Shown here: positions 1 to 58,955 of the stretch, piece by piece | Layout: the number at the start of each line of letters is the position of its first letter | How positions within the stretch are numbered: position 1 is the first letter of the stretch | NCBI GenBank assembly: GCA_030680175.1 | Contig: JAUXWO010000032.1 | Location: forward strand, 1-58,955 | Length of the DNA stretch: 58,955 nucleotides | Source: Vicinamibacterales bacterium | GTDB lineage: Bacteria > Acidobacteriota > Vicinamibacteria > Vicinamibacterales > UBA2999 | Direction of reading: 5' to 3' | Notes under the pieces: model-generated | What the model was told of the DNA's origin: nothing | What the model saw: the letters and a program-made list of their open reading frames with translations, nothing else | Database searches by the model: none | Translations under genes and position numbers: made by a program

Positions 1-675
1 CGGCGCGCCGGCGGCCGGCGCGGCGGCCTGCTGGGCCTGCGCCTGGCGGAAGGCCTCTTCGCGCGGGTCGCTGAGCGAGGTGAGGTTGACGACCTTCGTG
101 TGCGCCTTGATGTCGGCGCCCTTCGCGATGAGGAGCTGCATCGCCTCCACGCGGTTGAACGCGGCGGCGAACATGATGGCCGTCTGCTCCATCGCCTTTT
201 CCTTGGCGTGGACGTCGGCGCCGCCCTCGAGCAGGGCGCTGACGGCGGTGACGTCGCCCGACGCGGCGGCGAGCATCAGCGGGGTCGTGCCGGTCGTGTT
301 CGCCCCGGCCACCTCGGCCCCGGCCTTCACGAGCGCCGCGACGACCGGGCCGTGCCCGTTCTTGGCGGCGAGCATCAGCGGGGTGTAGGCGCCGAGGCGG
401 GTGGTGGCCCGCATGTTGACCCCGGCATACAGCAGCATCTCGGTCATCTCGAGATCGCCGCGCATGGCCGCCCAGTGCAGGGCCGTCATGCCGTCGCCCT
501 GCGCCGAGTTGACGTCCGCGCCGTCCTTGAGCAGCGCCCGCACGGTCGCCCGGTCGCCGGCCATGGCCGCGTCGGCGACCGCCGTGCTCACCGTCGAGGC
601 GCTCAGCACCGCCGACAGCGCGAACGCGCCCACCAGGCTCCACGCCAGGCCGCTCATCAACCTTCCTCGCACCAT
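1..675 (-). CDS. Ankyrin-repeat protein, exported, 3' end cut by window edge
   Basis: 225 residues are visible before the reading frame runs off the left edge. The start at 675 has GGAGGAG five bases upstream; an ATG at 657 in the same frame is the alternative. The N-terminus has a hydrophobic segment (SGLAWSLVGAFALSAVLSA) that looks like a signal peptide. Four to five ankyrin repeats follow, with typical motifs such as GMTALHWAAMRGD, AYTPLMLAAKNGH, GTTPLMLAAASGD and TAIMFAAAFNR. The visible end is a Gln/Ala-rich linker. Ankyrin repeats bind proteins; no enzyme domain is seen in the visible part. It lies 79 bp downstream of the DUF1552 gene on the same strand, an arrangement that recurs in Acidobacteria and Planctomycetes, so it probably belongs with that secreted system. 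Confidence 0.9.
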   Translation of the reverse strand, partial: MVRGRLMSGLAWSLVGAFALSAVLSASTVSTAVADAAMAGDRATVRALLKDGADVNSAQGDGMTALHWAAMRGDLEMTEMLLYAGVNMRATTRLGAYTPLMLAAKNGHGPVVAALVKAGAEVAGANTTGTTPLMLAAASGDVTAVSALLEGGADVHAKEKAMEQTAIMFAAAFNRVEAMQLLIAKGADIKAHTKVVNLTSLSDPREEAFRQAQAQQAAAPAAGAP

Positions 676-687
676 ATCCGCTCCTCC

Positions 688-741
688 GCGCCACGTCGTG
701 GCGCCCGCTGCCAGTGCCCGCGCGGCGTGACGCCACGCGGG
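688..741 (-). terminator. Two hairpins between the DUF1552 and ankyrin genes
   Basis: A perfect 7-bp stem with a 3-nt loop (688-704, GCGCCAC/GTGGCGC) is followed by a 12-bp stem with one mismatch (717-741, CCCGCGCGGCGT/ACGCCACGCGGG). No U-tract follows. They could attenuate read-through or be an mRNA-processing site; the function is inferred from position only. Confidence 0.4.
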
Positions 742-754
742 AGGTGTGTCGTGC

Positions 755-2155
755 CTAGTCGGTGGCGACGCCCGCGCTGTTGAGGTCGAGCGCGCTCGTG
801 CTGTCGCCGAAGCTCGCCATGTCGTCGAGGCCCAGCGTGTGCAGCACGCTCAGCATCGCGTTGGCCATCGGCGTGCCGTCGGCCGTCTTGATGTGCATGT
901 TGCCCTGGAGCTTGCCGCCGGCGTGGCCCGCGAGGAACAGCGGGCAGCGCTTGTGGTTGTGCACGTTCGAGTCGCCCATGGGCGAGCCGTAGACGATCAG
1001 GCTGTTGTCGAGCAGCGTGCCGTCGCCATCGGGTGTGTTCTTCAGCTTCTCGAGGAAGTAGGGGACCATGTTCACGTGGTACTTGTTGATCGCGGCAAAC
1101 TGCGTGACGCGATCCTCACGGCCCTGGTGGTGCGACGCCGGGTGGAACCCGGTGTTCACGCCGCTGTCGGGGTAGACACGGCTCGAGCCGTCGCGGCCCA
1201 TCTTGAACGAGAAGACGCGCGTGATGTCGGACGCGAAGGCCACGGCCTGCAGGTCGAACATCAGCTTGACGTGCTCCTCGAAGTCGTCCGGCACGCCGGC
1301 CGGCGCCTCGGGCATCTCGCGCGGCTCGCCGCTGGCGTTGTAGGCCTCGATCTTCTGGATGCGGCGCTCGATCTCGCGCACCTCCTCGAGGTAGTCGGCG
1401 AGGCGGGCGCGGTCGGCCGGCCCGAGCTGCGTGCGGAGCCGCGCGACCTCGGTCGTGATCCAGTCGAGGATGCTGCGGTCGGCGCGCCGGTGCGCGGCGC
1501 GCTCCTCGGGCGTGGCGCCCACGCCGAACAGCTGGTCGAAGGCCACGCGCGGGTCGCGGACCATCGGCAGCGGCTGCGTCGCCGAGGCCCAGCTGATCGT
1601 GTCGGTGTAGACGCAGGCGTAGCCGTAGGCGCAGCCGCCGGCCTGATCCACGTTCACGATGCAGAGCTGCATCGACGGAATGGGCGTGTCCTGCCCGAAT
1701 TTCTGCGCGTAGAGCTGGTCGAGCGAGGTGCCGACGAAGACGTCGGAGCCCTGCGTCTGCTTGGGCTTGGACTGCGTCAGGAAGACGGCGCTCGACCGGA
1801 AGTGGTCGCCACCGATTTCCGGCAGTTCGAACGCCTCGGCCATCCGCACGTCCGTGTTGCTCACGATCGTGAGCGCGTCACGGTACGGCTCGAGCGGCGC
1901 CAGGCTGCTCGGCGACAGGTCGAAGCTCTGGCCCGCCGCCGCCGGCGACCACATGTGCTTCTCGAGGCCCACCACGGTGGCGCCGGCCGAGCCGTGCACC
2001 ATCTCGATGCAGGCGAGCCGCGTCTTCCCGGCCGCGGCCGTCTTCGCGTACGCCGTACCGGCCGGCACCATCGCGTCCAGCAGCGGCAGCGCCATGGTGA
2101 CACCCATGCCGCGAAGGATCGTCCGGCGGGAAATGTGAGTCTTCGTGATATGCAT
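755..2155 (-). CDS. DUF1552 family protein with Tat signal
   Basis: 466 residues, the usual size for DUF1552. The N-terminus (SRRTILRGMGVTMALPLLDA, then AYAKT) is a twin-arginine signal, so the protein is probably exported folded. The body is a single DUF1552 domain, related to the sulfatase/DUF1501 fold; its biochemical role is not established. A good Shine-Dalgarno (AGGAG, 6 bp spacing) precedes the ATG. It follows the DUF1592 gene by 51 bp on the same strand. The two families are almost always neighbours in Acidobacteria, Planctomycetes and Verrucomicrobia, which suggests a joint periplasmic task, perhaps oxidation or breakdown of a complex polymer. Confidence 0.93.
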   Translation of the reverse strand: MHITKTHISRRTILRGMGVTMALPLLDAMVPAGTAYAKTAAAGKTRLACIEMVHGSAGATVVGLEKHMWSPAAAGQSFDLSPSSLAPLEPYRDALTIVSNTDVRMAEAFELPEIGGDHFRSSAVFLTQSKPKQTQGSDVFVGTSLDQLYAQKFGQDTPIPSMQLCIVNVDQAGGCAYGYACVYTDTISWASATQPLPMVRDPRVAFDQLFGVGATPEERAAHRRADRSILDWITTEVARLRTQLGPADRARLADYLEEVREIERRIQKIEAYNASGEPREMPEAPAGVPDDFEEHVKLMFDLQAVAFASDITRVFSFKMGRDGSSRVYPDSGVNTGFHPASHHQGREDRVTQFAAINKYHVNMVPYFLEKLKNTPDGDGTLLDNSLIVYGSPMGDSNVHNHKRCPLFLAGHAGGKLQGNMHIKTADGTPMANAMLSVLHTLGLDDMASFGDSTSALDLNSAGVATD

Positions 2156-2206
2156 CGCCTTCTCCTGGTCTCCGGTTAGCGTCGAATCGTCGCCCGCGGC
2201 GCGGGC

Positions 2207-4651
2207 CTACTGGGCGCCCCGCGCCATCGTGTCGGTCTGCTCGAGCCGGCTCATCTGGAACGCGTCGCTCGCGACGATCCCCAGGATGAACGAGGACATC
2301 CGGTAGTCCTGCGCCGCCGCGCCGCTCGTGATGGCGCGAATCGTCGGCAGGTCGAAGTGCTCGACCCGGCGGCCGAGCGCGTAGGTCATCAGGCTCTCCG
2401 TGAAGCTGAGCAGGAACACGTCCTTCCGCTTCAGGATGGCGCTGCGGAGCCCGGCCACGCCGTCGATCGGCGTGCCGTCGTAGAGTTCGCCCGCCGCATC
2501 GACGGGCATGCCCGCGTCCTTGATGCGCCACCGGCCGGTCACGTCGAAGTTCTCGAGCGCGAGCCCCAGCGGGTCGATCACGCGGTGGCACGACGTGCAC
2601 GCGGGGTTGGCCCGGTGCTCTTCCATCTTCTCGCGCACCGACAGGAGCCGCGTGCTCGACTTCACCTCGTCGAGCGCCGGCACGTTCGGCGGCGGCGCGG
2701 GCGGGTGCGTGCCGAGCAGCACCTCCATCACCCACAGCCCGCGCATCACGGGCGACGTGCGGTCGGCGATCGAGGTCAGCGCCAGGATGCTCGCCTTGCC
2801 GAGGATGCCGCGCCGCTCGTCCTGCGGCACCGTCACACGGCGGAACTGGGTGCCGGTGACGTTCGGGATGCCGTAGTGCTTGGCGACGCGCTCGTTGACG
2901 AAGGTGTGGTCGGCCGTGAGCAGGTCGAGCACGCTCCGGTCCTCGCGCACGAGCGAGTCGAAGAACAGCAGGGTCTCCTGCTCGAGCGCCTGCGCCAGCG
3001 TGTGGTCGTAGTAGGGATAGAGCAGCGCGTCCGGGTGGATGCGCTCGAGGTCGTGCAGGCGCAGCCACTGCGACGCGAAGCGCTCCGACAGCGCGAAGGC
3101 GCGCGGGTCGGCGAGCATGCGGCGGACCTGCTGCTGCAGCGTCCCCGGCGCGCGCAACTTGCCGTCCATCGCCACCTGGACGAGTGCGGCATCGGGCACC
3201 GTGCCCCAGAGGAAGAACGACAGCCGCGACGCCAGCTCGATGTCGCCGACGCGGAAGCTCTGCCCGGCGCGGAGCGTCGACGGCGCCTGCTCGAGCCGGA
3301 ACAGGAAGCGCGGGCTGGCGAGCAGCGCCTGGATGGCCATGCGGATGCCGGCCTCGAAGTCGCCGTCCTCGCGGCCCTGCTCGTAGAAGCCCATCAGCCC
3401 TTCGAAGTCCTCGGCGCTGAGCGGCCCGCGGTAGGCCTGCCGCGCCAGACGGCGGACGATCTCCGCCGCGCACGGCGCTTCCTCGGCCGCCGTCGTCGGG
3501 CGGCACGAGAAGATGCGGCGGCGGCTGACCGTGTCCGAGACGCCGGTGACCGTGTAGGGGCCGTTGATGTTGAAATCGCGCATGTGCGGCACGGTCGTGA
3601 TGCCGAGCGCGGAGCCGATCTGCGAGTCGGCCATCGTGTGGTCAATCGGCGCGAGGATATCGTCAACCGGCGCGTTCCAGCGCTGGATGAACGCCGCCGA
3701 GACGCGCTGCGGCCCCGCGGCCACGTGCACGCGCGGCGTCGTGAGGTTCATCCCGTTCGGGTCGGCCTCGGACATGCGCGGGTTGATGTCGAGCAGCGCC
3801 ACGCGCTCGCCGTTGATCGAGACCTCGATCTGCTCGCCGCTCGTCGTGCTGCCGTAGAGCTGCCCCGTCGGGATGGAGTGCAGCATCATGCGGAAGCTGT
3901 AGTCGCCATCGGCCGGGAAGACATGCACCACCGAGATGCCGCCGCGCGTGCCCATCGGCGCGCCCGGCACGTGCTCGAGCTGCGACCCGGTGCGCGCCAC
4001 GCGGTAGGTGGCCTCGGTCGCGCTCGCGTGACGATCGCCGACGGCCAGCGTCGCGATGCGGCTGGCGGCGCGCAGGTAGCCCTCCATGAGCGTCGCCGAG
4101 AAGCCCTGCGCGTCCGACACGTTGTCGAAGCCGCCGCTGATCGTGTCGGGCGGCAGGAACGCGTGCACGTCGACATCGATGTCGAGCAGGTCGCGCACGG
4201 CGCGCGAATATTCAGCGCGGTTCAGGCGCTGAAACGGCCGCCAGCCGGGATTCGGGTTGGCCGCCGCCGAGCGGTCGATGTGCGACTCGAGCGTCGACGC
4301 CAGCGACGCCAGCACGTCCTCGGCCGGCCGCTTCGCGTTGGCCGGCGGCATCATGCCCGTGCGGAGCTTGCGGATGATCTTCTCGGCCATCTCCGCCTGG
4401 GCGACCGACTGCGTCGCATCGAACGAGGCGAGCGACAGCCCGCCGGCCTTCGCGCGGTCGCTGTGACAGGTCGCGCAGTACTCCTTCACCATCGCGTTCG
4501 ACTCGGCCAGCGTGAGGGTGCTGGACGACCCGTGCGACGGCGCCATCCGCGGCGCGGGGGCCTGCTGCCCACCGGTGCGCGCGTCCGCCGCCACCCCAAG
4601 GGTGAGACAGAAGACCGCGAGGCCCAGGGCGGCGAATGTGGATCTGGTCAT
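2207..4651 (-). CDS. DUF1592 family secreted cytochrome-c-like protein
   Basis: 814 residues. A signal peptide (about 1-25) is followed by a planctomycete-type cytochrome c segment with one CxxCH haem site (C59, C62, H63). The domain order then fits the DUF1587-DUF1595-DUF1592-DUF1588-DUF1585 architecture, including the second CTSCH motif followed by RVIDPLGLALENFD, the hallmark of DUF1588. It is probably a periplasmic c-type haem protein that passes electrons during oxidation of an unknown substrate, acting with the DUF1552 protein encoded just downstream. No Shine-Dalgarno is visible; a -10-like TATACT lies 7 nt before the ATG, so the mRNA may be leaderless. Confidence 0.93.
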   Translation of the reverse strand: MTRSTFAALGLAVFCLTLGVAADARTGGQQAPAPRMAPSHGSSSTLTLAESNAMVKEYCATCHSDRAKAGGLSLASFDATQSVAQAEMAEKIIRKLRTGMMPPANAKRPAEDVLASLASTLESHIDRSAAANPNPGWRPFQRLNRAEYSRAVRDLLDIDVDVHAFLPPDTISGGFDNVSDAQGFSATLMEGYLRAASRIATLAVGDRHASATEATYRVARTGSQLEHVPGAPMGTRGGISVVHVFPADGDYSFRMMLHSIPTGQLYGSTTSGEQIEVSINGERVALLDINPRMSEADPNGMNLTTPRVHVAAGPQRVSAAFIQRWNAPVDDILAPIDHTMADSQIGSALGITTVPHMRDFNINGPYTVTGVSDTVSRRRIFSCRPTTAAEEAPCAAEIVRRLARQAYRGPLSAEDFEGLMGFYEQGREDGDFEAGIRMAIQALLASPRFLFRLEQAPSTLRAGQSFRVGDIELASRLSFFLWGTVPDAALVQVAMDGKLRAPGTLQQQVRRMLADPRAFALSERFASQWLRLHDLERIHPDALLYPYYDHTLAQALEQETLLFFDSLVREDRSVLDLLTADHTFVNERVAKHYGIPNVTGTQFRRVTVPQDERRGILGKASILALTSIADRTSPVMRGLWVMEVLLGTHPPAPPPNVPALDEVKSSTRLLSVREKMEEHRANPACTSCHRVIDPLGLALENFDVTGRWRIKDAGMPVDAAGELYDGTPIDGVAGLRSAILKRKDVFLLSFTESLMTYALGRRVEHFDLPTIRAITSGAAAQDYRMSSFILGIVASDAFQMSRLEQTDTMARGAQ

Positions 4652-4658
4652 CGCGGGA

Positions 4659-4664
4659 AGTATA
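4659..4664 (-). promoter_or_regulatory. -10-like element for the DUF1592 operon
   Basis: TATACT on the minus strand, 7 nt before the start codon at 4651. This spacing would put the transcription start at or next to the ATG. No convincing -35 is seen. Confidence 0.45.
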
Positions 4665-4747
4665 TGGCGGAATTCATTCGAGAAAACGCCCCTTCTTGCA
4701 CTTTGTGGTCACGCCGTGTCAGCGATTGTCTCCCTGTAACTCATTGA

Positions 4748-5668
4748 TTACACGTGGGTTGACTCGCCTGTTGCCGGGGGCCAGAGCCAGGCGGCCCCGC
4801 GGACGCCGCTCGCGTCCCCGTGCGCGGCCCTGACGAGCCGCGTCCTCACCTCATCCGAGAAGACCCACGGCGCCCACCGGGCCGTCACCGCATCCGGCAG
4901 CGACGCGAGGTTCGAGACGCCGCCACCGAGCACGATCACGTCGGGGTCGATCAGGTTGATGACGTGCGCGAGCGCCCGCGCCAGACGCGCGGCGTACCGG
5001 TCCAGGGCGGCCCGCGCGCGGGGATCGCCCGCCTCCGCGGCCCCTCCGATCTCGAACGCCGAGAGCGCCGCGCCCCCGTGCGCCGCGAAGTCGCGCGCAA
5101 GGCCGGGCCCCGACAGCCACGTCTCGATGCAGCCCGCGCGCCCGCAGTAGCACGCGGGCCCCGGCCGCTCCCCGTCCTCCGGCCAGGGTAACGGGTTGTG
5201 GCCCCACTCCCCGGCAATCGCATTCGCGCCCGTGATGACGCGCCCACCGACGACCAGACCGCCGCCGACGCCGGTGCCGAGGATCACGCCGAAGACGACC
5301 TCCGCCCCCGCCGCCGCCCCATCGACCGCCTCCGACAACGCGAACGCGTTGGCGTCGTTGGTGACGCGCACGGGCCGCCCCAGGCGCGCCGCCAGGTCGA
5401 CGTCGAAGGCACGCCCGATGAGCCAGGTGGAGTTCGCGTTCTTGACGAGCCCGGTCACGGGCGACACGACGCCGGGCATGCCGACGCCCACCGTCCCGGT
5501 GCCCCCGGCCTCGCGTTCGACCTCGGCCACGATCGCCGCGATCGCCTCGATCGTCTGCGCGTAGTCCCCGCGCGGACTCGGCACCCGCCGCTGCACGAGC
5601 ACCCGCCCGGCCTCATCGAGCGCCACCGCCTCAATCTTCGTCCCGCCCAGATCGATGCCAATACGCAT
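4748..5668 (-). CDS. mak: ROK-family fructokinase (Mak-like)
   Basis: 306 residues. It phosphorylates a hexose, most likely fructose to fructose-6-phosphate, in the cytoplasm. The N-terminal phosphate-binding motif is IDLGGTKIEAVALDE, and the ROK zinc motif is CYCGRAGCIETW. Blocks such as GLVKNANSTWLIGR, AGEWGHNPLPWPEDGE, LIDPDVIVLGGGVSN and the C-terminal SGVRGAAWLWP match E. coli Mak closely from memory, which is why fructokinase is preferred over glucokinase or N-acetylglucosamine kinase. The gene lies 96 bp upstream of the DUF1592 gene on the same strand. No Shine-Dalgarno; TACACT sits 6 nt before the ATG. Confidence 0.9.
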   Translation of the reverse strand: MRIGIDLGGTKIEAVALDEAGRVLVQRRVPSPRGDYAQTIEAIAAIVAEVEREAGGTGTVGVGMPGVVSPVTGLVKNANSTWLIGRAFDVDLAARLGRPVRVTNDANAFALSEAVDGAAAGAEVVFGVILGTGVGGGLVVGGRVITGANAIAGEWGHNPLPWPEDGERPGPACYCGRAGCIETWLSGPGLARDFAAHGGAALSAFEIGGAAEAGDPRARAALDRYAARLARALAHVINLIDPDVIVLGGGVSNLASLPDAVTARWAPWVFSDEVRTRLVRAAHGDASGVRGAAWLWPPATGESTHV

Positions 5669-5674
5669 GAGAGG

Positions 5675-5680
5675 AGTGTA
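5675..5680 (-). promoter_or_regulatory. -10-like element for mak
   Basis: TACACT on the minus strand, 6 nt before the mak start codon. This is consistent with a leaderless transcript. Confidence 0.35.
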
Positions 5681-5690
5681 CGGGTGGACG

Positions 5691-5816
5691 GCTGTCGGCG
5701 ATCAGCGATCCGCGATCGGCTCTCCGCTATCGGCTATCAGCTTTCGGCTTTCAGCTTTCAGCGAAGAGCGAACAGCGAAGAGCGAAGAGCGAATGGCGAA
5801 CAGCGAACAGCGAACG
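5691..5816. repeat. Heptamer array, 18 units of GCNNNNN
   Basis: Eighteen consecutive 7-bp units fill the gap between the TPR gene and mak. Each begins with GC and then varies: GCTGTCG, GCGATCA, GCTATCG, GCTTTCA, GCGAAGA, GCGAACA and others. The unit sequence drifts along the array but the 7-bp phase is never broken. Confidence 0.9.
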
Positions 5817-5820
5817 ACGA

Positions 5821-6579
5821 CTACTGCGTCACCTGCTGCAGGTCGCTGATGACGGCGGCGAGCGCGGGGCGGAGGTCGCGGGCGACGAGGTCTCGGGCCG
5901 TCCAGAAGCGGGTGGACGCCACATCCCAGTTGAGTTGCATGAGCGCCGCGGATGCCAGGCCGACGAGCGCGCGGGGGTGCTGCGGGACCTTCTCCAGCGC
6001 CTGGCCGAACACGGCCTCCGCGAGCCCGTTCTGGCGGGTCATCAGCGCCAGCTCGCCGGCCGCAATCAGCTCCTCGACGGTCGACGCCTCGCCGGTGGCG
6101 ATCCCGATGCGCGTGACGGCCGTCGTGAGATCCCCGGCGTGCGCGGCCGACGCGGCCCCCTCCAGCGTGGCGCGCCCCGCGGCCGGCTCCAGCGTGAACG
6201 GCAGCTGCCACCGCAGCGCGCTGCCGATGGCCGAGATCGGCTTGCGCGACACGAGCTCGATCGTCAGGACGAAGACCTGCGGCAGATGCCCGGGGGCGCT
6301 CGCCTCGAAGACCCAGACGCCGGACGTCAGCCCGAGCATCGTCCACTCCCCCTTCGCGTTGCTGGTGGCGTCGAAGTGCTTCTGGCCGGCAAACTGCTCA
6401 CCGCGGAAGCCCGCGATGGCCTCCGCCCGCACCTGGGCGTCCGGGACGGCCGCCCCGGAGACCGCGTTCACCGAGCCGCGGATCCGGTGCGCCATCTGCG
6501 CCCCGCCAGCCGCGCTCCCGAACACCAGCGTCCCGACGAGCACCACACACGCGCACGGCGCGACTACGGCAGGGGACAT
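5821..6579 (-). CDS. Exported carboxypeptidase-regulatory-like/TPR protein
   Basis: 252 residues from the ATG at 6579, chosen because GGAGG lies five bases upstream and a signal peptide follows at once (VVAPCACVVLVGTLVFGSAAGGAQ). The first half resembles a carboxypeptidase-regulatory beta-sandwich (IRGSVNAVSGAAVPDAQVRAE). The second half has two to three helical TPR-like repeats (AGELALMTRQNGLAEAVFGQALEKVPQHPRALVGLA). No catalytic motif is seen. A scaffold or binding role in the periplasm is inferred. It is divergent from the PQQ-propeller gene and followed by a heptamer array. Confidence 0.8.
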   Translation of the reverse strand: MSPAVVAPCACVVLVGTLVFGSAAGGAQMAHRIRGSVNAVSGAAVPDAQVRAEAIAGFRGEQFAGQKHFDATSNAKGEWTMLGLTSGVWVFEASAPGHLPQVFVLTIELVSRKPISAIGSALRWQLPFTLEPAAGRATLEGAASAAHAGDLTTAVTRIGIATGEASTVEELIAAGELALMTRQNGLAEAVFGQALEKVPQHPRALVGLASAALMQLNWDVASTRFWTARDLVARDLRPALAAVISDLQQVTQ

Positions 6580-6702
6580 AGGAGCCTCCACGGGACGCAC
6601 CGGGCGTCCCCTCTCGGGCGGCAGGCGATGGCAGACGGGACTATACGGGCCGGCGCAAGGGAATGCAACGGCTCGAAGCGCCGGGGTGCCGCCGTGCAGG
6701 GT

Positions 6703-6786
6703 GCTGAGTGCCGGGAGCTGAGAGCTGAGAGCTGAGAGCCGAAAGCGGAGAGCTGGTGGCCGGGAGCCGCCAGCGGAGGGCGCCGC
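6703..6786. repeat. Heptamer array, 12 units, in the 308-bp divergent gap
   Basis: The gap 6580-6887 between divergent genes holds twelve 7-bp units, each starting with GC (GCTGAGT, GCCGGGA, GCTGAGA three times, GCCGAAA, GCGGAGA and so on). Outside the array the gap has the two ribosome binding sites; no convincing promoter was found. Confidence 0.88.
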
Positions 6787-6887
6787 ACGGTCGGGCTTCG
6801 GGGAGTGGAGGCTAAACGTTCTCGACGGCCAGAGCGTAACAGCCAGTGAACGCTCTCGACCCCGCTGCATCCCGAGGAGAAGTGCGC

Positions 6888-8213
6888 GTGACCCGACCGA
6901 CGACCCTGCTCGTGACCCTCGCCGTGACGGCCGCCGCCGTGCTGGCGCTCGAAACGCCGCAGGCGGCCGTGGCCGACGCCGAGCGCTACTGGCCGCAGTG
7001 GCGCGGTCCGCACGCGACGGGCGTGTCCGATCACGCCACCCCGCCCGTCGAGTGGAGCGAAACGAAGAACATCCGCTGGAAGGTGCGCATCCCGGGCCGC
7101 GGGTCCGCCTCCCCGGTCGTCTGGGGCGACCGCGTGTACCTGCTCACGGCGGTGCCGACCGACGGCGGTGACGAACACGCGCCGCGCGGCGGTGTCGCGC
7201 CGCGGGTGCCGCATCGCTACGTCGTGCTGGCCCTCAACCGCGCGGACGGCACCGTCGCGTGGCAGCGGGTCGCGCGCGAGGAGACGCCGCACGAGGCCTC
7301 GCACAACCAGTTCGGGACCTGGGCGTCGAGCTCCGCCGTCACCGACGGCACGCACCTCGTCGCCTACTTCGAGTCGCGCGGCCTCTACGTGTACGACATG
7401 GCCGGCACGCTCGTGTGGGAGAAGGACCTCGGCGACCGCCGGATGCGCAACGAGTTCGGCGAGGGCACGTCCCCCGCCCTCCACGGCAACACGCTCGTCA
7501 TCCAGTGGGATCACCAGGGCCAGTCCTTCATCGTCGCGCTCGACAAGCGGAATGGCCGCGAGCTGTGGCGCGTCGAGCGTGACGAGATCGACGGCTGGGC
7601 CACGCCGCTCATCGTCGCGCACGGCGGGCAGGTGCAGGTCGTCACCAACGGCATGAACAAGGTCCGCGGCTACAACCTGGCCACCGGCGCCCTGCTCTGG
7701 GAGGGACCGGGCACGACGATGAACCCGATTCCGTCGCCGGTCCACGCCGACGGCATGGTGTTCCTGACGAGCGGGTTCCGCGGCAACAACCTGAAAGCCA
7801 TCCGGCTCGCCGAGGCCCGGGGCGACCTGACGACGACGCGCGCCATCGCGTGGACGCTCGACCGCGACACCCCCTACGTCCCATCGCCGCTGCTCTACCG
7901 CGGCGTCCTCTACATCCTGAAGAGCAACAACGGCCTGCTGTCCGCGTTCGACGCGCGCACGGGCACGCCGCACTACCAGACCCAGCGGCTCGAGGGCGCC
8001 CCGAACGTGTTCGCCTCGCCCGTCGCCGCCGACGGCCGCGTCTACATCCCGAGCCAGGACGGCACGACCATGGTCCTCCGGCATGGGACGACGTTCGAGG
8101 CGCTGGCGACCAACGCGCTCGACGATCGCTTCGATGCGTCGATGGCGCTCGTGGACGACACGATCTACCTGCGCGGCTACCGGCACCTGTACGCGATCGC
8201 CGAAGAGCGGTAA
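6888..8213 (+). CDS. PQQ-binding-like beta-propeller protein, exported
   Basis: 441 residues from GTG 6888, preferred over GTG 6846 because GAGGAG lies about eight bases upstream and a signal peptide follows (TTLLVTLAVTAAAVLALETPQAAVA). The mature protein opens with YWPQWRGPHATGVS, the usual beginning of secreted quinoprotein-like propellers in Acidobacteria and Planctomycetes. Repeated blades follow (YVYDMAGTLVWEKDLG, VALDKRNGRELWRVER, GYNLATGALLWEGPG). Many members are structural or substrate-binding and do not carry PQQ, so an enzymatic role should not be assumed. It is convergent with the flavoenzyme gene downstream. Confidence 0.9.
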   Translation: MTRPTTLLVTLAVTAAAVLALETPQAAVADAERYWPQWRGPHATGVSDHATPPVEWSETKNIRWKVRIPGRGSASPVVWGDRVYLLTAVPTDGGDEHAPRGGVAPRVPHRYVVLALNRADGTVAWQRVAREETPHEASHNQFGTWASSSAVTDGTHLVAYFESRGLYVYDMAGTLVWEKDLGDRRMRNEFGEGTSPALHGNTLVIQWDHQGQSFIVALDKRNGRELWRVERDEIDGWATPLIVAHGGQVQVVTNGMNKVRGYNLATGALLWEGPGTTMNPIPSPVHADGMVFLTSGFRGNNLKAIRLAEARGDLTTTRAIAWTLDRDTPYVPSPLLYRGVLYILKSNNGLLSAFDARTGTPHYQTQRLEGAPNVFASPVAADGRVYIPSQDGTTMVLRHGTTFEALATNALDDRFDASMALVDDTIYLRGYRHLYAIAEER

Positions 8214-8344
8214 GCGACTTCGATTACACGGCCGGCGGTGTCAGCCGCACCTCCCGCCGTCGCTCCGTCCGAGCGCCTGCAGCCGGCGCGGGATGGGGCC
8301 CCGCGTGCTTCCCGATCGGCGCCGAGGAACCGAGCGCGGGCGGA

Positions 8345-9658
8345 TCAGGGCCGGCGGCCGTCGGGCAGGACCAGCTCGTTGGCCTTGTCCGGCACGGCGT
8401 CGGGGGCGGCGCCGGCGTTCCATGGCGGAATGGGCTGCTTGCCGTCGCGGTACGTCGTCTCCATCGCGGGCCAGACCTTGTCCACGCGGTCGGTGAACAG
8501 ATCGCCAATCAGCAGGTCCGTCACCGTGCCCACCATGTCGGGGTACTGCTTGACGAACCCGCCGAAGCTGAAGCCGTCGTAGTACTCGCACACGAGCCGG
8601 CGCATGCGGTCCACGCCCTCGTTGAAGGCCGGGCCCCACGCCCCGAGGCGCGCGCCGCTCGTGTCCCCCGCCGCCAGGCCGCCGATGATCGCATCCGCGG
8701 CCAGCTCGCCCGACTTGAGCGCCAGCAGCACGCCCGACGAATACAGGGGATCCAGGAAGCCAAAGGCGTCCCCGGCCAGCACCCAGCCGTCCCCCGCCAC
8801 CTGGCGCGAGCGGTACGAGTAGTCGCGCGTGGCGAAGTAGCCGGTGGCCCGCCGCGCGCCGTCGATGCGGCGCTTCACCGCCGGACACCGGTCCACTTCC
8901 TCGGTGTAGGTCTGCTCGTGGTTGCCGCGATTCTTGAAGATGTAGTCGAACGGCGCCACCACGCCCACACTCACGACATCGTCATGCAGCGGGATGTACC
9001 AGAACCAGCCCTGACGGTCGGGCGTCTGCAGCACCATCGTCGCGCCCTCGTCCTTGCCGGCATCACGGTAGGCGCCCTCCCAGTACGTCCAGATCGCCCC
9101 CTTGTTCAGGACGGGATCCCACACGCGCAGCTTCAACCGGTTCTGGATCAGCGCCGCCTGTCCGCTCGCGTCGACGACGACGCGCGCGTGGACGTCTTCG
9201 AGGGTCCCGTCGGCGTGGCGGAGGCGGACGCCGATGGCGCGATCGCCGTCGAAGAGCACCTCGGCCACGTGCGCGCCCTCGTGCACGTCGACGCCGTGCT
9301 CGCGCGCGTGCTCGAGCATCATGTGGTCGAACTCGCTGCGCACGACCTGCCAGGTCTGCGAGCACTCGTGCGGGCGGTTGTCCCAGAAGTAGAAGGGCGC
9401 CGATTCCTTCCCGCTCGCCGTGACGAACTGCACGCTGTACTTCTTGACGAAGCGGCTCTGCTGCATCTTCGGCAGCATGCCGAGCCGCTCGAGCACCCAG
9501 TAGGTTTCGGGGATGAGCGATTCCCCGATATGGAAGCGCGGGAAGCGCTCACGTTCGAAGAGCCGCACGCGGAGGCCGGCCTGCGCCAGCAGTGTCGCCG
9601 CGGTCGCGCCGGCGGGGCCGCCGCCAATCACAATGGTGTCGAGGGCAGAGTGGGTCAT
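8345..9658 (-). CDS. FAD-dependent halogenase-like or reductase flavoenzyme
   Basis: 437 residues. The N-terminal FAD site is VIGGGPAGATAA, followed by ERFPRFHIGESLIP, shared by flavin-dependent halogenases and geranylgeranyl-reductase-like enzymes. WFWYIP at 218-223 fits the WxWxIP motif of halogenases. FVKKY places Lys72/Lys73 where the halogenase catalytic lysine (K79 of PrnA) is expected. The second FAD motif is WVLAGDAFGFLDPLYSSGV. Without structure or biochemistry, halogenation is a hypothesis; many family members are annotated this way yet act on lipids. It follows the radical SAM gene on the same strand after a 59-bp gap that contains a short heptamer array. Confidence 0.8.
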   Translation of the reverse strand: MTHSALDTIVIGGGPAGATAATLLAQAGLRVRLFERERFPRFHIGESLIPETYWVLERLGMLPKMQQSRFVKKYSVQFVTASGKESAPFYFWDNRPHECSQTWQVVRSEFDHMMLEHAREHGVDVHEGAHVAEVLFDGDRAIGVRLRHADGTLEDVHARVVVDASGQAALIQNRLKLRVWDPVLNKGAIWTYWEGAYRDAGKDEGATMVLQTPDRQGWFWYIPLHDDVVSVGVVAPFDYIFKNRGNHEQTYTEEVDRCPAVKRRIDGARRATGYFATRDYSYRSRQVAGDGWVLAGDAFGFLDPLYSSGVLLALKSGELAADAIIGGLAAGDTSGARLGAWGPAFNEGVDRMRRLVCEYYDGFSFGGFVKQYPDMVGTVTDLLIGDLFTDRVDKVWPAMETTYRDGKQPIPPWNAGAAPDAVPDKANELVLPDGRRP

Positions 9659-9665
9659 AACGGAG

Positions 9666-9700
9666 GCTATCGGCTGTCAGCTATCGGCGGTCGGCGCACA
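9666..9700. repeat. Short heptamer array, 5 units
   Basis: GCTATCG, GCTGTCA, GCTATCG, GCGGTCG, GCGCACA in unbroken 7-bp phase, directly upstream of the flavoenzyme start. Confidence 0.75.
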
Positions 9701-9717
9701 AGTCGCCGGACCGATGG

Positions 9718-11049
9718 TCATGTATAGCGAATGTCGCGGTGCTCGGGGAGGAAGAAGCGCTGGAGCAGCACGTCCACCTGGAGCAGGGCGTCGCGGGTGA
9801 GGGCCAGCCGCTCGGCGGAGCGTTCGGCCAGATGGCCATCCCGCTCGAGCGACGCCAGCGGCTCGCCGAACCGCCCGGCGATGTCGACGCCGTACTTCTC
9901 GCGGAAGTAGCCCGGGCGGAGCGCGCCGCGCTTGAGCTGCAGGATGAACTCGCGGATCAGCCGCTCGTCGTCTGTCGGACGGTACGCGCGGCCGAGCGGC
10001 AGCTCCCCGCGCCCGACTGCTTCGCTGTACGTCTCCCACTTGTCGAGGTTCTGCAGGTGCACGCCGTTGATGTGGCCGAACGAGGCCACGCCCAGCCCGA
10101 CGAGGTCCGCGCCCTCCCAGAGCCGATCACGGTAGACGAACTTCGTCGTCGCCGGGTTCTTCACGGCGGTGTAGGCGCTGCCCACGTGATACCCCGCGGC
10201 CTCGAGCGCCTCGAACGCCTCGGCCACCCAGCGGCGCTTGGTCGCCCACGAGGCGACCGGATCGCTGAACTGCCCGCGGCCGTGCAGCTTGTCGCCGCTG
10301 ATGGTCGTGTTGAAGGGCAGCTCCATCTGGTAGATGGTCACGCTGTCGGGGTCGAGCGCGAGCGTGCGCTCGATACACTGGCGCCAGTTCTCGTCGGTCT
10401 CGCCGAGCATGCCGGCGATCAGGTCGATGTTGATCTGCGGGAACCCGAGCGCGCGCGCGGCCGTGTAGGCGCGGGCGATCTCCGGCGTCCGATGGGCGCG
10501 TCCGTTCAGTTCGAGCAGGTCGTCGCTGAAGTTCTCCACGCCGAGGCTGAGGCGCGTGACGCCCATGCCGCGAATGGCGGCGAGCTTCGGCTCGGTCAGC
10601 GTCCCGGGCTCGCATTCGAACGTGATCTCGGCCGCGTCCGTCCAGGGGGTGATCGCGGTGAGGCGCGAGACCAGGCTGTCGAGCTGCGAGGTCGACAGGA
10701 ACGACGGCGTGCCGCCGCCGAAGTAGACGAAGTCGAGCGGCCGTCCCGCCAGCGCGCGCGTCTCCGCGTACAGCGCCCACTCGCCGACGAGCGTATCGAG
10801 GTAGCCGGCCACCTCCCGCGCGTTCTTGTCGGTGTAGACGCGGAAGTAGCAGAAGTGACAGCGCTTCCGGCAGAACGGGATGTGCAGGTACAGGCCGAGG
10901 GGCACGCCCGCGGGCGCACGGTCGAGCGCGGGCCGCGCATCCGCGACGATCGCCTCGGGAGACCAGACCGAAAAGGGCGGGTAGTTGGCGACGAAGTAGC
11001 TGCCGACCTCCGTCTCGTCCGTGGACGGCGCCTCCGATGCACGAGTCAT
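9718..11049 (-). CDS. Coproporphyrinogen III oxidase-like radical SAM protein
   Basis: 443 residues. The 4Fe-4S motif CxxxCxxC is C60, C64, C67 (FCRKRCHFC), as in HemN/HemW. YFGGGTPSFLS, FECEPGTLTEPKL and RLSLGVENF are the next conserved radical SAM blocks, and the C-terminal part resembles a HemN winged-helix domain. Family members act as oxygen-independent coproporphyrinogen III dehydrogenases, haem chaperones (HemW) or specialised methyl or heme-tailoring enzymes; the sequence does not decide between them. It lies upstream of the halogenase-like flavoenzyme, so the two may modify the same product. TATAAC lies 5 nt before the ATG. Confidence 0.85.
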   Translation of the reverse strand: MTRASEAPSTDETEVGSYFVANYPPFSVWSPEAIVADARPALDRAPAGVPLGLYLHIPFCRKRCHFCYFRVYTDKNAREVAGYLDTLVGEWALYAETRALAGRPLDFVYFGGGTPSFLSTSQLDSLVSRLTAITPWTDAAEITFECEPGTLTEPKLAAIRGMGVTRLSLGVENFSDDLLELNGRAHRTPEIARAYTAARALGFPQINIDLIAGMLGETDENWRQCIERTLALDPDSVTIYQMELPFNTTISGDKLHGRGQFSDPVASWATKRRWVAEAFEALEAAGYHVGSAYTAVKNPATTKFVYRDRLWEGADLVGLGVASFGHINGVHLQNLDKWETYSEAVGRGELPLGRAYRPTDDERLIREFILQLKRGALRPGYFREKYGVDIAGRFGEPLASLERDGHLAERSAERLALTRDALLQVDVLLQRFFLPEHRDIRYT

Positions 11050-11054
11050 CCCTT

Positions 11055-11060
11055 GTTATA
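11055..11060 (-). promoter_or_regulatory. -10-like element for the radical SAM gene
   Basis: TATAAC on the minus strand, 5 nt before the start codon at 11049, as in other presumed leaderless genes here. Confidence 0.4.
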
Positions 11061-11167
11061 CCTCGCGGAGACGCGGAACGTTTATCGGGGGCGCGCCGAT
11101 CCCGCCGATCGCGCGGCTCGTCCCCGTGTTCGTCCCCGCCCGAGCGTCACGGCGCGTGGCCCCGCGC

Positions 11168-12805
11168 CTAGTTGTGCACCCCCGGTGCTTCATGTCCCGT
11201 GCGCTGGACGTACTCCACGTAGGACCCGGGGTACAGGAACGGCGCGCTGTCGGTGCCCGACTCGCCGCCGAGTTCGATGACGCGGCTGCCGAGACCGCGC
11301 AGGAACGCGCGATCGTGCGAGACGAAGATCATCGTGCCCTCGAAGCCCGAGAGCGCCTCGACCAGCATCTCCTTGGTGGCCAGGTCGAGGTGGTTCGTCG
11401 GCTCGTCGAGGACGAGGAAGTTCGGCGGGTCGAACAGCATCCGCGCGATCGCCAGCCGCGTGCGCTCGCCCCCCGACAGCGCCCGCACGCGCTTGTCCAC
11501 ATCGTCGCCCGAGAACTGGAAGGCGCCGAGGAGGCTCCGGATCGACCCGGTCGACTCGCGCGGGAAGTCCTTCTCGATCTGCTCGTAGGCGGTGAGGTCC
11601 GGGTCGAGCAGGTCGAGCGACTGCTGCGCGAAGTACCCGAGCTTGAGGCTCGCCCCGAGCTGCACCTCGCCCGCATCGGGCGCCAGTGCGCCCGCGATGA
11701 TGCGCAGCAGCGTCGTCTTGCCGGCGCCGTTCCGGCCCATCACGGCCCAGCGCTCGCCGCGCTGGATGATGAACGAGAGGCCGTCGTAGATCACACGGCG
11801 GCCATAGGCCTTCGTCACGCCGTCGAGCACCGCCACCTTGTCGCCGGAGCGCGGCGGCTGCCGGAAGTCGAAGCGCACGACCTTGCGCTTCTTCGGCAGC
11901 TCGATCTTCTCGATCTTGTCGAGCGCCTTCACCCGGCTCTGCACCTGCGCGGCCTTCGCGGCGTGCGTCTGGAACCGATCGATGAAGCGCTGCTCCTTGG
12001 CGAGCATCGCCTGCTGGCGGGCGTACGCCGCCTCGCGGTTGGTGTCGCGCACCGAACGCTCGCGCTCGTAGTAGTCGTAGTCGCCGGTGTAGACGGTGAT
12101 CTCGCCGCCGTCGATCTCGGCGATCTTCGACACGATGCGGTTCATGAAGTCGCGGTCGTGCGAGGTCATGAGGAGCGCGGCGGGCAGCGACTTCAGAAAG
12201 CCCTCGAGCCACACGATCGACTCGATGTCGAGGTGGTTGGTCGGCTCGTCCATCAGCAGCACGTCGGGACGGCCGAGCAGGACGCGCGCCATCGCCACGC
12301 GCATCTTCCAGCCGCCCGAGAGCGCCCCCACGTCGCCGTCGATCCGCTCGTCATCGAACCCGAGGCCGTGCAGCACCTCGCGGGCCTGCCCTTCGAGCGC
12401 GTAGCCGCCGTGGTGCTCGTACTCCTCCTGCACCTCGCCGAAGCGCGTCAGGATCCGCTCCATCTCATCGGCGCGCGCCGGATCGCTCATCGCCTGCTGC
12501 AACGCCTCGAGCTCGTGGTGCAGTTCGCCCAGGCGCCCGCTGCCGGCAATCGCCTCGTCGAGCACCGAGCGCCCGGCCATCTCCTCCACGTCCTGCCGGA
12601 AATAGCCGATCGTCAGCTTCTTCGGCACCGACACCTCGCCCTCGTCGGCCGCCTCCTCCCCCACGATCATCCGGAACAGGGTGGTCTTGCCGGCGCCGTT
12701 CGGACCGACCAGGCCGACCTTCTCGCCGGGATTGAGCTGAAAGGAGGTGTCGACGAAGAGCACCTGACGGCCGTACTGCTTGCTGATGCGCGAAAACGAA
12801 ATCAT
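11168..12805 (-). CDS. ABC-F family ATPase (Uup/YheS type)
   Basis: 545 residues with two ABC ATPase domains and no membrane segment, typical of ABC-F ribosome-associated factors. First domain: Walker A GPNGAGKTT, signature LSGGWKMRVAMARVL, Walker B VLLMDEPTNHLD. Second domain: GRNGAGKTT, LSGGERTRLAIARML, FLVLDEPTNHLD. Between them is a charged helical linker (about 240-310) that would reach the ribosomal P site. These proteins act on stalled or initiating ribosomes; some give antibiotic protection. The subfamily cannot be fixed by eye. TACGAT lies 8 nt before the ATG and no Shine-Dalgarno is seen. Confidence 0.93.
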   Translation of the reverse strand: MISFSRISKQYGRQVLFVDTSFQLNPGEKVGLVGPNGAGKTTLFRMIVGEEAADEGEVSVPKKLTIGYFRQDVEEMAGRSVLDEAIAGSGRLGELHHELEALQQAMSDPARADEMERILTRFGEVQEEYEHHGGYALEGQAREVLHGLGFDDERIDGDVGALSGGWKMRVAMARVLLGRPDVLLMDEPTNHLDIESIVWLEGFLKSLPAALLMTSHDRDFMNRIVSKIAEIDGGEITVYTGDYDYYERERSVRDTNREAAYARQQAMLAKEQRFIDRFQTHAAKAAQVQSRVKALDKIEKIELPKKRKVVRFDFRQPPRSGDKVAVLDGVTKAYGRRVIYDGLSFIIQRGERWAVMGRNGAGKTTLLRIIAGALAPDAGEVQLGASLKLGYFAQQSLDLLDPDLTAYEQIEKDFPRESTGSIRSLLGAFQFSGDDVDKRVRALSGGERTRLAIARMLFDPPNFLVLDEPTNHLDLATKEMLVEALSGFEGTMIFVSHDRAFLRGLGSRVIELGGESGTDSAPFLYPGSYVEYVQRTGHEAPGVHN

Positions 12806-12823
12806 GTGGGGGGATCGTACTAC

Positions 12824-13001
12824 GGGGATCGGGGATCAGGGATCGGGGATCAGGGATCGGGGATCAGAGGCCCGGACAAACACGAAGGTCACGAAGGCCA
12901 CGAAGACGACACGAAGGCTTGTCTTCTCAAGGCAGCCCTCGATTGAAAAGAGTCCGGACGGAGACCCGGTCCCCCGTCGCCGATCCCCGATCCCCGATCC
13001 C
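12824..13001. repeat. Inverted pair of GGGGATC/GATCCCC heptamer arrays
   Basis: Six units of (G/A)GGGATC at 12824-12865 and three units of CGATCCC at 12981-13001 face each other across about 115 bp. The middle holds another array based on CACGAAGG (about 12880-12920, 9-10 bp period). The right array touches the stop codon of the HAD-HerA gene. Confidence 0.85.
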
Positions 13002-14735
13002 CTAGTCTCCCCCCGGGCCGTACCGCTCCCGGACCAGCTCCGCGATCCGCTCCGCGGGGTCGAGGACATGGCCGATGGCGAAGGCCTCCTCGAGTGCCGA
13101 CAGCTCCCGCGCCAGGGGGATGTCTCCGTAGACGTCGGCGATCCACCGGGAGAAGTCGGCCCGCTGCAAGTGGCCCTCGAGCACGCCGGCCGGCAGCGCG
13201 CAGACCACCGTCACGAACTCCTGGAGCGTCCGCGCGCGCAGGCCGGTCGGGCGGTGCGTGTCGGTGAAGACGAACGCGTGCCGCGCCGACACGGGCACGT
13301 CGATGTACTTCGACCGATGCCGGACGTGCGGGGTCAGGCGTGGAATCAGGTGCAGGCGCCGCACCTGGCCGCCCGCCTCCTCGGCCGCCGACAGCAGCGC
13401 CACCTCGCCCAGGGCGAGGCTGGCCATCTCGCGCCGCCAGTCCTCCGCCGTGCCCCGTCCGTGGAAGAAGCGGTGCAGGGCCTCGACCTCGCGTGCGTCG
13501 CTCTCCTGGCTGACGAGCACGACCCGGCTCGCCTCGAGCAGGGCATGCGGCAGCGCCGACACCCGGTAGGTGACGAACGTGTAGCCCTGCATGTCGAGGT
13601 CCACGAGCTCCGGCACGTTGCCGTCCCCGAGGAAGTAGTGCGCCTCGTCCACGACGATGCGGTGGGGCACGCCGTGGGCGCGCCGCATCACCATCAGCAT
13701 GGCGAGCAGGCGCTCGGTGTACTCCACCTTTTCGTCGCGCGGCTTGCGCGACAGGTCCACCACGAGGCTGACGTCGGCGTGCCGGAGGAGCCGCGCCAGC
13801 TCCCGGGGCGAGGGCAGCGGGTCATCGCCCCCCACGATCATGACGTTCGGGAGCGGTTCGAGCGTCAGGTAGTCGCCTTCCGGGTCGATCACGCACACCG
13901 TGTACCCGTGCAGGATGAGCTGCTCGCACAGCAATCCCGCCACCCACGACTTCCCGGACCGCGGCTCGCCCGCCACCAGGACGTTGCGGCCGCGCACGGC
14001 CAGCGACAGCTCCCGGCCATCGGCGGCGTGTCCGAGCAGCAGCCGCCGCCGGACGGGGCCGGTCGCGCGCAGCACACTCCGATCCGGCAGCGTACGGAGG
14101 AACGGCGCGAGGTCCGCTGGCCCCTGGCCCGCCGCCGTCTCGTCCGCCACCGAGCGAAGCACCGCGCTCCCCCACCCCACGGCCACCCCGACTTCGCTCA
14201 CCGCCAGCAGTTCGTGGTCGTTCTCGGCGTCCCCGATGGCAATCGTGTTGTGCGGTGACAGGCGCAGGGCGCGCAGCGCCTGACGCAACCCGGTCCCCTT
14301 GCTGACCGACTGCGGCAGCACCATCAGCCGGCCGCGGTTGAAGAGAATCGCCAGCGGCAGCTCCATCTCTCGGATCACGCGGAGGATGGCCGTCGCGTCG
14401 CGGGCGTGCGCCTCGACCACGCACTCGCCCACCGCGATGTCGATCCCCTCGGCCCGCAGCCGTGCCACGAACGCGTCCGGCGGACGCGCCGCGAGCACGC
14501 TGGATCGCCCGGTGCCGGGAATCGTGTAGACGGCGCCGTTCTCGCCGACCACCGCGTCAGCAAAACGCAGGTCCCCCGCGACCGCCCGCAGATCGGCGAG
14601 GCGCCGTCCCGTGACAACGACGACGGCGAGCCCCCGCGCGCGCACCTCGGCCAGAGCCGCGCGCACCTCGGGGCCACACACCCCATGCTGGGCGATGGTG
14701 CCGTCATAGTCGATGGCCAGGACTTTCGGCCGCAT
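13002..14735 (-). CDS. HAD phosphatase fused to HerA/FtsK-type ATPase
   Basis: 577 residues from ATG 14735, chosen because the HAD motif begins at once and GGGAGA lies upstream; the longer frame to 14864 adds an unlikely Pro-rich leader. Residues 1-215 are a Cof-type HAD hydrolase: DYDGT (D9, D11 as nucleophile and acid/base), VVTGRR (motif II), K146 region, GDAEND (168-173). Residues 240-577 are a P-loop ATPase of the HerA/DUF87 kind: Walker A GEPRSGKS (256-263), Walker B IVVDEAH (360-366). The pairing suggests nucleotide-dependent control of a phosphatase, or phosphate removal tied to a translocase-like motor. The substrate is unknown. It is divergent from the OsmC gene. Confidence 0.85.
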   Translation of the reverse strand: MRPKVLAIDYDGTIAQHGVCGPEVRAALAEVRARGLAVVVVTGRRLADLRAVAGDLRFADAVVGENGAVYTIPGTGRSSVLAARPPDAFVARLRAEGIDIAVGECVVEAHARDATAILRVIREMELPLAILFNRGRLMVLPQSVSKGTGLRQALRALRLSPHNTIAIGDAENDHELLAVSEVGVAVGWGSAVLRSVADETAAGQGPADLAPFLRTLPDRSVLRATGPVRRRLLLGHAADGRELSLAVRGRNVLVAGEPRSGKSWVAGLLCEQLILHGYTVCVIDPEGDYLTLEPLPNVMIVGGDDPLPSPRELARLLRHADVSLVVDLSRKPRDEKVEYTERLLAMLMVMRRAHGVPHRIVVDEAHYFLGDGNVPELVDLDMQGYTFVTYRVSALPHALLEASRVVLVSQESDAREVEALHRFFHGRGTAEDWRREMASLALGEVALLSAAEEAGGQVRRLHLIPRLTPHVRHRSKYIDVPVSARHAFVFTDTHRPTGLRARTLQEFVTVVCALPAGVLEGHLQRADFSRWIADVYGDIPLARELSALEEAFAIGHVLDPAERIAELVRERYGPGGD

Positions 14736-14866
14736 CAGGGGGTCTCCCGGCTGGGGACGAAGCCTCGGCGCGGTGAAGAGAGGGAACAGTCCGATCGTAC
14801 ACCAGTTCGATGGCGGTGGCGGGAATCGACGATGGCTGGCGTTTACAGAAGCAGGAGGACACATTC

Positions 14867-15445
14867 ATGTCATCAGCCACGACCGCACCGAAACCGAAAG
14901 CCCCCCTCAACGGGGTCGACACGCCGAACCTGCTCGCCACGCTCAACGTCGTGAAGGGCCAGCCGTCCCTCGCGCAGTTCCAGTTCCGCGCCACGACGCG
15001 CTGGGTGGCGGGCACCCACAGTCAGAGCGTCATCGAGTCGTTCCACGGCGCCGGCGGCGAGCACGTCCACCGCAAGGCGTTCACCTACGACGCCGACCAT
15101 CCGCCGGTGCTCGTCGGCGCCGACCAGGGGCCGACCCCCGTCGAGTTCCTGCTGAGTGCGCTCGGCGCCTGCATCATGGCCGGCATCGGCAACATCGCCG
15201 CGGTCCGCGGCGTCACGCTGACCGAGGTCGTCGCGACGCTCGAAGGCGACATCGACCTGCTGGGGATCTTCGGACTCTCGGACACGGTGCGCAACGGGTA
15301 CCAGGGCATCCGCGCCACCTTCGCCATCAAGGGCGACGCCCCGGCCGAGAAGCTGCGCGAGATCGTCGCGCAGGCGCGGGCCCGCTCGGCCGTCTTCGAT
15401 GTGCTCACCAACGGCGTCCCCGTGGACGTCACCATCCAGGCCTGA
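14867..15445 (+). CDS. OsmC family peroxide-related protein
   Basis: 192 residues from ATG 14867, which has AGGAGG eight bases upstream; an upstream frame start at 14810 has no ribosome site. OsmC/Ohr proteins reduce organic hydroperoxides with two cysteines. Here the region GPTPVEFLLSALGACIMAGIGNIAA carries one of them (C in GACI), and the second canonical cysteine is not obvious, so a thiol peroxidase role is uncertain. The C-terminal ITIQA-like end fits the family. It is the first gene of a tightly packed plus-strand run that ends at 19909. Confidence 0.88.
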   Translation: MSSATTAPKPKAPLNGVDTPNLLATLNVVKGQPSLAQFQFRATTRWVAGTHSQSVIESFHGAGGEHVHRKAFTYDADHPPVLVGADQGPTPVEFLLSALGACIMAGIGNIAAVRGVTLTEVVATLEGDIDLLGIFGLSDTVRNGYQGIRATFAIKGDAPAEKLREIVAQARARSAVFDVLTNGVPVDVTIQA

Positions 15446-15459
15446 GGCCGGGAGCTGTG

Positions 15460-16722
15460 GTGCCTGCGCCCGTGTCCTGTCTCGTGATCGGCGCCGGCCA
15501 GGCGGGGTTGGCGATGAGTCGATGCCTCCGTGACCGGGGCATCGACCACATCGTCCTCGAACGCGGGCGGATCGGCGAGCGCTGGCGCACCGAGCGCTGG
15601 GACTCGCTGCGGCTGCTCACGCCGAACTGGCAGAGCCGCCTGCCCGGATGCACCTACGACGGTCCCGACCCGGACGGCTACATGACGATGGCCGACGTCG
15701 TGGCGTACCTCGAACGCTACGCGGCCGCGAGCGACGCGCCGATCGTCGCGCCGGCCACGGTCCTGTCGGTGTCCCGCGACGGCGACGGCTACACGGTCGT
15801 CGCCGACTGCGGACGCTGGTACGCGCGGACCGTGGTCGTTGCCACCGGCTACTGCGACACGCCGTTCGTGCCGGCGATGGCGGCGCGCGTGCCCGCGGCC
15901 ATCACCCAGATCACGCCGACCGCCTACCGGCGGCCCGGCCAATTGCCGGAGGGCGGCGTGCTGATCGTCGGCGCCTCGGCGTCCGGCCTGCAGCTCGCCG
16001 ACGAGATTCACGCGTCCGGCCGGCCGGTGGTGATCGCGGTGGGCCACCACACGCGGCTGCCCCGCACGTATCGCGGGCGCGACATCCTCTGGTGGCTCGA
16101 CCGGATGGGCGTGTTCGACGAACGCGTCGAGGACGTCTACGACGTCGAGATCTCGCGCGACCAGCCCTCGCTGCAACTGGTGGGCCAGCCCGACCACCGC
16201 ACGCTCGATCTGTCACGGCTGCAGGACGCGGGCGTCCGTCCCGTGGGCCGGCTCCTCGACATCACCGGCGGCGTGGCCCGATTCGACGACGACCTCGTGG
16301 CGACGACGGCCGCCGCCGACGTGAAGCTGGCCGCGCTGCTGGCGCGGATCGATCGCTTCGCGCACAGCGAGGGCCTCGACACCGCACCGGCCGAGCCGTT
16401 TACGCCGTGCTGGCCGCGCTTCGTGGACGCCGACACGTCGCTCGCCCTCACCGGCGCCGGGATCGCCACCATTGTCTGGGCCACGGGATTCCGCCGCCGG
16501 TACCCGTGGCTGCAGGTGCCCGTCCTCGACGCCCGCGGCGAGATCGTGCACCGCGGCGGCGTGACCCCGGCGCCCGGCCTGTGCGTGCTGGGCCTGCACT
16601 TCCAGCGGCGGCGGAAGTCGAGCTTCCTCGATGGCGTGGGCGACGATGCCCGCGTGCTGGCGGATCACCTGGCTGCGCACCTCGCCCACGCGGGCGCGGC
16701 CCTGCAGACGGAGTCGTTGTGA
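15460..16722 (+). CDS. FAD/NAD(P)-binding monooxygenase-like protein (CzcO/YUCCA type)
   Basis: 420 residues from GTG 15460, with GGGAG five bases upstream. FAD site VIGAGQAGLAMSR near the N-terminus, then ERGRIGERWRTERWDSLRLLTPNW, a block typical of flavin-containing monooxygenase-like proteins. The second dinucleotide site is VLIVGASASGLQLADEI, and the C-terminal ATGFRRRYPWLQVPVLD block closes the family pattern. It probably hydroxylates or oxidises a small molecule using NADPH; the substrate is unknown. It starts 14 bp after the OsmC gene and its stop overlaps the next start by 4 bp, so the genes are almost certainly co-transcribed. Confidence 0.88.
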   Translation: MPAPVSCLVIGAGQAGLAMSRCLRDRGIDHIVLERGRIGERWRTERWDSLRLLTPNWQSRLPGCTYDGPDPDGYMTMADVVAYLERYAAASDAPIVAPATVLSVSRDGDGYTVVADCGRWYARTVVVATGYCDTPFVPAMAARVPAAITQITPTAYRRPGQLPEGGVLIVGASASGLQLADEIHASGRPVVIAVGHHTRLPRTYRGRDILWWLDRMGVFDERVEDVYDVEISRDQPSLQLVGQPDHRTLDLSRLQDAGVRPVGRLLDITGGVARFDDDLVATTAAADVKLAALLARIDRFAHSEGLDTAPAEPFTPCWPRFVDADTSLALTGAGIATIVWATGFRRRYPWLQVPVLDARGEIVHRGGVTPAPGLCVLGLHFQRRRKSSFLDGVGDDARVLADHLAAHLAHAGAALQTESL

Positions 16723-17894
16723 CGGTCCTTGCCCCTCCCAGACTCGCGCCGCGCTACGACGCGGTGATCATCGGCGCCCGATGCGCGGGCGCTGCCACGG
16801 CACGGCTGCTGGCCCGCGCCGGCCTGCGCGTGCTGGTCGCCGATCGCGGCCGTCACGGCACGGACACGCTCTCGACACACGCCCTGATGCGTGCCGGCGT
16901 GCTCCAACTCCACCGCTGGGGCGTGCTGCCCGCGATCCAGGCGGCCGGAACGCCCGTCGTGCGCCGCGCCACCTTCACCTACGGCGCTGACCAGCTGCCG
17001 GTGCCGATCAAGCCGCGCGACGGCGTCGAGGGGCTGTACGCGCCGCGGCGTCGCGTGCTCGATCGGGTCCTGGTGGACGCGGCCCTCGCCGCCGGCGCCG
17101 TCGTCGAGTACGGCCTCCGCCTCATCGATCTGCTGCGGTCCCTCGACGGCCGTGTCGTGGGCGCCGTGCTGCTGTCGGAGGATGGACGCGCGTACCGCGT
17201 CGAGACGCCGCTCGTCATCGGCGCCGACGGCGTGCGATCCACGGTCGCGCACCTCGTCGACGCCCCGGTCACCCGCGCCGGACACGCGGCCGCCGGTGTG
17301 GTCTACGGCTACTGGGCCCGCCTGCCGGTGGACGGCTATCGCTGGTACTTCCAGTCCGGCGCGAGCGCCGGCGCCATCCCCACCAACGACGAGGAGACGT
17401 GCGTCTTCGCCGTGACCCCGGCGGATCGCTTCGCCGAGGTCTTCCGTGGCGACGTCGCGGCGGGCTACCGTCGCGTGATCGCGGAGGCGGCGCCGGAGCT
17501 CGTCGAGCGCCTGCGTGCCGCGGAACTCCGCGGCACGTTCCACGGATTCCCCGGGCTCCCCGGCTACTTCCGCCGGAGTGCGGGGCCGGGCTGGGCGCTG
17601 GTCGGCGATGCCGGCTGCTTCAAGGACCCGATCACGGCGCACGGTATCACCGACGCGCTGATCGCGGCGGAACTGCTCGCCACGGCCGTCGTCGCCGGGA
17701 GCGACGCGGCGCTTGCACAGTACGAGGCCAGCCGCAACGCGATGGCAACGCCGATCTTCGACGTCACCGAACGGATCGCGTCGTTTGCCTGGACGCTCGC
17801 GGAGGTGCGCGGCCTGCACCGCACGCTGAGCGAGGAGATGGCGCGCGAGGTGACGGCGATGGCCGCGCACAACGCGGCAGGGGTGCCTGCATGA
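16719..17894 (+). CDS. FAD-dependent oxidoreductase (geranylgeranyl-reductase/PHBH-like)
   Basis: 391 residues. GTG 16719 overlaps the previous stop as GTGA, with GGAG five bases upstream. FAD site DAVIIGARCAGAATARLLARAG; note ARCAG in place of the common GxGPAG, a variant found in many actinobacterial and acidobacterial members. Second FAD motif: GWALVGDAGCFKDPITAHGITDAL. These enzymes hydroxylate aromatics or reduce isoprenoid double bonds. The neighbouring MaoC hydratase favours a lipid or CoA-linked substrate, but this is inference. Its stop overlaps the MaoC start (ATGA). Confidence 0.88.
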   Translation: MTVLAPPRLAPRYDAVIIGARCAGAATARLLARAGLRVLVADRGRHGTDTLSTHALMRAGVLQLHRWGVLPAIQAAGTPVVRRATFTYGADQLPVPIKPRDGVEGLYAPRRRVLDRVLVDAALAAGAVVEYGLRLIDLLRSLDGRVVGAVLLSEDGRAYRVETPLVIGADGVRSTVAHLVDAPVTRAGHAAAGVVYGYWARLPVDGYRWYFQSGASAGAIPTNDEETCVFAVTPADRFAEVFRGDVAAGYRRVIAEAAPELVERLRAAELRGTFHGFPGLPGYFRRSAGPGWALVGDAGCFKDPITAHGITDALIAAELLATAVVAGSDAALAQYEASRNAMATPIFDVTERIASFAWTLAEVRGLHRTLSEEMAREVTAMAAHNAAGVPA

Positions 17895-18295
17895 GGCTGA
17901 CCGTCGGACAGACCGCCACCCGCACGCTGACGGTGACCGTCGATCACGTCCGGATGTACGCCGAGATCTCGGGCGACCGCAACCCGCTGCACTTCGATGA
18001 GGCCTTCGCGGCCCGCACGCCGTTCGGCCGCCTCGTGGCGCAGGGCGGGCTGACGACGGGACTGCTGCATGCGCTCGTGGCGATGGATCTACCCGGGCCG
18101 GGCACCGTGTTCATGAGCCAGGACTGGAAGTTCACGGCGCCGGTGTTCATCGGCGACACCATCACCGCCGAGGCCGAAGTCCTGAAAGTGCATCAGGCCA
18201 AGCCCGTCACCCAGCTCCGTGTCGCGGTCGTCCGCCAGGACGGCGAGACGGTGCTCGAGGGCGAGGCATGGTGTTACACGTTCGCCGCGGGGTGA
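17891..18295 (+). CDS. MaoC-like (R)-specific enoyl-CoA hydratase
   Basis: 134 residues, a single hot-dog domain of the usual length. The hydratase-2 signature is present as AEISGDRNPLHFDEAFA, with the catalytic Asp and His in GDRNPLH. It should hydrate a trans-2-enoyl-CoA to the (R)-3-hydroxyacyl-CoA in the cytoplasm. The ATG overlaps the stop of the FAD oxidoreductase gene, so the two are translationally coupled. This points to a small pathway acting on acyl chains, though the specificity is not visible. Confidence 0.92.
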   Translation: MRLTVGQTATRTLTVTVDHVRMYAEISGDRNPLHFDEAFAARTPFGRLVAQGGLTTGLLHALVAMDLPGPGTVFMSQDWKFTAPVFIGDTITAEAEVLKVHQAKPVTQLRVAVVRQDGETVLEGEAWCYTFAAG

Positions 18296-18311
18296 GGGGG
18301 GACAACTCGCG

Positions 18312-18360
18312 GCTCTCGGCTCTCGGCTGTCAGCTCCCGGCTCTCGGCTTTCGGCTGCCG
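18312..18360. repeat. Heptamer array, 7 units, between MaoC and HemG genes
   Basis: GCTCTCG, GCTCTCG, GCTGTCA, GCTCCCG, GCTCTCG, GCTTTCG, GCTGCCG in unbroken phase. It breaks the otherwise overlapping gene run, so 18480 may start a new transcript or the array may sit inside the operon. Confidence 0.85.
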
Positions 18361-18479
18361 GATGTCCGGCAGCCTGCCGGGTGTGCGCGTATGAACCCGC
18401 CCTCTCGGCGACGCCACCGCGGCGATCAGGCGAGCCCCCGTTTGGCGCGGGCGTTGCAGGATGTCCCATTGGGGGACGT

Positions 18480-19034
18480 ATGCGTGTGCTCATCGTTTAC
18501 GGCACCGTCGAGGGACAGACGCGGAAGATCGCGGAGTACATCGGACAGATCGCCGGCGAGGCCGGCCACGCCGTCGATCTCCGGGACGCCGCGACCCTCG
18601 CGCCGGACGCGTCGATCGGAAAGCCGGACGCCGTCATCATCGGCGCGCCGGTGCATCAGGGAAGGCATCCCGCCGCGCTGCGCCACTTCGTGACGGCGCA
18701 CGCCGCGACGCTGCAGGCGCTGCCGACGGGCTTCTTCTCCGTCAGCCTCGCCTCGGTGCTGACTGGCGAGGAGCATCTGGCCGAGGGCCGGAAGTACGTC
18801 GAGGGCTTCTGCGCCGAGACCGGCTGGACGCCCGGCGTGACGGCACTGGTCGCCGGCGCGCTGCGCTACTCGCAGTACGACTTCTTCAAGCGGTTCATCA
18901 TGAAGCTCATCGCCCGCGAGCAAGGCGGAGACACGGACACGTCGCGCGACTACGAGTACACCGACTGGAGCCAGGTACGGCAGTTCGCGCACGACGTGCT
19001 GGCGCTTGCGGCGCGCGGGATCGGGACGTCGTGA
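18480..19034 (+). CDS. hemG: Menaquinone-dependent protoporphyrinogen IX dehydrogenase (HemG)
   Basis: 184 residues. A flavodoxin fold begins with VLIVYGTVEGQTRKIAEYI (FMN phosphate loop). VIIGAPVHQGRH and GFFSVSLASV follow, and the C-terminal block AGALRYSQYDFFKRFIMKLI then GGDTDTSRDYEYTDWSQV matches E. coli HemG closely from memory. It would oxidise protoporphyrinogen IX to protoporphyrin IX with quinone as acceptor, at the inner membrane. The extra loop that separates HemG from plain flavodoxins is present. The ATG at 18480 has GGGGGA four bases upstream. Its stop overlaps the next start as GTGA. Confidence 0.86.
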   Translation: MRVLIVYGTVEGQTRKIAEYIGQIAGEAGHAVDLRDAATLAPDASIGKPDAVIIGAPVHQGRHPAALRHFVTAHAATLQALPTGFFSVSLASVLTGEEHLAEGRKYVEGFCAETGWTPGVTALVAGALRYSQYDFFKRFIMKLIAREQGGDTDTSRDYEYTDWSQVRQFAHDVLALAARGIGTS

Positions 19035-19909
19035 CGTCCGCACGTCTTCCGCGGACGGCGCTGGCCGTGCTCGTGCCGGCGCTGGCGGCCTCGTCGGCGC
19101 TCGCCGCCTCGTGGGCGCTGTGGTCGAGCGGGGGTCCCGGTCCATCCGAGCACCTGAGCGTGCACGGGCGTACCGTGGTGCTGTACGGCCAGGGGCTGTA
19201 CCGGCACATGTCCGCCGACGTGGCTGTGCAGGGCCTCGCGCAGGACTACGTGACGCTCTTCGTCGCGCTGCCCGTGCTCCTCGTCGCGTGGCGCCGCGCC
19301 ATTGGCGGCTCGCTGCGCGCGCGCCTGGTCCTGGCCGGCACGCTCGGCTATTTCTTCCTGACCTATCTCTTCTACCTGGCCATGGCCTTCTACAACGCCA
19401 TGTTCCTCGCCTACGTCGTCGCCCTGGGCACGGCGTTCTTCGCGCTGACGCTGACGATGCTGTCGTTCGAGGTGGCGTGCCTGCCGGCCGTGATCGATCC
19501 ACGGGTGCCGGCGCGGCTCATTGGCGGGTTCACGGTGTCCGTCGCCGCGGCCATCGGGCTGCTCTGGCTCGGCGTCGTAGTGCCGCCACTCGCCGACGGC
19601 ACGGTCGTGCCGGAGGCCATCGCGCACTACACGACCCTCATCGTGCAGGGCTACGACCTGGCGCTCTTCCTCCCGATCGGGATCACCTCGGGCGTGCTGC
19701 TGTATCGCCGCGCGCCCGCAGGCTTCCTGCTCGGCACGGTCAACCTCGTGTTCCTGTCGATCCTGATGCTGGCGCTGGTCGCCAAGCTCATCGCGATGGC
19801 GATGGCGGGCGCGAGCGTCATGCCGGCCGTCGTCATCATCCCGGTGTTCTGGCTCGGCGCGGTGGCGGGCGCCGTGACGCTGCTCGGCGGCGTCGCGCCG
19901 AACGCCTGA
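19031..19909 (+). CDS. Multi-pass membrane protein, function unknown
   Basis: 292 residues. GTG 19031 overlaps the hemG stop as GTGA, with GGGA upstream. About seven to eight hydrophobic segments are visible, for example TALAVLVPALAASSALAASW, YVTLFVALPVLLVAW, LGYFFLTYLFYLAMAFYNAM, IGLLWLGVVVPPLA, LALFLPIGITSGVLLY and VIIPVFWLGAVAGAVTLLGG. No family is recognised with confidence. Translational coupling to hemG suggests a membrane partner, possibly for quinone or haem handling. It is convergent with the serine hydrolase gene, with only 7 bp between the stops. Confidence 0.82.
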   Translation: MTSARLPRTALAVLVPALAASSALAASWALWSSGGPGPSEHLSVHGRTVVLYGQGLYRHMSADVAVQGLAQDYVTLFVALPVLLVAWRRAIGGSLRARLVLAGTLGYFFLTYLFYLAMAFYNAMFLAYVVALGTAFFALTLTMLSFEVACLPAVIDPRVPARLIGGFTVSVAAAIGLLWLGVVVPPLADGTVVPEAIAHYTTLIVQGYDLALFLPIGITSGVLLYRRAPAGFLLGTVNLVFLSILMLALVAKLIAMAMAGASVMPAVVIIPVFWLGAVAGAVTLLGGVAPNA

Positions 19910-19916
19910 GCCCGCG

Positions 19917-21059
19917 TCACAACGCGCGCAGCAGCGCCGGCAGGGTCCGGAACGGCAACGGCCCGGCCGTCACCTGATCGACCGCCCCGGCCACCAGCAG
20001 GTCTCGCTCCGGGCAGTGAAACAGCCACGTCCCCGTCGAGCCGGTGTGGCCGACAACGGCCGGGGCCGGCCTGAACGGCGGCAGCCACCGCGGGACCGCG
20101 AAGCGCATCATCCCGAAGCCGTACTCGATCGGCCAGTTCGGCGCCCGGAGCGCCGCGGCGTCGCGCGGCAGGCCGAACCTGCGCCAGTGCTGCATCCGCC
20201 CCAGCGTCTCCGGCTGCTCGAACAGCTCACCACGCACCAACGCCCTCAGCAGCCGCACCTGGTCTCCCACCGTGCTGAAGACGCCACGAAACGAGCGCAT
20301 CAGCCCCGGGATCGCCATCGCGCGGTCGCCGAACCACAACGCGGCCGGGGCCGCGCCGTCCACGCCGGGGCGCGACTGCCCCTCGACCCACGTGCGCGTC
20401 ATCCCAAGCGGGCGGTACAGCCAGTGCTGGTGAGCCGCCGCCAGCGGACCGCCCGTGACGGCTTCGAGAATCGCCGCGAGCAGCATGTAGTTCGTGTCCG
20501 AGTACCGCGCGCGCGCCTTCGGCGACGCGGTGTCCTGCGGCGGGAAGTGCGGTGTCAGGCGGTCGCGGACGTAGGCCGCCATCTCCTCCATCGACATCGA
20601 CACGTCCCCCTCGCGTTCCACACGCGCGACAAGGCTCGCGCCGCCGGCGGGACGGTCCTCGAGCCAGTCGGGCAGTCCCGAGGTGTGTGACAGCAGGTGC
20701 GCGACCCGCACGTCACCAGATCGGTCGACGTCTCCGACACGATGCAGGCCCGTCCACAGCGTGGCGGGCAGATAACGGGGCAGAGGCGCGTCGAGGTCGA
20801 GCGTCCCCTGCTCCACCAGCGTCATCGCGATGATCGCGTTGAAGAGCTTGTCGATGCTCGCGATGAAGTACGGCGTCTCCGGCGTCATCGCGGGGCCCTC
20901 GGGCGCGGCAGGGCCCGACGCCCCGGCCCATCGGAAGCGCCCGTCCACCGACTCGACGCCCATGACGATGTGCGGGACGTCACGGCGCGCGGCGACCCGC
21001 GCGAGGTACGCCTCGAGACGGGCGATTCGAACGGCGGCCACAGGGCCTGGCTTGGGCAT
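19917..21059 (-). CDS. Serine hydrolase of the beta-lactamase/PBP4 family
   Basis: 380 residues. The nucleophile motif SxxK is ASIDK in YFIASIDKLFNAII, the YxN-type motif is RYSDTNY, and the KTG-type motif is GHTGSTGT, so the active site is complete. LSHTSGLPDW and YRPLGMTRTW are family blocks. No signal peptide is seen, so it is probably cytoplasmic, which is less common for this family. Substrates range from D-amino-acid peptides to esters and cannot be told from sequence. The ATG at 21059 lies 2 bp after the kinase stop, so it is co-expressed with the sigma factor and kinase. Confidence 0.9.
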   Translation of the reverse strand: MPKPGPVAAVRIARLEAYLARVAARRDVPHIVMGVESVDGRFRWAGASGPAAPEGPAMTPETPYFIASIDKLFNAIIAMTLVEQGTLDLDAPLPRYLPATLWTGLHRVGDVDRSGDVRVAHLLSHTSGLPDWLEDRPAGGASLVARVEREGDVSMSMEEMAAYVRDRLTPHFPPQDTASPKARARYSDTNYMLLAAILEAVTGGPLAAAHQHWLYRPLGMTRTWVEGQSRPGVDGAAPAALWFGDRAMAIPGLMRSFRGVFSTVGDQVRLLRALVRGELFEQPETLGRMQHWRRFGLPRDAAALRAPNWPIEYGFGMMRFAVPRWLPPFRPAPAVVGHTGSTGTWLFHCPERDLLVAGAVDQVTAGPLPFRTLPALLRAL

Positions 21060-21061
21060 GG

Positions 21062-23959
21062 TCAGGGCGCGCCGGCGAGGCGCGTCCTGACATCCTCCTG
21101 CCAGTGCAGGACGAACACAAGCTCGGCCGGCGCCGGCGCCGCCGACGGCACGTCGCGGATCACCAGGAACCGGCGCCCATCCGGCGACGCGGCGTAGGCC
21201 AATCCGAGCCGCCCGCCCAGACCGCGTGGCTCGACGAGCGTCGTCGACCGGCCCGCCCGGAACGTCGAGCCTGGCAGAATCGGCGTCGCCACGATGCGCG
21301 CGCCGTCGTAGTGGAAGAGCTCCCGTCCATCGGCGCGCCAGCGCGGCGAGGTGCCGCCGCCCACCGAGACCTGCCAGCGGCCCGCCTCGACGTCCGGGTA
21401 CGGACGCACGTAGACCTCGAACTGGCCGGACTCGTCGGACTGATACGCGAGCCAGCGGCCGTCGGGCGACACGTGCGGATCGAGTTGCGCGAAGTCGCCG
21501 TCGAGCAGCACGCGCACCGTCGGATCCGGCGGTGTGACGCTCGCGATCGCCTGGCTGCGGAAGCTGCGGAACACTGCCAGCAGCAGCGTCCGTCCATCGG
21601 GCGTCCAGGAGTACGGGCTGTGAATCGGTCCGTCCGTGGTCGTCAGGCGCTCGATCGGCCCGGCGCCCTGCGCGTCGCGACGGAACACGCCGGGGCCCTC
21701 GCGCTCGGACCGGAAGGCGACGGCGCTCCCGTCCGGCATCCAGACCGGCATCGTCTCGATGGTCGGATCGACGGTGAGCCGGCTCAGCGTGCCGCGCGCC
21801 GGATCGCCGATCCACACGTCCGTGTTGGCGCCCTCCTCGACGGCCAGCGCGACGCGCGATCCGTCGGGCGACAGCGCCACGCGCGTGTAGGCGCGCGCAT
21901 CGAGCGCCACCGGCGTCTCGCCGCCGGTGCGGTCCAGCCAGACGAGCCGGCGGGACGCCACCACCTCCCGCGCGCGCATGTACACGAGCGCGCCTGCCGG
22001 GGCGACGTCGTAGTGGACGATGGTGTTGTCGCTGTGGGCGAGGCCGGTGGCCAGCGGCACGGGCTCGCCCGCGACCTCGGCGCGCGCCGGGTCGAACCGG
22101 ATGCCCCACAGCGTGTCCTCGCGCCAGAACACGAGGAACCCGCCCGCCAGGTAGCGCCCATGCGTCCCCGTGACGAGCACGCGTGACTCGCGCGTGGTCA
22201 GGTCCAGCACCGCCACGCGGCGCGTCGCGCCGCTGACGATCGTGTAGAGCACGTGCCGCGCCCCCGGCAATACGTGCGGGAGGACGTGCAGCGTGTCTCC
22301 GCGTTCGGCGTCGAGCGCCGTGAGCGCCTCCGGCGTGCCGCCGGCCACCGGCACGCGCTGCAGCACGCGGCCCGTATTGGTCGCGAAGACGATCGCGTCA
22401 TCGTCGGCCCAACTGGCCGTGGCGTTCCCCGGCGCCGGCGCAATGGCAACCGGCGGACCGCCCGCCATGGGCACCCGCATCAGCACGCCGTCGCGGTCGA
22501 AGCCGAGCCAGCGGCCGTCGGGCGAGAAGAAGAGGCCCGTGGCCTGCTCGGTCCCCGGAATCGGCACGGCCTCGAGCGAGGACAGGTCGCGCCGGTAGAG
22601 CTGCGCCCGTCCGTCCCGCAGCGCGCGGAACACCAGCGTGCGGCCGTCGGGCGAGAGCGCCGGCATCGGCTGGAACGTCAGGGCCGGCTCGAGCCCCTCG
22701 GGCAGCGGAATCACGAAGCGGGCGACCCCCTCCTCCGAGCGCGGGGGCGCGGCGTTCCACCATCCCCCGGCGACGGCCCCGAGGACCAGCGCCGCGGCCA
22801 CCGCGGCGATCCCGCGCCACGGTGCGGGCCGCGGCAGGTCGCCCGGCTCGAGCGCATCCTCGACGACCGCATCGTCGAGTTCAAGGCGCGCGTCCCCGAT
22901 GTACCCGAGCCGCCGGCGCGGATCCTTGTCGAGGCAGCGGCGCAGCAGGCGGCGCACGGCGCGGGGCGTGTCGGGCGGGAGCAGGCCGAACGCGGGCTCG
23001 CGTTCGATCACGCGGGCGAGGACTTCGGCGGGCGTCGCGCCCGTGAACGCGCGGACACCGGTCAGCATCTCGAACAGCACGCAGCCGAACGCCCAGACAT
23101 CGGCGCGCTCGTCCACCGCGCGGCCGCGCGCCTGCTCCGGGCTCATGTAGGGGGCGGTGCCAAGCAGCACGGCGGGCGCGAGGCCGGTGATGTCGACCGG
23201 CACGACGTCACTGGCAGGGACGCCGGCCTCGGAGGCGAGCTTCGCGAGGCCGAAGTCGAGGACCTTCACGCCGCCGCCCGGCGGCAGCTTGATGTTCGCG
23301 GGCTTCAGGTCCCGATGCAGGATGCCGCGCGCGTGCGCGGCCTCGATCGCGTCGACGAGCTCGCGCGTGATTCGGAGGGCCTCGTCGAGCGGCAGGGCCT
23401 GGCCGCCGATGCGGTCGGCAAGCGTGGGCCCCTCGACGAACTCGAGCACGAGCGCCTCGAGGCCCTGGCTCTCGGCGATCCCGAAGATCGCGCCGATCCC
23501 GGGATGGCTCAGCGTGGCCAGCACCTGCGCCTCGCGACGGAAGCGGGCGAGGCGCACGGGGTCCTGCGCAAACCGGGCCGGCAGCACCTTGAGGGCCACG
23601 TCGCGCTGCAGGCGCGTGTCGCGCGCGCGGTAGACCTCGCCCATGCCCCCGCGTCCCACCAGGGCGAGGACTTCGTAGTGCTCGAACCTGGTGCCCGGCG
23701 CCAGTCCGGCCGGGACGTCCTCGCCGGCCCCGAGCGCGCGCGCGATCTCATCGCCGAGCGAGCCCGACAGCGCGCCACCCGGCGCGAGAAACCCGTCGTC
23801 TCTCGACGCTTCGGACAACACGGCCTCGAGCGCCGCGCGCAGCGCGGGGTCGGCGCCCGCCTCGGCGTCAAGGAACCGGCCACGCTCGGCGGCCGGCAGC
23901 GCCAGCGCGCGGTCGAGCAGGTCGTCGGCCTGGGGCCAGCGTGAGAGGTCCGGCCTCAC
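21062..23959 (-). CDS. Ser/Thr protein kinase with WD40-like/TolB propeller sensor
   Basis: 965 residues. An N-terminal helical region (1-90) is followed by a complete Hanks-type kinase: GRGGMGEVY (102-110), K124 in VALKVL, HRDLKPAN (catalytic D217), DFGLAK (D235) and GTAPYMSPEQARG. A single membrane segment (IAAVAAALVLGAVAGGWW, about 375-395) precedes an extracytoplasmic propeller with repeated PD40-type blades (MPALSPDGRTLVFRAL, VALSPDGSRVALAVEE, PHVSPDGRWLAYQSDE). This is the standard acidobacterial sensor kinase. GTG 23959 overlaps the sigma factor stop as GTGA, so kinase and sigma factor are made together. Confidence 0.95.
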   Translation of the reverse strand: MRPDLSRWPQADDLLDRALALPAAERGRFLDAEAGADPALRAALEAVLSEASRDDGFLAPGGALSGSLGDEIARALGAGEDVPAGLAPGTRFEHYEVLALVGRGGMGEVYRARDTRLQRDVALKVLPARFAQDPVRLARFRREAQVLATLSHPGIGAIFGIAESQGLEALVLEFVEGPTLADRIGGQALPLDEALRITRELVDAIEAAHARGILHRDLKPANIKLPPGGGVKVLDFGLAKLASEAGVPASDVVPVDITGLAPAVLLGTAPYMSPEQARGRAVDERADVWAFGCVLFEMLTGVRAFTGATPAEVLARVIEREPAFGLLPPDTPRAVRRLLRRCLDKDPRRRLGYIGDARLELDDAVVEDALEPGDLPRPAPWRGIAAVAAALVLGAVAGGWWNAAPPRSEEGVARFVIPLPEGLEPALTFQPMPALSPDGRTLVFRALRDGRAQLYRRDLSSLEAVPIPGTEQATGLFFSPDGRWLGFDRDGVLMRVPMAGGPPVAIAPAPGNATASWADDDAIVFATNTGRVLQRVPVAGGTPEALTALDAERGDTLHVLPHVLPGARHVLYTIVSGATRRVAVLDLTTRESRVLVTGTHGRYLAGGFLVFWREDTLWGIRFDPARAEVAGEPVPLATGLAHSDNTIVHYDVAPAGALVYMRAREVVASRRLVWLDRTGGETPVALDARAYTRVALSPDGSRVALAVEEGANTDVWIGDPARGTLSRLTVDPTIETMPVWMPDGSAVAFRSEREGPGVFRRDAQGAGPIERLTTTDGPIHSPYSWTPDGRTLLLAVFRSFRSQAIASVTPPDPTVRVLLDGDFAQLDPHVSPDGRWLAYQSDESGQFEVYVRPYPDVEAGRWQVSVGGGTSPRWRADGRELFHYDGARIVATPILPGSTFRAGRSTTLVEPRGLGGRLGLAYAASPDGRRFLVIRDVPSAAPAPAELVFVLHWQEDVRTRLAGAP

Positions 23960-24516
23960 GCGCCGCCTCCGAGCGCGTCACGCAGCCACGCGCGCGCCTT
24001 GTACCATTCGCGCTGCGCCGTGCGCACCGACACCTGCAGCGCCTCGGCGGTCTCCTCTTCCGACAACCCGGCGAAGTACCGGCACTCGACGACCCGGGCC
24101 AGCCGCGGGTCGAGGGCGGCCAGCGCCTGCAGGGCCTGATCGATCGCGATCACCTGATCGGCCTCGCGCGCGGCCAGGTCGGGGGCGTCCTCGAGGGGGA
24201 CGAGCACCTGGTCGCCGCCGCGCTTGAGCCGCGTGCGGCGACGGGCGTGGTCCACCACGATCTGCCGCATCGCGATGGCCGAGACCGCGAAGAAGTGCCC
24301 GCGGTCGCGCCAGCTGGCGCGCGACTGATCCACAAGGCGCAGGTAGACCTCGTGGACGAGGCCCGTCGTGTTCAGCGTGTCGTTCGGACGGCGCCGGCGC
24401 AGGTGGCCCCGCGCCATGCGACGGAGGTCCTGGTACACGAGCGGCACGAGGCGGTCGAGCGCGTCCGCCTGTCCATCCCCGTGCGCGGCCAGCAGGGCAG
24501 TGATGTCGGTCTGCAT
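23956..24516 (-). CDS. ECF-like RNA polymerase sigma factor, kinase-associated
   Basis: 186 residues with sigma-2 (LVPLVYQDLRRMARGHLRRR, then TGLVHEVYLRLVD) and sigma-4 (LDPRLARVVECRYFAGLSEEETAEAL plus the HTH VSVRTAQREWYKARAWL). It matches the ECF-like group found next to Ser/Thr kinases in Acidobacteria and Planctomycetes; control by phosphorylation from the adjacent kinase is plausible, as no anti-sigma gene is present. ATG 24516 is chosen because the sequence upstream lacks family similarity. The stop overlaps the kinase start. Confidence 0.92.
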   Translation of the reverse strand: MQTDITALLAAHGDGQADALDRLVPLVYQDLRRMARGHLRRRRPNDTLNTTGLVHEVYLRLVDQSRASWRDRGHFFAVSAIAMRQIVVDHARRRTRLKRGGDQVLVPLEDAPDLAAREADQVIAIDQALQALAALDPRLARVVECRYFAGLSEEETAEALQVSVRTAQREWYKARAWLRDALGGGA

Positions 24517-24645
24517 CGTTTCCGCACGGCCTCCGCGCCCCGCCCGCCACGCCGTGGCGGGAATCGGGCGCCGACGACGTTCTTGAAGATAGCGCGGACC
24601 GGCCGGGGCCATTCTAGCCTGCCTGTCACGCGCCTGGGACACGTC

Positions 24646-25377
24646 ATGACACACCCGCACGAGGAACCGGCGGCCCTGGCGGCGGCCGCGGAACGCCAGG
24701 CGGCCCTGCCCCCAGGACCGGGCGACCGCTTTGCGGGATACGGCGTGCTCGGCCTCGCGTTTCAGTCGGGCGATGTGCTGGCGCTCCGCCGCTTCCCCGC
24801 CACCTCCTGCGGCGCCGGCTACACCTCGATCTGGCACCAGTCGAGCGACGGGCGCTGGACGTTCTACTCCGATGTGCCGGTGACGGCCGGGTGCGTGCCG
24901 TACTTCGCGCCCGGCCTCACCGACACGATCGTGACGCCGATCCGCCTCGAGTGGCGGGGCACGCGGCGTCTGGCGATCGCGGCCGACGGCGGACGGCTCC
25001 TCGCCTGGTCGATGTGGTTCGCGCCGACGGCGCCGAGCGCCGCCATCAACGCGCTGCTCGGGGTGCTGCCGGAGGGCTGGTGGCGGCGCCGGCGCCTCCT
25101 GACGGCCGCCGGCGCCATGGCCGGACTGGCGCTCGGCGCGGGCCGGCTGCGCCTGACAGGCCACACCCCGTCGGGCCATCGCTTCGTCGCGGCGCCCGCG
25201 CGCGTCTGGACGGTCGCGGCGAGCCGCGCCACGGTCGCCGGCCGCGACCTGGGATCGACGGCGCCTCCGGCGCGCCACACCACGCTCGGCGATGTCGTGA
25301 TCCCGCGGCGTGGCCTGCTCGCGTTCGGCCAGTCGCTCATGCTGGCGCCTGGGGGGAAGGGCGTGGGTAGTGGGTAG
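24646..25377 (+). CDS. Protein of unknown function beside the kinase-LRR-globin gene
   Basis: 243 residues from ATG 24646, divergent from the sigma factor gene. No family is recognised. The sequence has coherent protein character (YTSIWHQSSDGRWTFYSD, CVPYFAPGLTDTIVTPIRLEWRG, ALLGVLPEGWWRRRRLL) and one weak hydrophobic stretch near 165 (TAAGAMAGLALGAG). Two cysteines (SCGAGY and AGCVPY) could pair or bind metal. The last residues (GKGVGSG) are encoded by the start of the heptamer array, so the array supplies the stop codon. It lies 47 bp before the kinase-LRR-globin gene on the same strand and may belong with it. Confidence 0.65.
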   Translation: MTHPHEEPAALAAAAERQAALPPGPGDRFAGYGVLGLAFQSGDVLALRRFPATSCGAGYTSIWHQSSDGRWTFYSDVPVTAGCVPYFAPGLTDTIVTPIRLEWRGTRRLAIAADGGRLLAWSMWFAPTAPSAAINALLGVLPEGWWRRRRLLTAAGAMAGLALGAGRLRLTGHTPSGHRFVAAPARVWTVAASRATVAGRDLGSTAPPARHTTLGDVVIPRRGLLAFGQSLMLAPGGKGVGSG

Positions 25378-25418
25378 TGGGTGGTGAGTGGTGGGTGGTG
25401 AGTTATCAGTTGTGAGTG
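25363..25418. repeat. Heptamer array, 8 units, before the kinase-LRR-globin start
   Basis: GTGGGTA, GTGGGTA, GTGGGTG, GTGAGTG, GTGGGTG, GTGAGTT, ATCAGTT, GTGAGTG in 7-bp phase. It begins inside the 3' end of the upstream gene and ends 6 bp before the ATG at 25425, so it occupies the whole translation-initiation region. Confidence 0.85.
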
Positions 25419-25424
25419 TGAGCG

Positions 25425-28400
25425 ATGTGCCATTGCCCTGCGTGTAACGCCACCTTGCCCGACGAGGGCGCGTTCGAGTGCGGTGACTGCGGCGTGCGCC
25501 GGCCGTCGGCGGGCTGGCCGATCGACCGGCGGCTTGGTGCGACGGTGGTCGGTCATCAGTACCGCGTCCTGAGGCGGCTCGGCGCGGGCGGGTTCGGGAC
25601 GGTCTACCTCGTCGAGACGGTGGTGGGCGGGCTGAAGCGCGCGCTCAAGGTGCTGCACGCGCAGTGGGCCGCCGATGCGCAGGCGCGCGAGCGCTTCATC
25701 AACGAAGCCCTCGTCCTCGAGCAGCTGAATCATCCGAACATCACGCGCTGCTTTGCCGTGGGGACGCTCGACGACAGCGACGAGCTGTACCTGCTGCTCG
25801 AGTTCGTGGATGGCGTGCCGCTGTCTGTGGGGCTCGCCGAAGCGCGCGCGCATGGCCGCGCCTTCGACCCCCTGCGCGCGGTCCGGATCGCGAAGCAGAT
25901 GGCGTCAGGCCTGGTGCTGGTGCACCAGAACCGGATCCTGCACCGCGACCTCACGCCGCAGAACGTGCTGATCATCGGCGCAGGGACAGCGGCCGAGCAG
26001 GTCAAGCTCGTGGACTTCGGGATTGCGGACGCGCTCGATCCGGAGACGGTGTCGGCGCGGGCCGCGCTCGGGACGCCCGCCCACATGGCGCTCGAGCAGC
26101 TGCAGGGCGATGCGTCGCTCGACCGTCGTACGGATCTCTGGCAGCTCGGGGTCCTGCTCTACATGATGCTGACGGGCGCGCGTCCGTACGAGACGGACTC
26201 CCCGTCACTGGCCGGCCTGCTGGCACTGCACCAGCGGCACCTCGACGCGGGCCCGGCCCCCGGCATCGCGGCGAGCCCGGCGCTCGATGCGCTCGTCAGC
26301 CGACTGCTCGCCGGCGACCGCGCCCGCCGGCCGCACTCGGCCACGGCGGTCTGCGAGGAGCTGGCGCGCATCGAGCACACGCTGGACCCGGGGCAGGCGG
26401 TCGACGGCGCGCGCGCGCTGCTCGACGCCCTGTGCGCGCGCCCAGGCCAGGACGCGTGGTGGGCGGTCTGCCGCTACCTGGCGTCGCAGCCCGATCCCGC
26501 GCGGCTCGTGCCGGCCGCCGATGGCCTGCTGGCCGGATGGCCCGATGAGCTGCGCCGTGCGCCGCTCGCGTGGTGGGAGCGGGTGCGCCGCGGCGAGGAC
26601 CATCCCCTCTGGGGGCTCGCGCGCCGCCTCGACCTGTCGGGCCGGGCGCTCGATGATGACGCGGCGGCGGAACTGGCGAACCAGGCCGCGCTCGGGACGC
26701 TGACGGAGCTGGCCCTCGGCGACAACCAGATCGGCGCGGCCGGTATGGCCGCGCTCGCCGCATCGCCGCATCTGAGCAGCCTGCGCACGCTCGACCTCGC
26801 CGACAACCGGCTCGGCGCCGCCGGCGCCGCGTCCCTGGCGCAAAGCCCATCGCTCGGGTGCCTCACCTCGATCACGCTGGCCGGCAACGGCCTCGGCCCG
26901 CAGGGCGCGGAGGCGCTCGCACGCGGCCAGCTGCGGCCCTGCCATCTCGACCTGTCCGGCAACGATGTGCAGGCCGCCGGGGTGGCGGCGCTGGCCGCGA
27001 GTCCCGCCATGGTCCGGGTCGAGCGCCTCGTGCTGCGCGACAACGCCATCGGATCGGACGGCATCAGTGCCGTCGCGGTCTCGCGTACGCTGACGTCGCT
27101 CCGCGATCTCGACGTGAGCCACAACGGCATCGGCACGGCGGGGGCCGCCTCGCTGGCGCTGGCCGCCCATATGACCGGCCTGGTGCGCCTGTCGCTGGCA
27201 CGCAACACGCTCGGCCTCGAGGGCGTGGAGCTGCTGCTCGCCTCGAACCGCTTCCCGGCCCTCGAGGCGCTGGACCTCGCCTCGAACGACATCGGCGCGC
27301 AGGGCGCCATGACGCTCGCGTCCTCGCCGTTCACCCGGCGGCTGAAGGCCCTCGACGTGACGGACAACGCCCTCGGCGACGCCGGCCTGGCCGCCCTGCT
27401 GGGCGCGCCGTACCTGACGCGCCTGCGCGCGCTCGGCCTGGCGCAGAACGGCGTGACGGCGGCGGGCGTCACGCTGCTCGGCGGCGCGCCCCCGGAACTG
27501 GCCTCGCTCGACCTGTCCGCGAATCCCCTCGGCCATCCGGGCGCCGTGGCGCTCGCGGCGGTGCTCCCCCGGCTGCGTCTGACGGCGCTCCGTCTGAACG
27601 ACTGCGCGTTGAACGCCGAGGCCCTGGCGGCGGTGCTGGCGGCGCTGCCCCCGCCGCTCGTGGATCTGGAGGTGGCGGGGAACGCGTTCGCCTCCGCGGA
27701 GATGGCGCGCACCGGCCGCGCGGACCCTCCAGCCGTCCTCGAGCGCCTCGACGTCTCCCGCAATGCCCTCGGCGCGGGCGGCCTCGCGACGCTGCTGGCC
27801 TGCCGGTCGCTCCGTCACCTGCGCACGCTCGTCGCCGACTCCAACCGCCTTGGCGACGACCAGGGACCGCGGGCGGTCGACGCAATCGCGGGGCTCACGT
27901 CGATCGAGGTTCTCCAACTGCGCGACAACGGGCTGGGCGCGGCCACCGTCACGGCGCTGGCCGGCTCGGTCGCGGCCGCGCGGCTGTCGGCCCTGGACCT
28001 CGGCTTCAATCAGCTCGGTGATGCCGGGGCCTCCGCGCTCGCCCGTGCCACGGCGTGGCCCGCGCTCGGCACGCTCAACCTCGAGCAGAACGGCATCGGC
28101 CTGGCCGCGGCGGCGACGGTGCTCTCGTCACCCGGGCTGCCGCTGCTCCACCGCGCCGGCTTCGCGCGCAACGCCATCGGCGGGCTCATCGATCTCCACA
28201 GCCTGTCGCGCCGGACGATCGACCTGCTCGAGGCGAGCTTCGCGCGGATGGCCCCCCACGCCGCCGCCATGGCCGAGGACTTCTACGCGCGGCTGTTCTC
28301 CCGGTATCCGTCCATCAAGCCGCTCTTCGCGAGAACGTCGATGCGGCGCCAGCAGCACCACCTGATCGCCGCGCTCACGCTGGTCATCGACCACCTGCGA

Positions 28401-28640
28401 GCCCCCGACCAGGCCGACGCGCAGCTGCGGCTGCTCGGCGAGCGGCACGCCGGGTACCACGTGCATCCGTCGCACTACCACGCCGTGACCGGCGTCCTGC
28501 TCGACGCGATTCGCACCGCCATGGGCGACGGCTGGACCGAGGAACTGGAGAATGCCTGGCACGACGGCCTCGAGGCGGTCGCGAACATCATGATGGCGGG
28601 GCAGCAGATAGATAGATCACGAAATCTGGTGATGTCGTGA
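25425..28640 (+). CDS. Zinc ribbon-Ser/Thr kinase-leucine-rich repeat-globin fusion
   Basis: 1071 residues, no membrane segment, probably cytoplasmic. (1) Residues 1-25: zinc ribbon, C4/C7 and C19/C22. (2) About 45-320: Hanks kinase with GAGGFGTVY, K75, HRDLTPQN (D175), DFG (D197) and TDLWQLGVLLYMMLTG; the usual Lys after HRDL is Thr. (3) About 425-920: some 19 repeats of the RNase-inhibitor LRR type (for example LRTLDLADNRLG, LERLDVSRNALG). (4) About 924-1065: globin. DFYARLF supplies a B10-type Tyr (Y954), Q976 or Q977 fits distal E7, and ERHAGYHVHP supplies the proximal His (H1008), mirroring Y29, Q53 and H85 of flavohaemoglobin from memory. A haem-based O2 or NO sensor controlling phosphorylation is inferred. 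In-frame TGA precedes ATG 25425; no Shine-Dalgarno is evident. Confidence 0.92.
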   Translation: MCHCPACNATLPDEGAFECGDCGVRRPSAGWPIDRRLGATVVGHQYRVLRRLGAGGFGTVYLVETVVGGLKRALKVLHAQWAADAQARERFINEALVLEQLNHPNITRCFAVGTLDDSDELYLLLEFVDGVPLSVGLAEARAHGRAFDPLRAVRIAKQMASGLVLVHQNRILHRDLTPQNVLIIGAGTAAEQVKLVDFGIADALDPETVSARAALGTPAHMALEQLQGDASLDRRTDLWQLGVLLYMMLTGARPYETDSPSLAGLLALHQRHLDAGPAPGIAASPALDALVSRLLAGDRARRPHSATAVCEELARIEHTLDPGQAVDGARALLDALCARPGQDAWWAVCRYLASQPDPARLVPAADGLLAGWPDELRRAPLAWWERVRRGEDHPLWGLARRLDLSGRALDDDAAAELANQAALGTLTELALGDNQIGAAGMAALAASPHLSSLRTLDLADNRLGAAGAASLAQSPSLGCLTSITLAGNGLGPQGAEALARGQLRPCHLDLSGNDVQAAGVAALAASPAMVRVERLVLRDNAIGSDGISAVAVSRTLTSLRDLDVSHNGIGTAGAASLALAAHMTGLVRLSLARNTLGLEGVELLLASNRFPALEALDLASNDIGAQGAMTLASSPFTRRLKALDVTDNALGDAGLAALLGAPYLTRLRALGLAQNGVTAAGVTLLGGAPPELASLDLSANPLGHPGAVALAAVLPRLRLTALRLNDCALNAEALAAVLAALPPPLVDLEVAGNAFASAEMARTGRADPPAVLERLDVSRNALGAGGLATLLACRSLRHLRTLVADSNRLGDDQGPRAVDAIAGLTSIEVLQLRDNGLGAATVTALAGSVAAARLSALDLGFNQLGDAGASALARATAWPALGTLNLEQNGIGLAAAATVLSSPGLPLLHRAGFARNAIGGLIDLHSLSRRTIDLLEASFARMAPHAAAMAEDFYARLFSRYPSIKPLFARTSMRRQQHHLIAALTLVIDHLRAPDQADAQLRLLGERHAGYHVHPSHYHAVTGVLLDAIRTAMGDGWTEELENAWHDGLEAVANIMMAGQQIDRSRNLVMS

Positions 28641-28649
28641 TGTGGTGAT
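28606..28649 (+). repeat. Left copy of an inverted repeat around the PQQ dehydrogenase gene
   Basis: AGATAGATAGATCACGAAAT then tandem GGTGATGT/CGTGATGT octamers. It encodes the last residues and stop of the kinase-LRR-globin protein. A reverse-complement relative lies at about 30915-30967. Confidence 0.75.
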
Positions 28650-28678
28650 CTCGAGATGGAATGTTCCATCTCGAGATC
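28647..28678. terminator. Perfect 15-bp hairpin between convergent genes
   Basis: GATCTCGAGATGGAA and its exact reverse complement are separated by TG. It lies just after the kinase-LRR-globin stop and could end transcription from both sides, but no U-tract follows; a pure palindrome with another role is possible. Confidence 0.5.
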
Positions 28679-28691
28679 TGCGATCGAGCTG

Positions 28692-28748
28692 GTGACCTTC
28701 GGATCTTCGGATCTTGGATCTTGGATCTTCGGATCTCCGGATCTTTCG
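28692..28748. repeat. GGATCTT-type short tandem array
   Basis: Units of CTTCGGAT, CTTGGAT and CTCCGGAT with a 7-8 bp period fill the rest of the gap up to the stop codon of the PQQ dehydrogenase gene. Confidence 0.75.
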
Positions 28749-30785
28749 TCAACGTGACGGCAGCCTGAGCGCGACCAGCTCGGCGTGGCTTTGCGCGCTG
28801 GCGATGGCCGCGACGATGTACTGCTGGCCTGCGTGCATGAAGGTCATGGGCGCGGTGTTGGTCTGCGCCGGGAGCTGGATCTTCGCCAGTTCCTGGCCCG
28901 TCCGCTTGTCGAGCGCGCGGAGGTAGCGGTCGCCGCCGCGGCCCTCGCCGTACATCAGCAGCGACTTCGTCACGAGCAGGTTCGCGTGCGAGTTCTGCCC
29001 GGTGTTGCCGATCTCCACGCCCTTGAGCGCCGGGTGGTTGCGGATGCGATCCGGCGTCTCACCGTTCGGGATGTTCCACTTCAGGTCGCCGGTGTTCATG
29101 TCGTAGGCGACGATGCGCCCGTAGGGGGGCTTCATCAGCGGCAGCGGCGGGTTGCCCGCGCCGCCCGAGGGGCCGGGCGCCGGGCTCGACGTCGACACGT
29201 AGAGCGACGTGATCTTGCCGTCGGGGCTGCCCCACCCCGGCCACGGCTTGCCGTCCGGGTACTTCTCCTGCGCCGGCACCAGTGCCAGGACCTCGTAGCC
29301 GTGCTGCGACGCCACGTAGACGTAGCCGGTCTCGGGATCCACGGCCGCGCCGCCCGGGATGTTCGCGCCGCCGTTGGAGCTGGGCGCCATGAACGCGCCG
29401 CGCGTGCCGTCGGGCGCGTTGAAGAGCGACGGAGGATTGAACATGCCCGCGCGCATCCGGAACTGGCGCGCGATCTTCACCGCCTCGGCGCGCAGCGCCG
29501 GCGTGAAGTCGATCAGGTCGTCCTCCGTCACGCCCTGCTGCTCGAACGGCGGCGGCCAGGTCACATGCGGCTGCGTCGGCCAGAGCTTCTCGTGGGGCAC
29601 GTCCGAGGCGGGCACGGGGCGCTCCTCGATGGGCCAGATCGGCTCGCCGGTCTCTCGGTTGAAGACGAACATCCACCCCTGCTTGGTCGCCTGCACGATC
29701 GCCGGCACCGCGCGCCCGTTCACCGTGAGGTCCATCAGGTGCGGCGCGTCCGGGATGTCGTGATTCCACACATCGTGGTGGACGAACTGGTAGAACCAGC
29801 GCAGCTTGCCGGTCTGCACGTCGAGGGCGAGCAGGCTCGTGCCGTACAGGTTCATGCCGTGGCGGCTGCCCCCGTAGTAGTCGTTGGTGGGCGTGTCCGT
29901 GGGCACGTAGACGAGCCCGAGCCTGGAATCCGCCGAGAGCGGCGCCCACGGCGACACATTGCCCGTATACCGCCACGATTCGTTCTCCCACGTCTCGTTG
30001 CCCGGTTCGCCTTCCTTGGGCACCGGATCGAACCGCCAGAGCATGCGGCCGGTCTTCGCATCGTACCCGCGGATGATGCCGGGCACGTTCTCGCGGTTCT
30101 CGGGGTAGTACCCGCGGTCGTGCGAATTGCCCACCACCACCACGCCATTGACGACGATGGGGGCGGAGGACGAGGTGATGTCGCCCCAGTCGAGCGTGCC
30201 GCGATCGGGATCCACCGAATAGGCGCCCAGTCCCAGGTGCAGATCGATGACGCCGTTCATGCCGAACTGCGGCAGCGGCTGCCCCGTATCCGCATCAAGC
30301 GCCCAGAGGTAGAAGCCCGGGGTGAGCAGGTAGATCACCGGGCGGCCGTCCACGCGGGCGAATGCCACGCCCTTGCCGTAGTTCTGGCGCGTCGAGGCGG
30401 CCCACCGCGGGTTGTCCTTCTCCCGGAACATCCAGAGCGTCTCGCCCGTGGCCGGGTCGATGCAGACGACGGTGCGCCGCTGCCCGGCGACGGTGTAGAG
30501 CTTGCCGTTCACGTACAGCGGCGTGGCGCGGTAGATGAGATCCGGCTCCGGCCCGTAGTTGTTGGCCTTCCACCGCCACGCCACCTCGAGCTGGCTGAAG
30601 TTGGCCGCCGTCACCTGGTCGAGCGGCGAGTACCGGCTGCTGCGCTCGTCGCCGCCCCAGTGCGTCCACTCGACGGTGCCGCTCGCACTGCCCTCGGCCG
30701 GCGGCTGCGAGTCCGCCTGGCCACGGGTGCTGCCGACCACCGCCACTGCGACCACCAACGCCACTGCCACTACAACCTGTCTCAT
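28749..30785 (-). CDS. PQQ-dependent dehydrogenase (glucose/alcohol dehydrogenase type)
   Basis: 678 residues. Signal peptide (VVVAVALVVAVAVVGS) then an eight-bladed propeller opening with EWTHWGGDERSSRYSPLDQV, the usual start of membrane-type glucose dehydrogenase-like quinoproteins. WFYQFVHHDVWNHDIPDAPHLMDL is the conserved PQQ/metal-site block, followed by KQGWMFVFNRETGEPIWPIEE. No CxxCH haem domain is present, so electrons must leave through another carrier. The substrate (sugar or alcohol) is not decided by sequence. GAGG lies five bases before the ATG. The gene is flanked by inverted copies of one short-repeat family. Confidence 0.93.
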   Translation of the reverse strand: MRQVVVAVALVVAVAVVGSTRGQADSQPPAEGSASGTVEWTHWGGDERSSRYSPLDQVTAANFSQLEVAWRWKANNYGPEPDLIYRATPLYVNGKLYTVAGQRRTVVCIDPATGETLWMFREKDNPRWAASTRQNYGKGVAFARVDGRPVIYLLTPGFYLWALDADTGQPLPQFGMNGVIDLHLGLGAYSVDPDRGTLDWGDITSSSAPIVVNGVVVVGNSHDRGYYPENRENVPGIIRGYDAKTGRMLWRFDPVPKEGEPGNETWENESWRYTGNVSPWAPLSADSRLGLVYVPTDTPTNDYYGGSRHGMNLYGTSLLALDVQTGKLRWFYQFVHHDVWNHDIPDAPHLMDLTVNGRAVPAIVQATKQGWMFVFNRETGEPIWPIEERPVPASDVPHEKLWPTQPHVTWPPPFEQQGVTEDDLIDFTPALRAEAVKIARQFRMRAGMFNPPSLFNAPDGTRGAFMAPSSNGGANIPGGAAVDPETGYVYVASQHGYEVLALVPAQEKYPDGKPWPGWGSPDGKITSLYVSTSSPAPGPSGGAGNPPLPLMKPPYGRIVAYDMNTGDLKWNIPNGETPDRIRNHPALKGVEIGNTGQNSHANLLVTKSLLMYGEGRGGDRYLRALDKRTGQELAKIQLPAQTNTAPMTFMHAGQQYIVAAIASAQSHAELVALRLPSR

Positions 30786-30798
30786 CGGAACCTCGTTC

Positions 30799-30847
30799 GC
30801 TATTCGCTATTCGCTATTCGCTATTCGCTATTCGCTCTTCGCTGTTC
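30799..30847. repeat. Heptamer array, 7 units (GCTATTC)
   Basis: GCTATTC five times, GCTCTTC, GCTGTTC, in the gap 30786-30962 upstream of the PQQ dehydrogenase. The rest of the gap holds the octamer repeat listed next. Confidence 0.88.
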
Positions 30848-30914
30848 GTTCGTGGCGCGCACATCGCAAGATCCCAGATCCCGAGATAGATCGTCACATC
30901 CCACATCTCAGATC

Positions 30915-30967
30915 CACATCACCACGTCACCACATCACCACATCACCAGATTCTTGATCTATCTATC
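30915..30967 (-). repeat. Right, inverted copy of the repeat around the PQQ dehydrogenase gene
   Basis: On the minus strand it reads GATAGATAGATCAAGAATC then GGTGATGT octamers. The first TAG of this repeat is the stop codon of the ATP-grasp gene. It is the inverted partner of 28606-28649. Confidence 0.75.
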
Positions 30968-32009
30968 CCGTCCTCGACGGCTGCCACTGCAGGCCGAGCG
31001 CCATGATGCGTTCGAGCAGCGTGTGGTACGGGACGCCGGCGCGGCGCGCCGACTCCGCGAAGTCCTCCTTCTCCGCGAGCTGCGGATTCGGGTTGGCTTC
31101 GATGACGAAGAGCCGGCCATCGGGCGCCATGCGCATGTCGACGCGGGCGTAGCCGGTCAGATCGAGCGCGCGGTAGACGCGCTTGGCCAGGTGCTGCACC
31201 CTGAGCGTCACCTCGTCGGTCAGGCTGGCCTGCGCCGTCTCGATGCCGTGCTTCTGCTGGTACGCCGTGCTCCACTTCACGCGCTCCGTGGCGATGTGCC
31301 ACGTCCGCCCGGACATGCCGGCAAACGACATCTCCCACACGGGGAAGACCTGCAGCCGCGTGTTGCCGAGCACCCCGACGTACAGCTCCCGGCCGTCGAT
31401 GAACTGCTCGACGATGGCGGCGGTGCCGATCGTGTCGTGGATGAACTGGACACGCTTGGCGAGCTGATCCTCGTTCTCGACCACCGAGGCCTGCGAGATG
31501 CCGATGGACGACTCGTAGATCAGCGACTTGACGATGAGGGGAAACGTGAGCCGGCGCGGCAGCACCGGCTTGCGGCCGCGCGGCACCACCGTGAAGTCGG
31601 GCACGGGGATGCGGTGGTAGGCCATCAGCTTCTTGGCGAGGGCCTTGTCGCGCGACAGCGTCAGGCCGCGGGGGCTGCACCCCGTGTAGGGCACCCGCAG
31701 CAGTTCGAGGAAGCTGACGACGTTCTGATCGAAGACGCCGACGTCCGCGAAGGCCTCGATCAGGTTGAAGGCAATCTCCGGCTTGAACTCGTCGATCGAC
31801 TGCCGAATCGGCGTCAGGTCGTCGTCGACGCCGATGATCGAGAGGTCGTGGCCGCGGGCTCGCAGCGTGGTGACGACGTCCCATTCCATGCGCCGGTCGT
31901 GGTTCGACGGGTCGGTGGCGGGCCGGTCCTCGTACGGCACGAGCGACGGGTGCATCAGCGTCAGCACGCGCCGCCGGCGCGGCGCCGGCTCCTTCCGCGG
32001 CCTCGTCAC
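30963..32009 (-). CDS. ATP-grasp ligase, D-Ala-D-Ala ligase-like
   Basis: 348 residues from GTG 32009, which overlaps the stop of the metallopeptidase gene as GTGA; the first internal Met (MHPSLVPYED) is the alternative. ATP-grasp landmarks: CSPRGLTLSRDKALAKKLM, FPLIVKSLIYESSIGIS (ATP-binding Lys), EQFIDGRELYVGVLG, and the metal-binding end YARVDMRMAPDGRLFVIEANPNPQL. It should join a carboxylate to an amine through an acyl phosphate. The N-terminal part and partner differ from true Ddl, so the product is unknown. Coupling to a zinc peptidase suggests peptide ligation and cleavage acting on the same molecule. Confidence 0.88.
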   Translation of the reverse strand: MTRPRKEPAPRRRRVLTLMHPSLVPYEDRPATDPSNHDRRMEWDVVTTLRARGHDLSIIGVDDDLTPIRQSIDEFKPEIAFNLIEAFADVGVFDQNVVSFLELLRVPYTGCSPRGLTLSRDKALAKKLMAYHRIPVPDFTVVPRGRKPVLPRRLTFPLIVKSLIYESSIGISQASVVENEDQLAKRVQFIHDTIGTAAIVEQFIDGRELYVGVLGNTRLQVFPVWEMSFAGMSGRTWHIATERVKWSTAYQQKHGIETAQASLTDEVTLRVQHLAKRVYRALDLTGYARVDMRMAPDGRLFVIEANPNPQLAEKEDFAESARRAGVPYHTLLERIMALGLQWQPSRTG

Positions 32010-33034
32010 AGCGCCACCCGGTGCCGCCCGCTGTGCAGGTAGTTCATCGTCTGCACGGTGAGGAGGACGGTGAACGCGTGGCGGGCCTGGTCCTCCGGGA
32101 CGGCCAGCCGCAACTTGAGGACCCGGCAGCGCGCGATCATGTCTTCGAGCACCTTGTCGATCGTGTACTGGTAGATGCCGGTCCAGTCGGCGACGAGGCG
32201 GCGCAACGGACGGCGGAGGCGGCTCAGGAACTGGACGGCCGTCATGTTGCCCGCATGCTCCGGGCGATCGGAGAAGAGGCGGCGCAGGTCGCGGTCGTAG
32301 AACTTCGGATGCTCGACGCCGTAGTGGCGGCGCTTCTTGCGATAGTGCTGGCGCAGCGTGGTCCGCATCCGCCGGAGCGGTTCGAGTTCGTCGGTGCTCG
32401 CGACAAGAGGAGGGCGGCCGGCGATCTCCTGCATCAGCGTGTGCATGTACTGGAGCTTCTTCACCGCCGCCCAGCCGGCATACCGGCGCTCCCACTGCGC
32501 CTGCGGCGTGAGCCAGACGGCAAACGTCTCGGCGAAGTCCTCGTCCGGGTGGCTCTGCGCATACCAGGGGTCGAGGTGCATCACGAAGCTCTTGCTGTAG
32601 GGCTTGGGCGAGTAGAACTCGGGGTAGGGCTCGGAGGAACGGCCGAACAGCTCGCGGCGCCTGCGGCGCAGGCGCAGCTTGTAGGCGTTGTCGATGACGT
32701 GGCCGGCCTCGTGACGCAGGATGCGCATGCACCACTCGTGCTCGCCGCCCTCGACCTCGAGCATCTGGGCCTTCTCGAGCCGCTCGAGCCGGGGGTGCGC
32801 CAGATAGAACGGGACCGCCATCGACACGGTGCCGTCGGGGGTGAACCACTCGGCGGCGAGGTAGAAGTGCATCGGGCACTTCAGGCCGCGATCGGTGAGT
32901 TCCGCCTTGAGCTGGGCGAGCCGTGTCTCGATCACGGTGCCCTCGATGGCGATGGGGAGGTCGGCCAGCCGGAGGTTCAGCAGCTCCTCATCAGGCAGGT
33001 CTGGCCAGTCAGGCGGCACGGCGGCACGCGGCAT
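32006..33034 (-). CDS. Putative zinc-binding metallopeptidase
   Basis: 342 residues, no signal peptide. The zinc site is HEAGH (H108, E109, H112) in RILRHEAGHVIDNAY, with E169 in DEDFAETFAVWL as likely third ligand. MHFYLAAEWF and DPWYAQSHPDEDF are blocks I associate with the putative zinc-binding metallopeptidase family. The Arg/Lys-rich C-terminal half (RQHYRKKRRHYGV) could bind a polyanion or ribosome; this is speculative. It overlaps the ATP-grasp gene by 4 bp, so a 1:1 functional pair is likely. TATGAT lies 8 nt before the ATG. Confidence 0.85.
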   Translation of the reverse strand: MPRAAVPPDWPDLPDEELLNLRLADLPIAIEGTVIETRLAQLKAELTDRGLKCPMHFYLAAEWFTPDGTVSMAVPFYLAHPRLERLEKAQMLEVEGGEHEWCMRILRHEAGHVIDNAYKLRLRRRRRELFGRSSEPYPEFYSPKPYSKSFVMHLDPWYAQSHPDEDFAETFAVWLTPQAQWERRYAGWAAVKKLQYMHTLMQEIAGRPPLVASTDELEPLRRMRTTLRQHYRKKRRHYGVEHPKFYDRDLRRLFSDRPEHAGNMTAVQFLSRLRRPLRRLVADWTGIYQYTIDKVLEDMIARCRVLKLRLAVPEDQARHAFTVLLTVQTMNYLHSGRHRVAL

Positions 33035-33042
33035 CCGGCGTC

Positions 33043-33048
33043 ATCATA
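33043..33048 (-). promoter_or_regulatory. -10-like element for the metallopeptidase/ATP-grasp pair
   Basis: TATGAT on the minus strand, 8 nt before the start codon at 33034, with no Shine-Dalgarno between. Confidence 0.4.
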
Positions 33049-33064
33049 ACGAAAACAGGTGCCG

Positions 33065-33118
33065 GGGTGCCCAGGGTGCACGGGGTGCACAGGGTGCACG
33101 GGGTGCACAGGGTGCCCG
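33065..33118. repeat. Nonamer array, 6 units (GGGTGCACA)
   Basis: GGGTGCCCA, GGGTGCACG, GGGTGCACA, GGGTGCACG, GGGTGCACA, GGGTGCCCG, in the gap between the divergent metallopeptidase and ADOP genes. The alternating A/G at position 9 suggests an 18-bp higher unit. Confidence 0.88.
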
Positions 33119-33155
33119 AGGCAACTCTGGCGCCTGTCATTTCGTCCAAGGGGCC

Positions 33156-35576
33156 ATGCGCCAGGACTTGATGCATGCACTCAGGCAGCTTCGACGCCAG
33201 CCTGGCCTCACCCTCACGGCGCTCGTCACGCTGGGGCTGGGGCTTGGGGCCGCGCTCGCGGTCTTCACGCTCGTCCACGCCGTGCTGCTGCGGCCCCTGC
33301 CGTATCCGGCGCCCGACCGGGTGGCCGCACTCGGACGGGCGTACGCCAGCGGCCTGGGCCGGCTGGCCTGGCGCGACGTGGACTTCCTGCGAGCCCACGT
33401 CCGCACCTGCGCGCCAATCGGCGTCGCGTTCGACGGCGCCGGCCGCAACGTCGTGCTCGACGGCTCCGTCCTCCACGCCACGAGCCGGCACGTCTCCCGC
33501 GAGTACTTCGCGTCGCTCGGCATCGCCCCGCGATGGGGACGGCCGTTCTCGGCCCAGGAGGACGCGGCGACGCCAGCGCCGGTGGCGATCTTCACCGAGG
33601 CGCTCGTGCGCCGGCACGGCCTCGCCCCCGAGGCGGTCGTGGGACGCGACGCCCTCGTCGGCGGCGTGCCCCATACCGTGGTGGGGATTCTCGACGCCGG
33701 GGTCACGCTCGCGTCGGATCCGGAGGTATTCGTCCCGCTCGGCCGCCACCAGAGCGGCGGGGGGCTCAACCTGACCGCCACGTGCCGCCTCGCGGAGGCG
33801 GCGACAACGGCGGCCCTGGCCGCGGAACTCGATGGGCTCACCGCACAGGCGCTGGCTGAAGGCCTGATCCAGCCGCAGGAGACACGGGCCTATGCGACGA
33901 CGCCGCAGCACGAGGCGCTCGTGGGATCCGTGCGCACGCGGATCCTCACGCTGGCGGGCGCCGTCGTGCTGGTGCTGCTCGTGGCGGCGTCCAACACCAC
34001 GGGGCTCCTCCTCGTGCGCGCCGCGGGGCGCCGCCGGGAGATGGCGCTCCGTGCCGCGCTGGGCGCCGCGCCGCACCGGCTGGCGCGCGGCCTCCTCGTC
34101 GAGGGGCTGGTGCTCGGCGTCCTGTCCGGCGCCCTCGGCCTGGCCGTCGCGCCCCTCTTCGTCAACGGCCTGCTGGCGATGGCGCCGCCGTCCTACCATC
34201 GACTCGGCCAGTTCCATCTCGACGCCACGCTCGCCGCCGCGGGGCTCGTGCTGTGCGCGCTGGTCGGGCTCGCGGTGTCAGTGCCACCGCTCGCCGAGCT
34301 GCTGCGGGTCAACCTGCGCGACACACTGCAGGACGAGGGTGCGCGCAGCACCGGCGGACGGCAGGCGGGCTGGCTGCGGCATCTCCTGATCGGCGCCGAG
34401 ACGGCCCTCTGCGCGGTGCTGCTGGTCGGCGCACTGCTGCTCACCCGCACGTTCGTGAACCTGGTCACCGAGCCCCCGGGCTTCGATCCCGCGGGCGTCG
34501 TCACCGCCCGCATGGCCGTGCAGGGACCGGCGTACGCGGACCCGGCGCGCCTGCAGCAATTCTTCGAGGACGGACTCGCACGCCTGGCAGCCGAGCCCGG
34601 CGTCGAGGCCGCCGCCGTCGGCGCCAGCCTGCCCGCGGAGATCACGTTGAACCTGCCGGTGCGCTTTCCCGATGCCGCCGAGCCCGACCGGCTCGACTCG
34701 CACAACTGGCGCTACGTCACGCCGGAGTACTTCGCCGTGCTGCGGATGCCGCTCGTCGAGGGCCGCACCTTCGAGGCACGTGATCGCCGCGGGGCGCCGG
34801 CCGTGGCGCTCGTCAACGAGTCGTTCGCCCGGCAGGTGTTCGGTGGCCTCCCCGAGGCCCTCGGCCAGCGCATCGTGACGCATCCCATCAGAGCGGATGT
34901 GGACGAACCCGTCCGCGAGGTCGTCGGCGTGGTCGCCGACACGGCGGGCTTCGCGGTGGGCGATGCGCCACGCCCGACGATGTTCGTGCCGCTCGCCCAG
35001 GTGGACGGCGCACTCCTGCACCTGGTCAATGGCTACGTGCCGCCCCGCTGGATCGTGCGGGGCGCCGCCGGCAATACCGAGAGCGCCCGGCGCGCGCTCG
35101 TCTCGTCGGTGCGTGCGCTCGATCCGGATCAGCCGCTGGCGTCGGTCCAGACCCTCGACGCGCTGATGATCGACTCGATCGGCACGCAGCGCTTCTACCT
35201 CGTCGTCCTGCTGTCCTTTGCGGTGTTCGCGATGGTGCTGGCCGCCGTCGGGATCTACGCGGCGTACGCTTACGCCGTCGCGAGCCGGCAGGCGGAGTTC
35301 GGCGTGCGCCTGGCGCTCGGCGCCTCCCCGCGCCGGCTGCTCGCGGGCATCCTGCGCCAGGGGCTGCTGGTCGGCGGCGTCTCGATCGCCGTGGGTCTCG
35401 GCCTCGCCCTCGCCGTGTCGCGCGTGCTGGCCTCGGTGCTGCACGGCGTGGCGCCGACCGATCCGCTGACCTATGCCGCCGTCGCAATCGTCCTCCTTGT
35501 GACGGTCGCCGGCGCCACGCTCGGTCCGGCAATCCGCGCCTCGCGCGTGGATCCGTTGCTGGCGATGAAACACTGA
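33156..35576 (+). CDS. ADOP-type ABC transporter permease (FtsX/MacB superfamily)
   Basis: 806 residues from ATG 33156. The N-terminal MRQDLMHALRQLRRQPGLTLTALVTLGLG is the signature opening of acidobacterial duplicated orphan permeases. Two copies of the MacB periplasmic core plus FtsX unit follow: membrane segments near 25-50, 265-290, 325-350, 370-395 and 425-445, then a second periplasmic domain, then three segments at the C-terminus ending VDPLLAMKH. No ATPase gene is adjacent, as is usual for these orphans. The transported molecule is unknown. Confidence 0.92.
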   Translation: MRQDLMHALRQLRRQPGLTLTALVTLGLGLGAALAVFTLVHAVLLRPLPYPAPDRVAALGRAYASGLGRLAWRDVDFLRAHVRTCAPIGVAFDGAGRNVVLDGSVLHATSRHVSREYFASLGIAPRWGRPFSAQEDAATPAPVAIFTEALVRRHGLAPEAVVGRDALVGGVPHTVVGILDAGVTLASDPEVFVPLGRHQSGGGLNLTATCRLAEAATTAALAAELDGLTAQALAEGLIQPQETRAYATTPQHEALVGSVRTRILTLAGAVVLVLLVAASNTTGLLLVRAAGRRREMALRAALGAAPHRLARGLLVEGLVLGVLSGALGLAVAPLFVNGLLAMAPPSYHRLGQFHLDATLAAAGLVLCALVGLAVSVPPLAELLRVNLRDTLQDEGARSTGGRQAGWLRHLLIGAETALCAVLLVGALLLTRTFVNLVTEPPGFDPAGVVTARMAVQGPAYADPARLQQFFEDGLARLAAEPGVEAAAVGASLPAEITLNLPVRFPDAAEPDRLDSHNWRYVTPEYFAVLRMPLVEGRTFEARDRRGAPAVALVNESFARQVFGGLPEALGQRIVTHPIRADVDEPVREVVGVVADTAGFAVGDAPRPTMFVPLAQVDGALLHLVNGYVPPRWIVRGAAGNTESARRALVSSVRALDPDQPLASVQTLDALMIDSIGTQRFYLVVLLSFAVFAMVLAAVGIYAAYAYAVASRQAEFGVRLALGASPRRLLAGILRQGLLVGGVSIAVGLGLALAVSRVLASVLHGVAPTDPLTYAAVAIVLLVTVAGATLGPAIRASRVDPLLAMKH

Positions 35577-35595
35577 CACGGGCGGCCGGGAGACA

Positions 35596-35907
35596 ACACG
35601 CATCCGCAGATTTCGCGGATTACACGGATGACGCTGGTCCGCGGATGACACCGGTCACGCGGATGCGGTGTCGGTCTGATGCGTCCCGCGCTCGGCGATC
35701 GCCGAGCGCGCCGACGCACAAAGGGCGGCGACGTGAGTGACGGGTGGACGCCGCTCTCCACCTGGTGTCACTCACGTCGCCGCCCTTTGTGCGTCGGCCC
35801 GGCTGCCGGTCGTTGACCGGCAGCCGCGGGACGCGGCATTGGTGCCAGCTGTGGGGTCTGCGACGTCTGAGAAATCTGCGCAATCTGCGAAATCTGCGGA
35901 TGCGTGT
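35596..35907. repeat. Nested palindromic element filling a 333-bp convergent gap
   Basis: Terminal inverted repeats of 21 bp perfect (35596-35616 and 35887-35907), 26 bp with one mismatch, enclose three further structures: a perfect 24-bp palindrome (35687-35710), a 31-bp perfect stem (35711-35741 and 35767-35797) with a smaller stem in its 25-nt loop, and a 12-bp stem with GTT loop (35800-35826). No open reading frame is plausible inside. It may be a MITE-like element or a strong bidirectional terminator. Confidence 0.88.
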
Positions 35908-35909
35908 CG

Positions 35910-38231
35910 TTACCGTGCCGGTACGGTCCGTCCGCTCAGGACGCCGCCGGCCTCCGTGGCCACCGTCGACGGCTCGTAGCTCCAGCCGAGCCAGAGCCCC
36001 GCCATGAACCAGGTGAAGTGCGCCACGCCGACGAGGAAGATGACGTCGCCCAGCATGCGCATCCAGCGCAGCGTGATGATTAGGTCCTGCTGGAGGAAGT
36101 CGGCGCTGCGCGCGTACCACATCCCGTGCTCGATGCTCGCCAGCGCCTGCATCACGCCGATCGGCAGCAGGCTGAGGCCGACCATCAGTGCCAGGCCTCC
36201 ATTGAGGCTCCAGAACGCGATCCCGAGCGTGCGCTCCCGCCACGCGCGCTCGCCGGTCGTCACGCGCGCGATGACGAGGATCAGTGCGAGGCTCAGCAAC
36301 CCGTAGACGCCGAAGAGCGCGGTGTGCGCGTGCACGGGCGTCGTGTTGAGCCCCTGCATGTAGTAGAGCGCGATCGGCGGGTTGATCAGGAACCCGAACA
36401 GCCCGGCGCCGACGAGGTTCCAGAACGCCACGCCGACGAGGAACCGGATCGGCCAGCGGTACTTCCGCATCCACGGCGCCGCCTGCTGCAGGCGGCTGGT
36501 GTGGAACGCCTCGAGGCCGATGAGCACGAGCGGCACCACTTCGAGCGCACTGAAGGCCGCGCCGATCGCCATGATCGAGGTGGGCGTGCCGCTGAAGTAC
36601 AGATGGTGGAACGTGCCGGGGATGCCCGCGAAGAGGAACAGCGTGCTCGAGGCGATCACGGCGGCCCCGGCATGGTGCCGGTGCACGAGGCCCATCTTCG
36701 CGAAGAGGATCGCCGCGGCGGCCGTGGCGAACACCTCGAAGAAGCCCTCGACCCAGAGGTGCACCACCCACCAGCGCCAGTACTCCATCACCGTCAGGTG
36801 CGTGCGCGCCGAGAAGAAGAAGCCCGCGCCGTACATCAGGCCCACCGCCACGGTGGCGCCCGTGAACATCCACACGAGCGACTGCGATTCGTCACGCCGC
36901 TGCAGCGCGGGCCACAGCGCGCGCAGCATCAGCAGCAGCCAGAGCGTCAGGCCGGTGAAGAGCCCGATCTGCCAGGCGCGGCCGAGGTCCAGGTACTCAT
37001 AGCCCTGGTGCCCGAACCAGAACCCGGCCTCGAGGCTCAGGTGCTGCTGAATCGAGAACCACTGCCCCGCCAGCGACCCCGTCACGACGAGCAGCAGCGC
37101 GACGAACAGGACATTCACGCCGAGGCGCTGGAACCGCGGCTCGGCGCCGCCGATGACCGGCGCGAGGAACAGCCCCGCCGCCAGGAAGGCGGTGGCGATC
37201 CAGAACATCGCCGTCTGGATGTGCCAGGTCCGCGTCAGGCTGTAGGGCAGGTACTCGGCGAGCGGGAACCCGAAGAAGGCCTGGCCTTCGACGGTGTAGT
37301 GCGCCGTCACGGCGCCGAGCGTCACCTGCACACAGAAGAGCGCGACGACCACCGCGACGTACTTGCCCACCGCCCGCATCGACGGCGTCAGCGCCACGAC
37401 GCGGAACGGATCGCTCGCCGGCGGCGTCACCGCGGGCTCCTCCCGCGTACGGAACGCGTACCACCAGACCAGCGCGCCCACGCCGGCCAGCAGCAGCACG
37501 ACGCTCACGATGGACCACAGCACGTTCGCCGCGGTCGGCACGTTGTTGATGAGCGGCTCGTGCGGCCAGTTGTTCGTGTAGGTGACCGACATCCCAGGGC
37601 GATTGGTCGACGCCGCCCAACTGGTCCAGAAGAAGAACGCCGTCAGCGCGCGGCGGCGGCCGTCATCCGGCACGACGACGTCGTGCATCGCGTAGGACTC
37701 GCGCAGCGAGGCCAGGCCGGCCGCACCGCCGTACAGGCCGTCGTAGTGCGCGGCCGTCTCGGCCATCGCCGCCGCGCGATCCTCGGACACGACGACGGTG
37801 CCGGTGCCGGGGTCGAAGGTGTTGGTGCGGAACTCCCCCTTCAGCCGCTCCCGCAGCGCGGCCTGGCGCTCCGGCACGAGCGCCGCGTAGGACACGCCGT
37901 CCTCCCGCACCGCCCAGCGCTCGAGCAGGGCCAGCGCTTCGCGGTGCAGCCAGTCGGCCGACCAGTCCGGCGCCTGATACGCGCCGTGGCCCCAGACCGA
38001 CCCGAGCTGCTGCCCGCCGGTCGACTGCCAGACCTGCTGGCCGGTCAGGATGTCGTCCTCGGTCATCAGGAGCGTGCCGCCGGTCGTCACGACGCGATCG
38101 GGAATGGGCGGCGCCTGGCGATACACCTCGCGGCCGAAGAACCCGAGGATGAAGAAGGCGGCAAACAGGCTCAGGCCAAGCAGCCACCAGAGGGGGCGAT
38201 GGGGAACGAGCGGGGTCGTGTCGCGGGTCAT
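35910..38231 (-). CDS. norB: Quinol-dependent nitric oxide reductase (qNOR)
   Basis: 773 residues, the usual length for single-subunit qNOR. It reduces two NO to N2O with quinol electrons in the inner membrane. An N-terminal cytochrome c-like extension without CxxCH (VWQSTGGQQLGSVWGHGAYQAPDWSADWL) marks the quinol type. Fourteen or so membrane segments follow, with metal-ligand blocks YWRWWVVHLWVEGFFEVF, GTFHHLYFSGTP and HAHTALFGVYG. GAGGA lies seven bases before the ATG. It is 64 bp downstream of ytfE on the same strand and divergent from norR, so the three form an NO-detoxification module. Confidence 0.96.
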   Translation of the reverse strand: MTRDTTPLVPHRPLWWLLGLSLFAAFFILGFFGREVYRQAPPIPDRVVTTGGTLLMTEDDILTGQQVWQSTGGQQLGSVWGHGAYQAPDWSADWLHREALALLERWAVREDGVSYAALVPERQAALRERLKGEFRTNTFDPGTGTVVVSEDRAAAMAETAAHYDGLYGGAAGLASLRESYAMHDVVVPDDGRRRALTAFFFWTSWAASTNRPGMSVTYTNNWPHEPLINNVPTAANVLWSIVSVVLLLAGVGALVWWYAFRTREEPAVTPPASDPFRVVALTPSMRAVGKYVAVVVALFCVQVTLGAVTAHYTVEGQAFFGFPLAEYLPYSLTRTWHIQTAMFWIATAFLAAGLFLAPVIGGAEPRFQRLGVNVLFVALLLVVTGSLAGQWFSIQQHLSLEAGFWFGHQGYEYLDLGRAWQIGLFTGLTLWLLLMLRALWPALQRRDESQSLVWMFTGATVAVGLMYGAGFFFSARTHLTVMEYWRWWVVHLWVEGFFEVFATAAAAILFAKMGLVHRHHAGAAVIASSTLFLFAGIPGTFHHLYFSGTPTSIMAIGAAFSALEVVPLVLIGLEAFHTSRLQQAAPWMRKYRWPIRFLVGVAFWNLVGAGLFGFLINPPIALYYMQGLNTTPVHAHTALFGVYGLLSLALILVIARVTTGERAWRERTLGIAFWSLNGGLALMVGLSLLPIGVMQALASIEHGMWYARSADFLQQDLIITLRWMRMLGDVIFLVGVAHFTWFMAGLWLGWSYEPSTVATEAGGVLSGRTVPAR

Positions 38232-38295
38232 GATGGCGTCCTCACGAGATGAAGTGGGCGTTCGGTCTCAGCGCGCGGCAGTCGGCAATCGGGGC

Positions 38296-38961
38296 TCAGG
38301 ACTCCGCGCGCAGCGCGCGCGGAAACAGGACGTGGTTCTCGAGGTGGATGTGCTCCATCAGCTCGGCCTCGAGCGCGTCGAGCCGGACGTACAACGCGCG
38401 CCACGTCGGACACGCCTCGGCCGGCGGCACGAAGTTGCCGGTGAGCGCGCGGGTGCGGGCGAGGTTGGCCGCGTGATCGTCGTGCTCGATCTCCATCTGC
38501 CGGATCGGGCCCGACGCCAGCGCCGCGCCGCCGGCGAGCAGCATCGGAAAGAGCACCTGCTCCTCTTTCGCCATGTGCGCGAAGGCGTGGTCGCCCGTCT
38601 CGATGAGGTGCGCGGCCAGGCCGTGCGGGCACGAGGGCTTGCTCCCGTGCCGGCTCTCGACGCGCTCGGCCAGCGCCACCAGCTCCGGCAGCTCCGCGCG
38701 CAGCCGTGCGTGGTAGACGGTGACGATGTGCTGGATGAGGTCGGGGAGGGGCCGCGCATCCCACCGCGTCCGATCACCGGCGGTCGCCGACTCGGCCTCG
38801 ATCTCCCGCACGAGGTCCTCCGCCGAGATCCCCTGCTCGTCGCAGACCTCGGCGAGGGGCCGGCGGCCGCCGCAGCAGAAGTCGAGTCCGTGCCGGTGGA
38901 AGACGCGCGAGGCGCCGGGGTGGGTGGTGGCCAGTTCCGCCAGGGTCATCGTCGCGTTCAT
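38296..38961 (-). CDS. ytfE: Iron-sulfur cluster repair di-iron protein (RIC/YtfE)
   Basis: 221 residues. The N-terminal DUF542 part holds the conserved Cys pair FCCGG (C29, C30). The C-terminal hemerythrin-like bundle supplies His and Glu ligands for a di-iron site (IQHIVTVYHARLR, AHMAKEEQVLFPML, EIEHDDHAANL, MEHIHLENHVLFP). It repairs iron-sulfur clusters damaged by nitric oxide. AAGGAG lies six bases before the ATG. A sigma-54 promoter match about 60 bp upstream, together with divergent norR, indicates NO-induced expression of ytfE and norB. Confidence 0.95.
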   Translation of the reverse strand: MNATMTLAELATTHPGASRVFHRHGLDFCCGGRRPLAEVCDEQGISAEDLVREIEAESATAGDRTRWDARPLPDLIQHIVTVYHARLRAELPELVALAERVESRHGSKPSCPHGLAAHLIETGDHAFAHMAKEEQVLFPMLLAGGAALASGPIRQMEIEHDDHAANLARTRALTGNFVPPAEACPTWRALYVRLDALEAELMEHIHLENHVLFPRALRAES

Positions 38962-39021
38962 TGGAGACTCCTTGTTCCTGGCGCGGCGTGTGGTACGGAC
39001 CGCGCCTCTGCCCTCCCTGTC

Positions 39022-39036
39022 GCACGATGGATGCCA
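39022..39036 (-). promoter_or_regulatory. Sigma-54 (-24/-12) promoter for ytfE-norB
   Basis: TGGCATCCATCGTGC on the minus strand, with GG and GC at the exact -24/-12 spacing of the consensus TGGCACGNNNNTTGC. Transcription would begin near 39010 and give a leader of about 50 nt. NorR, an enhancer-binding activator of sigma-54, is encoded next to it. Confidence 0.75.
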
Positions 39037-39078
39037 GATTTTTGTTCTTATGGTTCAATCACTTACGAGGCCAGTTAT

Positions 39079-39108
39079 TTGATTCACAACTCCGTGCTGT
39101 CATGAAAT
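39079..39108 (+). promoter_or_regulatory. Possible sigma-70 promoter for norR
   Basis: TTGATT, then TGAAAT 18 bp later, each four or more matches to consensus. A perfect palindrome TTAACGCGTTAA (39111-39122) overlaps the norR start and could be an operator. Confidence 0.3.
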
Positions 39109-39121
39109 ACTTAACGCGTTA

Positions 39122-40690
39122 ATGAATCATGAACATTCGTCGCTTGAACCGCTCCTCGACATCGCCCGGGATCTCACGGCCTCGCTGGCCGCCGACAACC
39201 GCTATGCGCGGCTGCTCGGCGCCGTCCGGCGCTTGCTCCCGTGCGATGCCGCGTGCCTGCTCCGGCTCGAGGGCGATGACCTCGTCCCCGTCGCGGCGCA
39301 CGGGCTGACGCCGGCGGCCCTCGCGCGGCGCTACCCGCGGCGTGAGCATCCGCGGCTCGATGTGATCCTGCGTTCGGCCGACCCCGTACGCTTCCCGCCC
39401 GACAGCACGCTGCCCGATCCGTTCGACGGGCTCGTCGCCGGGGCCGGCGCGCCCTTGACCGATCACATCCACGCCTGCCTCGGCTGCCGGCTGACGGAAG
39501 GCGGCGAGGTGGTCGGCGCGCTCACCGCCGATGCGTTCGAGCCGCACGCCTTCGACGCGCTCGATCCGCAGATGCTCGCCACACTCGGCGCGCTCGCGGG
39601 CGCGGCAATGCGGACGACCTCCCTCATCGAATCGCTCGAACGCCAGGCCGATCACCGCGGCCGCGTGGCGCGCGACCTGCAGCAGACGGCCGCGGCGTCG
39701 AGCGGCGGCCAGCTGCTCGGCTCGAGTGCGGCGCTCAGCCGCCTGCGCGACGAGATCCGCCTGGTGGCGGCCTCGGACCTCGCGGTCCTGCTGACCGGCG
39801 AGACGGGGGTCGGCAAGGAACTGGTCGCGCACCAGATCCACGCGGCCTCCCCGCGGCACGACGAGGCCCTGATCCAGGTCAACTGCGCGGCGCTGCCCGT
39901 GTCGATCGCCGAGAGCGAGCTGTTCGGGCACATCACCGGGGCGTTCACCGGCGCCACACGCGATCGCGCGGGCAAGTTCGAGGTCGCGAGCGGGGGGACG
40001 CTCTTCCTCGACGAGATCGGGGAGCTGCCGCTCGAACTGCAGCCCAAGCTGCTGCGCGCGCTGCAGCAGGGCGAGATTCAGCGCGTCGGCAGCGACCGCG
40101 TCCACCGCGTGGACGTGCGGATCCTGGCCGCGACCAACCGCGACCTCTCGCGCGAGGTCGGCGCCGGGCGCTTCCGCGCCGACCTCTATCACCGGCTCGC
40201 CGTCTTCCCGATGCGCGTGCCGTCGCTCGCCGATCGCCGCGCGGACATTCCGGCGCTGGCCGCGCACTTCGCCGACCTGAACCGCCGGCGGCTCGGCCTC
40301 GGCAGCGTGCGCTTCACCGACGAGGCCCTCGCCGAGCTCACCGGCGCCGACTGGCCGGGCAACGTGCGCGAGCTCGAGAACGTCGTTTCGCGCGCGGTCC
40401 TGCGCGCGGCCGCGGGCCAGCCGCCGCATGCGCCCGTCACGATCGGCCTCGCGCACCTCGACGTGGTCGCGCGCGTCGCGCCGGCCCGCGCCCCGGAGGC
40501 CGCCCTCGAGACGCCGCCGCGCGCCGCTGCGCCGCTGCGCGAGCAGGTGGACGCCTTTCAACGGCAGCGCATCCTCGACGCGGTGACGGCACACGACGGC
40601 AACTGGGCCGCCGCGGCACGCGCCCTCGGCATGCACCGCAGCAACCTCCACCAACTGGCAGGGCGGCTGGAGATCAGAAAGCCGCGCTGA
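39122..40690 (+). CDS. norR: NO-responsive sigma-54 activator NorR
   Basis: 522 residues. The N-terminal GAF domain carries residues matching the NO-sensing iron site of E. coli NorR from memory: R78 and R84 (HPRLDVILR), D99 and D102 (LPDPFDGL). The AAA+ domain has Walker A GETGVGKE, the sigma-54 contact loop GAFTGA (273-278), Walker B GTLFLDEIGEL and the arginine-finger region. The C-terminal Fis-type HTH is NWAAAARALGMHRSNLHQL. It senses NO and activates the divergent ytfE-norB operon. No Shine-Dalgarno is seen before the ATG. Confidence 0.95.
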   Translation: MNHEHSSLEPLLDIARDLTASLAADNRYARLLGAVRRLLPCDAACLLRLEGDDLVPVAAHGLTPAALARRYPRREHPRLDVILRSADPVRFPPDSTLPDPFDGLVAGAGAPLTDHIHACLGCRLTEGGEVVGALTADAFEPHAFDALDPQMLATLGALAGAAMRTTSLIESLERQADHRGRVARDLQQTAAASSGGQLLGSSAALSRLRDEIRLVAASDLAVLLTGETGVGKELVAHQIHAASPRHDEALIQVNCAALPVSIAESELFGHITGAFTGATRDRAGKFEVASGGTLFLDEIGELPLELQPKLLRALQQGEIQRVGSDRVHRVDVRILAATNRDLSREVGAGRFRADLYHRLAVFPMRVPSLADRRADIPALAAHFADLNRRRLGLGSVRFTDEALAELTGADWPGNVRELENVVSRAVLRAAAGQPPHAPVTIGLAHLDVVARVAPARAPEAALETPPRAAAPLREQVDAFQRQRILDAVTAHDGNWAAAARALGMHRSNLHQLAGRLEIRKPR

Positions 40691-40730
40691 CGCCGGCGCG
40701 CCCGCGCCTGGAACGGGAGGCGGTCCGCCC

Positions 40731-40736
40731 TATAAT
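40731..40736 (+). promoter_or_regulatory. -10 box before the first GT-C-like gene
   Basis: Perfect TATAAT within CCCTATAATC, 9 nt before the ATG at 40746. The same motif at the same distance precedes the paralogous gene at 43591. Confidence 0.6.
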
Positions 40737-40745
40737 CGGGGGCGC

Positions 40746-43535
40746 ATGCGTCTCTCGCGAATCGTGCTGGCTCTGCTGACCGGATTGATCCTGGGCACCG
40801 CCGGCTGGGTGTCGCTGGGCGTCCTGGACCAGCTGCCCATGGACGGCCAGATGACGCGCGTCGCCCTGCTGCCGCCGTGGTGGGCCTGGGCAGGCCTCGT
40901 CCTGGCGGCGACGCTCGCCGCCGCCGGCCTCGATCGGCTGGTCGCGTCGCGCGCGCCGGCGGACCCGGAGGCGGGCGCCTGGTGGCTGCTGCCGCTGCTG
41001 GCGGTTGCCGTCCTCGTCATCCCGTTTCTCCCCTGGGTCGCCGATCGCTGGCCGCTGTGGCAGGTGCTGGCCGGGCCGGCGCGCTGGCTCGTGTGGGCCG
41101 CGGTCGGCGGGCAGCTGGCGTGGGTCGCCTGGCAGCACGGCTGGATCCGCGCGCCGCGCGCGATGGCCACGTCGCTCACGACCGCCACCGCGCTCGTGTG
41201 GCTCGCGGTCTTCCTGGCGTCCGGCTGGTCGGCGTGGCGGCTCACGAGCACGACGCAGTTCCCGACCGGTGACGAGCCGCACTACCTGATCATCGCCCAG
41301 AGCCTGTGGCGTGACGGCGACCTGAAGATCGAGAACAATCACGATCGCGGCGACTTCCGGGAGTACTTCGGCGGCGCGCTGCCGCCGCACTACCTCACAC
41401 GGGGCGTGGATGGCGAGATCTACTCGATCCATCCCATCGGCATGCCCCTGCTCGTGGCGCCGGTCTACGCGGCGGGCGGCTATCCCCTGGTCGTGTTCCT
41501 CTTCGTCGTCATCGCGAGCACGGCCGCCACGCTGATGTGGCGCGCCACGGCGGCGTGGGTGGGCGATCGTGGCGCGGCGGTCTTCGGCTGGGCGGCGGTG
41601 GCGTTCTCGGCGCCGTTCCTGCTGAACACCCTCACGATCTACCCCGAGATCCCCGCTGCGTTGTCGGTGATGCTCGCCTTCACCCTCGCCGCGCGCGGGA
41701 CCGCACCGCACGGGGCCCCGGGCTGGCGCTGGCTGGCCGGGGGACTCGCCGTGGCCACCCTCCCGTGGTTCAGCACGAAGTACGCGCCGATGTCGGCGGC
41801 GCTCGCCGTGGTCCTGGTCGCGCGCGCGTGGACCGCGTGGACGCCCTGGCCCCGGCTGTCACCCATGCCGCAGGCGTGGCGGGCCTCGGCGCTGGTGGCC
41901 GCGCCGTATGCGCTGTCGCTGGCCGGCTGGTTCGCGTTCTTCCAGGCGTACTGGGGTGCGCCGTGGCCGAGCGGCCCGTACGGCGAGCTGGTGCAGACCA
42001 CACCCCTGAACCTGTGGTTCGGCGCCCCGGGGCTGCTGTTCGATCAGGAGTACGGCCTCCTGCCGTATGCACCGGCCCTCGCGCTTGCGGCGCCGGGCCT
42101 CTGGCGCATGCTCGACCGCGGCGGCGACCACCGGCGGCTCGCGATCGAGATCCTGCTCGTCTTCGGCGCGCTCTTCGGGACGGTCGGCGCCTTCCGCATC
42201 TGGTGGGGCGGCTCCGCCGTGGTCGGGCGGCCGATTGTGTCCGGCCTGTTGCTGCTGGCGCTCCCGATCGCCGTGCAGTTCACCGCGGCGCCGAAGGGCT
42301 CCGCCCGGCGCGCGGCGCAGCACCTGCTCCTGTGCATCGGCGGGGCGATCACCGTGATGCTCGTCGCCGCGCAGAACGGCATGCTCGTCGGCAACCACCG
42401 CGACGGCACCTCGGCGCTCCTCGCGTGGCTCTCGCCGCGCTGGGAGCTCTGGAGCCGTGTGCCGACGTTCGTGCAGGGCCACACCGACGTCGCGGCCGCG
42501 TGGGTCGAGAGCCTCGTGTGGGTGGGGATTGCCCTCGTCGCCGCGCTGTGGCTCGGCCGCGTGCGGGCGCGCTCGGCGGGACACGCGGCCCTTGCCGCGC
42601 TGGTCACAGTCGCGGCGGGCCTGCTGACAGGGGTGTGGGCCATGGGCCTCCTGCCGGATCCCGTCGGACACCCCGCCGCCAACCTGCAGGCGCGCGCGGA
42701 GCTGGCCGCGCTCAATGGCTTCGATCGCACCCGGCGCCCGCTCGGCGTCGTGTACGACCCGTTCCGTGTCACGTCCACGGACATCCTGCCACCGGCCTTC
42801 ATCCTTGCCGTCGAGCCAGGCGCGCGAACCGATGCCCAGCCGCTCAGGCTCCTGTTCAACGGACGCTTCTCGCTGCCCGCCGGCCGCTATCAGATCGCGG
42901 TTCGCTGGAACGACACGCTCGAGGCGGCGGCGCCCGTCACACTCGACCTGCAGGTTGGACGCAGCGGCCCCGAGTGGCGGTCGTGGACGGTGAGGCCGAT
43001 CGCCGGCGCGGAGTGGACCGAGGCGATCACGTTGCCGGTGAACGCACTGCTCGTTGGCTTCCGCGGCACGCCGGAGCTCGAGGCCGTCGTCCGATCGATC
43101 GCGATCCGGCCGCTCGCCGTTGTGGACGAGTCAGCGCGGGTGCCCACGCCCGACGTGATGGGCGCCGCGACGTATGGCGACATCGAGGTGTTCTTCCACG
43201 ATGGCATCACGAACGGCGAGCCGCACGGGTTCTGGGCCTTCGGATCGCGCACGACCGAGGTCACCATCGCCCTGCCCGCACCCGGCCTCGGCCTGCACCT
43301 GCGCGTGCATAGCGGCGAGACGTCGAACCGCGTGACGCTGACTGTGGCCGGATGGAGCCGGACACTCGACCTCGTGGCGGGTGAGGCGCAGGAACTCGAG
43401 ATCCCTGCGTCCGAGCAGGCCGTGCTCCCGATGACGATCACCACCGAGGGAGGCTTCGTCCCCGCGGAGGTCAATCCCGCGAGCCAGGACCACCGTCACC
43501 TCGGCGCCTGGTTCGAGATCCGCACCAAGCCATAG
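40746..43535 (+). CDS. GT-C-like integral membrane protein with C-terminal beta domain, copy 1
   Basis: 929 residues. About 12-14 membrane segments occupy residues 1-620. The first extracytoplasmic loop has [20 protein letters not shown], with the Asp-Glu pair typical of ArnT/PMT-family GT-C glycosyltransferases, which use a lipid-linked sugar on the periplasmic face. The [21 protein letters not shown] block is shared with copy 2. Residues 650-929 form a soluble, beta-rich region (LLFNGRFSLPAGRYQIAVRW) that may bind sugar. Acceptor and donor are unknown. It is followed directly by a paralogue in the same orientation. Confidence 0.85.
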   Translation: MRLSRIVLALLTGLILGTAGWVSLGVLDQLPMDGQMTRVALLPPWWAWAGLVLAATLAAAGLDRLVASRAPADPEAGAWWLLPLLAVAVLVIPFLPWVADRWPLWQVLAGPARWLVWAAVGGQLAWVAWQHGWIRAPRAMATSLTTATALVWLAVFLASGWSAWRLTSTTQFPTGDEPHYLIIAQSLWRDGDLKIENNHDRGDFREYFGGALPPHYLTRGVDGEIYSIHPIGMPLLVAPVYAAGGYPLVVFLFVVIASTAATLMWRATAAWVGDRGAAVFGWAAVAFSAPFLLNTLTIYPEIPAALSVMLAFTLAARGTAPHGAPGWRWLAGGLAVATLPWFSTKYAPMSAALAVVLVARAWTAWTPWPRLSPMPQAWRASALVAAPYALSLAGWFAFFQAYWGAPWPSGPYGELVQTTPLNLWFGAPGLLFDQEYGLLPYAPALALAAPGLWRMLDRGGDHRRLAIEILLVFGALFGTVGAFRIWWGGSAVVGRPIVSGLLLLALPIAVQFTAAPKGSARRAAQHLLLCIGGAITVMLVAAQNGMLVGNHRDGTSALLAWLSPRWELWSRVPTFVQGHTDVAAAWVESLVWVGIALVAALWLGRVRARSAGHAALAALVTVAAGLLTGVWAMGLLPDPVGHPAANLQARAELAALNGFDRTRRPLGVVYDPFRVTSTDILPPAFILAVEPGARTDAQPLRLLFNGRFSLPAGRYQIAVRWNDTLEAAAPVTLDLQVGRSGPEWRSWTVRPIAGAEWTEAITLPVNALLVGFRGTPELEAVVRSIAIRPLAVVDESARVPTPDVMGAATYGDIEVFFHDGITNGEPHGFWAFGSRTTEVTIALPAPGLGLHLRVHSGETSNRVTLTVAGWSRTLDLVAGEAQELEIPASEQAVLPMTITTEGGFVPAEVNPASQDHRHLGAWFEIRTKP

Positions 43536-43537
43536 AA

Positions 43538-43577
43538 GCACCCCGGCACTTCGGCACCCCGGCACCCCGGCGCCCTA
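43538..43577. repeat. Octamer array, 5 units (GCACCCCG)
   Basis: GCACCCCG, GCACTTCG, GCACCCCG, GCACCCCG, GCGCCCTA in 8-bp phase between the two paralogues. Its reverse complement recurs at 46386-46417 on the other side of copy 2. Confidence 0.85.
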
Positions 43578-43581
43578 TAAT
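43576..43581 (+). promoter_or_regulatory. -10 box before the second GT-C-like gene
   Basis: Perfect TATAAT in CCCTATAATC, 9 nt before ATG 43591. It is partly formed by the last octamer of the upstream array. Confidence 0.6.
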
Positions 43582-43590
43582 CACTTGTTC

Positions 43591-46383
43591 ATGCCCTTCG
43601 GACCCCGCCTGCCGACGATCCTGATCTGCCTGCTCACCGGCACGGCCCTCTGGCTGTCGCGGGGCGTGCTGGATCAGGTCGTGATCGACGAGGGCGCGGC
43701 GCGTCTGGCGCTGCTGCCGCCGGGGCTCGTCTGGCTCGCCTATGTCGTGCTGGCGTGCATGGGCGTCTTCGCGCTGCATCGGGTCGCCACGCACCCGAAG
43801 CGCGGCACGCACGTCCCGCGCGCCTCGCTCGGCCCCGTGCTGCTGCCGCTCTGGGCGCTGCTCGTGCTGGTCGTGCCCTTCCTCCCCTGGCTCGCCGACG
43901 TCTGGCCGGCGCTGCAGGTGCTGGCGGGACCGCTCCGCTGGATCGTCTGGGTCGTCGTGGCCGGACAGCTCCTCTGGGTGCTGTGGCAGGACCGGCTCCT
44001 GGGCGCCTCGCGGCTCGCCGGCTGTTCCCTCACGCAGCTCACCGCAGCCGTCTGGCTCACGACAGCGATCGCGGGAGGCCTCGTCGCGGGCCGGCTCACG
44101 ACGGGCGTGCTCTTCCCCGGCGGTGACGAGCCGCACTACCTGGTGATCGCCCAGAGCCTCTGGCGCGACGGTGATCTCAAGATCGAGAACAACCACGCGC
44201 GCGGCGACTACCTCGAGTACTACGATCGCGATCTCGCGCCGCACTACCAGACGCGCGGCGTCGACGGCGAGATCTACTCGATCCACCCGATCGGCATGCC
44301 GCTCGTCATCGCACCGGTCTACGCCGCCGGCGGCTACCCGCTCGTCGTGATCTTCTTCGTGCTGGTCGCGGCGACGACCATGGCCTGGCTGTGGCGCGTG
44401 CACACCCTGTGGACCGGCGCGGCCGGCGCCGCCACGTTCGGCTGGGCGGCCGTCGCCGGCTCGGCGCCGTTCCTGATCAACGCGTTCGGCGTCTACCCCG
44501 AGGTGCTCGCCGGACTCGCCGTCGCCACCGCGTTCTCGCTCTCCGCGCTGGCGCGCTCGACCACTCCACGTCCCGTGTGGACGTGGCTCGTCGTGGGGGC
44601 GGCCATTGCCGTGCTCCCGTGGCTCAGCACGAAGTACGCGCCGCTGTCCGCCGCGCTGGCCGCCGTGGCGCTCGGCCGGCACTGGCTGAGCGTCGATCCG
44701 CGGCTCGCGTTCCGGCCGGTCCCAGGCGCGCGGACGGCGTCCACCCTCGTGCTCGTCCCCTATCTGCTGTCGCTCGCGGCGTGGTTCAGCTTCTTCCAGA
44801 TGTTCTGGGGCTCGCCGCGTCCGGAAGCGTCGTACGCGGAGGCGGGCCAGCTCGCCCTGTCCAACCTGCCGGTGGGCGTCGCCGGCCTGCTCTTCGACCA
44901 GGAGTTCGGGGTGCTGCCGGTCGCGCCGGTCTTCATCCTCGCCTTCGCCGGACTGTGGACGATGGCCAGGCGCGGGGGGGAGGCGCGGCGGGTCGCGCTC
45001 GAGTGGCTGCTGGTGGTGGGCGCGCTCGTCGGCACCATCGGCGCCTTCCACCACTGGTGGGGCGGGTCGTCGGTGGTCGGGCGCAACCTGATGTCGGTGC
45101 TCGCCCTGCTGGCGCTGCCGGTCGCCGTGCAGTTCGGCGCCACGCCAGCCGGGTCCGCGCGGCGCGCCGCGCAGCACCTGCTGCTCTGGATCGGCGCAGC
45201 GATCACGGTCACGCTCGTCATGGGGCAGGACGGCCTGCTGCTGGCCTCGGCGCGCGACGGCAGCGCGGCGCTGCTCGAATGGCTGTCGCCGCGCTGGGCC
45301 CTGTGGTCGCTCGTGCCGACCTTCATCCATCACGACGCAGTGACGGCGTGGCTGCACAGCCTCGCGTGGATCGCGCTCACGATGGCTGCCGGCTGGGGCC
45401 TCGCGCGCGTCCGGACGCGCACGGCGGGCGCGGCCTCGCTCGCCGCGCTGACGATCCTCATTGCCGGCCTCGCGGCCGGCTCGCTGGTGCTGCCGTGGCT
45501 GCCCAGCGATCCGCCGCTGCCCTCCGCGGATCTGCGCGCGCGGTCCCGGCTCCCGGCGCTCGACTCGTTCGACACGGCGATGCGCCCGCTCGCGATCGCG
45601 TACACGCCCTTCCGTCCGGGCAGCGCCGTCGCCACGACCCCGCTGCTGTCGCTCGTGGTCCTGCCCGACCTGCGCACCGATCCGCAGCCGCTGCGTGTGC
45701 TGCACAACGGGCGGCTCTCGCTCCCGGCCGGGCGGTACGCGCTGGAGGTGGCGTGGGCAGACCGCGATCCGCTCCCGGTGCGGCGGCCGACGGGCCTGTG
45801 GATCCAGGTCGGCCGCACGGGTCCGCCGTGGCAGGTGCATGAAGTCACGCCGGCGCCGGGCGGCGTGTGGCGTCACACCGTGGACCTCCCACTCGACGCC
45901 CCCTTCTTCGGCCTGCGCGGCTCGCTCGAACTCGAACGCTCGATCGCGGCCATCACCGTCCGGCCCCTCGCGATCGTGGACGCCGGCCTCCGCGTCCGGA
46001 CGCCAGACGTGCTGGGCGGGACGTGGTACGGCGATTTCGCGGCCTACTTCCACGACGAGCAGATCTACGCAGAGCCCACGGGATTCTGGACGCGGGGCGG
46101 ACGCGCGGCCACGCTCACCCTCGCCGGCCCCGAGGGCGCGCCACTCGCCCTGCACATGCACGGCGGTGGCCGGGCGAACCGCGTGACCGTGACGGCCCGC
46201 GACTGGACGCACACGGTGGATCTCACACCGGCGGTTACCGCGGAGGTCGCCCTCCCCGCCGGCATCGGCGGGCTGCTCACACTGACGATCGCGACCGAGC
46301 AGGGCTTCATGCCGGCCGAGGTCAGCCCGGGCAGCGAGGACAAGCGCACGCTCGGCGTGTGGGTGGAAGTAGTGAGACAGTAA
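43591..46383 (+). CDS. GT-C-like integral membrane protein with C-terminal beta domain, copy 2
   Basis: 930 residues from ATG 43591; a TTG two codons earlier is possible. It is a clear paralogue of the preceding gene along the whole length: [57 protein letters not shown] and the C-terminal [19 protein letters not shown] region all align. The catalytic-type Asp-Glu is kept, so both copies may be active. Divergence is greatest in the outer loops, consistent with different acceptors. The gene is bracketed by inverted octamer arrays. Confidence 0.85.
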
Positions 46384-46385
46384 TA

Positions 46386-46417
46386 GGGTGCCGGAGTGCC
46401 GGGGTGCCGGGGTGCAG
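46386..46417. repeat. Octamer array, 4 units (GGGTGCCG), inverted relative to 43538
   Basis: GGGTGCCG, GAGTGCCG, GGGTGCCG, GGGTGCAG directly after the copy 2 stop codon and before pdxH. Confidence 0.85.
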
Positions 46418-46427
46418 TGAGGGTGTG

Positions 46428-47063
46428 ATGTCGATAGCCGATCTTCGTCGCGAGTACAGCAGCCGTGCCCTTGATGAGGGGGACGTGGATCGCGATCCGG
46501 TGCGGCAGTTCCGCCGGTGGTTTGACGAGGCGCTGGCCGCGGAGCTTGTCGACGCCAACGCGATGACGCTGGCGACCGCGTCAGCCACCGGCCGCCCCTC
46601 GGCGCGCATCGTGCTGCTCAAGGAAGTTGACGAGGCGGGGTTCGTCTTCTTCACCAACTACGAGAGCGCGAAGGCCGCCGATCTCGCCGCGAACCCGCAC
46701 GCGTGCCTGTTGTTCTTCTGGGTGGAACTCGAGCGGCAGGTGCGCATCACGGGGACGGTCGAGCGCGTCAGCCGCGAGGCGTCCGAGGAGTACTTCCGCT
46801 CCCGCCCGCTCGAGAGCCGGATCGGCGCCTGGGCCTCGCCGCAGAGCACCGTGCTCGAAGGAAGGGAGATCCTCGAAGCACGCGTCCGCGCCCTGACGAC
46901 GCAGTACGCCGACGGCGACGTGCCGCTGCCGGCCTTCTGGGGCGGCTACCGCGTCCGTCCCGAGGAACTCGAATTCTGGCAGGGCCGCCCCAGCCGGCTG
47001 CACGACCGGCTGCGCTACCGCCGCGTCGACAGCGACTGGCGCCTCGAGCGGCTGTCGCCGTAG
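46428..47063 (+). CDS. pdxH: Pyridoxamine/pyridoxine 5'-phosphate oxidase
   Basis: 211 residues, normal for PdxH. It oxidises pyridoxine- or pyridoxamine-5'-phosphate to pyridoxal-5'-phosphate using FMN. FMN-binding blocks: [40 protein letters not shown] (read in parts), and the C-terminal [25 protein letters not shown], which is the PdxH signature. The C-terminal RLSP is also standard. ATG 46428 follows an octamer array; the ribosome site is weak (GAGGGTGTG). Confidence 0.94.
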
Positions 47064-47066
47064 GTC

Positions 47067-47217
47067 GCTATTCGCTGTTCGCTATTCGCTATTCGCTGTT
47101 CGCGGGTCGCGGGTCGCCATTCGCCATTTCGCTGCTCGTGGTTCGCGGTGGACGTCGGACGACGGACGACGGCGGTGAACCGGCGAACAGCGAATTGCGA
47201 ACAGCGAACGGCGAGCG
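47067..47217. repeat. Facing heptamer arrays in the pdxH/PhzF convergent gap
   Basis: GCTATTC-type units at 47067-47129 (nine in phase, then a one-base slip) and GCGAACA-type units at 47183-47217 (five). The second is close to the reverse complement of the first, so the gap can form a long hairpin. The GCGAACA units resemble those at 5761-5816, and the GCTATTC units those at 30799-30847. Confidence 0.85.
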
Positions 47218-47224
47218 TTGACAG

Positions 47225-48139
47225 CTAGAATCGGATCTCCCCGCCGCCGACCATCACCGCCTGTCCGCCGACCTGCACCCGCGTGATCGTCTCCGCATCG
47301 TCCGCGTGGATCGCGATGTGGATGCGGCTCGGACGGCCCATCGCCACGCCCTGCAGGCTGAGCATCCGCGTCCAGCGCTCCCGGGGCACGGCGCCGTGCC
47401 TGACGAGGTACGCGCCGAGCGGCCCGCTCGCGCTCCCCGTCGCCGGGTCCTCGGCCACGCCGAGATCCGAGGCGAACATGCGGCTGTACGCCGTCACACC
47501 GGGATCCACCGGCTCCGTACTGAACAGGAAGAGCGGCGCGTGCCCGCCCTCGAAGGCGCTGCGCAGGTGGCGCATCGCGGACAGGTCCGGGGACGCGCGG
47601 TCCACGGCGGCGCGCGTCTTCAGCGGCACACACAGGTACGGCACCCCGCACGACACCTCCTCGATCGGCAGGCCCGTCGCCGTCACGTCGGCGACGTCGA
47701 GCCCGACGGCGCGTGCAATGGCCTCGACGCTCGACGCCGGGGTCCGGAACTCCGGCGGCCGCTGATCCATCCAGGCAAAGTGCAACACACCGTCGCGCCA
47801 CTCGAGCTCGACAGCGGTGGGCCCGATGTTCAGCCCGAACACGAACCGCGACTGCCCCGGGAGGATCGCGCCGCGCGCGGCCAGCGCGAACGTGCTGCCG
47901 ATGGTCGGATGCCCCGCCATCGGCATCTCGAGCCCCGGCGTGAAGATGCGCATCCGGATGTCGGTGTCGGCCCGCTCGGCCGGGAGCAGGAACGTGCTCT
48001 CGGAGAAGTTCATCTCGCGCGCGAGCGCCTGCATCTCCGCCGCCGTCAACCCCGACGCGTCAGGAAACACCGCGAGCTGGTTGCCCTCGAAGGGGGTGTC
48101 GGTGAAGACGTCGAGTTGGAGGAAGGAAACGACGGGCAT
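47225..48139 (-). CDS. PhzF-family isomerase-like protein
   Basis: 304 residues. Opens FLQLDVFTDTPFEGNQLAVF, then MNFSESTFLLP, where the Glu is the catalytic acid/base of PhzF (E45 type). MPMAGHPTIGSTFAL and the C-terminal EDPATGSASGPLGAYL are the other signature blocks. The fold is that of diaminopimelate epimerase. Except in phenazine clusters, family members have unknown substrates, and no phenazine genes are nearby. An array of heptamers lies just upstream of the start. Confidence 0.92.
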   Translation of the reverse strand: MPVVSFLQLDVFTDTPFEGNQLAVFPDASGLTAAEMQALAREMNFSESTFLLPAERADTDIRMRIFTPGLEMPMAGHPTIGSTFALAARGAILPGQSRFVFGLNIGPTAVELEWRDGVLHFAWMDQRPPEFRTPASSVEAIARAVGLDVADVTATGLPIEEVSCGVPYLCVPLKTRAAVDRASPDLSAMRHLRSAFEGGHAPLFLFSTEPVDPGVTAYSRMFASDLGVAEDPATGSASGPLGAYLVRHGAVPRERWTRMLSLQGVAMGRPSRIHIAIHADDAETITRVQVGGQAVMVGGGEIRF

Positions 48140-48154
48140 GGCAGCTCTCGGGGC

Positions 48155-48196
48155 GGTGGACGCTGAACGGTGAACGGTGAACGGTGGACGGTCGAG
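48155..48196. repeat. Heptamer array, 6 units (GGTGAAC)
   Basis: GGTGGAC, GCTGAAC, GGTGAAC, GGTGAAC, GGTGGAC, GGTCGAG upstream of the PhzF-like gene. Confidence 0.8.
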
Positions 48197-48280
48197 CGAA
48201 GCCCCGCCGAAGCGCCTCGAAGGGGCGCGAAGGAGGGCGACCAGGAGGCCTGCCGGGCGCGGCCACGCCGCGAAGCGGCG

Positions 48281-48357
48281 TGGTGCGTCCGGCAGGACTC
48301 GAACCTGCGGCCCTCAGCTTCGAAGGCTGATGCTCTATCCAACTGAGCTACGGACGC
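48281..48357 (-). tRNA. tRNA-Arg (anticodon TCG), CCA encoded
   Basis: Full cloverleaf on the minus strand: acceptor GCGTCCG/CGGACGC, D arm GCTC..GAGC, anticodon stem TCAGC/GCTGA with loop CTTCGAA (anticodon TCG at 48321-48323, reading CGA), T arm GCAGG-TTCGAGT-CCTGC, discriminator A and encoded CCA (48281-48283). Confidence 0.96.
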
Positions 48358-48421
48358 CCGCCCTGATTATGGCATGCCGGGTTTGCGATCCGTCCCTGTC
48401 CGGCGGACAATCGAGAGTATC

Positions 48422-49390
48422 GTGCCGCGCCTCCGCGCGCTCGTCCTCGCGGGCCTCCTGTGGCCGGTGGGGCTCGGCGCCCAGCCCGCCCCCGTGCTCG
48501 AAATCGATGCCCCGCCGTCGATGGCCGCCGCGCGCGCGCGTGTCGAGAGCTTCGACGCCGCGCGCCTGGCCAGCATCGTGCGCCTCGTCGGCCTCGACCA
48601 CCCCGGGCCGCCCATCATCGTCGTGCTCGCAGGGGAAGACTCGCCGACGGCGCGCCGCGTCTCTGCGTGGACGGCGGGGCTCGCGTACGGCGGGGCGGGC
48701 GTCATCGTGCTCTTCCCCGCGCGATCGCCGGCCTATCCGCATGACACGCTCGAGGACGTGCTGCGCCACGAGGTGGCGCACGTCCTGATCGACCGGGCCG
48801 CGCGGGGGCAGCCCGTCCCGCGCTGGTTCCACGAGGGCCTGGCCATGCTCGTCGAGCGTCCGTGGCGGCTCGAGGACCGCACGCGCTTCGTCCTCGCCTT
48901 CGCCCTGGGCGCGCCCGTGCCCACCGAGGAGATCGACCGGCTGTTCACCGGCGACCGGCGCGCCCAGGGGCGCGCCTATCCGATGGCCGGGGCGTTCGTC
49001 CGCGACCTGCTCGCCGAACACGGCGGCACCCTGCCGGCACGCCTGCTCGCGCGGACATCACGCGGGGTGCCGTTCACACGCGCGTTCCTGGAGGTGACCG
49101 GGGTGCCGCTCGTCGAGGCCGAGCGGCGCTTCTGGGAGGGGCAGCGTCTCTGGACGCGGTGGCTGCCGCTCATCACGTCCGCCTCGACCGTCTGGATGGT
49201 GGTCACCGTGCTTGGCATCTGGGCCATCCAGATCAAGCGCCGGCGGAACGCCGAACGGCGCCGCCGATGGGACGAGGAGGAAGCGGCCTGGCACGCGCCG
49301 CTCGTCCGGCCGCCGCTCGCGCTGGCCCCACTGCGGGACTTCGAGGAGCCGCCGCCGCCGGCCGGCGACGGTCAGGAGACCGTGCACTGA
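48422..49390 (+). CDS. Membrane-anchored MA-type metallopeptidase
   Basis: 322 residues from GTG 48422, which begins a signal peptide (LRALVLAGLLWPVGLGAQ); an in-frame ATG at 48374 adds 16 residues. The zinc site is HEVAH in VLRHEVAHVLIDRA, followed by PRWFHEGLAMLVE, in which the Glu is the usual third ligand of gluzincins of the peptidase MA-like group. A C-terminal membrane segment (ITSASTVWMVVTVLGIWAI) and a charged cytoplasmic tail follow. The protein is therefore probably a periplasmic peptidase held at the inner membrane. Confidence 0.83.
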   Translation: MPRLRALVLAGLLWPVGLGAQPAPVLEIDAPPSMAAARARVESFDAARLASIVRLVGLDHPGPPIIVVLAGEDSPTARRVSAWTAGLAYGGAGVIVLFPARSPAYPHDTLEDVLRHEVAHVLIDRAARGQPVPRWFHEGLAMLVERPWRLEDRTRFVLAFALGAPVPTEEIDRLFTGDRRAQGRAYPMAGAFVRDLLAEHGGTLPARLLARTSRGVPFTRAFLEVTGVPLVEAERRFWEGQRLWTRWLPLITSASTVWMVVTVLGIWAIQIKRRRNAERRRRWDEEEAAWHAPLVRPPLALAPLRDFEEPPPPAGDGQETVH

Positions 49391-49398
49391 TCGAGGAG

Positions 49399-49422
49399 AG
49401 GGCCGGCGCAAGGGCCGGCCCT
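49399..49422. terminator. Bidirectional hairpin between convergent genes
   Basis: Perfect 9-bp stem AGGGCCGGC/GCCGGCCCT with a 6-nt loop, between the peptidase stop (49390) and the dodecin stop (49429). Confidence 0.6.
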
Positions 49423-49428
49423 GCGCCG

Positions 49429-49632
49429 CTAATCCTTGAGGATGAACGTGACGTTGAGGTTGACGCGGTACTCGGTGATCTTCCCCTTCTTGACGATGAC
49501 CTTCTGGCTCTTGACCCACGCACCGGTGACGTCCTGAAGCGTCTTCGACGCGCGCTTCACCCCCGTCGCGACGGCATCTTCGAAGCTCTTCTCCGATGAG
49601 GCGATGATCTCGGTGACTCGTGCAATGGCCAT
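49429..49632 (-). CDS. Dodecin family flavin/CoA-binding protein
   Basis: 67 residues, the full length of a dodecin. The pattern ARVTEIIASSEKSFEDAV, then VTGAWVKSQKVIVKKGKITEYRVNLNVTF, fits the beta-alpha-beta-beta fold that forms a hollow dodecamer storing flavin and sometimes CoA. The Trp (W in GAWVKSQ) is the residue that stacks on the flavin. GGAAGG lies seven bases before the ATG. Confidence 0.94.
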   Translation of the reverse strand: MAIARVTEIIASSEKSFEDAVATGVKRASKTLQDVTGAWVKSQKVIVKKGKITEYRVNLNVTFILKD

Positions 49633-49734
49633 GATGGGTTCCTTCCCGGTATTCGGGGATGCAGCTCTGCCGTCACGAGCGTCGTGACAGGCGCACTCCG
49701 CTCAGCATACCCCCGGGATTCTTCGGCCGGCTGT

Positions 49735-51768
49735 CTATCTCGGCACTGTCAGCCGCTGGAACTCCACAAACGGCTGCATCGGCGCAAACACCGGATCCGC
49801 CGCAAGCTGCCCCCTGAGGTTGGGGTGCATCGCCAGCGCCTCGGTCAACGGCTCGAGGGCCGCGCCGTACTCCCCCGCCTGGACGTAGCGCTGGGCGAGC
49901 GCATACAGCCATCGGTCATGGTGCGGCTGGATCGCGATGGCCTTCTTCTGCTCGGCGATGGCCTCGGCGTGCCGGCCCGCCTTCGACAGCGCTTCCGCGC
50001 GCGTGGTGTGCCGCGCGGGCGCTCCCTGCGTGATCTGCAGCAGGCGCCGTAGCTCGACGAACGGATCCCGCGCATCGTCGACGCGGATGTCGACAATACG
50101 CTCGTTGGTGGAGTCGGCCCCTGGGGGGATGGGGCGCACGACGAGGATGCCGCCCGACTGCATCCCGCGCGTATCGCCACCGGCGGCCTGGCCCGCATCG
50201 AGGGCGTCCATCAGGCGGTCGGCCAGCGTGCCCGTGCCGCGTTCGTAGGCCTGCGCCATCGCCTTCACGACGGCCTCGCCCGCGAGCGTGTTGCCGGCCG
50301 CCGCGTAGTTCGGCCCGGCGGCGTAGCCGGCAAACGCCCCCCGCGCGGCGTTGCGCTCCGACACGCCCTTCCCCGTGAACACGCCCGTCCGTCCGGTGGC
50401 GTCCACGACGATCAGCTGCCGGCTGTCCCGGCCCTCGTCCTCGTCGCTGATCCGCGTGACGATCTCCGCCGGCGCCACGCCCTGCTGCAGCAGCGCGATG
50501 GCCTTCGGCCCGTACTGCCGGTTGGCGGACGCCTGCGTCGCGACGGCGCCGACACCGGCGACGGCGTAGGGGACGGCCGCACCGGCGCCGAACGCGCGGG
50601 ACTGCGTGGCCACGCCGAACTCACCGGTCGCCGGATCGAACGCCGCGATCGAGAACGTCCCGAACCACGGGTCCACCGTCGCGGGCGGCTCGCCCTGGCC
50701 CCCGCTGTCACGGGCGGGGGTGGCCGCCACCATGCGCTGGAATTCCGCGAGGCCGCGCATCTGCTCGAAGGCGGGGTCTTCGGCGGCCTGGGTCTTCATC
50801 GCCGGGTGCATGGCGAGCGCCTCACCGAGTGGTCCGAGCGCGCGCAGGAACTCGCCGGCCTGCGCGCGGCGCTGCGCGAGCGCGTAGAGCAGCCGGTCGC
50901 TGTGCGGGTTGATGGCGAGCGCCTTCTCCTGCTCGGCGATCGCCTCGGCGAACTTCCCGGCCTTGGCCAGCGCCTCGGACTGCGTGGTCATCCGCCCGGG
51001 GACGCCGGTCGTGATGTTGAGCAACCGGCGCAGTTCCACGAACGGTTCCTTCGCATCGTCGACGCGGATGTCGATGATGCGCTCGACGGTCGAAGTGGAC
51101 CCGTCCGGCAGGGGGCGCACGACGAGGATGCCGCCCGACTGCATGCCGCGCGTGTCGCCGCCGGCGGCCTGGCCGCCCTCGAGCGCCGCCATGAGCCGCT
51201 CGCCCATCGAGCCCTTCGCCTGCTCGTAGCCGCGCGCGATGCCCCGGACGACGTCCTCGCTGGCGAGGGTGTTGCCGATGGCGACGTAGTGCGGGCCGGT
51301 GAGGTGCCCGGCGTAACCACCCAGGTGAATCGGGTCGTTCGGATCGGAATTGCGGTCGATGACGTGGCGGCCGGTGTAGATGCCGGTGCGGCCCTGGGTA
51401 TCGATCACCGCGACCTGCCGCCGATCGCGTCCACCGTCCTCGTCCGTGATGCGCCGGACGACCTCTGCCGGCGAGAGCCCCTGCCGCAGGAGCGCGACGG
51501 CCTTCGGCCCGTAGAGCCGGTTGGCCGCGGCCTGTGTGGCGACCGCGCCGACGCCCGGGATCGCATACGGCACCGCGGCCCCGGCACCGAACGCGCGCGA
51601 CTGCGTCGCCACGCCGAGCTCCTGCGTCTCGGGATCCCACGCGATGATCGAGAAGGTCCCGAACCACGGATCGGCCGCGGCCGGATCGGGGCCGCTCGTC
51701 CGCTCCTCGGCCAGCAGGGGCATCGCCGCCGTCAACAGCACCACCGTGAGGACTCGCCGCAGCATCAT
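49735..51768 (-). CDS. Exported protein with two DUF1028 domains and TPR-like ends
   Basis: 677 residues. Signal peptide (VLTVVLLTAAMPLLA). Two copies of one unit follow, about 34-345 and 365-677; each is a DUF1028 domain (DPWFGTFSIIAWDPETQELG, SRAFGAGAAVPYA) then a short helical TPR-like stretch (AIAEQEKALAINPHSDRLLYALAQ). DUF1028 has an Ntn-hydrolase-like fold; its reaction is unknown. The second copy aligns closely with the first, so it arose by internal duplication. AAGGAG lies before the ATG. The neighbouring gene encodes a third, single-unit copy. Confidence 0.9.
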   Translation of the reverse strand: MMLRRVLTVVLLTAAMPLLAEERTSGPDPAAADPWFGTFSIIAWDPETQELGVATQSRAFGAGAAVPYAIPGVGAVATQAAANRLYGPKAVALLRQGLSPAEVVRRITDEDGGRDRRQVAVIDTQGRTGIYTGRHVIDRNSDPNDPIHLGGYAGHLTGPHYVAIGNTLASEDVVRGIARGYEQAKGSMGERLMAALEGGQAAGGDTRGMQSGGILVVRPLPDGSTSTVERIIDIRVDDAKEPFVELRRLLNITTGVPGRMTTQSEALAKAGKFAEAIAEQEKALAINPHSDRLLYALAQRRAQAGEFLRALGPLGEALAMHPAMKTQAAEDPAFEQMRGLAEFQRMVAATPARDSGGQGEPPATVDPWFGTFSIAAFDPATGEFGVATQSRAFGAGAAVPYAVAGVGAVATQASANRQYGPKAIALLQQGVAPAEIVTRISDEDEGRDSRQLIVVDATGRTGVFTGKGVSERNAARGAFAGYAAGPNYAAAGNTLAGEAVVKAMAQAYERGTGTLADRLMDALDAGQAAGGDTRGMQSGGILVVRPIPPGADSTNERIVDIRVDDARDPFVELRRLLQITQGAPARHTTRAEALSKAGRHAEAIAEQKKAIAIQPHHDRWLYALAQRYVQAGEYGAALEPLTEALAMHPNLRGQLAADPVFAPMQPFVEFQRLTVPR

Positions 51769-51813
51769 GTGTCTCCTTCGTCTCGCCGCCGTGACAGGGG
51801 CCGCGCCGGAGCG

Positions 51814-52797
51814 CTAGCCTCCCGTGATCCGCCTGAACTCCGGCGTATTCTGCACCGATTCGAAGTTCTGGTTGCGCCGAAGCGTCTGCCGCGCGGTGGG
51901 GTTCAGCTCGACGGCCCGCTGCAGTGCGTCGAAGACGGAGCCCTGGCCGGCGCGCAGCCGCATGTGCGCGAGGGCGATCCACGCGTTGTCGCTCTCGGGG
52001 GCGAGGTCCACGGCCTGCTGCGCGGTGGCCAGCGCGGCGGCAGCCTCGCCGGCCTGCAGCTGCTGATTGGCCCGGCTCAGCACCTGGCCCGAACGCCAGA
52101 GATTCAACAGGCGCCGAAGTTCGACGAGCGGCGTCCGATGATCATCCACGCGGATATCGAGGACGCGGTCGCTGAACCCGCCGGACCCGCCGAGCGGCAG
52201 CGTCACCATCAGGGCGCCCGACTGCATGCCGCGCGCATCGCCGCCGGCGGCTTGCGCGGCATCGAGTGCCGCCATCAGGCGTTCGGCCAGCGGCCCGGTC
52301 GACGACTCGAAGCTCCTCGCCATCGCGTCCACGACCTGCGGCCCCGCGAGGATGTTGCCCTGCGCGCAGTAGTTCGTGCCGCAGCGGTGCCCCTTCCAGT
52401 CGCTGGTGCCGGCGCCCGACCACCCGGCGCTGCGCCCCTGCGCGTCGAGGATCACGACCTGCCGCCGGTCGCGGCCCTCATCGGCGCGCAGCATGAAGTC
52501 GAGCGCGTCCTGCGGGGGCATGCCGGCCGCGAGGAGCTCGAACCCGATCGTGGCGTACATCGGGTTGGCCGACGCCTGGTGTGCGATGGCCGCCACGCCC
52601 CCTCTGACGGCCACGGCCCGATTGCCCGCGCCGAACGCCTTGGACTGCACCCCCATCCCGATCTCGCCCGTCGCGGCGTCGCGCGCGATGATCGAGTACG
52701 TGCCGAGCATGTCCGGGTCGTACTGTTGCGCCGCCGCGAGGGGCGGCGCGGCCAGCGCCAGGGCCATCACGAGGACGGCCGATCCATACGTGCGCAT
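51814..52797 (-). CDS. Exported DUF1028 protein, single unit
   Basis: 327 residues. Signal peptide (AVLVMALALAAPPLAAA) then a DUF1028 domain (MLGTYSIIARDAATGEIGMG, SKAFGAGNRAVAV) and a C-terminal helical repeat region (AAALATAQQAVDLAPESDNAWIALAHMRLRAG). It lies 45 bp upstream of the double-unit gene on the same strand and is more divergent from its units than they are from each other. AGGAG five bases upstream supports the start. Confidence 0.92.
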   Translation of the reverse strand: MRTYGSAVLVMALALAAPPLAAAQQYDPDMLGTYSIIARDAATGEIGMGVQSKAFGAGNRAVAVRGGVAAIAHQASANPMYATIGFELLAAGMPPQDALDFMLRADEGRDRRQVVILDAQGRSAGWSGAGTSDWKGHRCGTNYCAQGNILAGPQVVDAMARSFESSTGPLAERLMAALDAAQAAGGDARGMQSGALMVTLPLGGSGGFSDRVLDIRVDDHRTPLVELRRLLNLWRSGQVLSRANQQLQAGEAAAALATAQQAVDLAPESDNAWIALAHMRLRAGQGSVFDALQRAVELNPTARQTLRRNQNFESVQNTPEFRRITGG

Positions 52798-52875
52798 CGC
52801 ATCTCCTGTCGGGACAACGCCCGGCGGGCCCGACGGAGGTCCGCCCTCCGTCGAGCCCGTGGCGTGGGGGTGGGC

Positions 52876-55710
52876 CTAGAAGCGGTACCGCAGGCTCAGC
52901 CTGAAGATCCGCGCCGAGGGAATCGGGTTGGCCGAGGCCGCATCGATGCCGCCCGTGGCGAGCGGTTTCATGAAGTTGGGTCCGTTGGTGGTCACCGTCC
53001 GCAGAATCACGCTGCTGTTGGTGAGGTTGAAGACGTCGAACATGCCCTCGATCGAGTGGTGCCCCGCGAAGCGGACCACCTTCGACAGGCGCACGTCCGC
53101 CAGTTTCACCCAGTCGTAGCGGCCCGCCTGCTGCTCCACCGTGACGTTGACGAGCTGGTTCAGGGCGTTGCGCACCTGCGCGACGCGGTTGTAGTAGGCG
53201 CCCTCCTGGCCCGTGAACGTGCCCGCGACGAGCAGGCCCCACGGCAGCTCGTAGGTGCCGCTCAGCCGCACGCCCTGGTGCGTCTCGGGCTCTTCCCAGT
53301 TGTAGCGCGCCTCGTTCGGGTCGCGCGGCGCGGGGTTGCGAATGCTGCGCCGGTCGACCGAGTAGGAGGCGAGCATCGACCAGCCGTTCGAGTAGCTCTT
53401 GCTCGCCGTCACCTCGAACGCGTTGTAGCGATCGTCGGCTTCGGGACCGGTGTTGGTAAAGAAGCTCTGCACCTGCCCGAACGTCGGCCAGCTCCGCGGC
53501 ACCGACCACACCTCGAGCACGCCGTCGTCGGCCGTGCCCACGATGTTGTCGCGGCCCGGGTCGATGCCGGTGCGGTAGTCGGTGTAGGCGTCGTACGGGA
53601 GCGCGAGGTTCAGCTCGTTCCAGCCCCGATAGTCACGCTTGTGGACGCCGTTGACGCGAATCACGAAATCGCGCGTGAGGCCGAAGTCCACGCCCGCCGT
53701 GAACTCGTCCATGTACTCGCCCTTGGTGTCCGGATCGATCCGGCGGTCGCGGCTGCCGCCGGTGATCGAGGCGAGGTTGGCCGGCACCGGGGTGTACGGG
53801 ATGCTGCCGTCCCAGTTGGAGTAGGTCCGGGTGACGGCGGCGGCCGGGTTGACGTTGTTGGCGACGGGGCCGACAGCCGCGCTTGGTCCGGACCCCGCGG
53901 CGGCGTACCGGCCGTAGCTGCCCTTGACCGCGATGCGGCCCTCCCCCGTCACGTCGTAGATGAGCGACACGCGCGGCGAGAGAGCGTTGTACACCGGGAA
54001 GTCGTTGTTCTCTGGATACAGGAACTCGGTCGCGAACGGCCCGGTGCCGGGGTTGCCCTGCTCGGGCAGCCATGACGAGTACCGGTCGAACCGCAGGCCC
54101 ACGTTCAGCGTCAGCTTGCGGCTGAGCGTGATCATGTCGTTCACGTACGCCGAGTTGTAGTTGACGCCGCTGTTGGTGAAGTTCGGATAGTCGAACACCT
54201 GCACCGAGTCCGGACGCAGGAACAGGTTCGTGTCGCCCGGCAGGCTCCGATAGCGATAAATCTGCTGGTTCGGATACCCGTAGGTCTCGACGAAGTTCGT
54301 GCTGCGGTAGCCGAGGAAGCCCGCCTTGACCTCGTGGTTCATGCCCCGCAGGTTCGTGAACCAGCTCCAGGTGCCGTTGTAGCCCCAGCGCTCCGGCTCG
54401 CGGTTCAGTTCGAGGAAGGCGCCGCTCGTCTGCGTGGTGGTCAGGTCCGTCCGGCGCACGTCGCTGGTCCAGGCCTTGTCCGGCCACCAGTAGCCAGAAC
54501 GGTTGAAACCAAAATCGACGGTCATGGTCTGGTTGAGCACGCTCGTCCACTTGAACGAAGGCCCGATTGCCGTCCACGCCAGCTGATTCTGCGTGGCCTC
54601 GAGCGGCAGGAAGCGGCTGGCGTTGCGGTACGGCTGCCACTTGCGGTTGAGCTGCTGCACGGCCTCGAACTTGTTGTTCTGGCTGGCCTGCCACGTCAGC
54701 TTCAGCGTGGGGTTGTCGAGCCGCGTGAAGTACTCGACCTGCTCGCCCGTCTTCTCGGAGATGAAGCCGGGAATCAGCAGGCCCGAGTAGTTGTACCCGT
54801 ACGCCGCGTAGAACCACAGCTTGTCGCGGAGGATCGGGCCGCCGAGGTCGAGGCTCACGTCGTTGTAGCGCGTGAACTTGTTGTCGCCCGGGTCAAAGCC
54901 CCGGTCGCGGAGCTCCTGCGTGACGTTGTTGCCCTGGAACGCGCCGTCCTGCCACGCGCCGAGGTAGGCGCCGCTGAAGTTGTTCCCGCCCGACTTGATC
55001 ACGAAGCTCAGGGTGACGCCGGGACTCTGCTGGTCGGCGCCCTTCGCGGCCGCCGCCACCTGGACCTGATCGTAGGTGTTGTAGTCCCCGAAGAACTGAT
55101 CCCAGACGACGCCGTCGAACTTGATCAGCTCGCCGCCGGTACGGCCATAGGAACGCGCGCCGGTCGTCGTGGACCCGCCCACCGTGTTGCCGCCGACATC
55201 GAACTGCGTGGGCGAGAGGCCCGGCACGAGGCGGGCGAGCCCGCGCACGCCGCGGCCGTACGGCAGGTCATCCATCTGCTTCTGATCCCAGTTGACACCC
55301 ACCGTCGTGGCCTGCAGGTCAATGGTGGGCGTCTCGCTCGTGACCGTGATCGACTCCGACACCGTGTCGAGGCCGAGCGTGCCGTTGATGGTCATCGTCG
55401 CGCCAATCGTGACGCGGACGCCCTCGATGTTGAGCGTCTGGAAGCCCTGCAGGGCAAACGACACGCGGTACTCGCCCGACGGCAGCTGCGTGAACCGGTA
55501 GGCGCCCTGCGCATCGGTGACCGTGCTGCGCGGGCCGCCGATCATCGCGGGGCTGGTGATGGTGACGTCCACCCCTGGCAGCAGTCCGCCGCTGCTGTCG
55601 AGGGCGCGGCCGGTCAGGGTGCCGGCCGTCTGGGCCCACGCGACCCCCGTCAATGGGACAAGCAGGCACAGCAACGCCAGCACGAATGGTCGAGCACGTT
55701 CGACTCTCAT
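52876..55710 (-). CDS. TonB-dependent receptor with N-terminal regulatory domain
   Basis: 944 residues from ATG 55710, which has GGAGG six bases upstream and opens a signal peptide (FVLALLCLLVPLTGVAWA). Residues 30-115 are a carboxypeptidase-regulatory-like domain (TLTGRALDSSGGLLPGVDVT), then a plug (LPYGRGVRGLARLVPGLSP) and a large outer-membrane barrel ending in RIFRLSLRYRF with the terminal Phe. It is the Oar-like type common in Acidobacteria. The ligand is unknown. The upstream region holds a strong promoter with palindromes. Downstream lie the DUF1028 genes, which may be co-transcribed. Confidence 0.94.
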   Translation of the reverse strand: MRVERARPFVLALLCLLVPLTGVAWAQTAGTLTGRALDSSGGLLPGVDVTITSPAMIGGPRSTVTDAQGAYRFTQLPSGEYRVSFALQGFQTLNIEGVRVTIGATMTINGTLGLDTVSESITVTSETPTIDLQATTVGVNWDQKQMDDLPYGRGVRGLARLVPGLSPTQFDVGGNTVGGSTTTGARSYGRTGGELIKFDGVVWDQFFGDYNTYDQVQVAAAAKGADQQSPGVTLSFVIKSGGNNFSGAYLGAWQDGAFQGNNVTQELRDRGFDPGDNKFTRYNDVSLDLGGPILRDKLWFYAAYGYNYSGLLIPGFISEKTGEQVEYFTRLDNPTLKLTWQASQNNKFEAVQQLNRKWQPYRNASRFLPLEATQNQLAWTAIGPSFKWTSVLNQTMTVDFGFNRSGYWWPDKAWTSDVRRTDLTTTQTSGAFLELNREPERWGYNGTWSWFTNLRGMNHEVKAGFLGYRSTNFVETYGYPNQQIYRYRSLPGDTNLFLRPDSVQVFDYPNFTNSGVNYNSAYVNDMITLSRKLTLNVGLRFDRYSSWLPEQGNPGTGPFATEFLYPENNDFPVYNALSPRVSLIYDVTGEGRIAVKGSYGRYAAAGSGPSAAVGPVANNVNPAAAVTRTYSNWDGSIPYTPVPANLASITGGSRDRRIDPDTKGEYMDEFTAGVDFGLTRDFVIRVNGVHKRDYRGWNELNLALPYDAYTDYRTGIDPGRDNIVGTADDGVLEVWSVPRSWPTFGQVQSFFTNTGPEADDRYNAFEVTASKSYSNGWSMLASYSVDRRSIRNPAPRDPNEARYNWEEPETHQGVRLSGTYELPWGLLVAGTFTGQEGAYYNRVAQVRNALNQLVNVTVEQQAGRYDWVKLADVRLSKVVRFAGHHSIEGMFDVFNLTNSSVILRTVTTNGPNFMKPLATGGIDAASANPIPSARIFRLSLRYRF

Positions 55711-55817
55711 GAGCAACCTCCAGGGACACGCGTCGGGGGGCAAGCACGAAGGACAACACACCGTGGCGCCACGGCCGCGAACGCGCCTGACGTCAGGCGC
55801 GCCGCCACGTCACCCTG

Positions 55818-55846
55818 CTTGTACGTGCAGGGTCGATCGATGTCAA
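55818..55846 (-). promoter_or_regulatory. Sigma-70-type promoter for the TonB receptor
   Basis: TTGACA (55846-55841), a 17-bp spacer and TACAAG (55823-55818). A 7-bp dyad (ACCCTGC/GCAGGGT, 55812-55833) overlaps the -10 and could be an operator. The roughly 100-nt leader holds two perfect palindromes, GCGCCTGACGTCAGGCGC (55783-55800) and CCGTGGCGCCACGG (55761-55774). Confidence 0.6.
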
Positions 55847-55932
55847 TTGGGTTTGCACAAAATGCAGTCCATCTGACTTGCGCATGGCATCTGCGCGCTG
55901 CAGAAAGGGGCGGCGGGGGGCGCGGCGGGGGG

Positions 55933-56535
55933 TCAGAAGCGGCGGATGAGGCCGACCGTGCCGCGCCAGAAGCGCAGGCGGTGGCCGGGGCGCACGAGCG
56001 CGTCGTCGCCCTGCCCGAGGCTGCGATGCAGGCGCAGATCGAAGCGCACGCCGGAGGCATCGCTGAAGTACCCGATGGCCCCGGCCCCAAGCGTCACGCT
56101 GGGCATGGTGCTCTCAATCGGGAACTCGTTGATGAGGTCGGCGGACCGCGCGCGGATTCCCCCCACGCCGACCAGCGCGTACGGCCGGAGCGATTCGCGC
56201 GTCACGCTGAGCGGCAGCGTCAGGAGCAGGTTGGCCCCCATGGTGGTCACGCTGCTGCTCGTGATCCGCGGCTGTGCCTGGCCGCTGCGCTGGAAGAACC
56301 GTGGGGTGTGGCCGACGTCCGCCTCCACGCCGAGCACGCCGGCGCCGAGACGGGCCATCGACAGGCCCAGCGTGTACGACCGCTGCCCGGCGCCCTCGTC
56401 GAGATCGAACAGCCCGGTGCTCCCCCCGAAGCGGACCCCGGCATAGGGGATCAGCATCCAGTCCGCGCGGGCGGTGACGGGCGCCATGAACGACAGGAGC
56501 GCCACGAGTACGGGAAGCCGGAGGGCGCGGGGCAT
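55933..56535 (-). CDS. Small outer-membrane beta-barrel protein
   Basis: 200 residues from ATG 56535, which starts a signal peptide (ALRLPVLVALLSFMAPVTARA). Alternating hydrophobic strands (YTLGLSMARLGAGVLGVEADVG, MGANLLLTLPLSVT, YALVGVGGIRA, TLGAGAIGYF) and the C-terminal GTVGLIRRF, ending in Phe, fit an eight-stranded OmpA/OmpX-like barrel. No specific family or ligand is recognised. It follows the beta-lactamase-fold gene by 26 bp on the same strand. Confidence 0.82.
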   Translation of the reverse strand: MPRALRLPVLVALLSFMAPVTARADWMLIPYAGVRFGGSTGLFDLDEGAGQRSYTLGLSMARLGAGVLGVEADVGHTPRFFQRSGQAQPRITSSSVTTMGANLLLTLPLSVTRESLRPYALVGVGGIRARSADLINEFPIESTMPSVTLGAGAIGYFSDASGVRFDLRLHRSLGQGDDALVRPGHRLRFWRGTVGLIRRF

Positions 56536-56561
56536 GGGCGGCACGACCGGGCGGCCGGCCC

Positions 56562-57623
56562 CTACAGGAACAACCGCTGGAAGATGCGGACGAAGGGCGA
56601 GGCCGTGATGTCGCCCCGCTCGAGGTTCACCCCCGACGCGAGGCCGCCGCTGTTGGCCAGCATGATGAGCGTGAGGCCCTTGCCGGGAACCCGGACGATC
56701 AGCGACGAGTAAGCGTCTGGATGGTGGCCGAACTGCCAGACCAGGCGCTGACCATCGACATCCTGTGCGAACCACCCGAACGCAGCCGGGATCGGACCCG
56801 CGCCGAACTCCGCCGGGGTCGAGATGAGCTTCACCGACGCCGGGTGAAGCAGGACACCGCTGTCAATCGCCGAGAGGAAGCGCGCAAGGTCGCGGACCGT
56901 CGAGATGAGACCGGTGGAGGCACTGAGCCCCATCACCGGGAAATCGGCACGCACCGCCTGGCCGCTGCCACTGAGGCGGTACGGCACGGCCGTGCGCTGG
57001 AGCACGTCGCCGTAGTGCGCAAGCCGGCTCGGCGTGAACAGGGCCCGCGCCGGGCTGTCCGGGGTCCCCAGATCGGTGCCAGGGACGGAACTGGCCATGC
57101 CCAGCCGATCGAGGATCTCGCGCGCGATGATCGCCGCGTAGGACTCCGACCCGCAGAACTCGGCCACCGTCGTCAACGCCGCGAAGCGACCGGCATCGAA
57201 TCGAAAGACTCCGGGCGCCCCATTGGTAGCGTGCGCGGAGACATGTCTGAGGTTGGCGCCCGCCACGGGGAACGTGGGTACCCACTTGCCGATCGGGTCG
57301 CTGAAGCTGTCGATCTGCCTCGCTTCGGCGCACCTCAGCAGGTGTGTGATGGCCACCGTCTGCGTGAGTCCCGCCACGGGGTACGGCGTGTCGGGCAACG
57401 CCGCGATGCCCCGCTCCACATCCTGACGACCCAGCCCCTGCTCCCACTCGGTCCGTCCGTCGCGGATGATGGCCGCCGACAGACCTGGGATTCCGGTCTG
57501 CACCCGCAAGGCATCCACATACCGCTCGAACAGGAGATACGGCAGCGTCTGGGCGGATCCCGGCTGAACCAGCACAACGGCGGCACAGCACACGGCAGCG
57601 GCCAGGAGGCGCAGTCGGTTCAT
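56562..57623 (-). CDS. Beta-lactamase-fold protein lacking the SxxK active site
   Basis: 353 residues. Signal peptide (LLAAAVCCAAVVLVQPGSAQ), then the serine beta-lactamase/PBP fold: IPGLSAAIIRDGRTEWEQGLG and GLSASTGLISTVRDLARFLSAID. At the place of the catalytic SxxK it reads G85-L-T-Q88, so both nucleophile Ser and general-base Lys are gone, while the rest of the frame is intact. The KTG region reads FGHHPDAY. It is therefore likely a binding or regulatory pseudoenzyme in the periplasm. ATG 57623 is preferred because the signal peptide starts there. Confidence 0.85.
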   Translation of the reverse strand: MNRLRLLAAAVCCAAVVLVQPGSAQTLPYLLFERYVDALRVQTGIPGLSAAIIRDGRTEWEQGLGRQDVERGIAALPDTPYPVAGLTQTVAITHLLRCAEARQIDSFSDPIGKWVPTFPVAGANLRHVSAHATNGAPGVFRFDAGRFAALTTVAEFCGSESYAAIIAREILDRLGMASSVPGTDLGTPDSPARALFTPSRLAHYGDVLQRTAVPYRLSGSGQAVRADFPVMGLSASTGLISTVRDLARFLSAIDSGVLLHPASVKLISTPAEFGAGPIPAAFGWFAQDVDGQRLVWQFGHHPDAYSSLIVRVPGKGLTLIMLANSGGLASGVNLERGDITASPFVRIFQRLFL

Positions 57624-57707
57624 GGTGTCAGGGTCCCTTGCATCATAGCACCGGAACTTCCCGTGCAGCGTGAGACGCAATGTGTTACAGTTTCGGCCGA
57701 TCACGTG

Positions 57708-58277
57708 GTGAGCAACAGCAGGACCCGGGTGCGGGCAGATCGGTGGCGGGGGGCGGTGATGACCGTCGTGGTGGCCGGGCTTCTGGCCGCCGCGGTGCCG
57801 GTCGACGCCCAGACCCTGCGCATCCGTCCCCTCGTGCGCGACGGACAGGTCCTGGTGTCGCTGGCGCTCGAGGAAGGCTTCAGCGACGAAGTCCGCTCGG
57901 TCATCCAGAGCGGCCTTCGCACGACTTTCGCCTACACGGTCGAGCTGAAACTCAAGGTGCCGGGCTGGGTCGACCGCACCATCGACTCCACGCTGGTCTC
58001 GACGAGCGTGGAATACGACAACCTCACGCGCCGCCACACCGTGTCCCGCATGATCGATGGCCGCACCGAGGAATCACGCCTCGTCGACGACGAGCGGACG
58101 GTAAAGGAATTCGTCACCACCCTCGACCGCCTGCCCCTCTTCCGTACGGCGATGCTCGAACCCAACCGCGAGTACTACATCGTGGTGCGCGCGGCCGCGC
58201 GGCCGCAGAGCCGTTCGACGCTCTGGCCGTGGGGCGGCGCCACGTCCGGCTCCGCGAAGTTCACCTTCATCCCGTAG
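57708..58277 (+). CDS. DUF4390-like exported protein
   Basis: 189 residues from GTG 57708. This start gives a signal peptide with a positive N-region (RTRVRADRWRGAVMTVVVAGLLAAAVPVDAQ, in parts); ATG 57759, with a G-rich site upstream, would remove that N-region. The mature part is beta-rich (LRIRPLVRDGQVLVSLALEEGF, YTVELKLKVPGWVDRTI, REYYIVVRAAARP) and resembles DUF4390, of unknown function. It is divergent from the pseudo-beta-lactamase gene and convergent with the DinB-like gene 7 bp away. Confidence 0.75.
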   Translation: MSNSRTRVRADRWRGAVMTVVVAGLLAAAVPVDAQTLRIRPLVRDGQVLVSLALEEGFSDEVRSVIQSGLRTTFAYTVELKLKVPGWVDRTIDSTLVSTSVEYDNLTRRHTVSRMIDGRTEESRLVDDERTVKEFVTTLDRLPLFRTAMLEPNREYYIVVRAAARPQSRSTLWPWGGATSGSAKFTFIP

Positions 58278-58284
58278 CCAAGCG

Positions 58285-58818
58285 CTACACCCCTTCCCGC
58301 TCCCGCCACCCCGTCAGCTGCGCCACGTGATGGCGGCCGTGCCACGCGTACATCCCGAGCACGGCATCGAGCGTCATCGGCCCGTTCTCCGGGTGGTGGA
58401 GTTCACGCGCGAACTCCGCCCCGCCAAGCGCGCGCCACATCGTCACCCACCGTTCGTGCAGCGCGGCCAGCAGCGCCAGCGAGGCCGCAGGCGGCAGCGT
58501 GCGGGCGTCCGTCAACGAGGCCCACGCGTCCTGATCGTAGGGCATGATCGTCGGCCGCTTCTCGGTGAGCGCGAACTTGCACCGGATGTACGCATTGATG
58601 TGGCTGTCGGCCACATGGTGCACGAGCTGCCGCACGGTCCATCCGCCCGGACGGTAGGGCGTGTCCAGCTCCGCCTCCGACAACCCGGCCACCGCCGCCG
58701 CCATCGCGCCGGGCGCCGCCGCGATCTGATCGATCAACTCGCGCCGCCGCGCGTCGGACAACGTGGCCTCGAGCGTGGGCCGGCCGATGGGGTACTGCAG
58801 CTGGGAAAGGGTAGACAT
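58285..58818 (-). CDS. DinB-superfamily protein, YfiT type
   Basis: 177 residues. The opening LQYPIGRP and the sequence GGWTVRQLVHHVADSHINAY, then MYAWHGRHHVAQL near the C-terminus, supply the three His of the DinB metal site, as in Bacillus YfiT. That subgroup is annotated as putative metal-dependent hydrolases or thiol transferases (bacillithiol transferase-like). The substrate here is unknown. The start lies two bases from a long heptamer array that occupies the rest of the window. Confidence 0.9.
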   Translation of the reverse strand: MSTLSQLQYPIGRPTLEATLSDARRRELIDQIAAAPGAMAAAVAGLSEAELDTPYRPGGWTVRQLVHHVADSHINAYIRCKFALTEKRPTIMPYDQDAWASLTDARTLPPAASLALLAALHERWVTMWRALGGAEFARELHHPENGPMTLDAVLGMYAWHGRHHVAQLTGWREREGV

Positions 58819-58820
58819 GG

Positions 58821-58955: not shown

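What the first reader, a model, noticed from the sequence alone, without database searches (positions are those of the whole stretch)
25425..28640. Kinase, leucine-rich repeats and a globin in one soluble protein
A Hanks kinase, about 19 RNase-inhibitor-type LRRs and a C-terminal globin with a plausible haem site (Y954, Q976/Q977, H1008) sit in one 1071-residue frame with an N-terminal zinc ribbon. I know of globin-coupled histidine kinases and cyclases but of no described globin-LRR-Ser/Thr kinase. The layout suggests that haem ligation (O2, NO or CO) alters the LRR scaffold and so the kinase. The NO-response module lies about 7 kb away.
Basis: partly seen in the sequence, partly recalled or inferred. 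Interest (0 to 1): 0.92.

Follow-up and report, generated by a model that had tools for sequence, protein, structure and literature searches.

The report
Globin-bearing LRR serine/threonine kinase
An Acidobacteriota bacterium and two relatives encode a soluble protein that joins a eukaryotic-type protein kinase, a leucine-rich-repeat coil and a haemoglobin-like domain, beside a sigma factor that looks built to be switched on by phosphorylation, so it is probably a gas sensor of a kind not described before.

Summary
Window 25425-28640 (+) encodes a 1071-residue protein: zinc ribbon, Hanks kinase (Pfam 6.6e-41), about 20 RNase-inhibitor-type LRRs, C-terminal globin (Pfam 3.3e-14; AlphaFold pLDDT 94.9; best PDB match Hell's Gate globin I, 0.9 Å). 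It is no assembly accident: 3 of 162 genomes of the order, own included, carry the same protein, the other two 53% identical to the window's, with Y954, F968, Q976 and H1008 kept. In all three a divergent gene pair lies beside it: an ECF sigma factor and a second, PD40-type kinase. That sigma factor has (N/D)TT(G/A) where ordinary ECFs have DAED, much as in ECF43 sigmas activated by Thr phosphorylation. A NorR/RIC/qNor nitric-oxide module lies 7.3 kb away here and 49 bases away in one relative, but on other contigs in the third genome. A second, separate family of globin Ser/Thr kinases occurs in the same phylum. Best reading: a haem-based gas-sensor kinase feeding an ECF sigma factor. Ligand (NO or O2), kinase activity and target are inferred, not shown.

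The parts
25425..28640 (+). globin-LRR-kinase gene (called GLRK here), 1071 aa, soluble
25425..25505 (+). N-terminal zinc-ribbon-like CxxC-x11-CxxC (C4, C7, C19, C22)
   Evidence: four Cys invariant in 3 of 3 orthologues; zinc binding inferred
25560..26351 (+). Hanks-type kinase domain, residues 46-309; K75, E94, D175, N180, D197 present; HRDLTPQN
26367..26624 (+). linker / LRR cap, residues 315-400, no Pfam family found
   Evidence: query 26391-26720: 3 of 162 genomes of the order, the same three that have the fusion; 2 of 369 genomes of the phylum, own included, the other a weak match taken as chance
26625..28169 (+). 20 RNase-inhibitor-type leucine-rich repeats, residues 401-915
28191..28604 (+). 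C-terminal globin, residues 923-1060; Y954 (B10), F968 (CD1), Q976 (E7), H1008 (F8)
   Evidence: helix position names recalled
23956..24516 (-). ECF sigma factor (PF07638 / TIGR02999), sigma2.2 motif NTTG in place of DAED; start codon chosen by me
   Evidence: conserved neighbour
21062..23959 (-). second Ser/Thr kinase with PD40 propeller and a candidate transmembrane segment near residue 383; frame overlaps the ECF gene by 4 bases
35910..38231 (-). qNorB-type nitric oxide reductase
   Evidence: PF22085 7.5e-70, COX1 2.5e-57
38296..38961 (-). RIC / YtfE di-iron repair protein
   Evidence: TIGR03652 223.1 bits, cut-off 204.7
39122..40690 (+). NorR, sigma-54-dependent NO regulator
   Evidence: NF003451 664.2 bits, cut-off 476

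Best explanation
A cytoplasmic haem-based gas-sensor kinase. Haem sits in the C-terminal globin, held by H1008 with Y954 and Q976 on the distal side (residues seen in the sequence; haem binding inferred). Binding of a diatomic gas, NO or O2, changes how the globin packs on the end of the LRR coil and so the activity of the N-terminal Hanks kinase, or how the LRR presents a substrate to it (inferred). The likely substrate is the ECF sigma factor encoded beside it, whose sigma2.2 motif carries threonines where acidic residues normally contact RNA polymerase; phosphorylation there would switch it on, as shown by others for ECF43 sigmas. The PD40 kinase of the same gene pair would be a second, envelope-side input to the same sigma factor. 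NO is favoured somewhat over O2 because of the NorR-RIC-qNor neighbourhood.
For: Domains by profile and structure. Whole architecture kept in two other genomes, each 53% identical to the window's protein; pairwise identities kinase 57-60%, linker 54-64%, globin 48-56%, LRR 50%, so the globin is not decaying. Y954, F968, Q976, H1008 in 12 of 12 rows of the close alignment. It is the only Pfam Globin found in this genome, 1 match at E up to 1. Conserved divergent pair of ECF sigma (61-63%) and PD40 kinase (47%) in 3 of 3. Sigma2.2: NTTG, NTTA, DTTA at the three loci (register set by eye on DxxDxxQE); in EcfP the motif is STTA and its second Thr is phosphorylated by PknT (passages of PMC8999054; PMC13147305). 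NO module 7270 bases away in one genome, 49 bases in another. Nearest globins elsewhere include N-terminal domains of PAS-MCP receptors, and a second kinase-globin family exists.
Against: No haem, ligand or kinase data. The HRD-loop lysine is Thr in 2 of 3 GLRK kinases, and the APE motif reads ALE in the window protein. In G030 both RIC matches lie on other contigs, so the NO link is 2 of 3 and may be inherited linkage. The ECF + PD40-kinase pair also occurs without the globin kinase (G114, G040). The first position of the sigma2.2 motif is D, still acidic, at one of the three loci and in G114 and G040; for EcfK the sigma2.2 Thr alone is dispensable (T51A functional; passage of PMC13147305). 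No ECF or NO gene was found beside the five other globin kinases. In the wider globin set the distal Gln is kept in only 26 of 31. The full-length model is poor for the kinase (pLDDT under 50 at 28-314; pTM 0.55) and says nothing on domain packing.
Confidence: 0.57

Rival explanations
1. The globin is an O2 or redox sensor, not an NO sensor; the NO genes are incidental neighbours. The rest of the mechanism is as in the best explanation.
For: The distal Tyr/Gln pair aligns with that of Hell's Gate globin I, the best structural match, solved with O2 bound; in one of three genomes the RIC matches are on other contigs.
Against: NO module directly beside the gene in a second genome, of a different family.
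Confidence: 0.35
2. The globin is an enzyme or NO scavenger (NO dioxygenase) tethered to a signalling scaffold and does not control the kinase.
For: Same lineage as flavohaemoglobin and single-domain NO dioxygenases; NO module near in 2 of 3 genomes.
Against: No reductase domain in the protein; the position aligned with the catalytic H-helix Glu of flavohaemoglobins (role and position recalled) is Ala in two of three GLRK proteins and Glu in the third.
Confidence: 0.12
3. The kinase is weak or dead and the protein is a gas-dependent scaffold: the LRR coil binds a partner, for example the PD40 kinase or the sigma factor, and the globin modulates that.
For: HRDLTPQN in 2 of 3; long LRR coil, 50% identical between orthologues.
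Against: K75, E94, D175, N180, D197 invariant in 3 of 3 and the kinase among the best-kept parts; G030 has the ordinary HRDLKPEN.
Confidence: 0.15
4. Artefact: misassembly or chance run-on of neighbouring genes.
For: The window genome is a draft of 143 contigs.
Against: Same frame and order in two other assemblies at 53% protein identity.
Confidence: 0.01

Closest known systems
Globin-coupled sensors, for example the histidine kinase AfGcHK (PMC8697598; start of the abstract seen in the listing)
   Same: Haem globin and a kinase output in one protein; in AfGcHK O2 binding raises autophosphorylation
   Different: GCS globins are generally N-terminal and of their own lineage (passages of PMC1457004); here the globin is C-terminal, of the flavohaemoglobin / single-domain lineage, and the output is a Hanks Ser/Thr kinase with LRRs
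Single-domain F-type globins and fusions: Hell's Gate globin I (3s1i), globin fused to Roadblock/LC7 (3wfw)
   Same: Closest solved relatives, proximal His and distal Tyr/Gln aligned
   Different: No kinase or LRR there
ECF43 sigma factor / Ser-Thr kinase pairs (EcfP-PknT, EcfK-PknS)
   Same: ECF without the full DAED motif, with Thr in sigma2.2, encoded with a Hanks kinase
   Different: The sigma here matches TIGR02999 / PF07638 and its ECF group was not determined; two kinases at the locus, one with a globin
Haem-regulated eIF2alpha kinase (HRI)
   Same: Haem-controlled Ser/Thr kinase
   Different: Eukaryotic; its N-terminal haem domain was called globin-like but was not recognised as a globin in one census, which left the matter to a structure (passage of PMC1457004); no LRR (recalled)
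RNase inhibitor and NLR-type LRR proteins
   Same: RI-type solenoid
   Different: No globin

Membership tests
Bacterial F-type globins (flavohaemoglobin / single-domain lineage) | 3-over-3 globin fold matching PF00042 | tested here: met
   53.8 bits, cut-off 22; model pLDDT 94.9 and TM 0.95 to 3s1i
Bacterial F-type globins (flavohaemoglobin / single-domain lineage) | Proximal F8 His, CD1 Phe, distal B10 Tyr and E7 Gln (names recalled) | tested here: met
   all four in 12 of 12 rows of the close alignment; in 31 hand-chosen globins His 30, Phe 31, Tyr 30, Gln 26
Bacterial F-type globins (flavohaemoglobin / single-domain lineage) | Binds haem | not testable with these tools
   needs protein
Flavohaemoglobin | FAD/NAD reductase domain after the globin | tested here: not met
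   no such domain in the frame; the globin ends the protein
Globin-coupled sensor (GCS) | N-terminal globin of the sensor/protoglobin lineage | tested here: not met
   globin is C-terminal; PF00042 hit, no Protoglobin hit up to E 0.01
Globin-coupled sensor (GCS) | Ligand state of the globin controls the output domain | not testable with these tools
   needs protein
Hanks-type Ser/Thr kinase | Gly loop, K75, E94, HRD D175, N180, DFG D197 | tested here: met
   invariant in 3 of 3
Hanks-type Ser/Thr kinase | Catalytic-loop Lys of HRDLKPxN | tested here: not met
   Thr in window and G052, Lys in G030; effect on activity unknown
RI-type LRR protein | Strand-helix repeats of about 27-29 residues | tested here: met
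   20 strands, spacing about 27; RNase inhibitor best match
Phospho-activated ECF sigma (ECF43-like), for the neighbour gene | Acidic DAED of sigma2.2 replaced, Thr in its place | tested here: met
   NTTG, NTTA, DTTA at the three loci, DTAG and DTTG in G114 and G040; first position still D in 3 of 5
Phospho-activated ECF sigma (ECF43-like), for the neighbour gene | Belongs to phylogenetic group ECF43 | not tested
   only TIGR02999 / PF07638 assigned
Phospho-activated ECF sigma (ECF43-like), for the neighbour gene | Phosphorylated by a cognate kinase | not testable with these tools
   needs protein

The most novel reading that the evidence does not exclude
Globin-coupled Ser/Thr kinases are a real, twice-invented class of bacterial gas sensor. 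Here NO or O2 bound to a C-terminal globin is turned by a Hanks kinase into phosphorylation of an otherwise inactive ECF sigma factor: a direct gas-to-sigma-factor phosphorylation route that joins three signalling modes not known to me to be wired together.
Probability: 0.33. Interest if true: 0.88.

Novelty: new variant of a known kind. Interest (0 to 1): 0.75.

Why it matters
Known bacterial globin sensors drive histidine kinases, cyclases, phosphodiesterases or chemoreceptors (recalled, and titles in the listing). A globin that controls a eukaryotic-type kinase through an LRR coil would be a new output class. The locus also names a probable target, a sigma factor with a phosphorylatable motif, so the idea can be tested with three purified proteins. 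In my judgement the signals that reach Hanks kinases of ECF-kinase pairs are mostly unknown, so one with an identifiable small ligand would be useful.

Tried and rejected
Chance or misassembled fusion: rejected by two orthologues. More kinase-LRR-globin proteins outside the order: one search scanned the collection of 84,980 species genomes with two peptide patterns; 99 stretches matched, 10 loci were confirmed: 2 are the known orthologues, 4 are read as globin-PAS-chemoreceptor proteins (L024, L025, L027 by Pfam; L026 by eye), 1 is a tandem globin-pentapeptide protein (L028) and 3 are single-domain globins (L029, L030, L031); none is new. That scan reaches close relatives only. Linker search in the phylum: 2 of 369 genomes, own included; the other, G441 at 4.3e-4, lies in a stretch that reads by eye as an isoleucyl-tRNA synthetase gene and is taken as chance. 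Other long frames with globins: G504 and G494 read by eye as a globin followed by surface or secreted protein, perhaps run-on frames, not kinases. PADLOC profiles hit only the kinase domains and mean nothing specific here. Plasmid records: 155 with globin matches; 60 rows were listed and none carried a kinase annotation, some had no annotation. The phylum search with an alignment scored at most 9 candidates a genome (29 of 396 genomes at E up to 1e-8), so the phylum was searched again with the Pfam family (27 of 369). The PD40-kinase search scored only 8 candidates a genome, so its ranking is not exhaustive. The globin tree used 31 rows chosen by hand from the larger number of hits; the others were not used. 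The AU test (p 0.011 against one clade of the two kinase-globin families) was made after the tree had been seen. Several paper searches used narrow terms and returned no paper at all.
Full report
OBSERVATION. Window 25425-28640 (+) is one open frame of 1071 residues with the codon-position GC pattern of a real gene (77/52/92%). Pfam finds Pkinase at 46-309 (6.6e-41), LRR_6 (4.6e-41) and Globin at 952-1055 (3.3e-14). The globin part matches solved bacterial haemoglobins, best the globin of a globin-Roadblock fusion (3wfw, 5.6e-15) and Hell's Gate globin I (3s1i, 8.5e-13). The LRR part matches ribonuclease inhibitor (4.7e-22). The kinase matches many kinases, among bacterial ones PknB and StkP.

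STRUCTURE. The globin, predicted from an alignment of 12 rows, has mean pLDDT 94.9 and pTM 0.87. Its best PDB match is oxygen-bound Hell's Gate globin I, TM 0.95 on the target, rmsd 0.9 Å; the 50 rows shown are all globins or globin-containing proteins. The full protein, predicted with only three sequences, gives a confident LRR coil of 20 strands (401 to 912), a moderate globin and a poor kinase (pLDDT under 50 at 28-314); pTM 0.55, so domain packing is unknown. Foldseek ranks RNase inhibitors first for that model. No transmembrane segment stands out in the three orthologues; the highest hydropathy windows lie in the repeats, with one further window over 1.6 in the kinase of G052.

CONSERVATION. 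Of 59 genomes (own included) 8 had a globin match, and of all 162 held for the order 13. Three of the 162 (own, G030, G052) have the fusion; the other matches sit in frames of 149 to 435 residues. A query of the linker finds exactly the same three genomes, so kinase, linker, LRR and globin go together. The two orthologues (1077 and 1078 residues) are each 53% identical to the window's protein. Pairwise identities by part: kinase 57-60%, linker 54-64%, LRR 50%, globin 48-56%, ribbon 35-44%. The four ribbon cysteines and K75, E94, D175, N180, D197 are invariant; the HRD-loop lysine is Thr in the window and in G052 and Lys in G030. Y954, F968, Q976 and H1008 are in 12 of 12 rows of the close globin alignment, the window's row included and one protein giving two rows. 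In a wider hand-chosen set of 31 the counts are 30, 31, 26 and 30. This is the only Pfam Globin found in the window's genome.

NEIGHBOURHOOD. In all three genomes the gene is divergent from a pair: an ECF sigma factor (PF07638; in the window TIGR02999 at 213 bits, cut-off 126) and a second Hanks kinase, with a PD40 propeller in the window. In the window a small frame (24646-25377, +) stands between. The order within the pair is swapped in the window (ECF nearest) against G030 and G052 (kinase nearest). The locus kinases of G030 and G052 are the best matches of the window's PD40 region in those genomes and rank behind only G114 and G040 in the order (8 candidates scored a genome). G114 and G040 have the pair without the globin kinase, so the pair does not need it. 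The sigma2.2 motif reads NTTG, NTTA, DTTA at the three loci and DTAG, DTTG in G114 and G040 (register set by eye on DxxDxxQE). In EcfP of Vibrio parahaemolyticus the motif is STTA instead of DAED and its second Thr is phosphorylated by PknT, which supplies the charge needed to bind RNA polymerase (passages of PMC8999054). The same model and its limits, with EcfK T51A functional and a second site in the linker, are in PMC13147305 (passages). PMC8999054 adds that other kinase-associated ECF groups may work differently. Hence the proposed output, as inference.

NO MODULE. The window's qNorB, RIC and NorR begin 7270 bases after the gene. In G052 the orthologous NorR, RIC and qNorB (70, 61, 76% identical) follow it, NorR tail to tail after 49 bases. 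RIC has one match in the window's genome and one in G052; in G030 the two RIC matches are on other contigs. So the link is seen in 2 of 3 genomes, of two families; it can be function or inherited linkage.

OTHER GLOBIN-KINASES. In the same phylum five proteins have the order kinase, 2Fe-2S ferredoxin, a further region, globin: two in G491, two in G571, one in G544 (Pfam Pkinase, Fer2 and Globin in all five). The further region looks like a nucleotide cyclase, but Pfam reports that in 2 of 5 and over its cut-off in 1 (L091). Their globins keep the Tyr, Phe, Gln and His. A globin tree puts the three GLRK globins in one clade (100/99) inside a group of 13 (92/93, unstarred) with chemoreceptor, cyanobacterial and single-domain globins, apart from the five. 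Holding all eight together is rejected at p-AU 0.011 (the tree had been seen). A kinase tree of 14 rows also separates them. BLAST with the window's ECF, PD40-kinase and NO proteins found no ECF or NO gene within the 8-11 kb held around the five. Kinase-globin coupling thus seems to have arisen twice.

MECHANISM. Shown: domains, conserved haem-pocket residues, conserved locus. Inferred: haem binding, gas binding, control of the kinase, phosphorylation of the sigma factor. NO is my first choice of ligand by neighbourhood, O2 a close second by pocket type.

PRINT. Library searches for globins with Ser/Thr kinases or LRRs showed nothing on such a protein (titles and abstract starts seen; three of them returned no paper). 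Passages of PMC1457004, a 2006 census, recognise two groups of chimeric globins, flavohaemoglobins and globin-coupled sensors, generally with the globin first. The library lacks most subscription papers, a later review by the same field was not held, and so absence there is no proof.

CHANGES ON CHECKING. After holding the draft against the calls I mended counts of conserved residues, the cyclase assignment, the HRI statement and distances, and lowered confidence by 0.01 and interest by 0.01 for the wider residue counts and the missing sigma neighbours of the five other globin kinases.

Noticed in passing
L074, L075, L090, L091, L092: Five kinase - 2Fe-2S ferredoxin - (cyclase-like) - globin proteins in the same phylum, a second kind of globin Ser/Thr kinase.
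   Followed up: partly
L024, L025, L026, L027: F-type globins, rather than the usual sensor-type ones, at the N-terminus of PAS-MCP chemoreceptors in SAR324, Kineobactrum and other proteobacterial records.
   Followed up: partly
L028:9482-11398: Microcoleus protein with two tandem globins followed by pentapeptide repeats.
   Followed up: partly
window 24646-25377 (+): A 243-residue frame that ends 47 bases before the globin kinase, no Pfam match in the longer frame scanned; the divergent genes at the other two loci leave no room for it.
   Followed up: no
window 28749-30785 (-): PQQ-dependent dehydrogenase (PF01011, 2.7e-180) convergent with the globin kinase; no BLAST match in the stretches held around the other two loci.
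   Followed up: no
window 23956-23959: ECF sigma and PD40-kinase frames overlap by four bases, suggesting translational coupling.
   Followed up: no
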